From positions 1,439,148 through 1,503,147 of the forward strand of contig SMSO01000014.1 of the NCBI GenBank assembly GCA_004764695.1: a DNA stretch of 64,000 nucleotides, written 5' to 3'. This document shows, one piece after another, positions 1 through 64,000 of this stretch; within the stretch, counting starts at the first letter, position 1, and each line of letters begins with the position of its first letter. A model generated the notes under the pieces. The model searched no databases. It saw nothing but the letters and a program-made list of their open reading frames with translations, and was not told where the DNA came from. A program made the position numbers and the translations under genes. The DNA is from Schizochytrium sp. TIO01. Lineage: Eukaryota > Sar > Bigyra > Thraustochytrida > Thraustochytriidae.

Positions 1-325
1 ATACAAAGGCACTAGCAACGCGAATGCGATCCTGATCATGGTGATAAATGGCCCAAGCAAGAAGATCTTAAGCCCTTAAGGCTTTTCTTTTCTTTTATAA
101 GTTCTTGCTCCTTTCGATGCGGCCAATTTTTTGTTCTCAGATTTAGGTGCAGAAATAATTAATTGGTCCAATTCTTCAACGAAATTCTTCTCGAGACTGC
201 AGGACCAATTGCAAAAGCAAAACAATATCGATTGAGGCCACTTGCTCAATCTGCGCGATGGGTAAGAGCTTTCTAAAAAGCTTAAGAACGTTGTTGTGAA
301 GCGCACAACTCGGGAAGTGGTAGAC
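1..325. other. 5' flank of the polymerase eta gene
   Basis: No coding region is supported here. Short reading frames on the minus strand have no ATG start or family resemblance. The last part is presumably promoter and 5' leader of the polymerase gene that begins at 326. No clear TATA box was recognised. Confidence 0.4.
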
Positions 326-1987
326 ATGAGCCTCGGCTCGCGTGTGGTGCTTCATGTAGATGTTGATGGCTTTTATTGCGCCTGTGAGGTGCGTAGGAAC
401 GCAAGCTTGCAAGGAAAACCGCTGGCGGTGACACAGTTCAACAGTGGAGGATTTGTGGCGCTTAGTGTAGAGGCAGCTCGAGCTGGGATACGTAAAGGGG
501 ATGGGATTGGTACTCAAGGCCACAAGAATCTGCCCCAGTTCAAGAACCGTCCTGATGCGCTCCTGGAGTCTGTGATGCAGAAGTGCCCAGATCTCATCAT
601 TATGCCCATGGATACAACATGGTACAGGCAGTGCAGCGAGGATCTTCTTTCCCTAATACAAGAATTTAATAAGGATTTCATTGTCGAAAAAACTAGCATT
701 GATGATTTCTTCGTTGATGTATCAAAAGCTGTTCGTGACGACCCTCAAATAACTTTCGAGAAAGGACGTTTGCGAACTAATAAGAATAATGATGCTGGTG
801 AAGGACTTGCGGAGACATTTCAAAAGGATAAACGAGAAAATCAAATCATTACGTACTGGGGGCTCTCAGACGAAGCATTAGACATTGCTGAGGTTGCTGC
901 ACGAGCTGGACCGTCTACCGCCAGTGCTTGCGTTCTCGCTGCAGATCTTCGTCACTATGTGAAGGATAACCTCGGCGGTATGTCCATTAGTGTTGGCATT
1001 GGCCCTAACAAACTATTAGCACGTTTAGTCAGCAAACGCAAGCTCAGCCCAAATTCACAGACAATCGTACTTGACGAAATGGCACCAAGCGTTGCGGCCA
1101 GCACTAATTTACAGGCTGTGCCAGGTTTGAAGGGTAAACTGGGAAATTGGCTCCAGGAAAAATATGGTCTTCAGAAGCTATCTGACCTTCAAAGCCTCTC
1201 AGACTCTCAGTTATCATCCATAGCACCGGGTAAAGTTACGTGGTTACAACAGCTTGCGAAATGCCAGGATGATACAAGAGTTTTGGAGAGGGGACCCCCT
1301 AAGTCAATAATGACTGAACGATCGTTTCCTCCAACAAGTTCATCATGTGAATCTTGCCAAAAGATAATTTTTCGTCTATGCAAGGATCTCTTGGAGAGGC
1401 TTTGTAAGGAACGAGATAGTCGATCACGTGCACCATCCGCATTATCAGTTCAATGGCGAGTCGGGTATGATGGTCAAAGAATGACGTCCAGACGTCTAAG
1501 TCCATTCCCATGCACGTTGGAAACATCTGATGATGAATCGAATCGCCTTGCACGACTTGTCACAGTAGTTTTGCCAGAAAATACATCCTCAATTAACCGC
1601 ATTGCTCTTCAAGCCTCAACTTTCCAGACCCTGCAAGCAAATAACATCGTTAGTATGTTCTCCCAACAGGTTAAAAGAGAACGACAGAAAAAGGACAAAG
1701 ACCCTTCTTTCAAGGCAAATTCAAACGGGGAAAGTCTGAACGGACTTTCTAAGAAAGCCTCAAGTTTCCCTACACACGATACCCAACCTGATGTACAGAG
1801 TAGAGACGAAGAAGTCATCTCTCTCACCTCCTCAACTGGGTCAGACAATGATGATGAGGTGCTTATTTTGGATACAAGACCGTCTAAGAGGCAAGCTACA
1901 AATTCAAAGTCTTCAAAAAAAACGCAACAACCGTCTATCAAGAACTTTTTTAGATCTTCGTCTAAGCAAGGGAACTTGAAGACTTAA
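326..1987 (+). CDS. POLH: DNA polymerase eta-like translesion polymerase
   Basis: This is a 553-residue Y-family DNA polymerase that would copy past damaged bases at stalled forks in the nucleus. The palm motif HVDVDGFY is at residues 10-17 and the second catalytic motif SIDDFFVD is around residues 124-131. The insertion after that motif, the GIGPNKLLARL segment and the LKGKLGNWL segment fit polymerase eta (Rad30) better than iota or kappa. The C-terminus carries a consensus PCNA-binding PIP box, QPSIKNFF, at residues 535-542. No ubiquitin-binding zinc finger (UBZ) is visible, unlike the animal enzyme. The second acidic residue of the catalytic pair is Asp127 where the family normally has Glu. 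The frame is open back to a GTG at 296, but the first ATG is at 326. Eta over iota is inferred by eye. Confidence 0.85.
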   Translation: MSLGSRVVLHVDVDGFYCACEVRRNASLQGKPLAVTQFNSGGFVALSVEAARAGIRKGDGIGTQGHKNLPQFKNRPDALLESVMQKCPDLIIMPMDTTWYRQCSEDLLSLIQEFNKDFIVEKTSIDDFFVDVSKAVRDDPQITFEKGRLRTNKNNDAGEGLAETFQKDKRENQIITYWGLSDEALDIAEVAARAGPSTASACVLAADLRHYVKDNLGGMSISVGIGPNKLLARLVSKRKLSPNSQTIVLDEMAPSVAASTNLQAVPGLKGKLGNWLQEKYGLQKLSDLQSLSDSQLSSIAPGKVTWLQQLAKCQDDTRVLERGPPKSIMTERSFPPTSSSCESCQKIIFRLCKDLLERLCKERDSRSRAPSALSVQWRVGYDGQRMTSRRLSPFPCTLETSDDESNRLARLVTVVLPENTSSINRIALQASTFQTLQANNIVSMFSQQVKRERQKKDKDPSFKANSNGESLNGLSKKASSFPTHDTQPDVQSRDEEVISLTSSTGSDNDDEVLILDTRPSKRQATNSKSSKKTQQPSIKNFFRSSSKQGNLKT

Positions 1988-2444
1988 TAGAGCTCACGTT
2001 ATAGGAGGACCTCCTAGCAATATTTAATGTCTGAAACTATGGTGATAGTTTTCTGATTTGGTCCTTTGGCATGCTCCAAGTTTATTCTCAAGATAATCAT
2101 TTTATTTTATTTTCTGTCGCATACCATGGACAGTTTGGCTCTAACAAAGTAATTGAGTCTAGCCTAAATAGTCTCTGACAGCCTTGAATTTAATTAGCCC
2201 TGGTTTTGTTTATAGCTCTACAGCATCAGGCTGCATGACGCAAGACTGTCTATCCTACTAGGATAATTTGTACTAATAGCAATCTTTAGCCAACTCCTAT
2301 AATTAGTATACTGGTAGAGAACGACTAGTAATCAGTGGCTCTTGGCAAGGAGCCCTTTGGCCTTTTTTCCTGTGGCGCGCAAAGTTTTTTCGACTTTGGT
2401 CACGAAGTCTACGCAGACTCGCAACTGAAGAAGCGCACGTGATC
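1988..2444. other. Intergenic, POLH to ELP3
   Basis: AT-rich spacer with no gene. It holds two perfect short palindromes: TAGGAGG-A-CCTCCTA at 2002-2016, just after the polymerase stop, and TATCCTA-C-TAGGATA at 2251-2265. The last 100 bases are the Elp3 upstream region. No terminator signal is recognisable beyond general A/T richness. Confidence 0.4.
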
Positions 2445-4673
2445 ATGTCTAAAGCAAATGCTCCAAATCCAGATGCTTCAGGCCCAAAGGCCGCTGGGAA
2501 GCGTGGGTCTTTGAATCCAGAAGATTACAAGAAGACTCCGATTGGGCGCTTCACGTTCAACGAGGATCTTGAAGATATCTACAAGAGCCAAAAACAGCTC
2601 GTATCTGAAGAGAAAAGACCTTTCGCAGAGGAGTTTGTGAAACAGCTGCTTGCATCAAACCCAATGTCTGGAGATGCCCTCAACAAGGCCACCTCACTTA
2701 TCCGGCGCAAGAACAAATTTCCGTGTCATTTCCGCAAGTCCGAGTTACTGCATACGCTTCTTGCCATGCAGGATGAAGGACGAACTGGTGATGATCCAGG
2801 ACGGGTGCAAAATCTACGAAAGCTTCTTGTTAAAAAGTCTGGCAAAAGTAACTCTGGCGTGCTTGTCGTTACCGTGCTCACGAGTCCATATCCTCATGGT
2901 CAAAAGTTTTCTTGTGAATGGAACTGCTACTACTGCCCTAACGAACCCGACCAGCCCCGCTCATATCTTCACGATGAACCCTCTGTTCTTCGCGCAAACC
3001 GTAACCGTTTTGACCCGGTCCTTCAGTTCTTTGATCGTGCTGTGACACTCTCAATGAATGGTCACCCTGTTGACAAGATTGAACTTCTCATCCTTGGTGG
3101 TACCTGGGCATCGTACCCAGTGAGCTATCAGGAAGAATTCATCCGCGACCTCTTTTTTGCTGCCAACACGTTCTATACCCAAGGAAAAGGCCGTGAAAGG
3201 CTTTCCCTTGATGAAGAAAAGGCAATGAATGAACGTGCAAAGTGCAAAATCATTGGCATTACTCTTGAAACACGGCCTGACTGTATTAACCCTGAAGAAC
3301 TGCGCCGCTTCCGACGCTATGGATGTACCCGTGTTCAGCTTGGTGTACAACATACCGATGATGAAATCCTCAAAAAAATCAACCGAGGCTGCACGAGTGC
3401 GGACGTGCGTCATGCTCTTCGTTTGTTGAAAGACTCTTGCTACAAAGTTGATATTCATCTCATGCCAAACTTGCCCGGTGCGACCCCTGCGATTGATCGC
3501 AAGATGTTCAATGAAGTACTAGATGACCCTGGGTTCCAGGCCGACCAGTGGAAAATTTATCCTTGTGAGACCACCCCATGGACCGTAATTCAGAAGTGGT
3601 ATGAAAGTGGGAAATATGTTCCTTACTCAGAAGAAGAGCTTTTCCAGGTTATTATGGAAACCAAGGCTCGGGTTCACCCTTGGATTCGTCTCAATCGAGT
3701 TATTCGTGATATCCCTTCTCAGTATATCTTAGGCGGAGTTGATAACCCAAGCATGCGACAAGTGCTTCAAATAGAGATGGCGAAGGCTGGACAGCGCTGC
3801 CGCTGCATCCGTTGCCGTGAAGTTCGCAACCAAACCCCCGACGCAGACTCTGTAAAGCTTGTGACTCGGAAGTATGAAGGTCAAGGTGCACAAGAGCTGT
3901 TTATTTCTTTTGAGGTGGAGGAGACTGAGACTATCTTGGGCTTCGTGCGGCTTCGATTGCCCTCTTCTACAACTAAGTTTGCTGCTATCCCTGCATCTCC
4001 TCCATCAAACGAAGATGACGACATTATGGTTGAAGATGAGGAACTTGTTGAAGAAGAGGAAGACATAGAGGTAACCGAAGAAAGTTTGGAAGTTATCGAA
4101 GAGTCACGTGGTCGGTCTCTTCTGACCTCAGTTATGCGCCGTCGACGTACGCGTAGCAAAACTCCGACTGCAGCTCTGCGTAAATCTGCGAAAAGGGTAC
4201 CGTCTAGCTCGCATGCCGAGCCAGAACCAAGCTACCGTCGACCCCGAACTGGAACCTCTACTGAGACTGGTGAAGAAGTGCTTGTACCGTTTGCAGAGCT
4301 AAAGGGTGCTGCTTTTGTACGTGAACTGCACGTATATGGCCAACTCATCCCCACACATGGTCTTGATGCCTCTAATGCTCAGCACATTGGGCTTGGCACT
4401 CGTTTGATGGCAGAGGCCGAGCGTGTTGCGCAAGCGCATGGATATACTAAAGTCGCAGTTATTTCTGGCGTTGGAGTCCGTGACTACTACCGCAAATTAG
4501 GTTATGAATTGGAGGGCGAAGGTGAATTTATGATCAAGCATTTCCCTCGCAGTCTTTGGAAGCAGCTTACATTTTTCATTGTCATGACTATTGTCGTGTT
4601 TGCTATGATCTTGCAAATCATCGTCTCTGCGCAAATCGTTTACAAGCTTTTTAATGACTCAATGCACAAGTAG
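2445..4673 (+). CDS. ELP3: Elp3-family radical SAM/acetyltransferase, tail-anchored
   Basis: This 742-residue protein belongs to the Elp3 family, which builds carboxymethyl-type groups on tRNA wobble uridines. The N-terminal radical-SAM domain has its iron-sulfur ligands at Cys157, Cys161 and Cys164 (CEWNCYYC). The C-terminal GNAT acetyltransferase domain has the acetyl-CoA loop HIGLGTRLM near residue 648 and ends around YYRKLGYEL. Two features depart from canonical Elp3. An acidic then basic, Ser/Arg-rich insertion (about residues 520-620) separates the domains. A strongly hydrophobic helix at about residues 708-736 is followed by a short tail, making a tail anchor. A tail-anchored Elp3 on the mitochondrial outer membrane is known from Toxoplasma, and this sequence looks like that subfamily. 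The frame is open from GTG 2439; the first ATG is 2445. Confidence 0.9.
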   Translation: MSKANAPNPDASGPKAAGKRGSLNPEDYKKTPIGRFTFNEDLEDIYKSQKQLVSEEKRPFAEEFVKQLLASNPMSGDALNKATSLIRRKNKFPCHFRKSELLHTLLAMQDEGRTGDDPGRVQNLRKLLVKKSGKSNSGVLVVTVLTSPYPHGQKFSCEWNCYYCPNEPDQPRSYLHDEPSVLRANRNRFDPVLQFFDRAVTLSMNGHPVDKIELLILGGTWASYPVSYQEEFIRDLFFAANTFYTQGKGRERLSLDEEKAMNERAKCKIIGITLETRPDCINPEELRRFRRYGCTRVQLGVQHTDDEILKKINRGCTSADVRHALRLLKDSCYKVDIHLMPNLPGATPAIDRKMFNEVLDDPGFQADQWKIYPCETTPWTVIQKWYESGKYVPYSEEELFQVIMETKARVHPWIRLNRVIRDIPSQYILGGVDNPSMRQVLQIEMAKAGQRCRCIRCREVRNQTPDADSVKLVTRKYEGQGAQELFISFEVEETETILGFVRLRLPSSTTKFAAIPASPPSNEDDDIMVEDEELVEEEEDIEVTEESLEVIEESRGRSLLTSVMRRRRTRSKTPTAALRKSAKRVPSSSHAEPEPSYRRPRTGTSTETGEEVLVPFAELKGAAFVRELHVYGQLIPTHGLDASNAQHIGLGTRLMAEAERVAQAHGYTKVAVISGVGVRDYYRKLGYELEGEGEFMIKHFPRSLWKQLTFFIVMTIVVFAMILQIIVSAQIVYKLFNDSMHK

Positions 4674-5993
4674 CGATGAATTGTCGCTGTTATAGGTCTA
4701 TTATACTAACCTCACATGATGGTTGATCTGACTTGTGCTTTTTCGAATAACATACAAAATCACCAATAGACTAGCATCTATAACCCTTCTTATGAATGTG
4801 CTCTAGGTCGTTATTGTTTCGTTCCAGAGACTCGGCATTGCAGCAAATAAAGAAACCTTCTTTGTTTCTTGTTATGCGCGCTATAAAACCAAAATAAACT
4901 CAAGTCCCGTTCACCTTTAAAATATTACTGATATATCTTTCTGAATCAAGGCTTTCATCTACTTTGTGAATCATTCAGTAAATAGCTCTATTAGAATTGA
5001 CCCCTTGCCTCCATCTTTTTCTATATTGTCACGATCAGACGTCTAGCTCAGACAGAAACAATCACTATAACCCAACATATGAAAATTGTGCCATCAAGAA
5101 ATTTGTTTCTGTTCTACCTACTACTTATCCTAGATGATGCTAAGCAGCTCGACAGTACCTAGGTACTGCTGCTGTCACTCTCCGAGAAACAAGGTAGCCA
5201 AGTATCTAGTTTTTCTTTAAAGCGAGCAATCACATAGGAAGCCAAAAGCCTGTCTTCTTGTTAGGCATTGCAGATGGTGTGTACCATAGCACCTGGTGGT
5301 AATGCCTACAACTGGCGCGACCACTAACTCTATCCTATGTTGCTTTTAATTGATTAAAAACGATTACCAGGCTATATTAGTTAGTAATAGTACCTTTCGA
5401 ATCCAATCGAATTGTTACTAATTAGGCGCCCTACAATGAATCCTTTTGATAGCTAGCTATCCAGCTAGGCATTAGACATTATTTAACTGATACTAGCAGT
5501 AAGGAGGTGCAATGGATGGATAAATATGCAGGCAGGGTATTGTGACCTGACTATTACTTTTAAGACATAATCCTGGTCTCGAGGCCTAGTGATGAGTATG
5601 ACGAAAGTGGTTATCTAAAGTAGCGTTACGTGGAATGAAAGCGTTGAGGTCGTGATAAGATAGGTCAAGCAAGATATGGAAGGGTAAAACTCAGATGTAA
5701 TGATTGAATGATTGAGGCATGCATTTGCCAAAGTGTCTAAAGGAGAACATGTGAGAGTTAATTGTTGTAGTTAAGGTTAGTAGAGCCAAAGTATGAAAAA
5801 GGGGACAAGGCTACCAGGTCAATCAGCCCAACATGGCTGCAAGTATGCTTTTTGCAAAGAATGCGTGCTTTTTGCAAAGCAATGCGAACACGAAATCGTC
5901 CTACGAGGTCAACCTCGCCGCATTCTCACATACGATACATCCAGCAATAATGTGCAAACTCCATGTAAGCAAAATGCAAACGACCTAAGCAAC
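4674..5993. other. Intergenic between convergent ELP3 and ATP5F1C
   Basis: No gene is supported in this 1.3 kb. It contains a perfect 16-bp palindrome at 5153-5168 and a 20-bp near-perfect tandem duplication at about 5846-5879 lying in the probable 3' UTR of the ATP synthase gene. A long open frame that starts near 5793 is only the mirror of the ATP synthase gene. Confidence 0.4.
5846..5879. repeat. Two-copy tandem repeat, unit about 20 bp
   Basis: The 14-mer TGCTTTTTGCAAAG occurs at 5846-5859 and again at 5866-5879, each followed by AATGCG or CAATGCG. It lies about 115 bp downstream of the minus-strand ATP synthase gamma stop codon, so it is probably in or just beyond that 3' UTR. No function is evident. 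Confidence 0.7.
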
Positions 5994-6947
5994 TTATCCC
6001 TGGAGGGACTCAGCACCGGAGATAATCTCGATGAGCTCGGTTGTAATCTTGGCCTGGCGAGCGCGGTTGAAGCGAATGGTGAGCTTCTCCTTCATCTCGG
6101 AGGCGTTCTTGGAGGCGTTCTCCATGGCGTTCATACGCGAAGACTGCTCAGAGGTGGCGCTCTCAACGAGGCAACCGTAGAGCTGGGTAGCAAGACCGAA
6201 CTCGGTCAAGTTGAGGAGCTGCTCCTCAGTGGACTCCATCTCGCCCTCGTACTTGTTGAGGGGGAAGGGCTTCTCGCTGGCAGACTCGTCGTCGGCCTCA
6301 GCGTTGAGAACAGCAGCAAAGTTGGCGTTGGTGTTGATCTCAGTCTCGTAGACAATGGCAGAGACGAAGCGGTTGAAGACGATATTGAACTGATCGGCCT
6401 CAGGGTAAGCCTCGAAGAGACGGTCGACGACGAGGCAGGCCTTGTCAAAGTTCACGGGGGTCTTGTAGAACTCGTTGATCTGGCCGAGGACGTAGTCACC
6501 GTGGGTGCGGACGAGAGGGCCAGAGCCCTTGTCACCGATGATGAAGACCTTGGGGTTAAGGCCCTTGGCGACATCCTTGTCGATGGCGGCCTTGGTGGCC
6601 TTGGCGACGGCAGAGTTGACACCACCACAGAGACCACGGTCGGAGCTAATGACAACGTAGAGGGGGTTCTTGACCTCACGGGCAACAACAACGTCCTCCT
6701 CGGTGGGCTGGGCGTTGAAGATTTTGCTCATGGTAGTGCCGAATGGCCGGCCAAGGTCGAGACGCTCCTGGTCACCGCGGAGCTTGGCGGCACTGACCAT
6801 CTTCATGGAGGCTGTGATCTTACGGATGTTCTCGGTAGAGGTAATACGCATCTGAATCTCCTTGAGGTTCTCAGCGAAGCCACGAGTCTGGATCTTGCCC
6901 ATGGCACCGCCAACGGCAAGGCCGCGAGAAGCAGTACGACCCAGCAT
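5994..6947 (-). CDS. ATP5F1C: Mitochondrial ATP synthase F1 subunit gamma
   Basis: This 317-residue protein is the rotating central stalk of mitochondrial F1Fo ATP synthase. It begins with an Arg-rich, acid-free presequence (about residues 1-25, MLGRTASRG...). The conserved N-terminal helix follows (MRITSTENIRKITASMKMVS). The C-terminal helix with the ARQAKITTELIEI segment is the other half of the coiled-coil stalk. Length and both ends fit the family. The start is the ATG at 6947; the frame runs 16 codons further upstream to a TTG, which is rejected because ATG gives a clean presequence. Codon use is strongly biased, with few stops on the opposite strand, as expected for a highly expressed gene. 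No intron is needed within the coding region. Confidence 0.95.
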   Translation of the reverse strand: MLGRTASRGLAVGGAMGKIQTRGFAENLKEIQMRITSTENIRKITASMKMVSAAKLRGDQERLDLGRPFGTTMSKIFNAQPTEEDVVVAREVKNPLYVVISSDRGLCGGVNSAVAKATKAAIDKDVAKGLNPKVFIIGDKGSGPLVRTHGDYVLGQINEFYKTPVNFDKACLVVDRLFEAYPEADQFNIVFNRFVSAIVYETEINTNANFAAVLNAEADDESASEKPFPLNKYEGEMESTEEQLLNLTEFGLATQLYGCLVESATSEQSSRMNAMENASKNASEMKEKLTIRFNRARQAKITTELIEIISGAESLQG

Positions 6948-8957
6948 CTTGCTAGTAGTAGTAGATGTCAAACAAACAAACAACGACCTCCACAACCTAT
7001 AAATTCACATAAACATACATTTGAAATCGTGAAGAGAATACATGCCACCGACACGTGAAACGAGCCACAAACCGACGCGATGCATGCACAAAAGTATATA
7101 ACAATACACACGTGTAACGATCCACAAAGATTGAGGGTAGCACCCAGAGAAGATCCGCATAGAACAGCAGCGCAACCAGATGATTGCACAGACACGCAAC
7201 AAAAGCAAAACAGCAAGAGTTAAGTAAGCAGAATTTATTAAGCAAGCAGGCAGCGTTCGATACGCAATACATAGCAATCACATAGAAATCATCACCACGT
7301 CAACCATTTTAATTGTACAAACCACCGCGGAGAAAGCCGGAGGTCAGAGCCACATCCACACAGCACCACGAACAAACACACCACACAGAAGCCACGTCGT
7401 AGTGACCCAGCACCAGAATGGATAGAGACGAAGGGAAGCAGCCGCATGGAGACATCACATAGTAGTAAATAAGCAGAGACGACACAGCCAGATAGACGGC
7501 AGTAGCCACAGCCAGCGACCGCAGCGCAGTAGCAGCACCCGAAGTTCAAGGGACCCGTAAAACACACACAACAACTCGTCAGCCTTCCGTCAACGCAACG
7601 CAGACACGCGCCTAACCGCGCGACACTCCCAACGCACCTCTTTGCGCTTCTCGCTCTGCTCTGCTCTGCGCTCTTCGCCCCTCTCTTTGCAGCCAATGTG
7701 CGGCAGCGCAGCCAGGCAGTCGGTATAACTTACTGTCTCTCTGTTTAATCCCCGTCACTGTGCCTATAAATTGACTCCACAGACACAGTAAGGTTCAGTG
7801 TTTGATTACTTTTGTCTCCTCCCAGCACTCTGATAACTATCTTCCTGCTTTCGACTCGGATGGAGGTAAGATATGGGGGTAAAAACTAAACTACCGTGAG
7901 GAAGCTTTACTCTGAAAGGGGGAAATATAAGAGAGTAAAAGATGTAACTACGCAAACTAATCCCAGTGACGGATAATAAAAGCTACAGAGAGAAAACCCC
8001 TAGTGGGGGTAAGCTATAGATAGTAAAATGATTCTCCGGGCACGTTCTTTATTATTATAAGAACGGCATGTTTATAAAAGCAAATCCCGTTCTTTATAAA
8101 GGTGTGGTCTGCTTTTATCTAACGATTATCCTTTCCTTCGTGCAGCTTCTCTACCATGTGCACTAGTGGTATTTGATGGTTCCTATATATCAAACCGTTC
8201 TATTTGATGGGAGCCAATCTATGGTGGTGTTCCATAGAAGTTGCACTGCAGTTTTGTGTTTCTCGGTTCTGCTTTGCCTTTCTGTAGCCTCGTTTTCAGA
8301 CTCTCATTGCTTCTCTGACCGATGCAGATTTATCTCGATGGTCCTACTTCAATGAACATCCGAGTTTAAGGCTACAGCATCAACTAGGTAGTTAAGAATA
8401 AGAATCCGGCGGTGACAAGACAACCCCTTATCAGTTATTGTATTCGATAATCATGAGTGCCAATGATGGTTAGGTCAATCAACCATAGGATATCGGTTAC
8501 AAAACGTCCAGATGGCAAAAATGGGTTATTCAGCTAAAGCAACTTTTATTTTTATTTTTATTTTCAATCTTTCTTTCTTTCTTTTTTATTAATTCTGAAG
8601 AAAGGTTATTCTATTCCTTCACCACATTCTCTGATTGATTCGATTTTTATTGGGCCAACAGCCGTGACTTCGAGCTAGGAGCGAGCAAGAAGCAAATATG
8701 CCTCTGGCTGAGCTTTAGCAGGCCTGATTACTGCACATTTTGTGCTTTGGACTCAACACTACTCAGACCTCTCAAACGTTTTCGATGAATGAATAATGAT
8801 CGATGAAGAATGCTTTGTTAATTAAACTGAGAAAAGAATCGTCCGCAAGTAATTCGGACGCCACAACTTAGGCTGTGCAGATCGAAAACACGAGACTCTG
8901 CGACACGATCTAACCTGGGAGCTGGCATCCCGGCTTTGACAAAACCCTTTTGTCAAG
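6948..8957. other. Divergent intergenic region, ATP5F1C and SUMF1
   Basis: Two kilobases without a supportable gene. Bases 6960-7700 are richer in C and A on this strand and probably hold the leader and promoter of ATP synthase gamma. Around 8042-8064 there is a small hairpin, CGTTCTT-nine bases-AAGAACG, with a further copy of CCGTTCTTTATAAA about 30 bp downstream. Bases 8545-8590 are a T-rich low-complexity tract. The last 200 bp form the FGE upstream region. Confidence 0.4.
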
Positions 8958-10296
8958 ATGCGTGCCATGGAGAAGTCTATAGCAGGTATTCGCAAGGTGC
9001 CGCCGTTGATCGTTCTGGCGGCAGTCGTGGTACTGGCGGTGCTTTTGCCTTTGCAGCAGGGCCACGCTGTCGTATGTGCGGATTCTGCTGCAGCAAGTAA
9101 AGAGACGCCCCACCACGGAGGTCTCCAAGATGAAGGATCTTGAAGGAGGCTGCGCTGCTCCAGAAGAGGTAGAACACGAAAACACTGAGATAGAAATGGG
9201 AGACCAATCCTGCGGATGCGCGGCCGGCCAAAACAGGGGATCCTTCTCTGCGCCTGAAGGTGTTCAAGGCACCGAGATTTATGATTTTCATCCTGAAAAG
9301 CAAGATCATCTGGATATGACTATTTACGATGAACTTCAAGCTTACATTACAGCGAAGAAATTTGACCCTTCAAAGGTAAAGGAAATGCCTATGAAATACA
9401 TTCCAGCTGGCGAGTTTACTATGGGCACAAACGATCCACAGATCCTTGAAGATGCAGAAGGCCCTGCTCGCCGAGTTAAACTTAGTGCTTTCTATCTTGA
9501 TGAGATGGAAGTCTCGAACCGTCAGTTTGCAGACTTTGTGCTTGAAACAAAGTACATCACCGAGGCGGAGCAATTCGGGTGGTCCTTCTGTTTTCATGGA
9601 ACCTTATCCGAGGCGGTTCTTGATTCAATCGATGTACAAGTCGCCGAAGTGCCTTGGTGGATTCCGACCCCGGGGGCTAACTGGATGCACCCCAATGGAC
9701 CTGACCGAAACATTATCACTGATGAAATGTTGGACTATCCTGTTGTTCATGTTTCGCACAATGACGCTAGGGCATATTGCGAATGGGCTGGCAAGCGTTT
9801 GCCTCGCGAAGCAGAGTTCGAGAGAGCAGCAAAGGGCGACCTTGAAGGAGTCCTTTATCCATGGGGCGAAGAGATGGTCCCTAATGGAACACATCGTGCA
9901 AATCTTTGGCAAGGCCATTTCCCAGACACCAACACTGCAGAAGACGGCTATGTGTGGTCTTCTCCGGTTGATAGCTTTGGACCCCAAAATAAGTTTGGCC
10001 TGAAGAACATCATCGGGAATGTGTGGGAGTGGGTCGCTGATGCCTGGAGTGCTCGCCATCGCCTTACTGCCCCGGATGGAAGTATTCTGACTGATTTTCA
10101 GGTTGAGCGCGCCGGGCACATTGATGATCCTACTGTCGAGCGAGTCAAAAAGGGGGGCTCCTATATGTGTCACATTTCTTACTGTTATCGGTATCGTGTG
10201 GACTCAAGATCGCATAACACTGCTGATTCTAGTGCGCAGAACCTTGGTTTCCGTTGTGCTCTCGATGTTGAGAACCCCCAGCTTACACAAGAGTAG
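8958..10296 (+). CDS. SUMF1: Formylglycine-generating enzyme, N-terminus out of frame
   Basis: This enzyme oxidises the active-site cysteine of sulfatases to formylglycine in the ER lumen. The large frame, with ATG at 9130, holds the whole catalytic domain ([10 protein letters not shown] to the end). The two catalytic cysteines lie in [15 protein letters not shown], with codons at 10168 and 10183, and the end is NLGFRCALD. An ER signal sequence is encoded just upstream (ATG 8958, with a hydrophobic [14 protein letters not shown] core) but in another frame. The parts join if a GTATGT...AG intron is removed: 9072-9129 (58 nt) or 9072-9093 (22 nt) both restore phase. A one-base excess in the C4 run near 9107-9110 would do the same. 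No stop-free single frame covers both parts. The function of the catalytic domain is secure; the exact N-terminal structure is not. Confidence 0.85.
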
Positions 10297-10776
10297 CTAA
10301 ATTACCAGTGTGGCGCTCCCCCAGTTCAGAGGAGTCATTTGCATAGCTTTACTTTGCATGGTTGATCTGAAAACTCAGCATTAAAGCTTACTGGCACTAC
10401 CCACCCCTAGGCACCTTTCCAATATATTCGAAGTTGATTCTTTCCTGCTTTACCCGGTTGTTTTGTGTGATGGATGCTTATATTTAGTTTTCCAAATATT
10501 GCATTTTTTTTGGTAGATAGGGTTGGCGTGTTCTGGCCAACCGCAGCTCAATGCACAGGCTTGCTAGACCAAAGCCCGCACATTTTGAGGTAAACCAAAT
10601 ACGTTTTCCCATTTATAGTGAATGAATAAATAAAACACACGTAAACAATATTTTTGAACACCAATATAACAATAACAATAACAAAACAAAACAGATATAT
10701 GGCTGCAGACTTTCCACAGAGTTGTAAAATGTGTATAGTGGTGTTAGGGGACGAATATGTAATTTTAGGATCAATT
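10297..10776. other. Convergent intergenic region, SUMF1 and AAMP
   Basis: The 480 bp between the two stop codons hold no gene. It is AT-rich with an A/C-rich low-complexity stretch around 10620-10700 and should contain both 3' UTRs. Confidence 0.4.
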
Positions 10777-12114
10777 CTAACCGTGAACAACGCGGCATGT
10801 GTGGTCATCGGAGCAAGATACAAAGATACCAGGGCGCATAGCAAAGTTGAGCACCAAATTGGTGTGGTGGGTGAGAACACGCATCTGCTGGCCTGAACGA
10901 GCGTCCCAAAGACGGGTGGTGCCATCAGCAGAGCAAGAAATAAGAGTGGGAGAGCCTGGGACAAAGCGGACGCGAATCACAGAGTCTTCGTGGCGGCATA
11001 CCTGACGGCAAGTCTGCGTGTTAAGGTCCCAAATCTTGACAGTGCCATCAGTAGCTCCAGAGGCAAGAAAGGGAAGTACATCAGAGAAGTCCACAGACTC
11101 CACGGATCCAACCTCAATTTCTCCAGACTCAGATGTGCGCGGCGAGTCATGTTGAAATGAAGCTACCACCTTGCGAGTTTCCAAGCGAGCAAGACGCACA
11201 GTGCCATCAAGACCACCAGCGGCGATCATCGGCTGTTCAGGGTGGCAAGCAAGACTGACAACTCCTCCTTGGTGCCAGTCATGGCCAGTAAAAGTGTGCA
11301 CGCAGGTCCATGTCTTCGGGTCCCAAAGGCGAACAGTTGTGTCAAGAGATCCAGTGACAATGCGCTTGCCGTTGGGAGTAAAGTGACCGCAGCTCACAGG
11401 ACCTTCGTGGCCTGCCAAAACGCCGAGACACTGGCCCATCGTGGCACCAGTAGTGAGGTCCCACACCCATGTGGTGGCATCCTCGGAGCCTGCCATGATG
11501 ACGTTACCAGAAGGGTGCCAGCGGATCCACTCAATTTCAGTCGAAGGGCCATCAAGAGTCGCCACAAGAGCACCACTATCAGCATTCCAGACGCGAACAT
11601 TTGCATCATAGCCTCCGGTTGCACAAAGAGTACCATCGGCAGAAAAGCTGCAATCTACGACGGTGTCGGTGTGGCCACTAAGCTTAATGAAGGGCGTGCC
11701 GTCACGAGTGCCCCAAAGGTATGCAGTGTCATCACCACCGCCGCTCAAGGCGCGGCTACCATCGGCACTGAGTGCTACGCAGTAGACGGAATCTTGGTGT
11801 TGTGTGAAAGCAAATGCGGCAGAATCGGCAGGAGCAGGGGGCTGAACGCTGTCCTGGGCAGCGTTTACATCGCCATCGCCTTCGGAGACAATGACCTCAC
11901 CTTCAGTAGTCTCGGCAAGATCATCGTTGTTATCATCATCATCATCGTCCTCGCCGCCAGGACCTTGCACGAATGGCTTGCTGTCATCAACCTCTTCAAA
12001 CTCGCCTTCGTTCACCTGCCAGGCATCCTCACCTTCGGCATTGTTGTTTTGGCTAGAGGCAGATGCGCCAGTGGCACCTTGGCCATTGCCACCCATATCC
12101 ATGTTTTGGTCCAT
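10777..12114 (-). CDS. AAMP: AAMP/Sqt1-like WD-repeat protein
   Basis: This 445-residue WD-repeat beta-propeller resembles animal AAMP and yeast Sqt1 in length, acidic N-terminus and repeat spacing. Sqt1 is a chaperone that binds ribosomal protein uL16 (Rpl10) during 60S assembly. Residues 1-100 are Asn/Asp/Glu-rich with a run of aspartates near residue 57. The rest is a series of GH-to-WD repeats (for example SGHTDTVVDCSFSADG and LTGHDWHQGGVVSLA) ending at the C-terminus. The ATG at 12114 is the natural start. The identification rests on architecture and sequence feel; another WD-repeat assembly factor cannot be excluded. Confidence 0.8.
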   Translation of the reverse strand: MDQNMDMGGNGQGATGASASSQNNNAEGEDAWQVNEGEFEEVDDSKPFVQGPGGEDDDDDDNNDDLAETTEGEVIVSEGDGDVNAAQDSVQPPAPADSAAFAFTQHQDSVYCVALSADGSRALSGGGDDTAYLWGTRDGTPFIKLSGHTDTVVDCSFSADGTLCATGGYDANVRVWNADSGALVATLDGPSTEIEWIRWHPSGNVIMAGSEDATTWVWDLTTGATMGQCLGVLAGHEGPVSCGHFTPNGKRIVTGSLDTTVRLWDPKTWTCVHTFTGHDWHQGGVVSLACHPEQPMIAAGGLDGTVRLARLETRKVVASFQHDSPRTSESGEIEVGSVESVDFSDVLPFLASGATDGTVKIWDLNTQTCRQVCRHEDSVIRVRFVPGSPTLISCSADGTTRLWDARSGQQMRVLTHHTNLVLNFAMRPGIFVSCSDDHTCRVVHG

Positions 12115-13150
12115 CTTGGAGTTGTGATGTAAAGTAACTTCGTCCCTCTACAATCTCGTGGAGAGCTCAAGATCTAAGGAATCGAGCGTCAGATGTGTCA
12201 ACTAATATAGTACTTCAAAGAAAAACTGACTCTCTGTTTTGCCCAATCCCAACGTTTGTGTTGCGATTGGAGCTGAGTCACCTCACGTTGAAGTGAACTC
12301 AAGATTGATATGCCGTGACGGCTCGCTCGAACCGGTCTGGTTGTGTGCGTGCAACACCACTCAATGCGTGGCGACTCCACAAAGTCTAGGCGAGTGACTT
12401 TATAGGAATGCCTAAAAGGGTCCCCAAGATGCGAGGATTCCTTTCTTTGAGCTTTCGCACGGCCGGGAGTACTCTCCGTGCTCGCGCTTGAAAACCTCAA
12501 ACCTGGGTCTGTGCGAGTAGTAGAGAGTGTGGCCACCAGCGCTTCTTGTTATCCCAGCGAGCCTTATGCGCTCTCTCGTATGTATGGTCATTTGTGAGCG
12601 ATAGCGTGAACGTTCCAAATGTGCTGTCCCCCTCCTTAACTTTATTCTTCTTTTTTATTAGAATAAAAAAGGAAATCGGCTTTGGAAATCCTGAAGCGTT
12701 TTAAATCTAATTTTCGCAGGAAAAATGATCATTCGTTGGGTCTGCTTGATAGTAAATAATCTTGCGAAGAATAACTTTTGCGCGGGGGTAGAGGCATTCG
12801 CATGGCCATCGACATCAAAAATTACATAATACCTAGACTCTTATGTTCATATTTAATAGGTACGATCGGGAGTAGATTTGGCAGCAATGTAAGTCAAAGG
12901 CTGAAATGCCTCTGTGTTATGCACGACCTCAAAGATGTGAATGTAAGGCATGGTGTCAAAGGATTTGTAAATTAATGATGATCGTGAAGTTGTGGTAGGT
13001 AGGCTGTATTTAGTAAGTTTAGTAGGTTGGTATAGGTATGCAAGGAGAAGATGAGGAGTGGCAAAGACGAGAGAAGTATTTTAGAAGGTATGGTAAGACA
13101 GTTCTCGCGCTTTGAAAAAGGGAGGGGTGAGGGGGAGTTATATAGGTTCT
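12115..13150. other. Intergenic, AAMP promoter side to RAB6 3' side
   Basis: About 1 kb with no gene. Several short frames exist on both strands but none has convincing composition or homology. The 5' part is presumably the AAMP promoter; the part near 13000-13150 is purine-rich and would be the Rab6 3' UTR. Confidence 0.4.
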
Positions 13151-16615
<3,465 letters not shown>

Positions 16616-19105
16616 ATGGCACCGCTCAGCACACCGCTGGTGCGGGCGCTTACGGGCGGCAAAGCCGTACCTTCGGCCTGGAAGCCCTCAGCCAAGAGGC
16701 TCCTGTGCAGATCTTTGGCCACAGAGAGCGCCCAAAAGTCCGGCAAAGGCGCCGCCAAGGACGCTAATAACGTGCAAGATGCGAAGGCAGCTGCAGCTGA
16801 AGCCCGCAAGATGCATGCAGAAAAGTCCAGGATTGTTGTAGACCACCGCGCTGCAGTTTGGGACGCTGAGGTTGCACGTCAATTGGAGCAGATTCACGGC
16901 AAAGACCCTATTGAGGTTAAGGTGGACTGCGGAAGTGGCGAGACAGTCTCAGTTGATGCAAACAATACAACCATTCAAGACCTCCCTTGGTCTTCTTCGG
17001 ACTCAAAGATGAAAGACCCGCTAGTGGCGAGAGTCACAGTCGGAGAGCGCAGCTTCCTGGTGGATATGGCGATTCCGCTGGCAAGCGTGTTGGAGAAGGA
17101 TGAGATCGAGGAGAAGAAGCCTATTAAGGTGGAGGTTTTTGGGTTCGATTCACCGGAAGGCCGAGACACATTTTGGCATTCGAGTGCACATGTTCTTGGA
17201 CATGCACTTGAGACAGAACTTGGGCATCAAGATATTATGATTGATGATGGACCCCCGCTTGCAGCGAAGACAACAATTGACTCTGGCCTTGTTGCACCTG
17301 GCCAAGGCGGATTTTTCTACGACTTTGACTTTGCAAACAATGCCCAAAACCCACGTGGGATCACTCCAGAGGATATCAAAAACGTCAATTCCATTGCCAA
17401 CAAAATCTTGAAGGAAGGAGCAGCCTTTGAACGCCTTGAGCTTCCCCAGGATGTTGCACGAGATATGTTCCGGTACAACCAGCGTAAGCTCGAGATGATT
17501 GAGCGCCTCGGACCCGACGCCCGGCTCACGGCCTATCGCATGGGTAAGTTCATTGATCTTTGCCGCGGCCCTCATGTGCCCAGTGCTGCCAAGCTTGGAA
17601 GGGGTGGTTTCAAGGCACTTCGTGCTGCTGGTCTTAACGGTGGATTCCATGCTCAACGTGTGTACGGCACCGCCTTTCCGGATAAGGATAGCCTTGTGGA
17701 CTGGACAAACCGCACCGAAGAGGCAAGCAAGCGTGACCATCGTGTGCTCGGTCGCAAGCAAGCGCTTTTCTCCTTTGACGAAGTTAGCCCCGGCAGTGCC
17801 TTCATGTTGCCGCATGGTACTATCATTTACAACCGCCTCGTCGCGATGCTTCGTGATCAATATGAATCTCGGGGCTATGATGAAGTCATGACGCCGCTTA
17901 TCTACCGCAGTTCTCTCTGGAAGCGTTCTGGTCATTTACAAAACTACAAGGAAAACATGTTTCGCGTTACAGAGCACGTTCCTGAGAACGAGCAGCTCGC
18001 AACTACAGACGAGACCAAGGATGGCATGAGCCCTGATCACAACCACGGCGCCTGTGGCCACGGTCATTCATCTGCTGAGGACGATGAGATGGGACTGAAA
18101 CCCATGAACTGTCCTGGCCACTGCGTTCTTTTTGCGCAGTCAATCAAGTCTTTTCGTGAACTCCCCGTTCGTATCGCTGACTTCTCCGCGCTCCACCGTA
18201 ACGAGATATCTGGCGCTCTTGGTGGCCTCACTCGCCTGCGCAGATTTCACCAGGATGACGCTCACATTTTCTGTTTGCCCGAACAAATTGAGGAAGAGAT
18301 TCTTTCTTGCATTGACTTTGTCAAGCACGTGTATCATGACCTCTTTGACTTTACCTTTACCATGGCGCTGTCGACTCGCCCACTAGACGGCAAGAGCATT
18401 GGCGGAGATGCTGATTGGGAACGCGCTGAGACTGCACTGGAGAAGGTTCTTGTGGCTACTGGTCTGCCGTGGCGCAAGGACCCTGGTGAAGCTGCGTTCT
18501 ATGGTCCCAAGATTGATATCTCCATCACTGATGCCCTCGGTCGCTCGCACCAATGCGCGACTATCCAGCTTGACTTTCAGCTTCCAGAACGGTTTGATCT
18601 GGAGTACATTACCCCAGAGGGCACCCGGAAGCGCCCTGTGATGATTCACCGCGCTGTTTTGGGCTCTGTGGAGCGCTTCTTGGCTATTCTCCTTGAGCAT
18701 ACCAATGGCAAGTGGCCTTTTTGGCTCAGCCCGCGCCAAATTGCCATCTTACCTGTTGGAGAGGCCCAGCAGGCAGCTGCGGAGGCTGCGGCTGAGCGCC
18801 TTCGCCTCGCTGCTGCCCCTGATGCCGAATTTATGAAGAGTCCAAGCTCTGCCGGTGTCACGGTCCACGTGGATGGCAACAATAGCTCTTTGGCCAAGCG
18901 TGTTCGTAATAACCAACAGGCTCCGTATAATGTTATCGCTGTAATTGGCGAAAAGGAGGTGGAGTCCAATTCGATATCTCTTCGCTCCAATGACGGCCAG
19001 ACCATTCTAGAAGAGTACCCTTTGGATCAGGCTGTCGAAGATGTACGCCGTGCTGTGTTGTCACGCTCCACAGTGCGCTTCCCGTTTGGTGGCGCGAGGC
19101 CTTAA
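16616..19105 (+). CDS. TARS1: Threonyl-tRNA synthetase
   Basis: This 829-residue class II synthetase charges tRNA-Thr. The order is a presequence-like N-terminus (about 1-45, Arg/Ser/Ala-rich), a TGS domain (about 85-165), the editing domain with HSSAH at residues 188-192 and CRGPH at 316-320, the catalytic core, and the anticodon domain (about 715-815). The core has MNCPGHC with the zinc cysteine, then HRNEISGALGGLTRLRRF. A hydrophilic insertion of about 35 residues (456-490), rich in His and Cys (HNHGACGHGH), precedes MNCPGH and is absent from human and bacterial enzymes. A second in-frame ATG at 16811 (Met66) lies after the presequence, so one gene might serve mitochondria and cytosol. The frame is open from GTG 16607, but ATG 16616 has a good context (ACCATGG). 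Confidence 0.95.
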   Translation: MAPLSTPLVRALTGGKAVPSAWKPSAKRLLCRSLATESAQKSGKGAAKDANNVQDAKAAAAEARKMHAEKSRIVVDHRAAVWDAEVARQLEQIHGKDPIEVKVDCGSGETVSVDANNTTIQDLPWSSSDSKMKDPLVARVTVGERSFLVDMAIPLASVLEKDEIEEKKPIKVEVFGFDSPEGRDTFWHSSAHVLGHALETELGHQDIMIDDGPPLAAKTTIDSGLVAPGQGGFFYDFDFANNAQNPRGITPEDIKNVNSIANKILKEGAAFERLELPQDVARDMFRYNQRKLEMIERLGPDARLTAYRMGKFIDLCRGPHVPSAAKLGRGGFKALRAAGLNGGFHAQRVYGTAFPDKDSLVDWTNRTEEASKRDHRVLGRKQALFSFDEVSPGSAFMLPHGTIIYNRLVAMLRDQYESRGYDEVMTPLIYRSSLWKRSGHLQNYKENMFRVTEHVPENEQLATTDETKDGMSPDHNHGACGHGHSSAEDDEMGLKPMNCPGHCVLFAQSIKSFRELPVRIADFSALHRNEISGALGGLTRLRRFHQDDAHIFCLPEQIEEEILSCIDFVKHVYHDLFDFTFTMALSTRPLDGKSIGGDADWERAETALEKVLVATGLPWRKDPGEAAFYGPKIDISITDALGRSHQCATIQLDFQLPERFDLEYITPEGTRKRPVMIHRAVLGSVERFLAILLEHTNGKWPFWLSPRQIAILPVGEAQQAAAEAAAERLRLAAAPDAEFMKSPSSAGVTVHVDGNNSSLAKRVRNNQQAPYNVIAVIGEKEVESNSISLRSNDGQTILEEYPLDQAVEDVRRAVLSRSTVRFPFGGARP

Positions 19106-19722
19106 GGAGACTTATGCTTGAGTACTTCAAAAACTACTCCTGATTCCAAACTGTGCGTTAGCGTTCTCTATTGGACAAACAACAGTTCGTTGTATTACGC
19201 GGATTGCGGTGATGCGGTATGGATAGAAGACTCGACGTCTATTCTCTTTACTTGGATCATCCAATTCTTACTAATGAAATTATAAATCCTAAGAAAACCA
19301 AAAATAATCCATTAATACCATCGTAGCGAGAGGTGTACAACCAGCCAATACTAACGTTCATTATATGTTGTTATGGTACTATGCCCGATGTTCATTTGAA
19401 AAAATGCTAGCTTTGAATTGTTCTTCATTTCCTCCCTTGTAATTATTCCACATGAAGGACCCATATATAACCAAGGACGCACGTACTTCTCTAACGTGTC
19501 CGGATAAACTTTCATTCGCATTGTATTGTTACTTTCTGCATTTAGTGCGAAAGTATGTGTTGATTCTAGAGTCCTTGGATTAAGCTTGTAAAGGCTTTAA
19601 AAGGGAAACGAAACAGAAAAAAGAAAAAGAACCTGGCCAAGACGCCTCGTATCAGCAAGGATATGATCGGTCAAGATTGAATTGGAGTTATCATATATTT
19701 ATGTTTATAGTTTATTATGTAT
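19106..19722. other. Convergent intergenic region, THRS and ABCD
   Basis: Roughly 600 bp of AT-rich sequence between two stop codons; no gene seen. A purine-rich tract (GGGAAACGAAACAG...) lies near 19602-19632. It should hold both 3' UTRs. Confidence 0.4.
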
Positions 19723-22700
19723 CTAGTTCTTCTTGATTGGCGCAAGCTCCCAGCCATCATCATTGACCTCATCACCCAAGCGAAGCTCATTCTCATGGAA
19801 ATCAGGGAGAGCAAGGCGCTGTGAAATTGTAATTAGAGTGATGCCAGCCTCAGCAGCAATTTGGTAAGCCTTGAGCTCAGCATCCACAGACACGGCACTG
19901 GTAGCTTCGTCAATGACAGCAAATTTGGGCTCGTGATAGAAGAGACGAGCCATACCAATACGTTGCTGCTCACCCAAGGAGAGAGTGTCCTCCCACTTTG
20001 CCACAGAAAACCATCCACCCTCACGGTCAACCAAGTATTCTACGCCAACGAGAGAGAGCAGCTCACGGAAGTGCTTATCATGCTCAGGTGTAAAAGACTC
20101 CTCGGAGATTTCCTCAGGGTAGCAGATCTGCGAAGCCAAGGATCCCTGAACAGAGTAAGGTTTCTGCGGAACAAGGAAGACCTCATCGGGAGTCACGATA
20201 CCATCTGCACCGCAGGGACGAGAGATAAAAGCACTGCCGTCCTTTGGCGGAATAGGCCAAAGTCCTGCAAGTGTGCGCTGCAAAGAAGACTTGCCGGATG
20301 CAGTAGGACCGGTTACAAGCAAAGATTCGTGCGGCTTGACCTTGAAGGAGAGGTTTGCCGCAACACAAAGATTACCCGGGGCAACAATGTCGACGTTGTG
20401 GAACTCGATGGAGCCATCCTCAGACGGGCGCAGCTCGCCTTGCTGCACACGTTGGGTAGCAAGGTCCTGGAGCACGTAATAGAAATCAGTAACGTTCTCA
20501 AGAGTACCCACAAACTGTCCAAGCTGTTCCGCAAGATCAAAAGCATCGCCAAACGACTTAAAGGTGGCCATCACAATCTGTTGAATGTACTCACCAATGG
20601 AAGAAATAGATGATGCATCGCCACGAAGAACAGCATCATCAGAAGTGTAGCCCTGGGCAAAGAGCATACGCAAAGCAAAAGCAACAAGATCTGGGGTCTG
20701 CTTGATGCTAAAGTTCTGAAACAGCTGGAAGCGGAAGTTCAGGAGCTGAGTTTGCTTGATGTGCTGTGCAAGATCCTCGAGGCGACCGTTGGCGATCTCG
20801 TGCTCGACATCATCACCTCCGAAGAAGGCAACACTTTCCGTGTGGATAGACAGACGGTTGTGCACAGAGCGGAAACGACCTTCAAGCTGGAACTCCTTGC
20901 GCTGAATGGCACGAAAGTTGGGTACAATAAAACGCATCACCGCCGCAGCACCGCCCATGTAACCTACAACGTAGGTCATGCCTCCAGCACCGACAACACG
21001 GTAGAGCATGTAGGTGTTGAAGGAGATATCGAAGGCAGGCTTAAGAAGAGAAGTCCACAGTTCCGTGAGGGAGATGGAAAGTGCCTCAACCTGCTCAGAA
21101 ATGCGTTCGTCAGGGTCATCAATGCGGGTATCGTGGTTCTGAACATCGTAAAACACATTGCCTTGAAAGTAGAGGTCCATCAAAGCCTTAGTGAGACGTG
21201 CGCGCCAAGCAACATTCAGGTACCATTTATGCTTCATCATGAGAGCATCGAACACACTCAAGAAGGTACGAGCAAGAGCACCAGCGGCCATAGCACGAGC
21301 GAAGACGCCAAACTTATCTTGGGTTACAGTAGAAAGGATGTAGCCATCGAAACGAGCAATCGCATCAGCCAGCAATGTCTTTCCGACAATGAGGCTTGCA
21401 AGCAAAAGAACACGCTTAGCCTCAGTATCGTGGAGAGAGATACCTTGGGGGAGGAAAATCTTCATCAAGTCCTTGAAGCGGGTCCAGGTAGATACGGTAG
21501 GGAGACCAGACTTGGACAGTACAGCAAGCTTGTTTGTAAGTTCCTTGGTCTTTGCGGCGGCGTCACTGTAAGGTTGAGAGCGTTTTCGAAGACGTTCGCG
21601 TTCCAGGAGAGCATCACCCTTATTCTCCTTGAAGTAAGCAGCCGAGTAACCACCAACAGCAGCCTCGCCAGAGTCTCCAGCAGCTGCTTCAGCGGCACGA
21701 GCAATGATATCCTTTTCAGCTACACCCTTTGCACGAAGGTCATTTTTAGCCTTACCACGCTTCGTCTCGCGCCATTCCCAACCGCCTTCACCGTCACCAA
21801 GGATATTGAGAACGACATCATGATAACGTTCCAAAACAGGGCGGTGAGAGATAGTAATGCAAGTGACTCCTTCTGCCTCGAGTTGTTCGTAGAAGCGGCG
21901 TTCAAGAGAGGCGCTCACACCAGAACTGCACTCGTCAAGGATGAGAAACTGAGGCTTGTGGAAGAAAACACGGGCCATGGCTAGACGTTGCTTCTCACCC
22001 ATACTCAAGATGGCGTCCCAATCAACTTCACGTCCTTCACGAACATCTTCGCGGTCTAAGAGGTAGCCAAGATCCACCTTGTGCATGAGAGCTTCGAGTT
22101 GCGCATCAGGGATCTTCTCAGCCTGGTGTTCGAGGAGGGGGTAGAGCATATTAGCTTGAAGGGATCCAAGAGCGACATACGGCTTCTGCGGGAGGTAAAA
22201 GACTTCCTTATTCAGACCAGGCTCTCCACCACCAGGTTTGGTAATGGTACCGGGTTCAGGGATAGGCCAAAGGGAACCAAGAGCACGGAAGGTAGAGGAT
22301 TTTCCACTGCCATTCACACCGGTCAAAAGCATCGAGGTACCTGCGTCAATGTGAAAGTTGAGATCCTTAATGAGCAAATGGCCAGTCGGAGTGTACACCT
22401 GAACGTCCTTGAACTCAATGCGCTTAGGATTATTGATGAAAGTCGTAGAGGTTGCCTTCTGCTGTTCAAAGTCATCCATCGTGTGGAAGAGCTCCGTAAG
22501 GCGTTTGGCAGGTCCCTTCATGTTCATCAACGTGCGAAGGACGGCAATGACAGTTCCCTGGGCAGACATGGCACGGATAAAGTACTCAGTGACAAAGCGA
22601 ATATGAGAGAACAGCTCGGCATTAGCGGCGACCTTTTCCTTGTTAGTGACAGCATTGCGAAGAGCAGTCTTAACCTCAGACGAACCAAGAACAAATTTGC

Positions 22701-23718
22701 CTACAATAAGCGCCTGAGCAAAGGAGTGACCGCCATATTCAAAGAGAGCTGAAGACACAAACTGAAAGAGGGAGGCATCACGCACAAACACCAAAGCGTA
22801 GCTCAAGAAGTCTGACCAGGAGTCCTCAATGATGGCACGTTCGCGGTTGCCACCCTGATAAGCAGCAATCGCCTCTGAATGCGACAACAAACGAGAATGG
22901 TTCTTTTGGTAGATACCACGCTTGTCGAGCATAGTGCGCCAGCGCTTGCTCCAGTTGGGTGCAAGAGAGACCGAGGCTTGGAAGGCAATGTAAAAGTAAA
23001 TCAGAGGAGAAATGGCATACAGAGGGGAAGAAATCGTTGCGAGCTTGTAAGTAAAGAAGACACCACTGGTCATGGACGCACTCAGCTTCTCCATCTCGTC
23101 TGCAAGACCCTTGCAGAAACGGCGAGGGTCACGGGTGATCCGCTCCTCAACATCAGCAATCTCGCCCTTGTTCATGTGGCTAATCTTGTAGTACATCATG
23201 TTCGTAAAGAACTGGCGGTGCAGCTGGCGAGTGAGCTTCTGGCGCCACACTAAGGTAAGACGCTCCTTGAGAAAGCGGTGGGTGGCAAAGATCAAACTGC
23301 TCAAGATACTGAGCACCACTGTCTGGCGAATAACCGAGCGGAACTGTTCCTGGTTACGCTGGTAGGTGGCCTGCATGAGATCACGCTTCACGTACACCAT
23401 GCGGTTCTGATGCCATGTTCGCAGCACAGACATGGCAAAGATAGCCACAAGTTCAAGCTGTCCAGACTTGGCATCCGGGTCTTTTTTGAGATCCTTGGAA
23501 GAGTGTCCAAACGGCCACAGACGCCAGAAGATCTCTGTCATGGGATCAACTTTCTTCTTCCTAGGCTTGTCATCTCCAGAGGCTCCCTTCGCAGCCCGAG
23601 CCTTACGACGAGCAGCATCCTGCTTCTGTTTGTACACGTATGCACCAGTGGCAAGAGCAGCTACAATTGCTACGCGACGCATGGTCGCGTTCGACGTTGA
23701 AGTGGTTGTTGCAGACAT
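19723..23718 (-). CDS. Full-length ABCD-type ABC transporter
   Basis: This 1331-residue protein is two ABCD half-transporters joined head to tail. Each half has an N-terminal membrane domain followed by an ATP-binding domain. Half one: Walker A GVNGSGKSS at about 467-475, signature LSMGEKQRLAMAR near 571, Walker B LILDECSS. Half two: Walker A TGPTASGKSS near 1134, signature LSLGEQQRIGMAR near 1244, Walker B AVIDEATS. EAA-like motifs with DVEERI and DPDERI support the ABCD (peroxisomal) subfamily. Animal and yeast ABCD proteins are mostly half-size dimers, whereas plant CTS/PXA1 is fused and has almost this length. The likely role is import of fatty acids or acyl-CoA into peroxisomes. It starts at ATG 23718 and has no intron. 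Confidence 0.9.
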   Translation of the reverse strand: MSATTTSTSNATMRRVAIVAALATGAYVYKQKQDAARRKARAAKGASGDDKPRKKKVDPMTEIFWRLWPFGHSSKDLKKDPDAKSGQLELVAIFAMSVLRTWHQNRMVYVKRDLMQATYQRNQEQFRSVIRQTVVLSILSSLIFATHRFLKERLTLVWRQKLTRQLHRQFFTNMMYYKISHMNKGEIADVEERITRDPRRFCKGLADEMEKLSASMTSGVFFTYKLATISSPLYAISPLIYFYIAFQASVSLAPNWSKRWRTMLDKRGIYQKNHSRLLSHSEAIAAYQGGNRERAIIEDSWSDFLSYALVFVRDASLFQFVSSALFEYGGHSFAQALIVGKFVLGSSEVKTALRNAVTNKEKVAANAELFSHIRFVTEYFIRAMSAQGTVIAVLRTLMNMKGPAKRLTELFHTMDDFEQQKATSTTFINNPKRIEFKDVQVYTPTGHLLIKDLNFHIDAGTSMLLTGVNGSGKSSTFRALGSLWPIPEPGTITKPGGGEPGLNKEVFYLPQKPYVALGSLQANMLYPLLEHQAEKIPDAQLEALMHKVDLGYLLDREDVREGREVDWDAILSMGEKQRLAMARVFFHKPQFLILDECSSGVSASLERRFYEQLEAEGVTCITISHRPVLERYHDVVLNILGDGEGGWEWRETKRGKAKNDLRAKGVAEKDIIARAAEAAAGDSGEAAVGGYSAAYFKENKGDALLERERLRKRSQPYSDAAAKTKELTNKLAVLSKSGLPTVSTWTRFKDLMKIFLPQGISLHDTEAKRVLLLASLIVGKTLLADAIARFDGYILSTVTQDKFGVFARAMAAGALARTFLSVFDALMMKHKWYLNVAWRARLTKALMDLYFQGNVFYDVQNHDTRIDDPDERISEQVEALSISLTELWTSLLKPAFDISFNTYMLYRVVGAGGMTYVVGYMGGAAAVMRFIVPNFRAIQRKEFQLEGRFRSVHNRLSIHTESVAFFGGDDVEHEIANGRLEDLAQHIKQTQLLNFRFQLFQNFSIKQTPDLVAFALRMLFAQGYTSDDAVLRGDASSISSIGEYIQQIVMATFKSFGDAFDLAEQLGQFVGTLENVTDFYYVLQDLATQRVQQGELRPSEDGSIEFHNVDIVAPGNLCVAANLSFKVKPHESLLVTGPTASGKSSLQRTLAGLWPIPPKDGSAFISRPCGADGIVTPDEVFLVPQKPYSVQGSLASQICYPEEISEESFTPEHDKHFRELLSLVGVEYLVDREGGWFSVAKWEDTLSLGEQQRIGMARLFYHEPKFAVIDEATSAVSVDAELKAYQIAAEAGITLITISQRLALPDFHENELRLGDEVNDDGWELAPIKKN

Positions 23719-26700
23719 TTTCTAGCACTTTGCTTGCTTGCTTGCTTGTCACTGCAATCCAATCTATATCAATTCAGAAAGTGTCCACCACAAACCTTGC
23801 GGCAAGCTCTAGCCTCGCAAGATTGCCTTACTTTAGTAGACAAAGTCAACGGCGACACAAACTCTGCAATCTTGAGCAAGGTGCGTTCAGGAAGCACCAA
23901 ATTAACCAAGTCACTAAGCAGAGAGAAAGCAGTCCTCTTCGAAGTGGACACAGCCGCTACGCCGCGCTGGGAACCCCAGACTGGCGTACAAACTACGACC
24001 GACGCTGCGGACGCGTCGACCGGCAACTTCAGAGCAGTGCCGACAGCCCCGGCTCCGCTCCCCGCGCCGCTCTCGCGCCCGGCAGCCGCGCAAGCAGTCT
24101 GCCCAGTTGAGAGTCTGCTCGGCCTCCAAGGCAATCATCGATTACATCAACACATTATACCTCCCAAAGAGAAAGTACCTGCGATCCACACCTACATACA
24201 AGTTTATATGTACATCTCCTCCTTCCATCATCTCCCTGCTTTCCTGCGATCCCTGCCTTATGCTATTTATCATATGTATAACTATTGGACATCAAAAATA
24301 TTACCATACTGAATATTATTAATCCAATACGAGATATCAGTTAGCATCACAGGATAAGGAGCAGTGTCTGGCACGTTGTAGGCAACGTTAACAGTCACAC
24401 CAGCAAACTGACACTTAAACAGGCCAAAGCAAGCAAACAATTAAATAAACTCTTTAAAATAGAAAATCAATTAATCAATCAATCAATCACAATCAATCGA
24501 TCAATCAATCAATCAATCAACCAAACAAACAAACAAACAAACAAACAAACGAACGGAGAGCAGAAACGCGAGGCGAGAGCATGGCAGTCTGCGAGTATCC
24601 ATGCCTCGCGAGGCCTCTTCGCCGTCTTTCATTCGCGCCGCCGCGTTAGCTTGCTGGGCTAGCTAGCTTCCCCGAAAGCCTCTGGCTGCTGCCTCATCGC
24701 CGTTGTATGTGAGCGTGAATCGCAGTTTCTTTCACTTGGGAGAAAGAGAATAGCAGAGCGAAGAAATGCATTTCAAAGCGCATGAAAATTAATTTCAAAG
24801 CGCCGCATAGCCGATTCTATAGGACCCCGCTAGCGCCGCGGCACTTTCAGATCTCAAAGAGATTATTGCAGCGAAGAGAATGAATGAAAGACAGAGATCC
24901 TCAACTTTATGATGATTCGCAATTTACTTTTACTCTCTTTTCTTCTCTTTTCTTCTCTTGTTTCTTATTCTTATTGGAGTAAGTACGCACAAACTGTGGA
25001 ATTAATTGTTGATGTACATGAAGCGCAGTCTTTGACGGCGATTTACAGATTCGCGCAATTCGCTGAGATCATATCTGCGGAATTGCTCCGCCGAATTGAA
25101 GACAGATAGTCGAGGGCGCTTGCGTGTCTGGGGCTCGATGTGGCTGGCTATTGAGCGGGTGCGCCTGATCACTACAAGGTTAGTTGCGACAGCAGTGAAC
25201 GCAAGGCAAGTTCTTCATGGCATCTCATGGAATGCTGATGCGAGACGAAGCACGCAGAAGCACGTGAGTGCATGCATGGTCTGTTGGGATTGTGCTGGGA
25301 TGAATAACTAACTCTATGCACAGACAGTTTGACTTACTTAGGTCAGCGGATCAGAATGTGGAAATCGTATTTCTAAGAGCTGCAAATGTTCTTAGAGGGG
25401 AGACTCCATGCAGACCTTTTGCCAGTTTCCTTAGTCGCCGGAAGAGAGGTTATTCCTGCCTCTTGCAAATTCAACTCTAGAGATCTACCCACCAACTTTT
25501 GACAGTATTGCACATGAAACGTACCTCAAGCACAGTGCAAAGTGTTTCGTTTCTGAGGTGTAGACGCTACAGATGCAAAGTGGCATAGAAAGGCTCTTTT
25601 CCAAGAAAGGCAAGGAACTTGGAGCTCTATATTTGCGTCCTCCTCCTCCATCTGGGCAAGCCAGCAAACTAGAACCTTCAGACCCTGAGTTCCGGAACGC
25701 ATATTCGTGGCACCACGTTTTGTTTTTATTCGGGAAACAGAGTCATCCTTGCAAGACCTTCATCAAAATCTCGTTTTCAACTGCCTTTAAACCTGGTTCA
25801 TCAGGCAAGTAAGTAAATGAATGCGCCTCATCACTATTGACCATACAAAGCTGCACAAATAACCCTGCACCGGGTATTCTTCAACTTGACCAGCACAGAG
25901 CTCGTTGCCGTTGCGGTCAAGAAGGATGTATTTCACAAGTACTCCAGATAGTTTATGATCTTGCATCCATCCATTCGCGAAGATTGTAGCTGAAAGACCT
26001 AACTAATAACTTTGCATTGCACAACCTCTGTATATATATATATATATCCATATCCAAATAGTCCGCTGCTTCGCAGCTAAAATGAAATAGTAGATAAACA
26101 GACCACCGAATTCTAGCTAGCTAAATAGCTGCCTCAAAAGTCAGCGTCTTCAGTTTGATCACGCTCGGTGCTTCCCTTGATAGCGAACGATACAATTCTT
26201 ACGCAACACATATTCATTCACACAATCAACACGAAAAGAGCAATATCCATCAGGAAAAGAGAAATTCCGCGTCATCAGTGAGTGAGTCCCATCTTCATAG
26301 TTTCCCTCCTTGGCCCCTAGTGTGTCCAAAATACAGTGTAATTCAAGAAGGAGCAGGCCTTTTCTAGTCTTAATGGGGCTATTTTATAATACCTGTAGGG
26401 ATCGGAAACACGCTTAAGCGTTGTAGGAAAGAACGAGCTAAGAAAGAACAAAAAGTGGTCACTGCGCACGGAGATGGCAATGATAAGTAAGAGCAGGGTA
26501 AATTGGAGGGAGTCCTGTGGATGGAATAGCTTTAATGCCAACGGCTAGTTTCACCGGATACGACCTGGGCAAGATGGCGCAACAACAGGACGGCTGACGA
26601 AGAAGCCTTGCGAAGGAGCTTATGGGAAAAGAAGCTACGGACTGATTTTCATTTGGAATGAGGGAGCTAAATTATGACTGAATATGATCTGCCAATAGAA

Positions 26701-27606
26701 TAGAATGAAAATACATTGGTTATTTTCGGAGAGTTATTAGTGGATATCCGTGGAGTTGAGTCTCGCGGCGAGATGAAATGTGGAAGTGTGAGTCATCCTG
26801 CAGAACTTCGGGCATTAATAAGATCCGTTATGAGGCAAGCCAACTAAATTGTGCAGCACGTGTACAAGCTGCAGCTTAATACAAAATTCTCGCGACAACG
26901 TATTATAGGTTCCGCCAATCTTCACACGACTACCACCAGGTCTCCCTACACTTGGTGGCTCAATGAACCAGTGCGGGAAACAGACTCAACAAATGATGCT
27001 GGCGTGAAGCGCGTGCCTCAAGTGCCGAATCAGACGTACTATGATTTCTCTAAAACATTTCTTCCAAAGTGGGAATTCATAGGCCATATACGACTTGACC
27101 GTTTATGAGGCCGCTCATTCAAAACTCAGGTCAACGTCTATATTGGCCTGCACGTTGACTATAGACCACGAAGTACACACTGTGACCAAAGGAAAAGATT
27201 AAGCGTGCACACTAACGTGCGCGCTCTAAGTTTCATCTGTCCAACTGAACAGATTGGCACTAACTCATTGTACTAACGAACATGAGACCATGGCAGGCAA
27301 GCACCTCCAAATAAAGAACTGCCAAACTCAAAACTCGTGGCAAACCTTCAACAGTCTATCTCAGAAAAGGAAGCTTCCATAAATCCAAAGTATCTACAGA
27401 CAGGCCTCCCTTGTAGTTTACGAAGAATTGCATTTCAACGACGACAGCAGGCTTCTTGGCGAAACCTCGTTGCCGTCGAAAAACAGTTTTCCAATACACA
27501 CATTTCGAGGTTGACAACAAAGCTCGTCTACTGAGACTTGAGTAAGTAATCTTTGCTGCAGGCAAGCACAATAGCTGTACAATTTTATAGATTAGGATAG
27601 ATAAAA
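23719..27606. other. Gene-poor 3.9 kb gap between ABCD and ZC2HC1
   Basis: No gene is supported. Near 23727-23748 there is a (CTTG)n run in the transporter leader. Bases 24470-24552 are an AATC then AAAC tetranucleotide tract. Bases about 24555-24850 are GC-richer, with repeated TTTCAAAGCGC words. Bases 26030-26048 are a TA run. Small frames at 24909, 25573 and 26155 are low-complexity or lack any recognisable feature. Confidence 0.4.
24470..24552. repeat. Compound tetranucleotide microsatellite (AATC)n-(AAAC)n
   Basis: About 50 bases of imperfect AATC repeats run directly into about 30 bases of AAAC repeats. It lies in the intergenic gap upstream of the ABCD transporter. The same AATC motif forms a much longer tract at 43.3 kb. 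Confidence 0.9.
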
Positions 27607-28206
27607 ATGGGTAACGGAGCATCAGTCACCGGCGCGCCTGTCGCGCAGCCAACTGCTGAGGCTCTTCGCGCTAAGCTTGACGCTATCAAGCTTGAGGCAA
27701 ACAATGAGACTCGTGAGTTCGACACCCCTCGAGGTGTTAGTGCCAAGGCTGAAGTTGAACGTTTGCGTGCCCTCTTAAAGACAACTATTGAGGATGGAGT
27801 TCATCTTGAAGAGGTTCTCAAGACTATTGAGGCCCCGCCAGCAGAAGATTCGGAAGATGATGGACCCGATGAGCGCAGGCCTTGCTCCAAGTGTGGCCGC
27901 AAGTTCAACCCAGATCGTGTTGACAAACATGAGAGTGTGTGCAAGGGTGATACCAAGAAGGCTTCTGAGGGTGGTGATGGTTCAGAGCCACCTGCTGCAG
28001 ATACTGATACAGGTTCTGAAGGCACAAACAGCCGTCCTGGATCATCAAAGTGGAAGGAGGATCGTGCAAAGATGAAGGAGCAGCTCAAGAAGGATCAGGA
28101 GGCTGCCAAGAGCAAGAAGGCTAGCGGAGATGAGGACGAGGCCGCCGGCGATGCAACTGAGGTTGCCGTACCTGACGGAGAAGCACCAGCTGCTGATGCA
28201 GAGTAA
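27607..28206 (+). CDS. C2HC zinc-finger protein, ZC2HC1-like, predicted myristoylated
   Basis: This 199-residue protein begins MGNGAS, a good N-myristoylation signal, so it may sit on a membrane. A single C2HC finger lies at Cys93, Cys96, His108 and Cys112 (CSKCGRKFNPDRVDKHESVC), which matches the ZC2HC1/FAM164 finger. The rest is charged and low in complexity. Residues 15-75 are predicted helical, and residues 115-199 are rich in Lys, Glu, Asp, Ser and Ala. No enzymatic domain is visible. The molecular role of this finger is poorly known, so none is claimed. Start ATG 27607 follows AAAA, a favourable context. No intron is needed. Confidence 0.8.
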   Translation: MGNGASVTGAPVAQPTAEALRAKLDAIKLEANNETREFDTPRGVSAKAEVERLRALLKTTIEDGVHLEEVLKTIEAPPAEDSEDDGPDERRPCSKCGRKFNPDRVDKHESVCKGDTKKASEGGDGSEPPAADTDTGSEGTNSRPGSSKWKEDRAKMKEQLKKDQEAAKSKKASGDEDEAAGDATEVAVPDGEAPAADAE

Positions 28207-29092
28207 TTTAGACATACCTATTAGTACATAACAATCTATAAACATCATTTATCGCGGCACAGGATATTTCATATTTGCACCAGATACTGCTTAGACTCTC
28301 AATATTCTTGCACATTCTGACACGCGTGCGATTTTCTCCCTATGTGATATTTCCGCAGAGCTACTTGAACGTTGCCATGATGGCGGATTAACAAGATCTG
28401 AAGTCTGATCTCTGTGGTGTACTGACCACTGTGACCGCTGGCTCAGCTGCACAGTGTACATACCCCAGCAACAAACACGTGCCAAACCAGAAACCATATT
28501 GCACAGCTTGAACATAGCTAAGTACTTATCCTATAGACAAATAGCGAAGAAGCCAGCTTCACTTTCCAGGCATATCATGGTACAATATTCTCTAAAATTG
28601 CACACGATCTTGGGACCAACATAACTTGTTTATATATCCCCTTACATTTGGACTCACCCAAATAATAAGATGCACCACTTGAAATACATGGGGGTATATT
28701 GTAACTATAATTGAGCGCGTGCATTTTTATTTTGGCCAATGAAAAAGCAATCCCACCTTCGTATTTCAAGCTGTTTGGTCGAGATGGTGCGCGCCAAGTT
28801 TCGCTAGTTCAGGATTGCTTGATTGCATATTTGCTTGTGTAAGGGAACTTGCAAGGCGGATACTTTAGCATCCACACGTGGACTCCTGGAGACGCTGTAT
28901 GGAGCTGGGCCTTAACTTGGACACCTTTTCTTGTGTCATAGCGAGAGAGGGACGGCAACGTTTGTTGTTGCGTCAAGCAAAACAAGAAGTCGCTCACAGA
29001 GACCACCTTTCAATAAAAGGTCTCCTCGCAAACTTTGAAGGAGTACGTCCATAATCAAGGCGGAAGTTTGGTAAATTGTGTCGTTTGCAAGC
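28207..29092. other. Intergenic, ZC2HC1 to membrane-protein gene
   Basis: Nearly 900 bp between two plus-strand genes; no gene seen. Small frames on the minus strand at 28291-28515, 28575-28769 and 28809-29006 have no recognisable features. The last part is the upstream region of the membrane-protein gene. Confidence 0.4.
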
Positions 29093-30232
29093 ATGTCATC
29101 TCACCTTGATGCTCTATCATCTCGGAACCTCCTCTCGGATGCCGATGGTTTCGTGATCAATACCACACACGGCGAATTCGTCAGCCCCATCGAAGCTGAT
29201 TTGACGGATATGCTATACGCAGCGGCGGGAATGAGTAGTCCAGCAAGCGCTGTTTTGTTAACTGTATTCGTGGGATCCTGGATTATGCAGCCAATTGCTT
29301 TGGTTCAAACAACCATGTTCTTCAAATACTGTGGAATACGATCAGACTTGCTGGCAGCACTTCTCATAAGCGTCATCTTGCCTCTCGGAGTAGTTGCCTC
29401 CACTACTCTAGTAGGTCGCAATGCATACAGTTGGATCAAAGTAATTTCTTTAATGTGTGCTTCCTTGATTTTCACCCTGATAAAGCATGTATTCCCAGCA
29501 GCAAATCGTATTGTTGAGCTCCCTATTTTTGGCGAAGCTCGCATGAGTGTGCTCTTCAGCGTGCTAGGTCATGGAATTTTCATGATTAATATGGCTGAAG
29601 AAGTCTTTTGGGAGATCTTTGCTTTGGAGCGTAAACCGTACAACCTATTAAATGGTTCTGCCGGTGGCCTGCTCACGCTACTTGTTATCATGTATGCAAA
29701 ACGCTACGGATTTTCTGTGGCAGAAAGTGACGACATGTACACTCGCTCGATTCGCGCAAATTTAACACCCTTATTTATTGTTGCTTTTACGCTCTGGAAC
29801 ATCGAATTCAATGCTGCCTATCACCCAGAAAAGGCAATATTTTACATTGTTACAGCAAATATTGTCCCGCTAATGGCCGCGTTCTTAGGGTTACATGACT
29901 GGCTAGAGATTCGCACAATTGCAGCACTTCACGCATACATCCTTCGGATCTCTCCAATCAAGGTCTCCTCGTTTGTAAATGCAACTCTTTTTCTCGGCGT
30001 ACCTGCCCTTGAGAGTGAGATATTCCGTTATTTATTTTCATCACTTGCAGCTGTCGCTACCTTAGCAGTTCTGTTTGAAGTTTCCTTTCGTCTCATTACG
30101 GCAAAAGAGCACTTTGATGCTCCCTATGGATTGACCAGTCGCGTTAGTGTAGATGAACGTCATCCAGAAAAATATTATCGTGATGAAGATGAAAACAAAC
30201 ATAATAGTCGCATCTTAGCCAGTGACATTTGA
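29093..30232 (+). CDS. Polytopic membrane protein, function unknown
   Basis: This 379-residue protein has about eight to nine hydrophobic segments, the first at about residues 53-75 and the last about 310-340. Short loops lie between, and the C-terminal tail is charged and hydrophilic (DERHPEKYYRDEDENK). The central segment MINMAEEVFWEIFAL, followed by LLNGSAGGLLTLL, and later FTLWNIEFNAAYHPEKA, resemble my recollection of the DUF5692 membrane family, but I cannot confirm this. No transporter signature or signal peptide was recognised. The frame is open from GTG 29078; the first ATG is at 29093. A profile search with DUF5692 would decide the family. Confidence 0.75.
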   Translation: MSSHLDALSSRNLLSDADGFVINTTHGEFVSPIEADLTDMLYAAAGMSSPASAVLLTVFVGSWIMQPIALVQTTMFFKYCGIRSDLLAALLISVILPLGVVASTTLVGRNAYSWIKVISLMCASLIFTLIKHVFPAANRIVELPIFGEARMSVLFSVLGHGIFMINMAEEVFWEIFALERKPYNLLNGSAGGLLTLLVIMYAKRYGFSVAESDDMYTRSIRANLTPLFIVAFTLWNIEFNAAYHPEKAIFYIVTANIVPLMAAFLGLHDWLEIRTIAALHAYILRISPIKVSSFVNATLFLGVPALESEIFRYLFSSLAAVATLAVLFEVSFRLITAKEHFDAPYGLTSRVSVDERHPEKYYRDEDENKHNSRILASDI

Positions 30233-30604
30233 AATAATAAGGAGAAGAAAACGCAACTTTTACTTTCTTACTGTTTTTGCTGTTCTATATATAGCTATAT
30301 AAGGCTTTAACATGTGTCATGAGCAAGACATATGCACAATCTTAGTTTTTCTTTCTCTTCTGTATTTTTTTTCTCTCCGTTTATTCTTGCAATTCAGAAT
30401 GCAAGGTCCCAAGTTCCAAGGTATAATGTCATTTATTGTATTGCATTGCGTTGTATTGTATATAGATAGTGCATTTAGATAGGAATTAATTTAAGAAACA
30501 TAAACAGGATACAGTAGCTAGCCGAGGTCTGCCTCTATATTGCTATTTTGAGCTATGATCATTCAACATTTGAATGGACGTAACAAGATAAACAAAGCAG
30601 CAAA
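30233..30604. other. Convergent intergenic region before the MscS gene
   Basis: The 372 bp between two stop codons are AT-rich and hold no gene. A TATA-repeat and T-rich tracts at 30280-30390 probably belong to the two 3' UTRs. Confidence 0.4.
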
Positions 30605-32143
30605 CTAACTTGCGAGTGCCTGATAAGCAGTCATGGAGAGGTCTAGATCGTCGTTGGTATACTCATCTTGCATGAAAGCTGTGGCTGCTCCTTGCTCACG
30701 AATAAGGCGTCGACGTGCCCCTCGTTCCGGAGGAGAGTTTGGAGGCTCATCATCATCACTATTGCTAGGCTCTCCTGGCTCACCATCGGGGTCTTGGCGA
30801 TTTCGAACCTGCCTATTGCGATTTTTTCGCTGAGAGCCTGCATAGTATTGAGCCTCACTTTCGATCCCAAGATTTGCCATAGTCTCTGATACAGCCAGCA
30901 TGATCTCCGACTGGATATCAGCATGACGCTTGTCCTCAGTATCATTTCCACTTGTATGAGTCCATATCAAAACTTCGAACATTTGATCTAGCACGACATA
31001 GAATTCGGTTGCATCGCCGAGTTTACCGTGGTTCTGATTTACCGGATGTGATGTGAGGGAAGGGTGGAGTGTTTGTAGAGTGTGCTCGAGTGCAGAAAGC
31101 AGTTTGCGGATTTGATCTCCGCGGGTCTCTGGGCTTAGCTTCATCCTTACCTCAAGGAGACGGGTTGTCCCACGCGAAAAGTTAATCACCGGTTGTTCGA
31201 GGACACGTGAATTTGGAATATACACAATAGATTTATCTGGTCTTTGAAGTTTTGTTGTTCGTAAAGTGATATCAAGTACAGAACCCTCGACACCAACAAC
31301 TCGAACGTAATTCCCTTCAGCAAATTTATCATCAAAAAGAACCATAAGACCACCAATCAAGTTGCGGATCCATGGCTGTGCTGCAAAAACTACAGAGAGA
31401 GTAAAAATTGTAGCATTTTGAAAGAATGAAACCACAGGGACATCGTTACTTTGCAATCCAAGAATAATAACAAGCAGAAAGACAATGTACTTGATAACTC
31501 GTACACCCTCCTCAATAGCATGCCGCAAGGATGATTCCTTTGCAGAGCCTGCAACCCCAGAGCTTCGTGCTCCAACGCGCTCTCCTTCCCCAGTCTCCTT
31601 ATCAGTATCATGATCTCCTAAAATGGGTGTCAACGAGTCTTCAATGTCGTTTTGCTCTGCCATGGCAGCGCGTTTGGCTTTCTCATCTGCCTTCTCATTT
31701 GTTTTGCTTGCAGATGCATGCTCACGATCAGACTCTAAGCGTGCAATCTTTGAAACGGCATCAAAGAGCGCATTGATAAAAAGCAGAAGAATGATGAAGA
31801 AGGGAATTGACAGGAAGTACCGGAAGATGTTGTATACATTGCTGGGCAGGTGCAGAGTCACAAATCCAGCCCAAATGAGGCCCCACCTCACGAGGTGTGT
31901 TGTCCATGATGCCACATGTCTCTTGAGTGGGCTTAGCCATGACCGCTTCCTGTATCTAATCAGCACAAGACTGAGCAATGCAATGAGTAAATCTACAATA
32001 TACTCAGAAAATACTGCCAGGATCCAAACGAATGCTGTCACAATCAGCCATTGGTATGCTACGCCCCAGAATTGGCAATCTTTATTGGGATCTAGGTCAC
32101 AACAGTAGACACCATTATTCGTCCATGAGCCTCCGCAACTCAT
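30605..32143 (-). CDS. MscS-family mechanosensitive ion channel
   Basis: This 512-residue membrane protein has four to five hydrophobic segments in its first half. A charged cytosolic loop (about residues 135-205) separates them. The last helix (about 240-275, with the NLIGGLMVLFDDKF segment) is the pore-lining helix. Directly after it comes the MscS beta-domain: FDDKFAEGNYVRV, then VLDITLRTTKLQRPDKS and YIPNSRVLEQPVINFSRG. The family opens under membrane tension and releases ions during hypo-osmotic shock; eukaryotic members act in the plasma, ER or organelle membranes. No calcium-binding EF hand is visible. The tail is Arg/Asn/Pro-rich and probably disordered. It starts at ATG 32143. Confidence 0.88.
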   Translation of the reverse strand: MSCGGSWTNNGVYCCDLDPNKDCQFWGVAYQWLIVTAFVWILAVFSEYIVDLLIALLSLVLIRYRKRSWLSPLKRHVASWTTHLVRWGLIWAGFVTLHLPSNVYNIFRYFLSIPFFIILLLFINALFDAVSKIARLESDREHASASKTNEKADEKAKRAAMAEQNDIEDSLTPILGDHDTDKETGEGERVGARSSGVAGSAKESSLRHAIEEGVRVIKYIVFLLVIILGLQSNDVPVVSFFQNATIFTLSVVFAAQPWIRNLIGGLMVLFDDKFAEGNYVRVVGVEGSVLDITLRTTKLQRPDKSIVYIPNSRVLEQPVINFSRGTTRLLEVRMKLSPETRGDQIRKLLSALEHTLQTLHPSLTSHPVNQNHGKLGDATEFYVVLDQMFEVLIWTHTSGNDTEDKRHADIQSEIMLAVSETMANLGIESEAQYYAGSQRKNRNRQVRNRQDPDGEPGEPSNSDDDEPPNSPPERGARRRLIREQGAATAFMQDEYTNDDLDLSMTAYQALAS

Positions 32144-33261
32144 GATGACTCAAGACGACGAGCCCAACGATAGACTCAGCGCGCAGTTAATCTCACGGGA
32201 ACCAACAAAGGAGGCCCCGTAAAGACTTCTGCCAGCACCGCAGCCTTTTAGGCACAACTCCAGAGTGCGACGAGGCTTGAGCACGACAAATCAAGCTTTG
32301 AGGGAGTCAGTATTTATCCTGTTCTATAAAAGGTGATTAAAAGGAACGATGATCGCTAACTCCATGAGGCCAAAGATTGGGTTTCCTAGTGATATATACT
32401 AATTGCACTTAGGAAACAACAAGAATCGAGTAAGTGATGACGAGATTAATAGCAAATCGCTACGAACGAAATGAAGTCCAGGCCAGCCCTCAGAGCATAG
32501 AGAGCTATGTACTTTAGTCTGCCAGACAGATATTAAAAGTCTCAGGATGCGTACATAAATAGGCGATATGTGTAGCTTCTTTTGTTCAGATGAAGGGGAA
32601 ATTCCGACTTAGCGTTTAGTTTATAGCAGGGTGAAAAAGATCGTGAAAGACTGGAAGCACAACGAGGAGAACAAATCGAACTCAATGAAAGGTAAAAACA
32701 CCTCACCGGATGAAGTTGATTTTTGTAATGTTGGAATCTTTCGACTAATACGTATCGCAGATGACCGTAAAATTCTGTGCTTGTGCTGCATCCAAATATC
32801 AAAACTTCTTCATTTGAGAAACTACAAGTGATAGGCGCATAAGAGAGACAGAGCTCTTCGTGGGTCAAAACAGTAAATTTGATAGAAACCGTGGATAGAA
32901 ATATCATTTCCTTGAGAGCAATTATTTGTGAATTCTTGTATGTTGTACATTGACAATTTAAAGGCAAAGGGTAACTAAAATACCCAAGGCGTCATAGAGC
33001 AGGGTATCTAACTAAGTGTCCTGCTCTTATCGTTATTTTAAGCTGGAACGCTGCATAAATCCAAGACTCGAATCAGCAAGGAACTGCCCGTGAATACTGT
33101 GAGCTTCGCACTCGCCGGCTCAAGACGGAGAGCAAGTCATGCTAAACTAAACTGTTCGAAGGGAACATGGATCAGTGTATATTGCGATCTACACAATGGT
33201 AGATCAGAGCAATATTGACACTATTTTGCCAAGGCGCGAAACCATCCTCCGCGAAGTAGGT
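32144..33261. other. Intergenic, MscS promoter side to COA5 3' side
   Basis: 1.1 kb with no supported gene. A minus-strand frame at 32542-32967 starts only at TTG and has no recognisable family. Confidence 0.4.
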
Positions 33262-33468
33262 CTAGGTTCCCTTTAGGCCCTGAATACGAGTTCGCATATT
33301 AAGCTGGTTCGCTTTGCAGATGACATAAGCATTTTTCAGAGACTCGCACTCAGGAACGAGCTTTACGCACTCTTTCATACTTTTACCGCTCTTCACGCAC
33401 TCGCTTTCCCTCAAACATCTTTTCAGAGAGTCCGCAGGATCCTGACAGCTTCTTGTTGCACCGCCCAT
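33262..33468 (-). CDS. COA5: Cytochrome c oxidase assembly factor 5 (PET191-like)
   Basis: This 68-residue protein has the cysteine pattern of the mitochondrial intermembrane-space twin-CX9C family. Cys8 and Cys18, Cys24 and Cys34, and Cys41 and Cys51 are each spaced by nine residues. The sequence between (SCQDPADSLKRC and ESECVKSGKSMKEC) and the basic tail (MRTRIQGLKG) fit COA5/Pet191, which is needed for cytochrome c oxidase assembly. Proteins of this group are imported by the Mia40 disulfide relay, so the absence of a presequence is expected. The yeast protein is longer at its C-terminus. The start is ATG 33468. Small size makes the assignment depend on the cysteine pattern. Confidence 0.85.
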   Translation of the reverse strand: MGGATRSCQDPADSLKRCLRESECVKSGKSMKECVKLVPECESLKNAYVICKANQLNMRTRIQGLKGT

Positions 33469-34190
33469 GTTGACAACTTAATCAGCGTGATCAAAAACGA
33501 AGTCAATACGTGCTGGACCTTCCACAGAGATACACCAAAAGTAGTGCAGCACCAAGTCGCTCGCTGCAGGCAGTGTATAGTCACTTCAGGTGGAGCCCTG
33601 AAGTCTTGCTCGCTAGGTTTTCTCGTTCGGAGTTTGCTGGCGTCCAGAAAAAAAAATTAAAAAATTAAAAAATAAGAGAAGATGAAACACAAATCAGGGC
33701 TAGTACATCATAACAATTTAGAAATTATGGCCATACCATCAAGCTCCAATTGCTTATTTAGATTCTTTAATAAACCATCTTCCTGGAAGGCGCACCTCCT
33801 CCTTCATCCCTAGCACTTGATTTAAGCAGCATCGTTGCTGCCACAGCAGTTTTAGGAGACGAGCGAAATGAACGAAATGAGTGCAATTCTCATTTTGCTA
33901 AGAGAAAGCGAGCAGCAGTGGGGAGTCCTATTGGTTTCTAGTTTAAACCATAAGTGGCATAAACTAAATCGGAGTAATTTACTCTTTCTTTCTTTCTTTC
34001 TTTTTCCTATATGAAGGAGCTTGGAAAGTTTATTTTTTTATTCTCGCAAGAATGGCAAGAACATCAACTATAAACTACAAAACTACAAACCCAAACTGCG
34101 AATCAAAGCTGCCGGCCACGTGCAACTTGGCGAGCTTGGCCTTTTCAAAGAGACGTTTCCGTTGCATCTTCACGAAATCTTGTGTCTAGA
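33469..34190. other. Divergent intergenic region upstream of COA5 and the mitochondrial gene
   Basis: About 720 bp with no gene. A (CTTT)n run at 33984-34006 and an A/T homopolymer-rich tract at 33648-33690 are present. It should contain both promoters. Confidence 0.4.
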
Positions 34191-35212
34191 ATGTTTTCTA
34201 TGGGTGTGATCCGCGCTGCGCCGCGTATGGCGCTAAGGGCCTCCTCAGGCTCCGCTTCCACGGAGGCTTTGGTGGCGAGGCGCTTTTTGAGTGGCGAAGG
34301 CCGCTCGGAAGAGGCGCGGCGCGAGGCAGAACATAAGGCTGCTCTTGAGCAGGAGGATCGCATTCGTCGCGAGAACCAGGAAATGGTTAATAGTTTTAAC
34401 CAGATGGCTGACTGGATCACTGTTGAGGAGCAGAAGCTGCCTACACAGTTCGATGGCGAGTCTGCTGTGGACTTCAGGTACGTGATCAACAACACTCAAC
34501 TCAGTATGATTGAAGAAGTCGCGAATACATATTTTCTTAGTCCAAAAAATGTGACTATGTAATATGGGTGCTTAAGGTTGGAAATCATGAAGGTTATCCT
34601 TGCCTTACAAAGAACCTAGATCAACAAGATCAATCTCAAATATTCTATGGATGATTCTTGCAAGTGTTTGGCTTGGACTTGCCCGTCAAACTATATTGCT
34701 ACTTTCTCGAATAGAAGGAGGTTATCCACAAGGCTTACATACGGTCAAATTACTTATATACGGAGAAAGATGAGGGTTTAAGGGATTGAACCTCGTTGCT
34801 AGCAAGCAAGCTTGGAAGGATCCCAGTATTGTATGCGAGGTTGTATACGTGCGAACTTGAAGACTAACGTGGTGACATGTTTTTTTGTTGCTTTTCTGTT
34901 TGTGAACGTGGCTTGCTTCTTGCCCTGGTATGGGTGAGGTTTACTAAATTTAAAATATGAATGGCGTTTTGCACTGGTATATTGACGACTGGCGTGCATG
35001 GCTTTAGCAACGCGATCAAAACAAGACTTAAGTCAGCCGAGTCGCGTAAGCGCATCACAGGTAAAAATCTGCACGCTATTTTCTACGATTCCGTAAACAA
35101 GGAAGAGATCATGCGCAAGCTTCAAAGCCTTGGAATTCCAGAAGCAAAGGCACAACTTATCTGCAAGCACTTCAAAAGACCTGACCTCCAAGAGGTCGTG
35201 TACGAAGACTAA
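34191..35212 (+). CDS. Predicted two-exon mitochondrial protein, unidentified
   Basis: Proposed exons are 34191-34477 and 35008-35212, giving 163 residues. Exon 1 starts at ATG 34191 and encodes an Arg/Ser/Ala-rich presequence (MFSMGVIRAAPRM...) then a charged helix (RREAEHKAALEQEDRIRRENQEM). It ends in TTCAG before GTACGT. Exon 2 follows TTTAG and keeps the phase exactly, encoding a basic, helical C-terminal domain (KNLHAIFYDSVNKEEIMRKL to VVYED). The 530-nt intron was inferred, and other exon choices are possible. A separate gene starting at ATG 34961 is the alternative. I do not recognise the family. It converges on MALSU1 with two bases between the stop codons. Confidence 0.5.
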
Positions 35213-35214
35213 AT

Positions 35215-36534
35215 TTACTCGTCACGGTAAACCATCCGCTTTCGCTTGGTACGGCGGTGACGGCGCTGGGTGTCTTCACGGTTGATCTCAACTGCGTCGC
35301 GATGAAGCTCTTCCATCATCACGTCACGGCGATCAGGCAACAGCTTGTCTTCGAGGCGCACCTTTTCCCGAGCGTCCGAAGTGAAGAGGTGCACCAAGGT
35401 CTTGCCAGCGTCCAAAACAATCCAATCCTCGTCCGCATCATAAGGCTGCGTTTGGTAAATTGTTTTGTTTGCCCAAAGGATTTATTTAGTATTACCATAG
35501 AGATCGTACAACTCGTGTGTTTCACCATCGCCCATTATCACCACATATAGCAACAGCGAGAGATTACACACAGCACAATCACATTCCATGAAAGAATTTA
35601 TCATAAAGAAATCATTTTGCGTCAGTCAGACCGTCAGTCAACCATTGATCGATATTTTTTTAGATGGAGCAGCAACAATGTGCTTACCACAGAAATGCAA
35701 CCAGTCAAAGACCTGTCGCTAGTGTTATGAACATACCTTTGATTCGTGCGTAGATCGCAAGCCACGCTTCTTCATAGACTTGTGGATGATCTTTGCAAGG
35801 CGAAGAATATGGGTTTCAGAGCGACCAGTGACAATGACAGAGTCCTCGCGCATATTAGAAACCTCACCCAGGACAGTGATAATATCCTCTCCTCCGTTAG
35901 CCTCTAGGCAAGCAGTGATCTCCTCTACAGTAAGAACCTCTCCCGGAATAATACGAATCAGTCTTGAGCTACGGTCCACGAGACCAGACTCCCATGTCCA
36001 CGAGGCCTCGCGCTTGCGTCTATTTCTGGTGTAATCCTCCACAGCAAGTTCATCATTCTGTGACAGCCACACGGCAGCATCAAGTGCCTCATCTACCTTG
36101 ATATTGTCATCATAATCACCATCATCATCCTCATCTTCCTCTCCACGCTGCTGCCTCATCTCTGCCTCCGCATTCTCAGCCCGAGCACGATCAGGAGGCA
36201 CCCATTCCCATTCATCCTCTCCCTGCTCCTTTTCAAGAGCCGGAGTCGAAGTTGTTGAACCTGAAGAAGATAAAGGACTTGCAGACGCAATTTTCTGGCT
36301 GCTTAAGTCGGACTTTTTGATTTCACCTTCATTTTGCACACCAACTTTATCATCGCTAGGTCCGTTGGCGTTGGCGCTCATAAAGCGCGCGCTCTCTTGC
36401 CACCAGCCAGGGAGACTCATGCGGACATGCTGACTAGATTGGAGGCCTCCGAGCGCCCGGGCGAGCGGAAACCTGTTGACGCACGAGGTCGCCGCGTGAA
36501 GACGCAGCACCCTTGCAGTGATTGCCACCACCAT
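35215..36534 (-). CDS. MALSU1: Mitochondrial ribosome silencing factor (RsfS/MALSU1)
   Basis: Exons 36534-35737 and 35445-35215 give 342 residues. The intron (35736-35446, 291 nt) has GTATGT at its start and CGCAG at its end, and both junctions are phase 0. The N-terminus is presequence-like (MVVAITARVLRLHAA). Residues about 70-150 are disordered and very acidic. The RsfS/Iojap domain starts near residue 205 (LTVEEITACLEANGGEDIITVLGEV). It continues through TGRSETHILRLAKIIHKSMKKRG and, across the intron, through DEDWIVLDAGKTLVHLFTSDARE. RsfS proteins bind large-subunit uL14 and keep the subunits apart; MALSU1 does this in mitochondria. The C-terminus is a basic tail. Confidence in the family is high because the domain is only complete after splicing. 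Confidence 0.88.
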
Positions 36535-37297
36535 CTTTGACTTCGCTGTTGGGGCGAGTCTCGTCCTCGGAAAATGCTTTTGCCCTTTGCTTTTGTCGCA
36601 TTTTTTATATTCTTTTTTCTATTTTTAATTGGCTCAAATGTTGCTTATTTTTAGTTATGTTCTTTCCACAATGTCGGAACTCATGAAAAAACTACGGTTG
36701 GGCCGGATCATTCGCTCAAGACGATTAAAGACACGGACTTTAAATTTGAGTTTCATGCTGATGAGAGCACCAGAGAGACCTCAGAGGGGATAGTGTGAGT
36801 ACTTTCACGTCAGAGAAGGATGTTGTGGGACGGAAAATGTTTTGAAAACAATTTTCTTCAAGTTTTTTATTTTGTAGGGTGAAGGAGAGCCTTTAGGAGA
36901 GGCCAGATAAAAAGTTGGCAAGATGAGAATGGATCAACAAGAGTAAGCAAAAAGCTAGATGTGTCACAAAAATACGAGAAAATCAACAGCGTGTGAGAAA
37001 AAGCAATGTTATTTACCTGCTGGTTTTAGTTCAGTGGAATGGAAGTTAAATCTCCCCAGTATTGTGAGAAAATATGAATGAAAATGGATTGGTTATGGAC
37101 ATTTGTAGTATAGATCAGGATAGTCTGAATTCGACAATCAAGGCAAAGCAAGGGGGTCATAAGTTCTTTTTGTGTGTTTGATTACTAGGTTTCGTTTTAA
37201 TTTGAGTGGAGAACCTGATTTTAGTTGTTGGTTTGGTTGAATTCAGACAGATGTGACGATGGGATGGTTTGAAGAGAAAAGATGTATGAGCGTATAC
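36535..37297. other. Intergenic, MALSU1 promoter side to DHODH 3' side
   Basis: About 760 bp between two minus-strand genes; no gene seen. AT-rich with several polypurine stretches around 36880-37100. Confidence 0.4.
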
Positions 37298-38488
37298 TTA
37301 TGCCTCCTTTTGCTTGTGGTCAAGAGCCACTGCCTCAGAAATAGAGGAGAAGCCGTCGCGCTCAAGCAGAACCTTAAGCTCACGGTTCAAGCGGTTGATA
37401 AGCGGAGTTCCCTGGTAGGTCATTGCAGTGTAAAGCTGTACGAGGGTTGCACCAGCCTTGATCTTCTCGTACGCATCAATGCCAGTGGAAATACCACCCA
37501 CACCAATAATGGGTACTTTACCTTGGGTCAAGCGGTACATGTCACGGATGACAGCGGTAGACTTTTCCTTGAGCGGAATACCACTGAGACCACCAATCTC
37601 ATCACGGGCAGGGCTCTCTAAGGTTTCAGGGCGAGCAATAGTGGTGTTGGAGACAATGAGACCGTCCACCTGGCGAGAGACCACAACCTCCGCGATGTCT
37701 TCCTTGTCCTCCTCACTGAGATCCGGGGCAATCTTGAGCACGACAGGAGTGCGACGCTTGCCAGAGCAAACCTCATCACGAGTCTGCATAACACCAGTGA
37801 TAAGTTCATCAAGTTCCTTCTTGGCCTGGAGGTTGCGAAGACCGGGGGTGTTGGGGCTGGAGATGTTCACGACAAGGTAATCGGCCATAGTTGCGAATTC
37901 GCGCACACCCTTGGTGTAGTCCTCAACAGCGCTGGGAGAAGTCTTGTTCTTGCCCAAGTTGATTCCAAGGATGCACGGAGTTCGCGAGGTATCGGCAAGG
38001 TACTCCTCGAGGTTGGCCTTGACGGCAGCGTGACCGTCACTGTTGAAACCGTAGCGGTTGATGACAGCCTGATCCTTGGGCAGGCGGAAGACACGAGGCT
38101 TTGGGTTGCCAGGCTGAGGCTCCGGAGTAACACTACCGATTTCAACAAAACCGAATCCAACACGAGCAAGGCCTTCCACAGCCTCTCCGTTCTTGTCAAA
38201 TCCAGCAGCAAGACCAACAGGGTTGGCGAAATCCAGGTCCCACACACGTTGTTTGAGCTGAAGGGCCTGGCCTTCATTCACAGTCGGTCTCGGAATGAGC
38301 TTGTACTTTGCAGCAAGCACTCCCAAGCGGTGTCCTTGCTCACCATCTGTAAATGTCTGAACCATCGGCATGATGGCCTGGTTGAAGACACGTTCATCCT
38401 GAGTCCAATATCCGTAGCCTACGGCGGCCCCAATGCCTGCCCAGCCGCTCAAGACAGCCGTGCGGATAATACGAGCAGTCGTAGCCAT
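37298..38488 (-). CDS. DHODH: Class 2 dihydroorotate dehydrogenase, mitochondrial
   Basis: This 396-residue flavoenzyme oxidises dihydroorotate to orotate in pyrimidine synthesis, passing electrons to ubiquinone. It has a membrane helix at about residues 12-27 behind a short basic N-terminus, which is the class 2 inner-membrane anchor. The FMN barrel follows, with GFDKNGE near residue 96, INRYGFNSDG, NISSPNTPGL containing the catalytic serine region near 210, and GVGGISTG near the C-terminus. The length is that of animal DHODH. The start is ATG 38488 and no intron is needed. Class 1 or fused forms are excluded by the N-terminal extension and the serine motif. Confidence 0.95.
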   Translation of the reverse strand: MATTARIIRTAVLSGWAGIGAAVGYGYWTQDERVFNQAIMPMVQTFTDGEQGHRLGVLAAKYKLIPRPTVNEGQALQLKQRVWDLDFANPVGLAAGFDKNGEAVEGLARVGFGFVEIGSVTPEPQPGNPKPRVFRLPKDQAVINRYGFNSDGHAAVKANLEEYLADTSRTPCILGINLGKNKTSPSAVEDYTKGVREFATMADYLVVNISSPNTPGLRNLQAKKELDELITGVMQTRDEVCSGKRRTPVVLKIAPDLSEEDKEDIAEVVVSRQVDGLIVSNTTIARPETLESPARDEIGGLSGIPLKEKSTAVIRDMYRLTQGKVPIIGVGGISTGIDAYEKIKAGATLVQLYTAMTYQGTPLINRLNRELKVLLERDGFSSISEAVALDHKQKEA

Positions 38489-39723
38489 TTTGACTTATCT
38501 AGCAGATGAAACCCCTCCACAACACAAACTCGCAGATCCCCAATTCGTGATCCGCAGTTCGCGATCTGCACCAAGAGACCTTTGTTGTTGTTCTTAGTCC
38601 TTTCCAACTAAAGAAAGTCTCGTTGGCCACGAGTGCCTTTCCAATGCTTGGATCAGAGCTAGGACCTTCGAAAGCCGCAATCCAGTACCCAAATCATTAA
38701 TATCCTTATAACCTAAACTCTAAGATACAAGTTACGTTTTTCTGGTTTTTTATTTTAGAAAAATATAATTGCTATCTTCTTCTAGTATGGAATTTTGCAA
38801 GTGATGGATGAGAATCTGTTGTGTTGAAACTTGAGTAAGAGATGAAGCTATTTCAAGATATCTATAGGTTGGCAAGTGGGATAGACAAAAATTCTAGTTG
38901 CTTGGTGCTGATGTTTAATGATTCAACAAAAGCTGAATGTTATGCATATTCTACTGTACTTCAGAAATTAAGATCTTTCGCTGTAACTTAAGACTTGCGA
39001 AAATGTGATGTCCCCAGGTGAAAAAACAAGTTAATTTGACTGCTAATTGTAACAACCAGCATTCGTACCCTTTGATATAGACAAAGTTTCCTTCTATAAT
39101 ACCTAGTAGGTATTCCAGGAAATGACGTTTGTTTTTGTTTCAGATATACGCTCAATCATGATTGCTTAGGAAACCCAGCTAACCTGTAGTGCTGCACTTG
39201 CCAAACTGTACAATTTGACTTTCTTGGAGCCTACCTTGGTCTTGGAGAATGAGTTCCACTAAAGTTGCGAACCATAATGTAAAAGGCAATAATGAATCTA
39301 GTACTACCTATGATATTAGTTTACTCCTATGGGTGCATTACATCATATTGCGACACAGATTGTAAGCAGTGAGAAGAGCGAGTCGAAGAGCGCATTCCTG
39401 GGATAGATTCTTGTCGTTGTAGTGACTTTACTTAGAGCGTGTGCAGCAAACCTCATTGGCAGTGGAAAAGACGGGATTTAGTTGGCTGGGTTTGGTGAGG
39501 CGGGCTTTAACTTGGCTCATAGGCTGGGTAGTGCTAGTTGTGTAAAGCTGCCACTGCTGCGAGCAGAGATTGATCTTTTTTGTCGACCAGATCAAGAACA
39601 TTGCCTCTGACGTTGGTTTAGAGTTACGGTTGTTGAGAAGGACGGTTAAGTACAAGGTGCATTAACTGAGCTTGGTCACAGGTGTATCCTGTTTTTGGTC
39701 TGAGGAATAATAAGAAATAGAAG
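38489..39723. other. Divergent intergenic region, DHODH and lipid kinase
   Basis: 1.2 kb with no gene. It contains a perfect palindrome at 39098-39114, AATACCTA-G-TAGGTATT, and AT-rich promoter-like stretches. A short minus-strand frame at 39428-39655 has no recognisable feature. Confidence 0.4.
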
Positions 39724-41058
39724 ATGGCAGTCAAAACGTACGAGGTCATCCTCCCGCCTTGGCTTGGTGGCTCGACGTTGGAGCTCGATGCTCAGATCAC
39801 ACAGATGGTTGGGCTTGGCCTGCTCACATTTGTATTGTTTTTCTTGTCAGATCCTTTTCGTATCATCGAAAAGGTGGATCTGCGCCTTGTAAGACTCTAC
39901 AAGGCACCCGAGAAATCTGCTGTGGATGGGCAGAAAGTCGTATGCATCATCAATCCTATCAGTGGCACCAAGAATAGTAAGTGGCAGTATGGTCAAGTTG
40001 TGCATCCTATGCTTCGATGTGGTGGCGCCTCTGTGGAGGCTATTATCTCTGAACGCCCTGGACATTTGGAAATTATTGGTGAGGAAATGGCCAAGAAGTT
40101 TATCGACGGAGATGAGGAAGCCTTTCCTGATGGCGGTGTGCTGATTATGGGCGGCGATGGGACTTTTCTTGAGTTCGTAAATGGAGTACTTCGGGGGTCC
40201 TCCAAGGGGAGCATGGATATTGAGGATGAAAATGTCCGCAAGGCTTTGCAATCTTTGCGTGTGGCACACATCCCTGTAGGATCGTCAAATGGTATCGCTA
40301 AGTCGAATGGATGCCTTACTGCATATGAAGCTCTTGAACAGCTTATTAAGGGTGACGGAAATGGTGATAACATGGGCAAATTGGACCTCTCAGTTGTTGA
40401 TGTTGAAGTACTCAATGAGGATCGAAAGACAACGTCAAAGAAACGTACATTTGATGTCATGTGCACCTCCCTTGGATTTGTGAGCGATTGGAATGAACTT
40501 GTTGAATACAAGTGGCGTCATCTCGGCAAAACACTGCGGGAAACCTTGGCCTCAATCAGCTTGATTTTGTCAAAGCGAATCTACAAGGGGCGCTTGCTCA
40601 TTCGACCAGGCTCAATCTCTGCGGAGGAGCTTGCAGAGTTGGCTGCCGAGCATGGATACCGCGACACTGCTTCTCTTCCTGATGCCAACGATCACCCTGG
40701 ATGGAAAGAGATCACTGGACCTTTTCTGGCGGTGTCTTGGACTACCCTGCCATGGATTGCAACCGACGCATGTATTGCGCCAGGTGCTGGCTTCGGAGAA
40801 GGGCAAGCCTCTGTGTTGGTTCTTAAGGATGTCTCTCGCTGGCAAATGCTCCAGGCTGCGGTGGCACTTGAAAAAGGTAACATCAGCAAATTGCCGTTCG
40901 CTTACCTGTATCGTGCCAGTGAAATGAAGCTTACACCTGAAGAGCCTGGTCTCATTGATACCTCTGGATCAATCACAAAGAATGTTACAAGCCTCAATGT
41001 GAAGTTGGTCCCCCGTGCTCTGCATTACTTGCGCAACCCATTGCTGCCGAAGCAGTAG
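39724..41058 (+). CDS. Sphingosine kinase-like lipid kinase
   Basis: This 444-residue protein has the diacylglycerol-kinase catalytic fold shared by sphingosine and ceramide kinases. The first strand-loop is VVCIINPISGTKNS, from residue 72. The nucleotide-binding GGDGT loop is at 143-147, in LIMGGDGTFLEFVNG. IPVGSSNGIAKS supplies the next conserved block. A hydrophobic segment near residues 26-43 may associate with membrane. Order and length fit sphingosine kinase/long-chain-base kinase better than bacterial DgkB, but the substrate cannot be fixed from sequence alone. The start ATG 39724 is in a good context (AAGATGG). It converges on the ABHD hydrolase gene with about 270 bp between stops. 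Confidence 0.82.
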   Translation: MAVKTYEVILPPWLGGSTLELDAQITQMVGLGLLTFVLFFLSDPFRIIEKVDLRLVRLYKAPEKSAVDGQKVVCIINPISGTKNSKWQYGQVVHPMLRCGGASVEAIISERPGHLEIIGEEMAKKFIDGDEEAFPDGGVLIMGGDGTFLEFVNGVLRGSSKGSMDIEDENVRKALQSLRVAHIPVGSSNGIAKSNGCLTAYEALEQLIKGDGNGDNMGKLDLSVVDVEVLNEDRKTTSKKRTFDVMCTSLGFVSDWNELVEYKWRHLGKTLRETLASISLILSKRIYKGRLLIRPGSISAEELAELAAEHGYRDTASLPDANDHPGWKEITGPFLAVSWTTLPWIATDACIAPGAGFGEGQASVLVLKDVSRWQMLQAAVALEKGNISKLPFAYLYRASEMKLTPEEPGLIDTSGSITKNVTSLNVKLVPRALHYLRNPLLPKQ

Positions 41059-41328
41059 ACGTAGACAAGGGCCACTTGCCATGAATTAAGTTTTGTATGT
41101 GTTGCCAAAATTAACAAATTTCCAATGTTTTCCATGAACTTGATAGAATATTTATATATTTTTTTTAAAGAAAAAAAGGCACATATAAAACAAAATGTTT
41201 AACGTTTGGAGAGAAAAATCTAAACAAGCGGATAAAGCATGGACCAAGAGTAGCTTGTTTTCAGTCCATGCAATACCCTTTCTCCTAAATTTCAATAGCA
41301 GTGTTTCAACAGTTTTGATTTGGCTAGT

Positions 41329-42558
41329 TTACTTGAAAAAGTCGGTGACAAGATTATCAAAGTACGGACTCAAGTAGATATGGTGGTTGCCTGGAAGGAT
41401 TTCCATCTCGGCCTTCGGAAGATTAGACTCTTCTAATGCAGCTTTTGTCGTACCCAAATCACGGGCTAGCCAGTCACGATTGCCATAGATAATCATGAGC
41501 TCGATACCACTCAGCTCAGGTAAGTCACGGATGAGGGGGCGCCGAGCAAATGCTCCAGGTACCATAATTGCGGAAAGGGCATGCTCTCCACTAGCTGGCA
41601 TGGCTGTGATCTGGTACATGTAATCTGCCAGGAGAGTGTTACTGGATTCGTCCTCCTCGTTGAGTCCCTTGAAGCCAAGAGTTAGAGAACCACAGCGGGC
41701 CTGAAAGGATTTACGCACAAACTTCGGTCCGTACGGGCCAACTCCGCGTACGAGTTGGTTTGGGTTCACACCCCGGTCCCAGAGCCAGAAGATGCTGCGC
41801 AGAAACCATCCTGCATCCTTACCGAAGCCGTCAGGGATTTCTGGGATACCAAAGGGACTCGCCAAGACCAATTTATCCACATATTTGCTGCCCATCTTCA
41901 GGACATAATGGGTTGCGAGATAGCCACCTAAGCTGTGCGCAACAATGTCAAACTTCTCGAGTCCTCGGTGCGCGCGCCACTTGTCCAAAGGCTCGATGAA
42001 CCAATCGATTGCTTCGAGCTCATCCTTCGCAATCCATTTAGGGCGACCAGAACTTCCGCATCCAATCCAGTCTACTGCAATAACGCTACGCCCAGTAGAT
42101 TGTGCAATATCACACATGTTGTTGGCAAACAGTAAACTACCAGCGCCGTAGCCATGAAGCATTACTATAGGTTTTTGCGAATTCACCGTTGATGCATCAG
42201 AGTTTAAAGGATGGCATTCAATCGAGTGAATTACATCTGGACCATTCTCGTCAGAACCGACCACAGTACGCACGCGCTTGAAAGATACTGGCTTCTTATC
42301 TACGTCACGTGCATAGTCCGAAATTCTGGCAAGAACCTCATCTTGGATCGTGTCTAGCTTTTCCTGGGAAACACGACTTCCAAAGGCGCCCATCCTATTA
42401 CAAACTTCAGGCGCGAGTGTAACTACAGTTCGTGTGGGGTCTAGCTGCGCAAACGGGCGATTCTCTAACTTATTGACTAAAGATCGACCTTTGGGCAGTC
42501 CTGAGAAAAGGCTAGACTTCAACTGTTGTGTAGCTCTTCTTACAGTCAATGCAAGCAT
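41329..42558 (-). CDS. Alpha/beta hydrolase, ABHD4/ABHD5 (CGI-58) family
   Basis: This 409-residue hydrolase has the oxyanion loop LHGYGAGS, the nucleophile elbow AHSLGGYLA with Ser209, SPFGIPEIPD after it, and the C-terminal GNHHIYL supplying the catalytic His. These blocks match ABHD4/ABHD5 and yeast Cld1. Unlike ABHD5, which has Asn at the nucleophile and is a lipase co-activator, this protein keeps Ser and should be catalytic. The N-terminus (MLALTVRRATQQLKSSLFSG) is basic and amphipathic, suggesting mitochondria; that agrees with Cld1, a cardiolipin deacylase. Phospholipid or N-acyl-phospholipid hydrolysis is therefore inferred, not shown. The start is ATG 42558. Confidence 0.82.
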   Translation of the reverse strand: MLALTVRRATQQLKSSLFSGLPKGRSLVNKLENRPFAQLDPTRTVVTLAPEVCNRMGAFGSRVSQEKLDTIQDEVLARISDYARDVDKKPVSFKRVRTVVGSDENGPDVIHSIECHPLNSDASTVNSQKPIVMLHGYGAGSLLFANNMCDIAQSTGRSVIAVDWIGCGSSGRPKWIAKDELEAIDWFIEPLDKWRAHRGLEKFDIVAHSLGGYLATHYVLKMGSKYVDKLVLASPFGIPEIPDGFGKDAGWFLRSIFWLWDRGVNPNQLVRGVGPYGPKFVRKSFQARCGSLTLGFKGLNEEDESSNTLLADYMYQITAMPASGEHALSAIMVPGAFARRPLIRDLPELSGIELMIIYGNRDWLARDLGTTKAALEESNLPKAEMEILPGNHHIYLSPYFDNLVTDFFK

Positions 42559-42878
42559 GAAATCAAATCAAGTATATGGCTCACTCGATCTTATCCGCCT
42601 TTTGCGAGACACCTTGGTCTCAATTCCGTTTCTTTCGCTGGTTTTAAGTTTTGGTTTTGGTTTTGCTTTGGGTCTGTCTGAGCTTCTTGCCAGACAGATC
42701 GTTGTTTTCTTGATACTTTACAAACCAAAGTATCAGCAGATACCTCCCCTGCTTCCTTAACGACACACACACACCCCTCTACAGAACGTGCTTCTTCGTC
42801 TGCGTCTTTGTTTTCGGTTCTCTATTCCTTTCTGGATTTGCTGGACCCTGATCAACTGCGCCGCCTCTTCTGCTTCTA

Positions 42879-42919
42879 TACATACATACATACATACATA
42901 CATACATACATACATACAT
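42879..42919. repeat. (CATA)n microsatellite
   Basis: About ten perfect CATA units in intergenic DNA. It opens a cluster of four different tetranucleotide arrays within one kilobase. Confidence 0.95.
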
Positions 42920-43323
42920 TCCATACAATCAGTCATCCATCTCCGTACTATTCCTAGCTCCACCTCCTAGCGCCTCCCAGCCAAAACCCTACCCACACCT
43001 GTGACCCCGCCCCCATATTGCATTACATCGCCTTAAATTCCCTCCCATTGTATTACATCGAATGTCTCCATTGCAACACGGAATGCATTCATTCATACAC
43101 TCATTCATACTTGCATACACCAATGCACACAGCATCGCATTGCGCTGCGCTGCGTTGCTCTTCTCCCACTGCGCTTCGCCTCTGATCCGCTCCGTCACGA
43201 CAGAGCTCAGAGCACCAGAAAGAAATGCAGTAACCCCAAAAGAAGCCAGACAGACTTTGCCTCCGCAGGTCAATTCCGCCTCGTTGCCGTCAACGATCAT
43301 GTTTACAGAATGAGGCCATGGAA

Positions 43324-43494
<171 letters not shown>

Positions 43495-43537
43495 GCCAAC
43501 ACATTGGTCTCTCGACCAGCGAACAAGGAACCTCGAA

Positions 43538-43539
43538 GG

Positions 43540-43574
<35 letters not shown>

Positions 43575-43575
43575 T
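43538..43575. repeat. (TATC)n microsatellite
   Basis: About nine TATC units, lying 45 bp after the long AATC array. A short CTGT array follows at about 43848-43871. Confidence 0.95.
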
Positions 43576-43847
43576 TACTGTCTGCATTTCCGCCTTTTGC
43601 GCAGAAACTATGAGGCTGAATCTGCGAAGATCCGCCGTCGTCACTCAGGTTTCCTCAATTCATTCCATGCCATGGAGGATATAATATAGGAGGTAGAGGT
43701 AGTACAACCTCCCTAACTAGTCTTCCTTCTTTCCCCTGAACGCGGAACAGAGAAGATTCTCCCGAGTATTGTCGTGCTGGAACAAAGAACTCTGTCTAGG
43801 TGCACACCCACCAGTCCAGTCGCTAGAGACCCTGGATTGTCGTACAG

Positions 43848-43871
43848 CTGTCTGTCTCTCTGTCTGTCTGT
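43848..43871. repeat. (CTGT)n short microsatellite
   Basis: Imperfect CTGT/CTCT units, the fourth tetranucleotide array of the cluster. Confidence 0.7.
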
Positions 43872-44156
43872 TAGAAATCTGTCAAAAAGCCTGTCAAACA
43901 CCCCACCCGAACGTCAGAATTATTTCCCAATGAAGCGGCACAAAAACTTGGTGTGGTTTGGAAACAAACAATCTGGCTCTGAGGATCTAGTCTGGCGATG
44001 ATATCTATGGAAATTCGCGGACTTCGCTGGCTCTAGTCACTTTGAGGTTCTGCCTAGATCAGACCTCTGAGTCTTCATTCTTGCCTTCTCGAAGACCCAG
44101 CACTTTCATCAATTACCTTATATTTACCAACATCAAATGATTCATCAGATTCGAAA

Positions 44157-44227
44157 TCTCCTGTGATGTAATGGCAGCATGTCAGACTCTGACTCTGACA
44201 ACCGTGGTTCGATTCCGCGTAGGAGAA
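44157..44227 (+). tRNA. tRNA-Gln (anticodon CTG)
   Basis: A full 71-nt cloverleaf can be drawn. The acceptor stem TCTCCTG pairs with TAGGAGA (one G-T pair). The D arm is ATGT-loop-GCAT, the anticodon stem TCAGA/TCTGA has loop CTCTGAC giving anticodon CTG, the variable region has four bases, and the T arm is CGTGG-TTCGATT-CCGCG. The B box GGTTCGATTCC is consensus. A T6 run follows at 44231-44236 as expected for RNA polymerase III termination. No intron is present. The pair at position 1-72 is T-A, as in bacterial tRNA-Gln; eukaryotic cytosolic tRNA-Gln usually begins with G. Confidence 0.9.
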
Positions 44228-44672
44228 TAATTTTTTATTTTTTATTCTTTATTTTATTTTAATTAATAATATTCTCTTTGAATTTCGTATTTCATAGCCA
44301 AGTATGAGTGAGGGTAATCTATAGGTCATTCGTTCAATTTTGGCACGTGACAGAATATAATAATCAAGAATGCATGTAGATCAATAGCCTTGTAGATGTA
44401 AGTGGATGGAAGGTTGAGTTTAGTTTAGAAATATAACAAAAGAATCAAGAATGAAGAATTTTATACAACAATGAAAAGACAGAAGAAGGGAACAAATGCA
44501 GTATAATTTGGGTTTTGTAGCCAGAGTAACATGAGAGGGAGTACCAGTTTTTATAGTAGGTTCGTTTGGGTTGTAAAGGTTTTACGAGGTCATGGGTAGA
44601 TATCACATACAAAAAACATGCGAAAATAGACGCGTGTCTTTTGTCAACCTCATCTGGATATAATTGCTATAT
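44228..44672. other. Intergenic, tRNA-Gln to ArgRS 3' end
   Basis: About 440 bp of AT-rich sequence with no gene. It starts with the T-rich termination tract and ends with the 3' UTR of the synthetase. Confidence 0.4.
44231..44236 (+). terminator. RNA polymerase III T-run after tRNA-Gln
   Basis: Six T residues, three bases after the discriminator base, followed by further T runs. This is the usual Pol III termination signal. Confidence 0.8.
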
Positions 44673-47585
44673 TTAGATGCGGTCAAGAGTGTCAAGACCA
44701 AGCAAGTTCATTGCCGTGCGGAGAGACACGCGAACAGCACGGATGAGGATGAGCCAGTTAACACCATGCTCATCAGCGAGCTTCTTTTCGCTCTTAATGA
44801 TAAGCTGGTGAGTGTTGTAGAACTTGCTGAAGGCACGACTGACATCGTAGACGTACTTGCAGAGGTGGTGCGGCTGAAGCTTGTTGACAGCCTCATCGAA
44901 GCGGTCGCCGAAGCGAAGGATGGCAAGAGCAAGATCCCATTCCTGAGGGCGCATGCGCTCGATGTTGAGGCTACCAAGACCGCCCTGGATGATCTCCTCA
45001 GCCTCAGTGCCAACAACCTCCTTCACAGCACGCTCAATGCTGCAAATACGGGCGTGCATGTACATGAGGTAGACAGCAGTGTCACCATCGCTCTGAAGCA
45101 TGTGATCATAGTTGAAGACATAGTCCTTGATGCGAGCGTTCTTCAAGTCAAAGTATTTGACAGCGGAGTAACCCAACTTGGAGGATGCCTCAGGAACCTC
45201 CTCAGGAGTTAGCAAGCACTTGTTCTCCTTGATACGCTCGTTCAAGTCGTTCGCCATACGGTCGCGGGCCTCGTCAAGGAGATCCACGAGACGAACGGTG
45301 CCACCCTCACGAGTACGGAAGCGCTGGCGGTCAGCACCCTGCACAACACCAAAGGCGACGTGGTCAAGGCGGACACCATCAACCCAGCCAGCACGCTGAG
45401 CAGCCTCAAAGCAAGCAAAGAAGTGACGCTGCTGGCCGGCATCAGTGACGTAGGCAATCCAGTCAAGGTTAAGCTCTTTGGTACGGTAGCGGATGGCAGC
45501 CATATCGGTAGTATCATAGCCGTAACCACCGTCACGCTTCACAATAAAGAGAGGCACAGAGTTGGCCTCAGTGCGAATGACCTTAGCGCCATCATCATCC
45601 TCGAGAAGCTTGCAAGCATCAAGTTCCTTGACAGTGTCAGGGATGCGGGAGTTATAAAACGACTCACCACACACACCATCAGGGAAGGAAACGTTCAAAC
45701 GATCGTAGATCTGAGAGAACATGCTCTCACTGATGTTCAAGAACAGCTTCCAGCCAGCCATAGCCTGCGGGTCGCCACTCTGGAGCTTGACGACCTCGAG
45801 ACGGGCCTCCTCCTTGAACTCCTCAGACGCATCAAAGGCCTTTTTGGCAGACTTGTAAAATGCCTGTGATATTATTATTGGTACATGGTAAACACATGAC
45901 GAAAGGTTTAAGTTAGCTTTAACTGAAATGAATCCCATATTACACATCCCCTGACTCGTCCTAGCTTTACTCTACCCCCACCTAATCTATTTATAATCTC
46001 TCCATCATCGATTTAACACCCTTCACCTTTCACTTCAGAGACTAGTTCGAATGTCCGCAACCGAAAGACCATCCCACCTACGGCTAAAAAAAGGCAGGGC
46101 GGTGAGTTATGGTGCGAACTTGCACTCTAGCACCTCTTGCGCAGCTACAGCTCATTCACCAAAGGTGTTGCTGCAGCCAACAGAACGAATTCTGCGCGCG
46201 CAAAATGCATATATGCTTTGACATTGACACCTGTCGAATTGTCAAAGAAATTTAAATACCCACCCTCTCTAAATATATACACGAGAACAAAAAGAATTGG
46301 CACTAATTCACCTCGGGTTTTTGTTGATTAAAAAACAACCAGCAAATCACCAATTCAACACTAAAGCAATAGAACTAGAAAGTCCTTTATTGCGAGCAGA
46401 TAAGAAACTTACATCAAGATCAGAAATTGTGGGAGCGCTTTCCAAGTAGTTGGGGTAGTTGTGGCGCATGTAGGTAAGGAGCATACCGAACTGGGTGCCC
46501 CAATCACCAACGTGGTTGATGCGCTTGACATCATGACCCTGGAAGGTGAGCATACGGCAAAGAACCTCACCAATGACTGTAGAGCGCAAGTGGCCAACAT
46601 GCATCTCCTTGGCAACGTTTGGTGATGAAAAGTCGACACCAACCTTCAAAGTGCGCAGAGCGCGGGGCGGGAGAAGCTTATCGTTGTCGACAATACGACG
46701 AATGCGCTCAGCAACAAGGTTCTCGTTCAAGTACAAGTTAATGAAGCCAGGTCCAGACACCTCAGCACGGCTGATGATATCAGGGTATACACGAGGCTCG
46801 TTCTGAATATGCTTCACGAGAGTTGCCGCAGCATCCGCAGGCTTCTTCCACTCCGGGCGAGGAGCACGCTTGAAGATACCCATGGCGCTGTTAAGCTGAA
46901 AGTCAGGGTACGGAGCAGCTCCGTTGCGAGATCCCTCGCCGACGCTAGACTCCATGTCTGGCACCTCCTTGCCAACAGCAAGGTCGCAGGCCTCCTTGAC
47001 AACCTTCCACAGATCACTCTGTGGGTCAGAAGCATTGTCAAGGTAAGAAAAGAGAGCCACCTGCATCTCAGCATCAGTTTTGCTGAGGCAGGACTCGAAT
47101 TCAGGGTGTTTGGCAGTGATCTTCTCGAGCCAGGCAGAGGCGTTAGGGCCAAGGGCAATGCCTTGGTCCTTGGCCAGACGCAGAGAGCATCCAAGGCAGA
47201 TGTCTGCGAAGGAGATGGTCTCAGAGGCAAGGTAGAGACCAGAAACCTTGCCGAGCTTGGCCTCGAGACTAGCATCGAGAGCCTCACCGGAGATGATGTT
47301 CTTGGTGATTACGTTCTCGTCGAATTCGGCAAGATCAGCAGCGAGAAGGCTGTCGCTGGGCTTCTTACCGGCAGCGAGAAGGTATCTGCAGATGGCATGC
47401 TCGCCGAAGAGGTTGTTGTTCTTCTCAATAGCAAGCATCGGGAGACGCTTCGGCAGAGCAACGGAGACGCGAGCAGCGTTTACAATCTCGACGGACTTGC
47501 CTGAGAGCGCAGCAGCAACCTTGCACTTGTAGACAGCAAGGCGGCTGGCCAGGCCCTGCACGGCAGCGAGTTTTAAGGCAGACAT
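44673..47585 (-). CDS. RARS1: Arginyl-tRNA synthetase with N-terminal GST-like domain
   Basis: Exons 47585-46413 and 45863-44673 give 787 residues. The 549-nt intron (46412-45864) starts GTAAGT, ends CACAG and is phase 0. Residues about 1-180 form a GST-like domain, with FGEHAICRYLL and the GST N-capping segment ASETISFADICL. The class I catalytic domain follows: SSPNVAKEMHVGHLRST holds the HIGH-type motif HVGH (residues 329-332), then NHVGDWGTQFGML, and the TISDLD/AFYKSAKK join spans the intron. After it lie GGYGYDTTDMAA and the DALR-type anticodon domain at the C-terminus. Human RARS1 instead has a leucine-zipper N-terminus. The open frame runs to TTG 47633, but ATG 47585 gives the GST start. 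Confidence 0.92.
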
Positions 47586-48865
47586 AGTTGATGACGTTGA
47601 GTTTGATATCTTTGGGCTGATGAGATAAACCAACCGACTTGTATCAGGTCAAACCTTCAAGAGGGACCTGATGGAACGGACCGACGTATGCGAGACCTAG
47701 CTCGCTAGCTCACAGGCGCGTAGCACACAGGCGCTCGGCAGCCAGCTCACGGCCGACTCACCTTCGCGACCTCGATCGAGTTTTGATGGCAACTGAGAAC
47801 GAGTCATCTTCAATTTATCAATCTCTCCCAGCTCTACAATATGCTTAAGTAGTCCTACACAAATCCAAACTCTCAGTTTCTCTGTTTCTTTTTTCTTTTC
47901 TCCAACCAAAAGAACGCAGAGAACGCAGAGAACGCAATCTTTGGGCACCAATCATTCACTCATCCGGACGTTAGGACATCCTAACCATAGTCCAATAGTG
48001 TATTTTATTCTGCCCGTGTATTTTACTCATGAACTATGGTGGAACACTAGTATCACATTAGACAGAATTTTGGACGTAGGGTCACATATATATGTAAACT
48101 CTAGGAATGTGGAGATTGCTGATGCAGATGACTGCATACCTACCTACCTAAGAATTTAATATTGTTTGGCTGGCTGCGGGAGAAGACGTTCGTTTCCTCC
48201 ATGACTCTTATGCTCTATTGTAGATAGGCTGTAACACTTCAACTATCTTAATTTTTTTAGAGACTCCAATTAGAAATCTTGGATTTTGTTGCCAGTGACT
48301 TCGTCTTTCGCAAATTGAGATTAATTAATGGTGAGAATTCTAAACGGTCTATACGATCGGTCGTATTGCTACAATTATTTAAGTCTCTTTATGTGAAGGA
48401 TGGGAATCCCTGTCAACGGTAACATTCGAGATGGCGCTAAAACGGAGACATTGATAATGGTTTAAATGTAGGTAATTGGGCAGTCAATGAGTGCGCATGG
48501 ACGGAAATGAATATGGGGAGTGAATAGAGTTGAAGTATAAAAAGAAGAAATTCATATTTGGTCACTATATTAGTTGATGTGCTTGGTGCACGAAGGAAGG
48601 AAAAGTTGAAAAGACCTGGGAGAGGCCGCTGCGAAGGTGGAGCTGGAGTAGGCGCTTGTCAGATCTGCCCAATTCTGTCTCCTCACGGCAAGCTCATAGA
48701 CTGTCTTCGATATTTGATCTTCTATACAAACAAGAAACCACGAAGAGGACATTCCGTCCTGCAAAAACCAGGAACCGAGAGGGACTAACCAGTCCAACAA
48801 GCGAGGTTTATACCAGAAGGAGCTTCCACGGAAATAGCAAAAAGGTGATTTGATTGACTAAGGAA
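47586..48865. other. Divergent intergenic region, ArgRS and CFAP52
   Basis: About 1.3 kb with no gene; AT-rich with a run of three GAACGCAGA-like words near 47910-47936. It should contain both promoters. Confidence 0.4.
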
Positions 48866-50887
48866 ATGTATAGCGTTGAGCTCGAGCACGCGGTAGGCTA
48901 CTCGTGCACAGAGCAGCCAAGCCTGCACATCCATCCAAGGACGCGCGAGTTCATTTATGTGGCTGGCAGCTCGATTATTTCGCGCGACTTCGATGATCCT
49001 CACCAGCAAAAGTTTTTGCGAGGTCATGATGCTGCTATTAATTGTCTTGCTCTATCCCAGCGTGGGAGCTTCCTTGCGTCTGGTGATGTAAGCTTGTCGT
49101 CTGATATTGTCGTTTGGGACTTTGCTGGACAACAAGAGATCTGGAGATTTTCTGAACACGATGGAGGTGTACGAATTCTAAGTTTTTCCCATGATGAACG
49201 CCTTTTGTTGTCGATTGGAACCGAAGACCACCGGTTGGCTGTTTGGGACTTGAAAACTGGTATGCTTGTAGCTAGCACAGACCTCCCAAAGAGTATTGGC
49301 CATGTAGACTGTGCAAGCTGGGGTGGATTTGCAAAAGATGTTAAGCGGAGAGATACTGAGAGCTACCAGTTTGCCACTGGAGGTGACGTCCTTACCATGT
49401 GGTCTTTGAACCCCTACACCGGTGAAATTGCATTGCAAGTGTCAGACTCTCGACGCAATATCCGCCAACACCTTTGTCTTACATTTGTGCATGTTCCTGA
49501 CAGTTGTGGGCGTGAAGGTTACGAAGATGAGTGGCTCCTTGCGGGAACAGCAAGTGGTGACTTCATGGCTTACTTGGTTAAGCCCAACAAGACTAACAAA
49601 TTTGCAGCTGGAACTGCAACTTTCGCTGTAGCTACACCTGCGTGTGGCGGTGGCGTTGTTTCAATTGTGCCAGATCTGATGGATGAGACAAACATTGTTG
49701 TCGGTGGCGGGGATGGTACTCTCGTGAGATTTGTTTATCAAGTCTCAAATTCAACTTGGATTGACGAAGAAGGCACAACGCTGCGGGGTGCTGTTTACGG
49801 AGTTGCATTCGGGCCTGACGGGCAAGACATTCTGGCTGGGTCAACTAGTGGCGATATTGTACGTGCTAGACGTGGTGCATTTCCCAAGGCTATGAGAGTA
49901 TGCTGGAATCATTGCAGTGCAATCACAGCATTGTCATTTGCGCCATCTTCGAACGAGACATTCGCTACTGCTTCTATTGATGGTTCAATTCGCGTATGGT
50001 CGACTGAAGATTATTCAGTTTCTATGGAAACGACTAAGGCTGGAACTCAACACAAGCAACAGCTCAAGCAAATCCAGCAGCAGCAAAACCAACCCACTGC
50101 ACGTGCAGACTATGCTACTTGCCTTCATTTTACCATTGACGCTATTCTCTCTGGTTGGACCGACGGAACTGTGCGATCACATCATGCAAGTACGGGTGAA
50201 CTTCTCTGGTGCATCAAAGATGCTCATTTAGGGGGGGTCACTGCTCTTCGTTTGTCAAACAATATGCGCTATGTCATAACTGGAGGCGAGAATGGAGAAG
50301 TTCGCGTATGGGAAATGCGAATGCGACAACTTGTTTCCCATCTTAAAGAACATACACGTGCTGTGACTAAAATTGTCCTCTTTGATGACGATATTCATGC
50401 AATTTCTTGTAGCCGTGACAAGTCTTTTCTTTGTTGGGATTTACGTCAAGACAAACGTATCAGTGCTCATACACAGCGCATGGGTGGCATCAATGATATT
50501 GCTATGAACCATGATCAAACCATCGTCATCACCATGGGTCAGGAGCGTACGATTTCTTTTTGGGACCTTCGTGAATCATCCCCGATCGCATCTATTGCAA
50601 CACATCAACAAGGTATGCATGATGATGAAGCAACATGCATCGCAATATCACACAGTGGCAACTTGTTTGCGACTGGTGGTATGGATAAAGTTATCAAATT
50701 GTGGACTATGGTATCTGGTACTCCTGTTCTCCTACAGACAAAAGAAGGTCACACCGCTCAGATTTCGGATATTTCCTTTACTCAGGATGATAGGCAACTC
50801 GTGAGTGTTGGGCACGATGGCGCGATCTTCCTATGGAATGTATTTCAGGAAGACGATTATGGTCATGGTCCAGAGACCAAAAAATGA
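48866..50887 (+). CDS. CFAP52: Cilia/flagella-associated protein 52 (WDR16)-like WD protein
   Basis: This 673-residue protein consists of WD repeats along its whole length, starting with the CFAP52-type opening SVELEHAVGY, then KFLRGHDAAINCLALS and ending with SVGHDGAIFLW. The order and length fit CFAP52, a protein found inside the lumen of axonemal doublet microtubules. One internal segment (about residues 388-405) is Gln-rich (QLKQIQQQQNQ), an expansion between blades. Thraustochytrids and other stramenopiles make flagellated zoospores, so a flagellar gene fits the proposed host. The frame is open from TTG 48854; the first ATG is 48866. Confidence 0.85.
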   Translation: MYSVELEHAVGYSCTEQPSLHIHPRTREFIYVAGSSIISRDFDDPHQQKFLRGHDAAINCLALSQRGSFLASGDVSLSSDIVVWDFAGQQEIWRFSEHDGGVRILSFSHDERLLLSIGTEDHRLAVWDLKTGMLVASTDLPKSIGHVDCASWGGFAKDVKRRDTESYQFATGGDVLTMWSLNPYTGEIALQVSDSRRNIRQHLCLTFVHVPDSCGREGYEDEWLLAGTASGDFMAYLVKPNKTNKFAAGTATFAVATPACGGGVVSIVPDLMDETNIVVGGGDGTLVRFVYQVSNSTWIDEEGTTLRGAVYGVAFGPDGQDILAGSTSGDIVRARRGAFPKAMRVCWNHCSAITALSFAPSSNETFATASIDGSIRVWSTEDYSVSMETTKAGTQHKQQLKQIQQQQNQPTARADYATCLHFTIDAILSGWTDGTVRSHHASTGELLWCIKDAHLGGVTALRLSNNMRYVITGGENGEVRVWEMRMRQLVSHLKEHTRAVTKIVLFDDDIHAISCSRDKSFLCWDLRQDKRISAHTQRMGGINDIAMNHDQTIVITMGQERTISFWDLRESSPIASIATHQQGMHDDEATCIAISHSGNLFATGGMDKVIKLWTMVSGTPVLLQTKEGHTAQISDISFTQDDRQLVSVGHDGAIFLWNVFQEDDYGHGPETKK

Positions 50888-51909
50888 CTTCATCCACGAT
50901 TTGCCATCTTATCATAGATACTGTTGTTGTTTGATATTCAATCCAGCTCGCTACTCGTGCGCTGCCTTTGTACACCCTATGTTCTACATAAAATACATAA
51001 TTTTCGAATATTTCACCAATGTTAAAGACGTAGATATCTACAGCACAAGAGAAATTGATAATTGAATGGTTGGCTATTTTCTCAGTGAGATTTGTATAAA
51101 TTTAACAAAAAAAATCAGGCAGGTTGCTAATTTGAGGGTAAGATGCCTCTGGCAACCAACAAAATGCAGTTCTTCTTCAATGATATCCGTGAATACTGAT
51201 ATTCTCTCGATTACTCGAATTACTGTACAGATCTACCTGTCACTGTTGAATTTTGCTTCTGCATAGTGGAATACTATCGTGTAAACTGCATAACTACTGT
51301 ACCACCCAGCACAATTCTTCCACTACAAGTCAGCTCAAAGAACCAGCTTCCATAATTTCCAGAACCCTCCGTCTAGTTCTCATTCCCCAGCATGCCAATA
51401 TTTTCACTGCTTTCGTTCCTCAGAGTTGTCACCTCTCACTTCGCCAATCCCACTTCCCTGAGTTTTATAAATTCTAGGTAAATCTCGGTTTTGCAAGGCC
51501 CTTCGTATTCACAACCCAAAATCGCTTCAAGAGGTCAGCTTCTCTATGCATGCCAAATTTCCTTTCAGCCTTTCTTCGTTTTGTTTTCTTTAGTTTAAAA
51601 GTTCTTCCTAATTTCCCGACCCTGTATACTTCACTCTTGTCATTGTCATAATGAGTTATACTCGTCTACAAGTGAGTTATCTGCGCTATAATCTACTACT
51701 ATATGTTTTTTTCCCTCCTTCTACAAGTACCGAAGAAAATACCGTTCACTATACTATAGGCATGTTACTTTAAAATGAACTTTACGTCCAGCTACTATAG
51801 AATATAAATTTCACAAGTGGACTATTTAGAGTACAGCAGAAAGAGCGAGATTCAAAAGATTGAGGGAAAGGGAAAGAAGATAAGACATCAAGACCAAATC
51901 CGATTCACC
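50888..51909. other. Intergenic, CFAP52 to TGS1-like gene
   Basis: 1.0 kb with no gene. Two small plus-strand frames just after the CFAP52 stop have no recognisable features. The last 100 bp are purine-rich (AGATTGAGGGAAAGGGAAAG) and probably leader sequence. Confidence 0.4.
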
Positions 51910-53400
51910 ATGCCGGACGCCGCCGCCGCCGCGGCCTCTGCGGCGACATCGGATGAAGGTGAACAGGCTCCGCGGCCTCCCCCAGGCTTCGGTGGCGCCG
52001 CGGCGCCGTCTGTGGCAGGGCCAGCGTGGACTGGTGGCATCGGGGGCCTTGCCGCCGCGTCTGCCGTGGAGGCTACGCAGAGGCAGCCCAACATTCCATT
52101 AGGCGCAAGACCAGGTCCAGCTCCAGCTGGACCAAACCATGTGCAGCACTCTCAACAGCAATATATGCAACAACAGCACCAATATCAGATGCACCAACAG
52201 TTCATGCACCAGCAATTCATGCATCAACAGTTCATGCACCAGCAGCAGCAATTTCAACAGCATCAGCACTATCTCCAACAACAGCAGTTTCAACAGCAAC
52301 AACAACAGAACTTGCCCCAATATCAAAAACAAGATCAAAATCAAATTCAACAGGATGATGTGCAAAAAAACCTACAAGTCGACCAGCAAGAAGCAGACCA
52401 ACAGGGGCAAGAACAGCAGCAAGGATTTCATCAAGGTGAAAGCGTGGTGGACGATGATGGTGGAGTTCTTGTCGGAGGCCGCAGCGTATTCGACGACCCG
52501 GTTGGGGCATCTTCAGGGCCTCGTGCACCGCCAGGATTTAAGGAACGCCCACTCCTTGCTTCGGATGGAACTGCAGGCTACGGTGGCGGGGAGTTCAACA
52601 CGACGGTGCTTAATCGTCACATTGCACCCAAGCCACAGCGTCACAAGTGGAACAGGCTTTGGGGATATCTGTCACCAGATTATATGTCGGCAATACAGAT
52701 GGACGAAGTTGCCACTTTCAGTGTTACGAGTATGACGGTGGCAGAAACAATCTCACAGGCCCTTCTTTCCCTGGACGGCATCTCCCCAAACAGTGTGATC
52801 ACGGATGCAACAGCTTGCGTAGGAGGAAATGCTATTTCTTTTTTGCGCTACTTTGCCTTAGTGAATGCTGTGGAATTAGATGAGACTCGTTGCCGGATGC
52901 TAAGACACAATCTAGGACTTTGCCTCGAACACGAACGCTTGAAGCAAGAAACAAAGCATAAGTTTATCAAATTTGGGGGCGAAATCGATGAGGAAGCTGA
53001 GGAACAGGCTCAAGGCCAACCTCCGTGCGAATTGCCCTCCATCTTTGGAAATTTGCAAATTTACATGGGGGATTGTTTACAAGTTTGTCCTCAACTCCGC
53101 CAAGACATTCTTTTCTTGGACCCGCCATGGGGTGGAAAGCAATATCGCAAGCGCGATAAAGTCGTCCTTTACATTTCCAAGAAGCCCTTGTCTGAGATTT
53201 GCAAGTTCTTAGGCAAATACACACGCTACTTAGCTATCAAGGTCCCCTTTAATGCGGACCTGACTGACTTGGAGCAGGATGCATCATGTCAGTTTGTAAA
53301 GGAGGTTGAATTGGAGAGAATGAAGCTCGTTGTACTTGAATTCACTAGCACTCTCTCCTCAGACCAGCTCGACTTTTTCTTTTCGCTCAAATCTGCATAA
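51910..53400 (+). CDS. TGS1: TGS1-like RNA cap guanine-N2 methyltransferase
   Basis: This 496-residue protein has a long low-complexity N-terminus and a C-terminal class I methyltransferase domain (about residues 245-490). WNRLWGYLS and MDEVATFSVTSM align with the TGS1 substrate-side segment. DATACVGGNAISF is the SAM loop. DPPWGG is at 404-409, matching SPPWGG of human TGS1. TGS1 adds two methyl groups to the m7G cap of snRNA and snoRNA. Residues about 75-185 are Gln-rich with tandem QFMHQ units, and a PPGF motif recurs twice. The first proline differs in context (Asp not Ser), so a related cap methyltransferase is possible. The frame is open from GTG 51817; ATG 51910 has a good context (ACCATGC). 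Confidence 0.75.
   Translation: MPDAAAAAASAATSDEGEQAPRPPPGFGGAAAPSVAGPAWTGGIGGLAAASAVEATQRQPNIPLGARPGPAPAGPNHVQHSQQQYMQQQHQYQMHQQFMHQQFMHQQFMHQQQQFQQHQHYLQQQQFQQQQQQNLPQYQKQDQNQIQQDDVQKNLQVDQQEADQQGQEQQQGFHQGESVVDDDGGVLVGGRSVFDDPVGASSGPRAPPGFKERPLLASDGTAGYGGGEFNTTVLNRHIAPKPQRHKWNRLWGYLSPDYMSAIQMDEVATFSVTSMTVAETISQALLSLDGISPNSVITDATACVGGNAISFLRYFALVNAVELDETRCRMLRHNLGLCLEHERLKQETKHKFIKFGGEIDEEAEEQAQGQPPCELPSIFGNLQIYMGDCLQVCPQLRQDILFLDPPWGGKQYRKRDKVVLYISKKPLSEICKFLGKYTRYLAIKVPFNADLTDLEQDASCQFVKEVELERMKLVVLEFTSTLSSDQLDFFFSLKSA
52189..52250 (+). repeat. In-gene 15-bp tandem repeats encoding QFMHQ
   Basis: Three to four copies of a CAGTTCATGCACCAG-like unit in frame within the Gln-rich region of the methyltransferase gene, grading into CAG runs. 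Confidence 0.85.
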
Positions 53401-53590
53401 AATTCATTTCTTTTTTTAACTTTTCAGGTTGGCTCATATTATAGACATCTCTGAACCCACCTTTCTTGCCTTTTCAGTGTCACTTATTTTTGTGTTTAAT
53501 GTTGTAAATCCTTGCTTTATTGTTAACACACGTTTTCCTCCAACATTCATGGCATTGCTTGCCAAGCAAATGCGCTATTGTCTTGTTCAA

Positions 53591-54237
53591 TCAGGGCTCT
53601 TTCTCTTCGAGCAAAAATCGCACTGTTGGGGGCAGGGACTTGGCCGGCGTATTGAGTGAAAATGCAGCACCAGAGCCACATTTGAAGCTGCCTTTTTCAA
53701 ATAATCCAGACCACGTAGCTGGTTGAGATGTTGATGCTGTGGATCTTGCCTCAAGCTGTCCATGGCCATGCATTTCACCATCCTGCCAGGCACCTTCATA
53801 CTTATTCCCGTTCGCAAAGAAAAGCACCCCCTTCCCATTGAAAGTTGCTTTTCCTAGAAACTCGCCCTCGTATGTGCTACCATCAGGGAAACAGTATTTC
53901 CCAGACCACATGCATCCTAGTTTCCATTTCCCTTCGAAGCTTTCGTTGAAATCGCTATAAGAAAGTTTACCTAAGCCATCTTGTGTCTTGATGACAACAG
54001 AATGCATTTCTGATTCTCCATCACCCCCCCTTCGTCCTTAGGTACAGGACGCTCTACAGTGATTTCAAGCCATTCGCCTTCGTAGATAGCAGTGCCTCGG
54101 GGTGTAGGGAGCTCAAAGCGACCACGGCCCCGCTTTTCAACAGGAGTCTCTACAGTTGGTTCTGCTTGCGGTGGTGTTCCTTTACCTGCAGTTGCCTTGC
54201 TAGAACTAGCAGCAGCTGGCGCCTTCTTTGCAGGCAT
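53591..54237 (-). CDS. MORN-repeat protein, frame broken once
   Basis: Two frames are needed. The first (54237 to about 54029) starts MPAKKAPAAASSSK and contains GTAIYEGEWLEI. The second (about 54007 to 53591) contains GLGKLSYSDF, then WSGKYCFPDGSTYEGEF, FANGNKYEGAWQDG and so on: three to four MORN repeats. The break lies at the C7 run 54024-54030 (G7 in the gene). Eight bases there would make one open frame of about 215 residues. An intron ending CATCAAG is the alternative: 38 nt from GTGATG or 59 nt from GTACCT also restores phase. MORN repeats bind membranes or other proteins; no enzyme domain is seen. Confidence 0.7.
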
Positions 54238-56749
54238 CTTCGAACCAGGTCGTTCTACTTGGCAAGGGTGAAGTGCTATACCTCTGACTCGGCCGTGTTC
54301 GAAGCGCTCAACAATGCGTCAGTCAACTTGCTTCGTCGTTGGGGTTGCTTTTGCTCTTCTAGTTCATTTGTCTTTTGATAACAGTGCTTAAGAAGCCACA
54401 ACGGATATAGGAGACACTATGGTCACATATGACCATAACTCGATTCCCAAGTCAGGCTACCTTTCATTTCTTCGCAAATAATAGTCTCAGAGGGGTAAAG
54501 ATAGGACTATAGGGAAGGATGGAATATTTCCTATTATTTGGACCTTGTCCTCAAACGTGTTACTCGAACACTCTACTGAATCTAGTAAATCAGTGAAACA
54601 TGAAGTCTGTCTCGATACAAATGCGGCGTATTTAGTCCACCTTTCGCAGAGCAAGCCTTTGAAAAAAAGGACTCAGGAATTCCTACAAGCCTTATAGTAC
54701 ATAATGTAAAATAATTTTACCAGCCAGGTTCTTGGAAATTGAAATATATGCTCTCAAATAATTACATATATTTATCTTTCCCACATAAAACATTGTGATA
54801 TAGCTTAGAGATCTCAAAATGCTACAATCGAGCAGTATACAACAATATTTTTCTGACAAAGATCTAAGATCAACTCTTTATATACATGTTTGTATCGGTG
54901 ATACTTGAATTTAATTGAGAAGTGTGTGATGGAGCCATAAGCTTAAAGTTACAAAAGATTTGAAAGTAACTATGCACATTAATGAAAAATTCAATAGCCT
55001 CTTTAACGTCAATTCATCACTGAAATAATTGTTGAATATAATTTAAGCGACCTTCACTGATTTGTTGTTTGTTTATCATTTTACCAATTTAAAACTTGAT
55101 AAAAGGCTGTATATGTTTGATAGGAGATTAAACTTCCTCCCAAATAGCGTCGTGTTGTATCGATTAGATAGAGACATGGTATAACTGTTAAAGTCTCCAA
55201 ATCAAAGTTGAATCTAGGTCTCGGTAGCAGGGATGATTTTGATTATAATTGTTAAGTCAAAGTTCTTCACCAGTTCTATAATGTAAAACAACAGTTGACA
55301 GGCTCCATTGTGTACAAACTGGGATGAACCATTGTAAACAAGATGGAGAGTTGTCTTGCGAATATTTTGTAGGATTACGAAGCGATTGCATTATTGGTTC
55401 GTTCAGATTCAAGCGCTGTTTTGCAAGATTGGTAAACAGAATAAATTTAACATTCGAATTCACGTAAATTCAATATCTGCCACACTGAAGCCTTGGGAGT
55501 ATTAGCTGAACACTAGGACTATTTGCATAGGCTTAGAAAGGTTTAAACTATATTCAACATTCCAAATGCGAATCTTCAATTCATCCTTTAGCCCTGATAT
55601 AAAGTCGTCAAGAACCCTTGTTAGCCTATCTATGGTTAACTATAGCTAACATTAACACTATGGGTAGATTCTGCGTAATGTATGATTGCCTGCTCCGTTT
55701 ACTTATGTTAATAGATAAAGAAGGTGAAGTTGCAGCTGTGGAAGACCCGATTTTCATTTCCTGAATACTGTCAGTGGGAAGGCCCTGTTCTTAATGACAT
55801 TGATCTCTTAGCATTGGCCGCGCCGGTCGGTCCGCACCTTCCAAATATCCAGGATGCTTTTATTACTAGGCCTAGGTAAGTTATAGGCTAAAGTTAATTA
55901 ATAAATCCGTTCAAAGGTCTCTCACCCGTAGGGGGACGGTTCTTACAAAGCGCGGAGGTATGCGAAGAAATAAAGGAAACACATTCCTCTAAAAAAAGGG
56001 ACAAGCATTTCATGGGGTGCGGAGGGAGATGAGACTTATAATTCATGACATTTTGATACCTGATAACGGGGTGCAGAAGAGGATGAAACTTATAATTTGG
56101 ACGGAACCAGCTTAGAAAGTTGAAATTATCCTTTCTAAGACGGTCAATTGTACGTAAACAACATCAAAGAAATTTTAAATAGTTACATCCCAGCGGGCCA
56201 TCTGCGTATAGATGGCACGCCATTCTTCCGCAGGCAAAGAGTGAGATATTGCATAGGGATGTGAAAGGGCAACAGAGAAGTGCATTATGTCAGAGGTTCT
56301 TTTAATGTATTACGACAAGCTTACATATAAGCCAACCAAATTAATTATGCAGACAACGACTGAGTGAAGTTGGACTACAGCTCCGCGCAGTATCTATATT
56401 TTTCCACCAAATGGATAGAGTGCATTATTTAAATAAAATTATGAAGATCAGAAGTACAAGCAAGATATAGTGAATAGTTCATCGTATCAGTCCTCTCTAT
56501 ATATATAGTTCCCCCCTCCCCAAAACGGAGAAATCATTTTATTATTCTTTTAGTCTTTTTGATGTCATCAAATAATTCAGATCTTCCTATCGAGAACACA
56601 AAGCTAAAAAATAGGTGAGACTCTACACAGTCATAGAGGTTCAGAATTCACCGTGCGCAGAGTTCATCAGGGTCTGCAAAACTCTAACTGCTGCTCTCCT
56701 GCGGAATGTCTAACGACTGATAGATACAATTAGTTGTAAAAATAAAATC
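54238..56749. other. Divergent intergenic region, MORN and sulfatase
   Basis: 2.5 kb of AT-rich sequence with no supported gene. It includes two diverged direct copies of a GGGGTGCRGARG...ATGARACTTATAATT sequence at about 56014-56048 and 56069-56100. It contains a CTAGGCCTAG palindrome near 55866. No transposase or terminal repeat was recognised. Confidence 0.4.
56014..56100. repeat. Diverged direct repeat, two copies
   Basis: Copy one (about 56014-56045) and copy two (about 56069-56098) share GGGGTGC, GATGA and ACTTATAATT with several substitutions and small indels. They look like an old tandem duplication in the sulfatase upstream region. Confidence 0.6.
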
Positions 56750-59036
56750 ATGGAGCTAAGGTACTCCATTAACCGACCAACACAGTCAAGACGACGGATT
56801 CGAAGTCAATCCTACCTGTCAACACAGTGGCTTTCTGCTTTAAGCCTAGTCATTCTTTTGGCAGCTCATCAAGTGGCGATCACGATTGCAACTGAAACGG
56901 TATACGAGCTTAATGGAAACGAGACTCAATCTGATCGTGAACTCTCTGGTTCGTCAAAATTAAATGTGCTTCTCATTATGGTAGATGATTTTCGCCCAGA
57001 AACAGCAAGCTATGGGAGCTCCAATGTCGTTACGCCCAATATGGATGCATTCGCTCAAAGTAGCGTACAATTTGAACGAGCATACGTTCAGCAAGCACTT
57101 TGTGGCCCATCTCGAGTTTCAATGTTGAGTTCGCGCTTGCCAACTACAACTAATTACTACATTCACACGGAGGCGGAGGAAGAATACAATGCGCTCAAGA
57201 CTGGCATAGTTCTGCCAAAATGGTTTGAAAGTAATGGCTATGATACCTTCGGAACCAGCAAGATCTTTCACTTTGGAAGTAATAACAAGCGGTACTTTGG
57301 GGCTTATAATAAACAGCCCGCACAACTTGAAAATGATTGCGGAAATGATGTTGTTTGCTCCGACTCTGACACACTATCAGACTTCACAGACTACCGTGCA
57401 TTGCAATGGGCAAAGGGGAAACTGAACATTTTTGCAAACGCAAAACGCTACAAGAAGAAGGGGGTACCGTGGTTCCTGGCGGTGGGTTTTCGCCGGCCCC
57501 ATCTGATTTTTCGAGCTCCTCAATTTATCTATGATCGTTTTAATGTCGATGATGTGTCAATACCGGACGAAGTAGAGCAGGGAAGGCCAGATAACAGTCC
57601 ATGGCAGGCATACTCTGGGATGTGCTATCAGCTTCTTACGTCGAACGAAGTGACACAAACAAGCTACACTGATCCTTTCACTCAAATTCTTGATGACAGC
57701 ACGACTCGAGAACTCCGAATGGGCTATTTTGCGTGTGTTGAATGGATCGATTATGCTGTAGGCGAGCTACTTAATCATTTGGATGCAAAAGGTTTGACTT
57801 CAAAAACCCTCGTCGTCCTAACTTCAGATCACGGCTGGTCCTTAGGTGAAAAAACGAGTTGGTGCAAGGGGACTGTAGAGGAGAGAGCACTTCGTATTCC
57901 TTTGTGGATCCGTGATCCTACTGACACATCAAACTCTGGTACGCAGGTACAGTCTGGCATATCACTCATGGATGTCTTTCCTACAGTCGCAGAGCTCGCA
58001 GGAGTCCCACTTGGTTTAGACGAGTATGTGAAAATACGGTGTCGAAGGCAATAGCTTTGCCAACCTCGTGCGGGGAACTGATGACATCCCTGAGAATGTT
58101 GCTGAAACATTGCTACGGCTTCCTCAGCTTGGCGGGCATCCTTGGTCATACCCAAAGAATGCAACTTTTAGTGTATGGCCAATCTGCGTTGACTCTGATG
58201 CTCCAACGGAGCCAGTTCCATGTCATGTCTGCGTCCGTGAATCTGATAATAAAAAGGTCGATTGCGAAACTTGCAGTGACCAGGGCTGGGACTGTACAAA
58301 GTCCCAGGCTGAAATTCTCTACATGGGCATGAGTGTGCGAACAGATCGATTTAGATATTCAGAATGGAGACCGTATCAAAACTCAGCAAACATTGTGAAC
58401 TGGACTGTGACGGAACAAGACGTTGAACGTCGAGAACTTTTTGACCACGATACCACCTTAGGCAGTGTAGAAATGGAAAATGTTGCAGATAGCGAGGATT
58501 ATGCTGACAACGTAGATGGTTTATCAGCTATGTTAAAGGCACGGTTTGTGCCATGCAATGGCAAGGGGGCAGACGACGAGGAAACATGCTTAGCTCGAGG
58601 AAACCATTGTGTCTACTATAAAAGTTCTTGTATTAATCGTGGCTTTTGCGACTTTGGTGGCAGTGATGCAGCGACAGATTGTGATGCACGGGAGGAAGCA
58701 TGTGTTTGGAGTCCAATCTACGGCCGTTGTGTAAACAAGATTGTAGAGGGTCGAAGTGTGCCAACCGGTGCTGAGGTTGGTGCGCGCCCAGGCGGTACAC
58801 CCACAAATGCACCAACAAGTGCGCCAACTAGTTCTCCTACGTTGAGTCGGAGTACTTGTTCGGAATTTTCCGAGAGTGAGTGTACTTTAGATGGATGCAA
58901 CTTTTTTACAGGAATCGGGTGTCGGGAAACCTCTTATTGTGATTTTACAAGGAAACGCTCTTCATCTCGAAGAGCTGGGTGTCTTTCAAATAAAAGTTAC
59001 TGTAAATGGCAAAGCAGGCGCTGCAAGAGTAAATAA
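56750..59036 (+). CDS. Secreted sulfatase, iduronate-2-sulfatase-like, frame broken once
   Basis: An N-terminal signal anchor (about residues 24-47) precedes a sulfatase domain. MVDDFRPE provides the metal-binding aspartates, and CGPSR at 118-122 is the FGE-modified cysteine signature. VLTSDHGWSLGEKTSW follows. After GLDEYVK the frame shifts; the second frame continues with GVEGNSFANLVRGTDD and the iduronate-2-sulfatase-like end (MGMSVRTDRFRYSEW). The shift is explained by one extra A in AAAA at 58031-58034; three would read VKYGVEGNS. A GTATGT...AG 31-nt intron also restores phase but would remove the conserved VEGNS. The tail has two eight-cysteine modules joined by a PT-rich linker. It hydrolyses sulfate esters, probably on sulfated polysaccharide; the exact substrate is unknown. 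Confidence 0.85.
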
Positions 59037-59821
59037 ACTTGGTATATATTGACTTGTGAATATAGAGTGACAGTAAATGAGAAGGAATAACATGTGCCAT
59101 ATGATCTTTCGAGATATATGTTTCGACTGTAGTTTTTACTGATTAGTGAGACTGCCAGATCAAATGGGATATACCATTCGTACTGTTTGATGCATTTTGA
59201 AATCGAAACAGCAACAGGTACTATATAATGATATGCTTTGACTCTGATTTTTACCTGAGTGGTGAAAGGATTAATAGGAGTGGAAGGTACCCACGTACTA
59301 CCATGATAGACATAATATAAATTGTAACTCTTCATATAACACAATGACCTCATGAACTGGCTAATAGAAACAAGTACGCTCATTTAGCCTGGTTTCGTCC
59401 TAATTGGTTGTTCGACTTGTATTCGCATATAATCTGGCGTTGCAAATAATCTGGCGTTGCAAAGAGATCATATCGCGATGACTTGTTCAAGTCTGGTTCT
59501 TTTATTGGCAATTCTCTATTTCCCAGTTTTGATGGTGTTGCCCCATCCTTCCTACTCTAAGTAGTGTTTTACTTACACTAAACTATAAGGGTTTCCCCAC
59601 AGAACTCTGTTGACTTGTGAAGCAAAACATGGAAACGTAGCGCTAGCAAGGGACAAGACAAAATGCAATAGAAGCTGGTGACGATTTAGGCTTTGTAATG
59701 CCCGAGGCTTGGTGGGAGCTATATCACGTGCAGCGCCTGTCTTTTCTGCTTGAGATTCTTCGTGCCAGGAGGCACCAAGACCTACTTGACGAGGAGAGCA
59801 CACAGTGGTGAACCAAAGCTA
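59037..59821. other. Intergenic, sulfatase to acyl-CoA synthetase
   Basis: About 785 bp, no gene. A perfect 17-bp tandem duplication lies at 59429-59462 (unit ATAATCTGGCGTTGCAA). The 3' half is presumably the promoter of the synthetase. Confidence 0.4.
59429..59462. repeat. Perfect 17-bp tandem duplication
   Basis: Unit ATAATCTGGCGTTGCAA occurs twice without a spacer, about 360 bp upstream of the acyl-CoA synthetase start. It could be a duplicated binding site or a slippage event. Confidence 0.9.
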
Positions 59822-61597
59822 ATGTATAAAATGGCTCCAGTCCAAACTGGGTTCTTTACTTCGTGGCCTGCAGAACTTTCAAAGCTTGCACAATTACACC
59901 CGAACAAGCAAGCTTTAGGCGAGCTCACCAATGAAGGGAATAGACTCCATCGTAATCTAACATTTGCCCAACTTTGGCATGCAAGCTTAGGGGCTGGACA
60001 GTGGCTTTGCGATTATGGCCTCAAAGCTAATTCCCGCTTTGCTATTGTTGGTGATGACTCAATCGAACATGTGGTCCTCTGGACAGCAGCTTCTTTGATT
60101 GGGGCTATTGTAGTAACAACTGATACGTTGGCACCTTTAGCGTCGCTCATGGAGATAATTGAAGACTCGCAGTAAGTATATAACTAAGAGGAGGGAATTA
60201 ACATCGTGTCATTCATTATAGGGGTCTTCAATCATTCAAACACTGGCTAACATGATTTTCACCATTTCGCATGTGCATGCTTGGCCAAATGTACGCATGC
60301 GGATTCTTAAACTGACATTTATAGGCCCGACTTGGTTCTCGTCCTGGAGAGTACGCGAAGTAAAACTCATGGCCGAAATGAGTTTGAACAGCTCCGTAAT
60401 GCATGTTTGGATAAGGTTCAAATACTTCATCTTACCCCCGGGAAATTATTTGAAGAAGTCAAGTGCAGAAAATTACCAGAGGAAAAGCGTCTCGACGCTC
60501 ATGTGGAGGCCCCTTGGGCTATTCTTTACACCTCAGGTACAACAGGTGGCAAGAAAAAGGGAGTTGTGCGCAACCAAAGAGGAAGCATCCTGGGATACTT
60601 TGCTCACTTAACCCATATGCATTTTCGACCTGGAAGGGAAACATTTTTAGCCATGTATCCGCTTCACGGTATTTCAAGCTTCTTCTTTGTGACAATGATG
60701 CTATACATGGGACAGTCTGTGCTTTTGCTGTCTAGACAGTATTCATCATCTGGGCGAACTGTTTTTAATGCTCTTAATACATTTCCAATCACCTTCATTA
60801 CTGGCGGTCCTGCGCATTTGGTCTCGATAATTGACCATGCTGAAGCAAATGCTGACGGGAGAAAACTTCCCCGGTTAAAGACAATTTTAGCCAGCGGTGC
60901 GATGACCTCGTCAGCCACACAGGAGAGGATTCGGAGATTCTTTGCAAGTGCTTCATTCTTTGAGGTCTATGGATCTACAGAAGCAGGTATCATTTCTATC
61001 CTAGACCCTGAGGATTTTCAGGAAAATAGAGGCTCAGTTGGTTTTGAGCCTAGTGGGGTAAGCCAAATCATATTTGTAGATCCCAAGACTGGTGTTCCTG
61101 TTGCTGGAAAGCAATCTACCCCAGGGGAGATTGCAGTTCGTACACCAATGATGTGCCAAGGTTACTGGCGGCGCTCTCCAGAGCTTATCGATGGTTGGTT
61201 TCGTACAGGTGATATGGGCTACCGCTGCAATGATGGGTTTATATATCTATTAGGGCGTGCAGACGACCGAATCACCTTACCTACTGGAGCAAGTTTTTAT
61301 CCCTCAGAGATCGAACGAGTCTTGCTCCAGCATGAACTTGTTTCTCAGGCAGTTGTATTTTGGGACGAGGCAACACAGATGCTCGCAGGTCTATTTCTAG
61401 CTCGAGTGCGCGACATTTGCGATGAGCAAAATCAGTCTCAAGCTGAAAAAGAAATTATCAATTATTGCAAAGACTCTCTCGCGGACCACCTTGTCCCCAA
61501 CACAGTCCTTCCCATGTCTGAAGAAGCCTGGGCTGAGCTTCCCCGTACGGCTACACGTAAGGTCCTACGTTCACGACTTAATCTCCAAAGTTTATAA
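59822..61597 (+). CDS. Acyl-CoA synthetase-like adenylate-forming enzyme
   Basis: Exons 59822-60171 and 60325-61597 give 540 residues. The 153-nt intron starts GTAAGT and ends TATAG. It splits a Gln codon and joins EDSQ to PDLVLVLES. The AMP-binding fold shows the nucleotide loop YTSGTTGGKKKG, YGSTEAG, GWFRTGDMG, the hinge GRADDRI, and PRTATRKVLRS near the end with the catalytic Lys. These make it a class I adenylate-forming acyl- or carboxylic-acid-CoA ligase. No peroxisomal PTS1 (end is QSL) or obvious presequence was found. Chain-length preference cannot be read. The frame extends upstream to TTG 59750; ATG 59822 is the first, and ATG 59831 (MAPVQTG) is possible. Confidence 0.88.
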
Positions 61598-61669
61598 CCA
61601 AGGTCAGCCAACCTAAGATCAGCCACATAGCAATGGTCCTCTCTCATACAGGACTAGCTCATGTAAGCA

Positions 61670-61820
61670 TCCGACTTAGTAAGTAAATTCAGTTGGAAAG
61701 ATGGTGCTCATACACCAGTCCGCTAACAATAATGACTTGATTCATTGCAACGTACAGGCTCAGTGGTAGAGCGTTTGACTTTTAATCAAATGGTCGTGAG
61801 TTCGATCCTCACAGCCGGAA
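61670..61820 (+). tRNA. tRNA-Lys (anticodon TTT) interrupted after position 9
   Basis: Bases 61758-61820 give a canonical D arm (GCTCAGTGGTAGAGC), anticodon stem TTTGA/TCAAA with anticodon TTT, variable TGGTC, T arm GTGAG-TTCGATC-CTCAC and 3' acceptor AGCCGGA. The nine bases directly before GCTC cannot pair with that acceptor. However TCCGACT at 61670-61676, then TA, does: six of seven pairs form, with one A-C mismatch at 5-68. Removing 61679-61757 (79 nt) restores TAGCTCAG and a 72-nt tRNA. The insert begins GTAAGT, has CTAAC at 61723-61727 and ends ACAG. T6 runs follow at 61844 and 61854. A simpler reading is a tRNA-Lys pseudogene with a lost 5' end. Confidence 0.65.
61679..61757 (+). other. 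Putative 79-nt intron within tRNA-Lys, between positions 9 and 10
   Basis: 5' end GTAAGT, branch-like CTAAC at 61723-61727 (31 nt before the 3' end), 3' end ACAG. These are spliceosomal signals. The position differs from the usual 37/38 tRNA intron. No bulge-helix-bulge-like pairing was apparent between the two junctions by eye. Confidence 0.5.
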
Positions 61821-61843
61821 TCGCAGGAGTGTCCTGCTTCCTC

Positions 61844-61859
61844 TTTTTTCTTCTTTTTT
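61844..61859 (+). terminator. T-runs downstream of tRNA-Lys
   Basis: Two T6 runs (61844-61849 and 61854-61859) follow a small hairpin CAGGA-GTG-TCCTG at 61824-61836. They fit Pol III termination but the tract is generally T-rich. Confidence 0.55.
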
Positions 61860-62317
61860 CACCTTTGTTCTTTTTTTTTCTTTGCATGCTACTCATAAAT
61901 GATAGTACATCTTAGTAGTAGTCGTTCAAGTAGAAAGTTAATCTTTCTTTTTTCTTTACTGTTATTATTATTTATTTGTTGCATCATTCACACTGAGAAA
62001 ATGGTTTGCCATAATGATACAAATTATTATAACTTTCGCTCAACGAAGAAGATAATCGTCTGTCATGCTGGGCAGACAGAACCTGTTCCAGCGAAGCCGC
62101 AGCTAGCATTGTCTTGCCTCTGCACCTAGACACAAGGTCCGGCGTGGGTCTCATAAAGCCACAGCGCCGCTTTACTTGCTTGTGTTTTGCGTACTCTCTA
62201 CACTCGAAGATCAGTAGTTTCGGCCAGTGCACGAAGGCTCTGCGAGGCCTCTTCTCAAGTCAACACCGCCATTTGACAAGCGTCTATCGTTGCAGATTGC
62301 CATTCCTTGTGAAGACA

Positions 62318-63616
62318 ATGTCGGGTTCTACATCAAGCGATTTTACGGATCAAGATGCTGTGAGTGCATTTCAAGATTGCAAACCTGAAGATTGGCAGTA
62401 TATTGCCGAGGGTGCCCTTAACCTTGCAAACCGATACGCTGGAAATGACGAGAGGCTCAAGGGTTATGTGCTTCGTGTGCGCAAGGATAACCCTGAGGCA
62501 AGTGGTGGAAAGACTGGTATGGAAAATCCATGGACAGAATCCTTGCAATTCGCGGACAAGGTTGTACTTCCGTTGCTTGGACGTCGCTATGTACAGCCTG
62601 CACAAGAGGTGCCCCTCAAGCCTGGGTTTATCGAGGAGCTACACAAGCACATCGAGCCTTCTCGACCTGAGAAACGGCGTGTGCATACTCTGGATATGGG
62701 TCTTAAGACAGGTCTGTTGATGTTGGATAACACCGCAATTCCCAAGGGTGAAGGCCCGTCGATTTGTTTCGAGCTAAAGGTGAAATGTGGCTTCGTTCCA
62801 GATAAGAGTCCATTTGTGACGTATGATGTGAAGAAAACCGCAGACAGATTTACGATGCACCAAGCCCTCAAGTATGCCAAGGGAAAGCTTGATACACTTA
62901 GTGCCTACAGCCCTCTCGACCTTTTCTCGTACGACGCACAACGCGTTCGAAAAGCTCTTGATGCTTTGGTAACAACCCCGCAGAACAACTTTCGGATGTT
63001 TGTTGATGGCAAGATGGTATTTCCTGATAGCAAGGGTCACGGAAGCCCAGAAGAGCTCGCTCAAATTCTTAAGGAATACCCAGCGCTAGCTGAGCAGGGC
63101 CTGGATGGTGTCCTTTCATCTCTTACGGAAATCCTTGTAAAAGAGCCTCTCTTAAAGAGGCTTCAGATAATGCAGGCTATGGACGACTGTGATATTGAAG
63201 GTGTATGGCCTGTATACCAAGAGATCGAAGCGCGTGGAGAAAGTATCGTACCACTGGCTGAGGGTGATACAATCTTGCCGCGGGAAGCACCAACGGAGCT
63301 ACCTAAAGATCAGGAGGGCCAACATGATATGGTACGTCGCTTTTTGCTCTCTTGTACAGCAAAGGACTGTTCAACGATGCTTGTTCTCAAACCTTCTGCA
63401 TCCAGTACACCCAAAGATTTGCCTTCTTCACCAGATCAACCCTGCAGCGAAGATCATGTAAATCGTACTATCGTCGATGGTGTCGGTCCATTTATGTATT
63501 CTATTGCTGTTGTGGACCTCGACCCTAAGCCTATCGAAAAAATGAAGCACTGGTTTGAGTTAGATCAGAAAATTGCTGACTTCTATACAAAATCTCAAGC
63601 TACCGCGGATAAGTAA
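62318..63616 (+). CDS. IPPK: Inositol-pentakisphosphate 2-kinase
   Basis: This 432-residue kinase converts inositol 1,3,4,5,6-pentakisphosphate to phytate (IP6). DWQYIAEGALNLANRY and GYVLRVRKD carry the ATP-lobe residues. FELKVKCGFVP corresponds to the EIKPKCGF block of IPK1. RFTMHQALK and PLDLFSYDAQRVRKAL are the inositol-lobe motifs, and VVDLDPKPIEKMKHWFELDQKI is the family's C-terminal signature with the metal-binding DLD. The length matches plant IPK1 (about 450). The start is ATG 62318. No intron is needed. It follows the tRNA-Lys on the same strand. Confidence 0.92.
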   Translation: MSGSTSSDFTDQDAVSAFQDCKPEDWQYIAEGALNLANRYAGNDERLKGYVLRVRKDNPEASGGKTGMENPWTESLQFADKVVLPLLGRRYVQPAQEVPLKPGFIEELHKHIEPSRPEKRRVHTLDMGLKTGLLMLDNTAIPKGEGPSICFELKVKCGFVPDKSPFVTYDVKKTADRFTMHQALKYAKGKLDTLSAYSPLDLFSYDAQRVRKALDALVTTPQNNFRMFVDGKMVFPDSKGHGSPEELAQILKEYPALAEQGLDGVLSSLTEILVKEPLLKRLQIMQAMDDCDIEGVWPVYQEIEARGESIVPLAEGDTILPREAPTELPKDQEGQHDMVRRFLLSCTAKDCSTMLVLKPSASSTPKDLPSSPDQPCSEDHVNRTIVDGVGPFMYSIAVVDLDPKPIEKMKHWFELDQKIADFYTKSQATADK

Positions 63617-64000
63617 ACTTCTCGAATAAACATAAATCCATTCAATATAATAATTCATTTTCAATGCTCGTGACTAAAGGACAGTGAATAGCTTGAAGGC
63701 TTTAATAGATGAAGAATTCTTTGATTAATTTTCTAGTTAAATTAGTTTCATTCAAATCATTAGGAATGGCTCGAGGCTGTAAATAATTATCATTACAGTT
63801 TGTTAGCTCGTATCACTGGCGATTCCTGTGTCGCATCTGATCTTACAATCGATTAGGAATGTAGATACTTGAAGCTTCAGGAAATCAGAGTGTAGCAAAA
63901 TTATTTTACATGATTCTATATAACCCCCCTTAGAAATCTGTTCGTGCGAGTAATCAAGTTAATTATAACTTGATCTCTACCAAAAAGAGGATCATCTTGA
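63617..64000. other. 3' flank of IPPK
   Basis: Roughly 380 bp of AT-rich sequence at the window end; no gene or repeat seen. Confidence 0.4.

Follow-up and report, generated by a model that had tools for sequence, protein, structure and literature searches.

A second nuclear tRNA-Lys(UUU) gene interrupted between positions 9 and 10 by a candidate spliceosomal intron

Introns of eukaryotic nuclear tRNA genes canonically lie at position 37/38. In Cyanidioschyzon merolae, tRNA genes disrupted by introns are described as frequent, and ectopic tRNA introns are reported from the nucleomorph of Guillardia, where many have no defined bulge-helix-bulge (PMC3978253). Spliceosomal introns have been known in two other classes of small RNA genes, those of U6 and U3. 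The U6 snRNA of Schizosaccharomyces pombe, reported to be made by Pol III, has a spliced mRNA-type intron (Tani and Ohshima 1989, cited in PMC10484740), which is described as lying near the catalytic nucleotides and is thought to derive from reverse splicing (PMC10484740). Among fungal U3 snoRNA genes, 138 of 310 in 78 genomes are reported to contain introns, averaging 92 nt, mostly GT-AG with RCTRAC branch sites and judged to be normal spliceosomal introns; in eight fungal genomes, interrupted and intronless U3 copies occur together (PMC5832005). In the open-access literature, covered mostly by title and abstract start, we found no report of a spliceosomal intron in a nuclear tRNA gene, and passages of PMC10245619, PMC4494063, and PMC11782384 describe none either.

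The locus lies on contig C13 of a 64.06-Mb assembly in 37 contigs, within a window of 64,000 nucleotides (the whole stretch of DNA analysed, to which coordinates without a contig refer). The host is a thraustochytrid-like stramenopile: the best named match of the inositol-pentakisphosphate 2-kinase (IPPK) of the window is that of Hondaea fermentalgiana, a labyrinthulomycete (74% identity). At 61757-61812, Rfam RF00005 recognizes a tRNA at 49.8 bits. This match is part of a 63-nt exon 2 (61758..61820, like all features described here on the plus strand), which runs from position 10 to the discriminator A (61820) and comprises the D arm, the TTT anticodon, and the T arm; on reading the sequence, no acceptor partner adjoins its 5′ side. 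Mature positions 1–9, TCCGACTTA, are found as exon 1 at 61670..61678, on the other side of a 79-nt insert with 61% A+T (61679..61757). The insert begins with the putative 5′ splice site GTAAGT (61679..61684), contains the putative branch-site motif CTAAC (61723..61727), which ends 30 nt before the insert does, and terminates with ACAG (61754..61757), read from the sequence as a putative 3′ splice site. Since insert and exon 2 both start with G, the break can be placed after position 9 or position 10, and only the former placement gives GT-AG ends. Once joined, the exons form a full cloverleaf with a TTT anticodon, as a nuclear tRNA-Lys(UUU) gene requires. ARAGORN does not report the interrupted tRNA-Lys(TTT) locus, so that further examples may have gone unnoticed in annotated genomes.

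The original prediction had named an intact tRNA-Lys(TTT) elsewhere as one half of what would count against it, and such a gene exists on contig C31 (C31:2261907-2261978). It begins with TCCGACTTA followed by GCTCAG, scores 71.1 bits to RF00005, and is called tRNA-Lys(ttt) by ARAGORN. When 61670-61678 is joined to 61758-61820, the product equals the C31 gene at 72 of 72 bases, discriminator included, with exon 1 matching at 9/9; thus the 5′ exon had been reconstructed correctly. An A-C mismatch in the acceptor stem had been counted as a weakness of the fit, an objection that falls away, as the same A5·C68 mismatch is common to the split locus and the intact gene. The base before position 1 is A at the split locus and T on C31, the base after the discriminator is T and A, respectively, and by eye the downstream flanks look unrelated; the upstream flank of the split locus has no other match in the genome.

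As a reference set for the insert, five host introns were rebuilt by hand from conserved proteins. Three belong to genes found by a Cpn60/TCP1 family search, which we take to be two CCT subunits and HSP60, and two to genes of the window, the acyl-CoA synthetase-like neighbour (intron at 60172-60324, with GTAAGT and CTAAC) and an arginyl-tRNA synthetase-like gene, presumably encoding these two enzymes. In every case, over the stretch examined, joining the exons leaves a frame open for 75 or more codons on each side of the junction. The boundaries were chosen for an open frame and GT/AG ends, so that GT-AG is partly built into the set, while the full GTAAGT and CTAAC are not. All five introns (153–549 nt) start with GTAAGT, end with YAG, and contain one CTAAC, 40–145 nt from the end. 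The 79-nt insert has the host-like GT-AG ends and 5′ splice site, and the branch-site motif, of a U2-type spliceosomal intron; it is shorter than all five reference introns and its CTAAC lies nearer the end (30 vs. 40–145 nt). The exon base preceding the reference introns varies (T, G, G, A, T), so that the A before the insert is no fault. The Cpn60/TCP1 search gave 16 matches, by our own count 13 loci, and since only three of these are split in two, the genome looks intron-poor.

According to the word frequencies of the window, an insert with GTAAGT first and AG last, in either of two placements, has a chance of 2.1e-5, and CTAAC anywhere in the insert one of 0.034. However, motifs alone are no proof of an intron, because the short-spaced combination GTAAGT-CTAAC-ACAGG shows no genome-wide excess (19 matches vs. 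30 in a reversed control); it is the exact placement of the insert at the break that carries the case. The 18 other sites define candidates of 73–111 nt with CTAAC 26–49 nt from the end. In two of them, splicing gives open frames of 80 codons or more on each side: L075 (86 nt), which lies a short way upstream of a kinase-domain match and opens 114 and 333 codons, and L074 (86 and 333 codons); the other 16 open fewer than 80 codons on one side or both. TCCGACTTAG occurs twice in the window, and no Rfam match lies near the second site (32603). Taken together, an otherwise perfect tRNA-Lys(UUU) gene contains a real and precisely placed intron-like insert, a statement we make with high confidence. 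The identical C31 copy and the motifs shared with host introns lend good sequence support to reading this locus as a tRNA-Lys(TTT) gene that a spliceosome-type intron splits after position 9.

Other origins of the break can be considered. Parallels in C. merolae and in the Guillardia nucleomorph, including many Guillardia introns reported without a defined bulge-helix-bulge (PMC3978253), allow for an ectopic tRNA intron that the tRNA endonuclease would remove, whether or not that motif is present. Scanning the 9/10 junction in two placements, with sixteen bulge settings each, gave at best 5/7 pairs, which 72% of shuffled inserts matched; the scan did barely better on a control tRNA-Ser intron (4–6 over its placements) and so discriminates little. 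An endonuclease intron leaves GTAAGT, CTAAC, and AG unexplained, and we consider it very unlikely. As to tRNA-Ser genes in this genome, that of L025 has an apparent 39-nt intron near 37/38, and those of L026 and L020 exceed it in length by two bases; all three lie in recurring clusters that also contain tRNAs for Leu, Lys, and Gln.

The sequence just 5′ of exon 1, GACTAGCTCATGTAAGC (61652-61668), resembles tRNA positions 4–24 with four single-base gaps, and includes a weak A-box-like stretch, TAGCTCATGTAAG (61655-61667), which may represent a promoter element outside the gene, the remnant of a tRNA, or a chance likeness. The resemblance is of weak significance at best, the leader as a whole (61598-61669) being matched in its likeness to the tRNA by 48 of 1000 shuffles (239 with lenient scoring). 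When exon 1 is included, 61652-61677 aligns with gaps to tRNA positions 4–33, a fit equalled by 6 of 1000 shuffles (54 with lenient scoring). This likeness would fit two adjoining tRNA fragments, a decayed 5′ part and a 5′-truncated copy, between which the splice motifs arose by chance, as would the pairing of exon 1 with AGTTGGA in the insert at 7/7, possible in 0.8% of 2000 shuffled inserts. On the other hand, the fragments must have met by accident at one exact tRNA base, and the insert itself is unlike a tRNA (829 of 1000 shuffles were as good, 824 with lenient scoring), which makes this explanation highly improbable. In the RNA, the 7/7 pairing of TCCGACT with AGTTGGA (61670-61697) would place the 5′ splice site in a loop; exon 1 pairs 6/7 with the true acceptor strand. 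Folding of the whole unspliced precursor gave an uninformative z of -0.90.

The main competing explanation is a recent pseudogene. A spare copy of the tRNA gene would have received an insert, be it an intron (arriving, e.g., through reverse splicing followed by reverse transcription) or other DNA; exon 1 would now be out of reach of Pol III, and youth or gene conversion would alone account for the identity of the exons. We regard this scenario as a serious possibility, though one that falls clearly short of even. In its favour are the intact C31 copy, the split A box, and the lack of any sign that the arrangement is old. Indeed, the intact gene makes the interrupted one dispensable, and together with a split A box that puts the expected Pol III start within the insert it favours a dead gene. 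However, recent reverse splicing should have left a recognisable donor, and a genome search that skips very common words returned, at E up to 10, a single match of the insert, the insert itself. A mobile insert or introner was rejected on the same search, which gave no further genome copy. Moreover, a random insert would rarely carry the GTAAGT...AG ends (see above), and both exons are without any change.

The number of genes that could supply this tRNA bears on the same question. A genome search with the 3′ part of the tRNA gave 23 matches. One is the split locus, and one, identical over 62 bases, lies on C31; the remaining 21 are weaker, and the 20 of them that were read carry a CTT anticodon, C3:576514 being the one left out. 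The resulting count of two TTT genes rests on this search, with 23 of 23 candidates scored; a genome search for the tRNA family, which scored 63 of 2627 candidates, is no inventory. In the family search, the tRNA matches on C15 recur about every 41,149 bases, and C37 has matches of equal score on the other strand; this looks like a concatenated organelle genome. Fourteen tRNA-Lys(CTT) genes form a tandem array at L024 (G000:C35:885000-890000), 204–209 bp apart, with the first one decayed. The broken Lys copy beside this array has two bases deleted and four changed, while the exons of the split locus have no such changes. That 72 of 72 exon positions were kept while this broken copy decayed favours a working gene. 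So does the finding of only two TTT genes, given that AAA accounts for 157 of 547 lysine codons across 20 open frames picked by hand, some of them including untranslated ends. The exact identity of the exons can mean selection, gene conversion, or youth.

Inserts of the same kind in other tRNA genes, for which the original prediction had proposed to look, did not come to light at position 9/10, and the insert has no second copy. The patterns used were limited to breaks at 9/10, inserts ending in CAG or TAG, and tRNAs with a standard B box. CAGG with D arm and B box had 33 genome matches vs. 36 in the reversed control, and by eye the split locus alone represents the 3′ part of a tRNA with a break at 9/10; C24:5528965 overlaps an intact tRNA, and C24:2151705 was rejected after further reading. 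The TAGG version had 15 matches vs. 52 in the control, none of them tRNA-like by eye. U6 has one genome match, uninterrupted, and so provides no second interrupted case; this match (L092, G000:C30:3952404-3952509) has a TATATA stretch upstream.

The A box of the split gene lies in exon 2, past the insert, and the start of Pol III is set relative to the A box, so that it would be expected inside the insert and would miss exon 1. Upstream, an open frame (60311..61597) in which the acyl-CoA synthetase-like gene has its last exon ends with a stop codon 72 nt before the tRNA, and Pol II read-through from this gene would be the simplest route to include exon 1. Downstream, the first run of six T (61844..61849) was read from the sequence as a possible Pol III terminator. 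A hairpin, GCAGGA-GTG-TCCTGC (61823-61837), lies directly 3′ of the tRNA, ahead of the T runs. Splicing had been taken to imply a Pol II transcript; it does not force one, since the fission-yeast U6, described as Pol III-made, has a spliced mRNA-type intron (PMC10484740). The location on the same strand, 72 nt past the stop codon of the upstream gene, is also what would be expected if the spliced tRNA-like element served the mRNA, for instance through an RNase P cut at the 3′ end of the upstream transcript. Yet the joined body is a complete normal tRNA-Lys, and we hold such a role to be the least probable explanation of all.

We therefore return to the reading of the locus as a second nuclear tRNA-Lys(UUU) gene, which would have gained, after position 9, a U2-type spliceosomal intron of 79 nt. 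A transcript spanning both exons would come either from Pol II, reading through from the acyl-CoA synthetase-like gene, or from Pol III with a start site farther 5′. The spliceosome would then remove the intron, leaving a 72-nt tRNA body identical to that of the intact gene, and RNase P, RNase Z, and CCA addition would finish the tRNA. Transcription across exon 1, splicing, and use of the product are the steps that we infer, and for the proposal as a whole, from the split gene to the finished normal tRNA, we see the scales as evenly balanced. That the insert is spliced in the cell to give a tRNA, a suggestion drawn from one locus, we place at or a shade under the same balance. The wider suggestion, that nuclear tRNA production depends in part on the spliceosome, with some of the AAA-decoding tRNA-Lys coming from a gene with an mRNA-type 9/10 intron, is put forward tentatively, as somewhat less than an even prospect. 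If the insert is spliced, the spliceosome would be able to act on a tRNA precursor and intron gain could reach tRNA genes; the locus would then belong to a class of genes that standard tRNA-finding programs may overlook, and through which the supply of tRNA would become linked to splicing.

Compared with described systems, the insert differs from the canonical 37/38 tRNA intron in position, length, and motifs. The introns of C. merolae and Guillardia are closer in that they interrupt nuclear or nucleomorph tRNA genes, some of them away from 37/38; these, however, are discussed as tRNA-endonuclease/bulge-helix-bulge introns (PMC3978253). The S. pombe U6 gene shares with the tRNA-Lys locus a spliceosomal-type intron in a gene for a small, structured, Pol III-made RNA. 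It encodes an snRNA, however, for which the reverse-splicing route has an obvious reason, whereas no such reason is obvious at tRNA-Lys. Fungal U3 genes also have short, mostly GT-AG introns, and interrupted and intact copies coexist, as they do for tRNA-Lys(TTT). Although they encode a snoRNA and comprise many genes, whereas the tRNA-Lys case is one known locus, the fungal U3 genes are the nearest model for the split tRNA-Lys gene.
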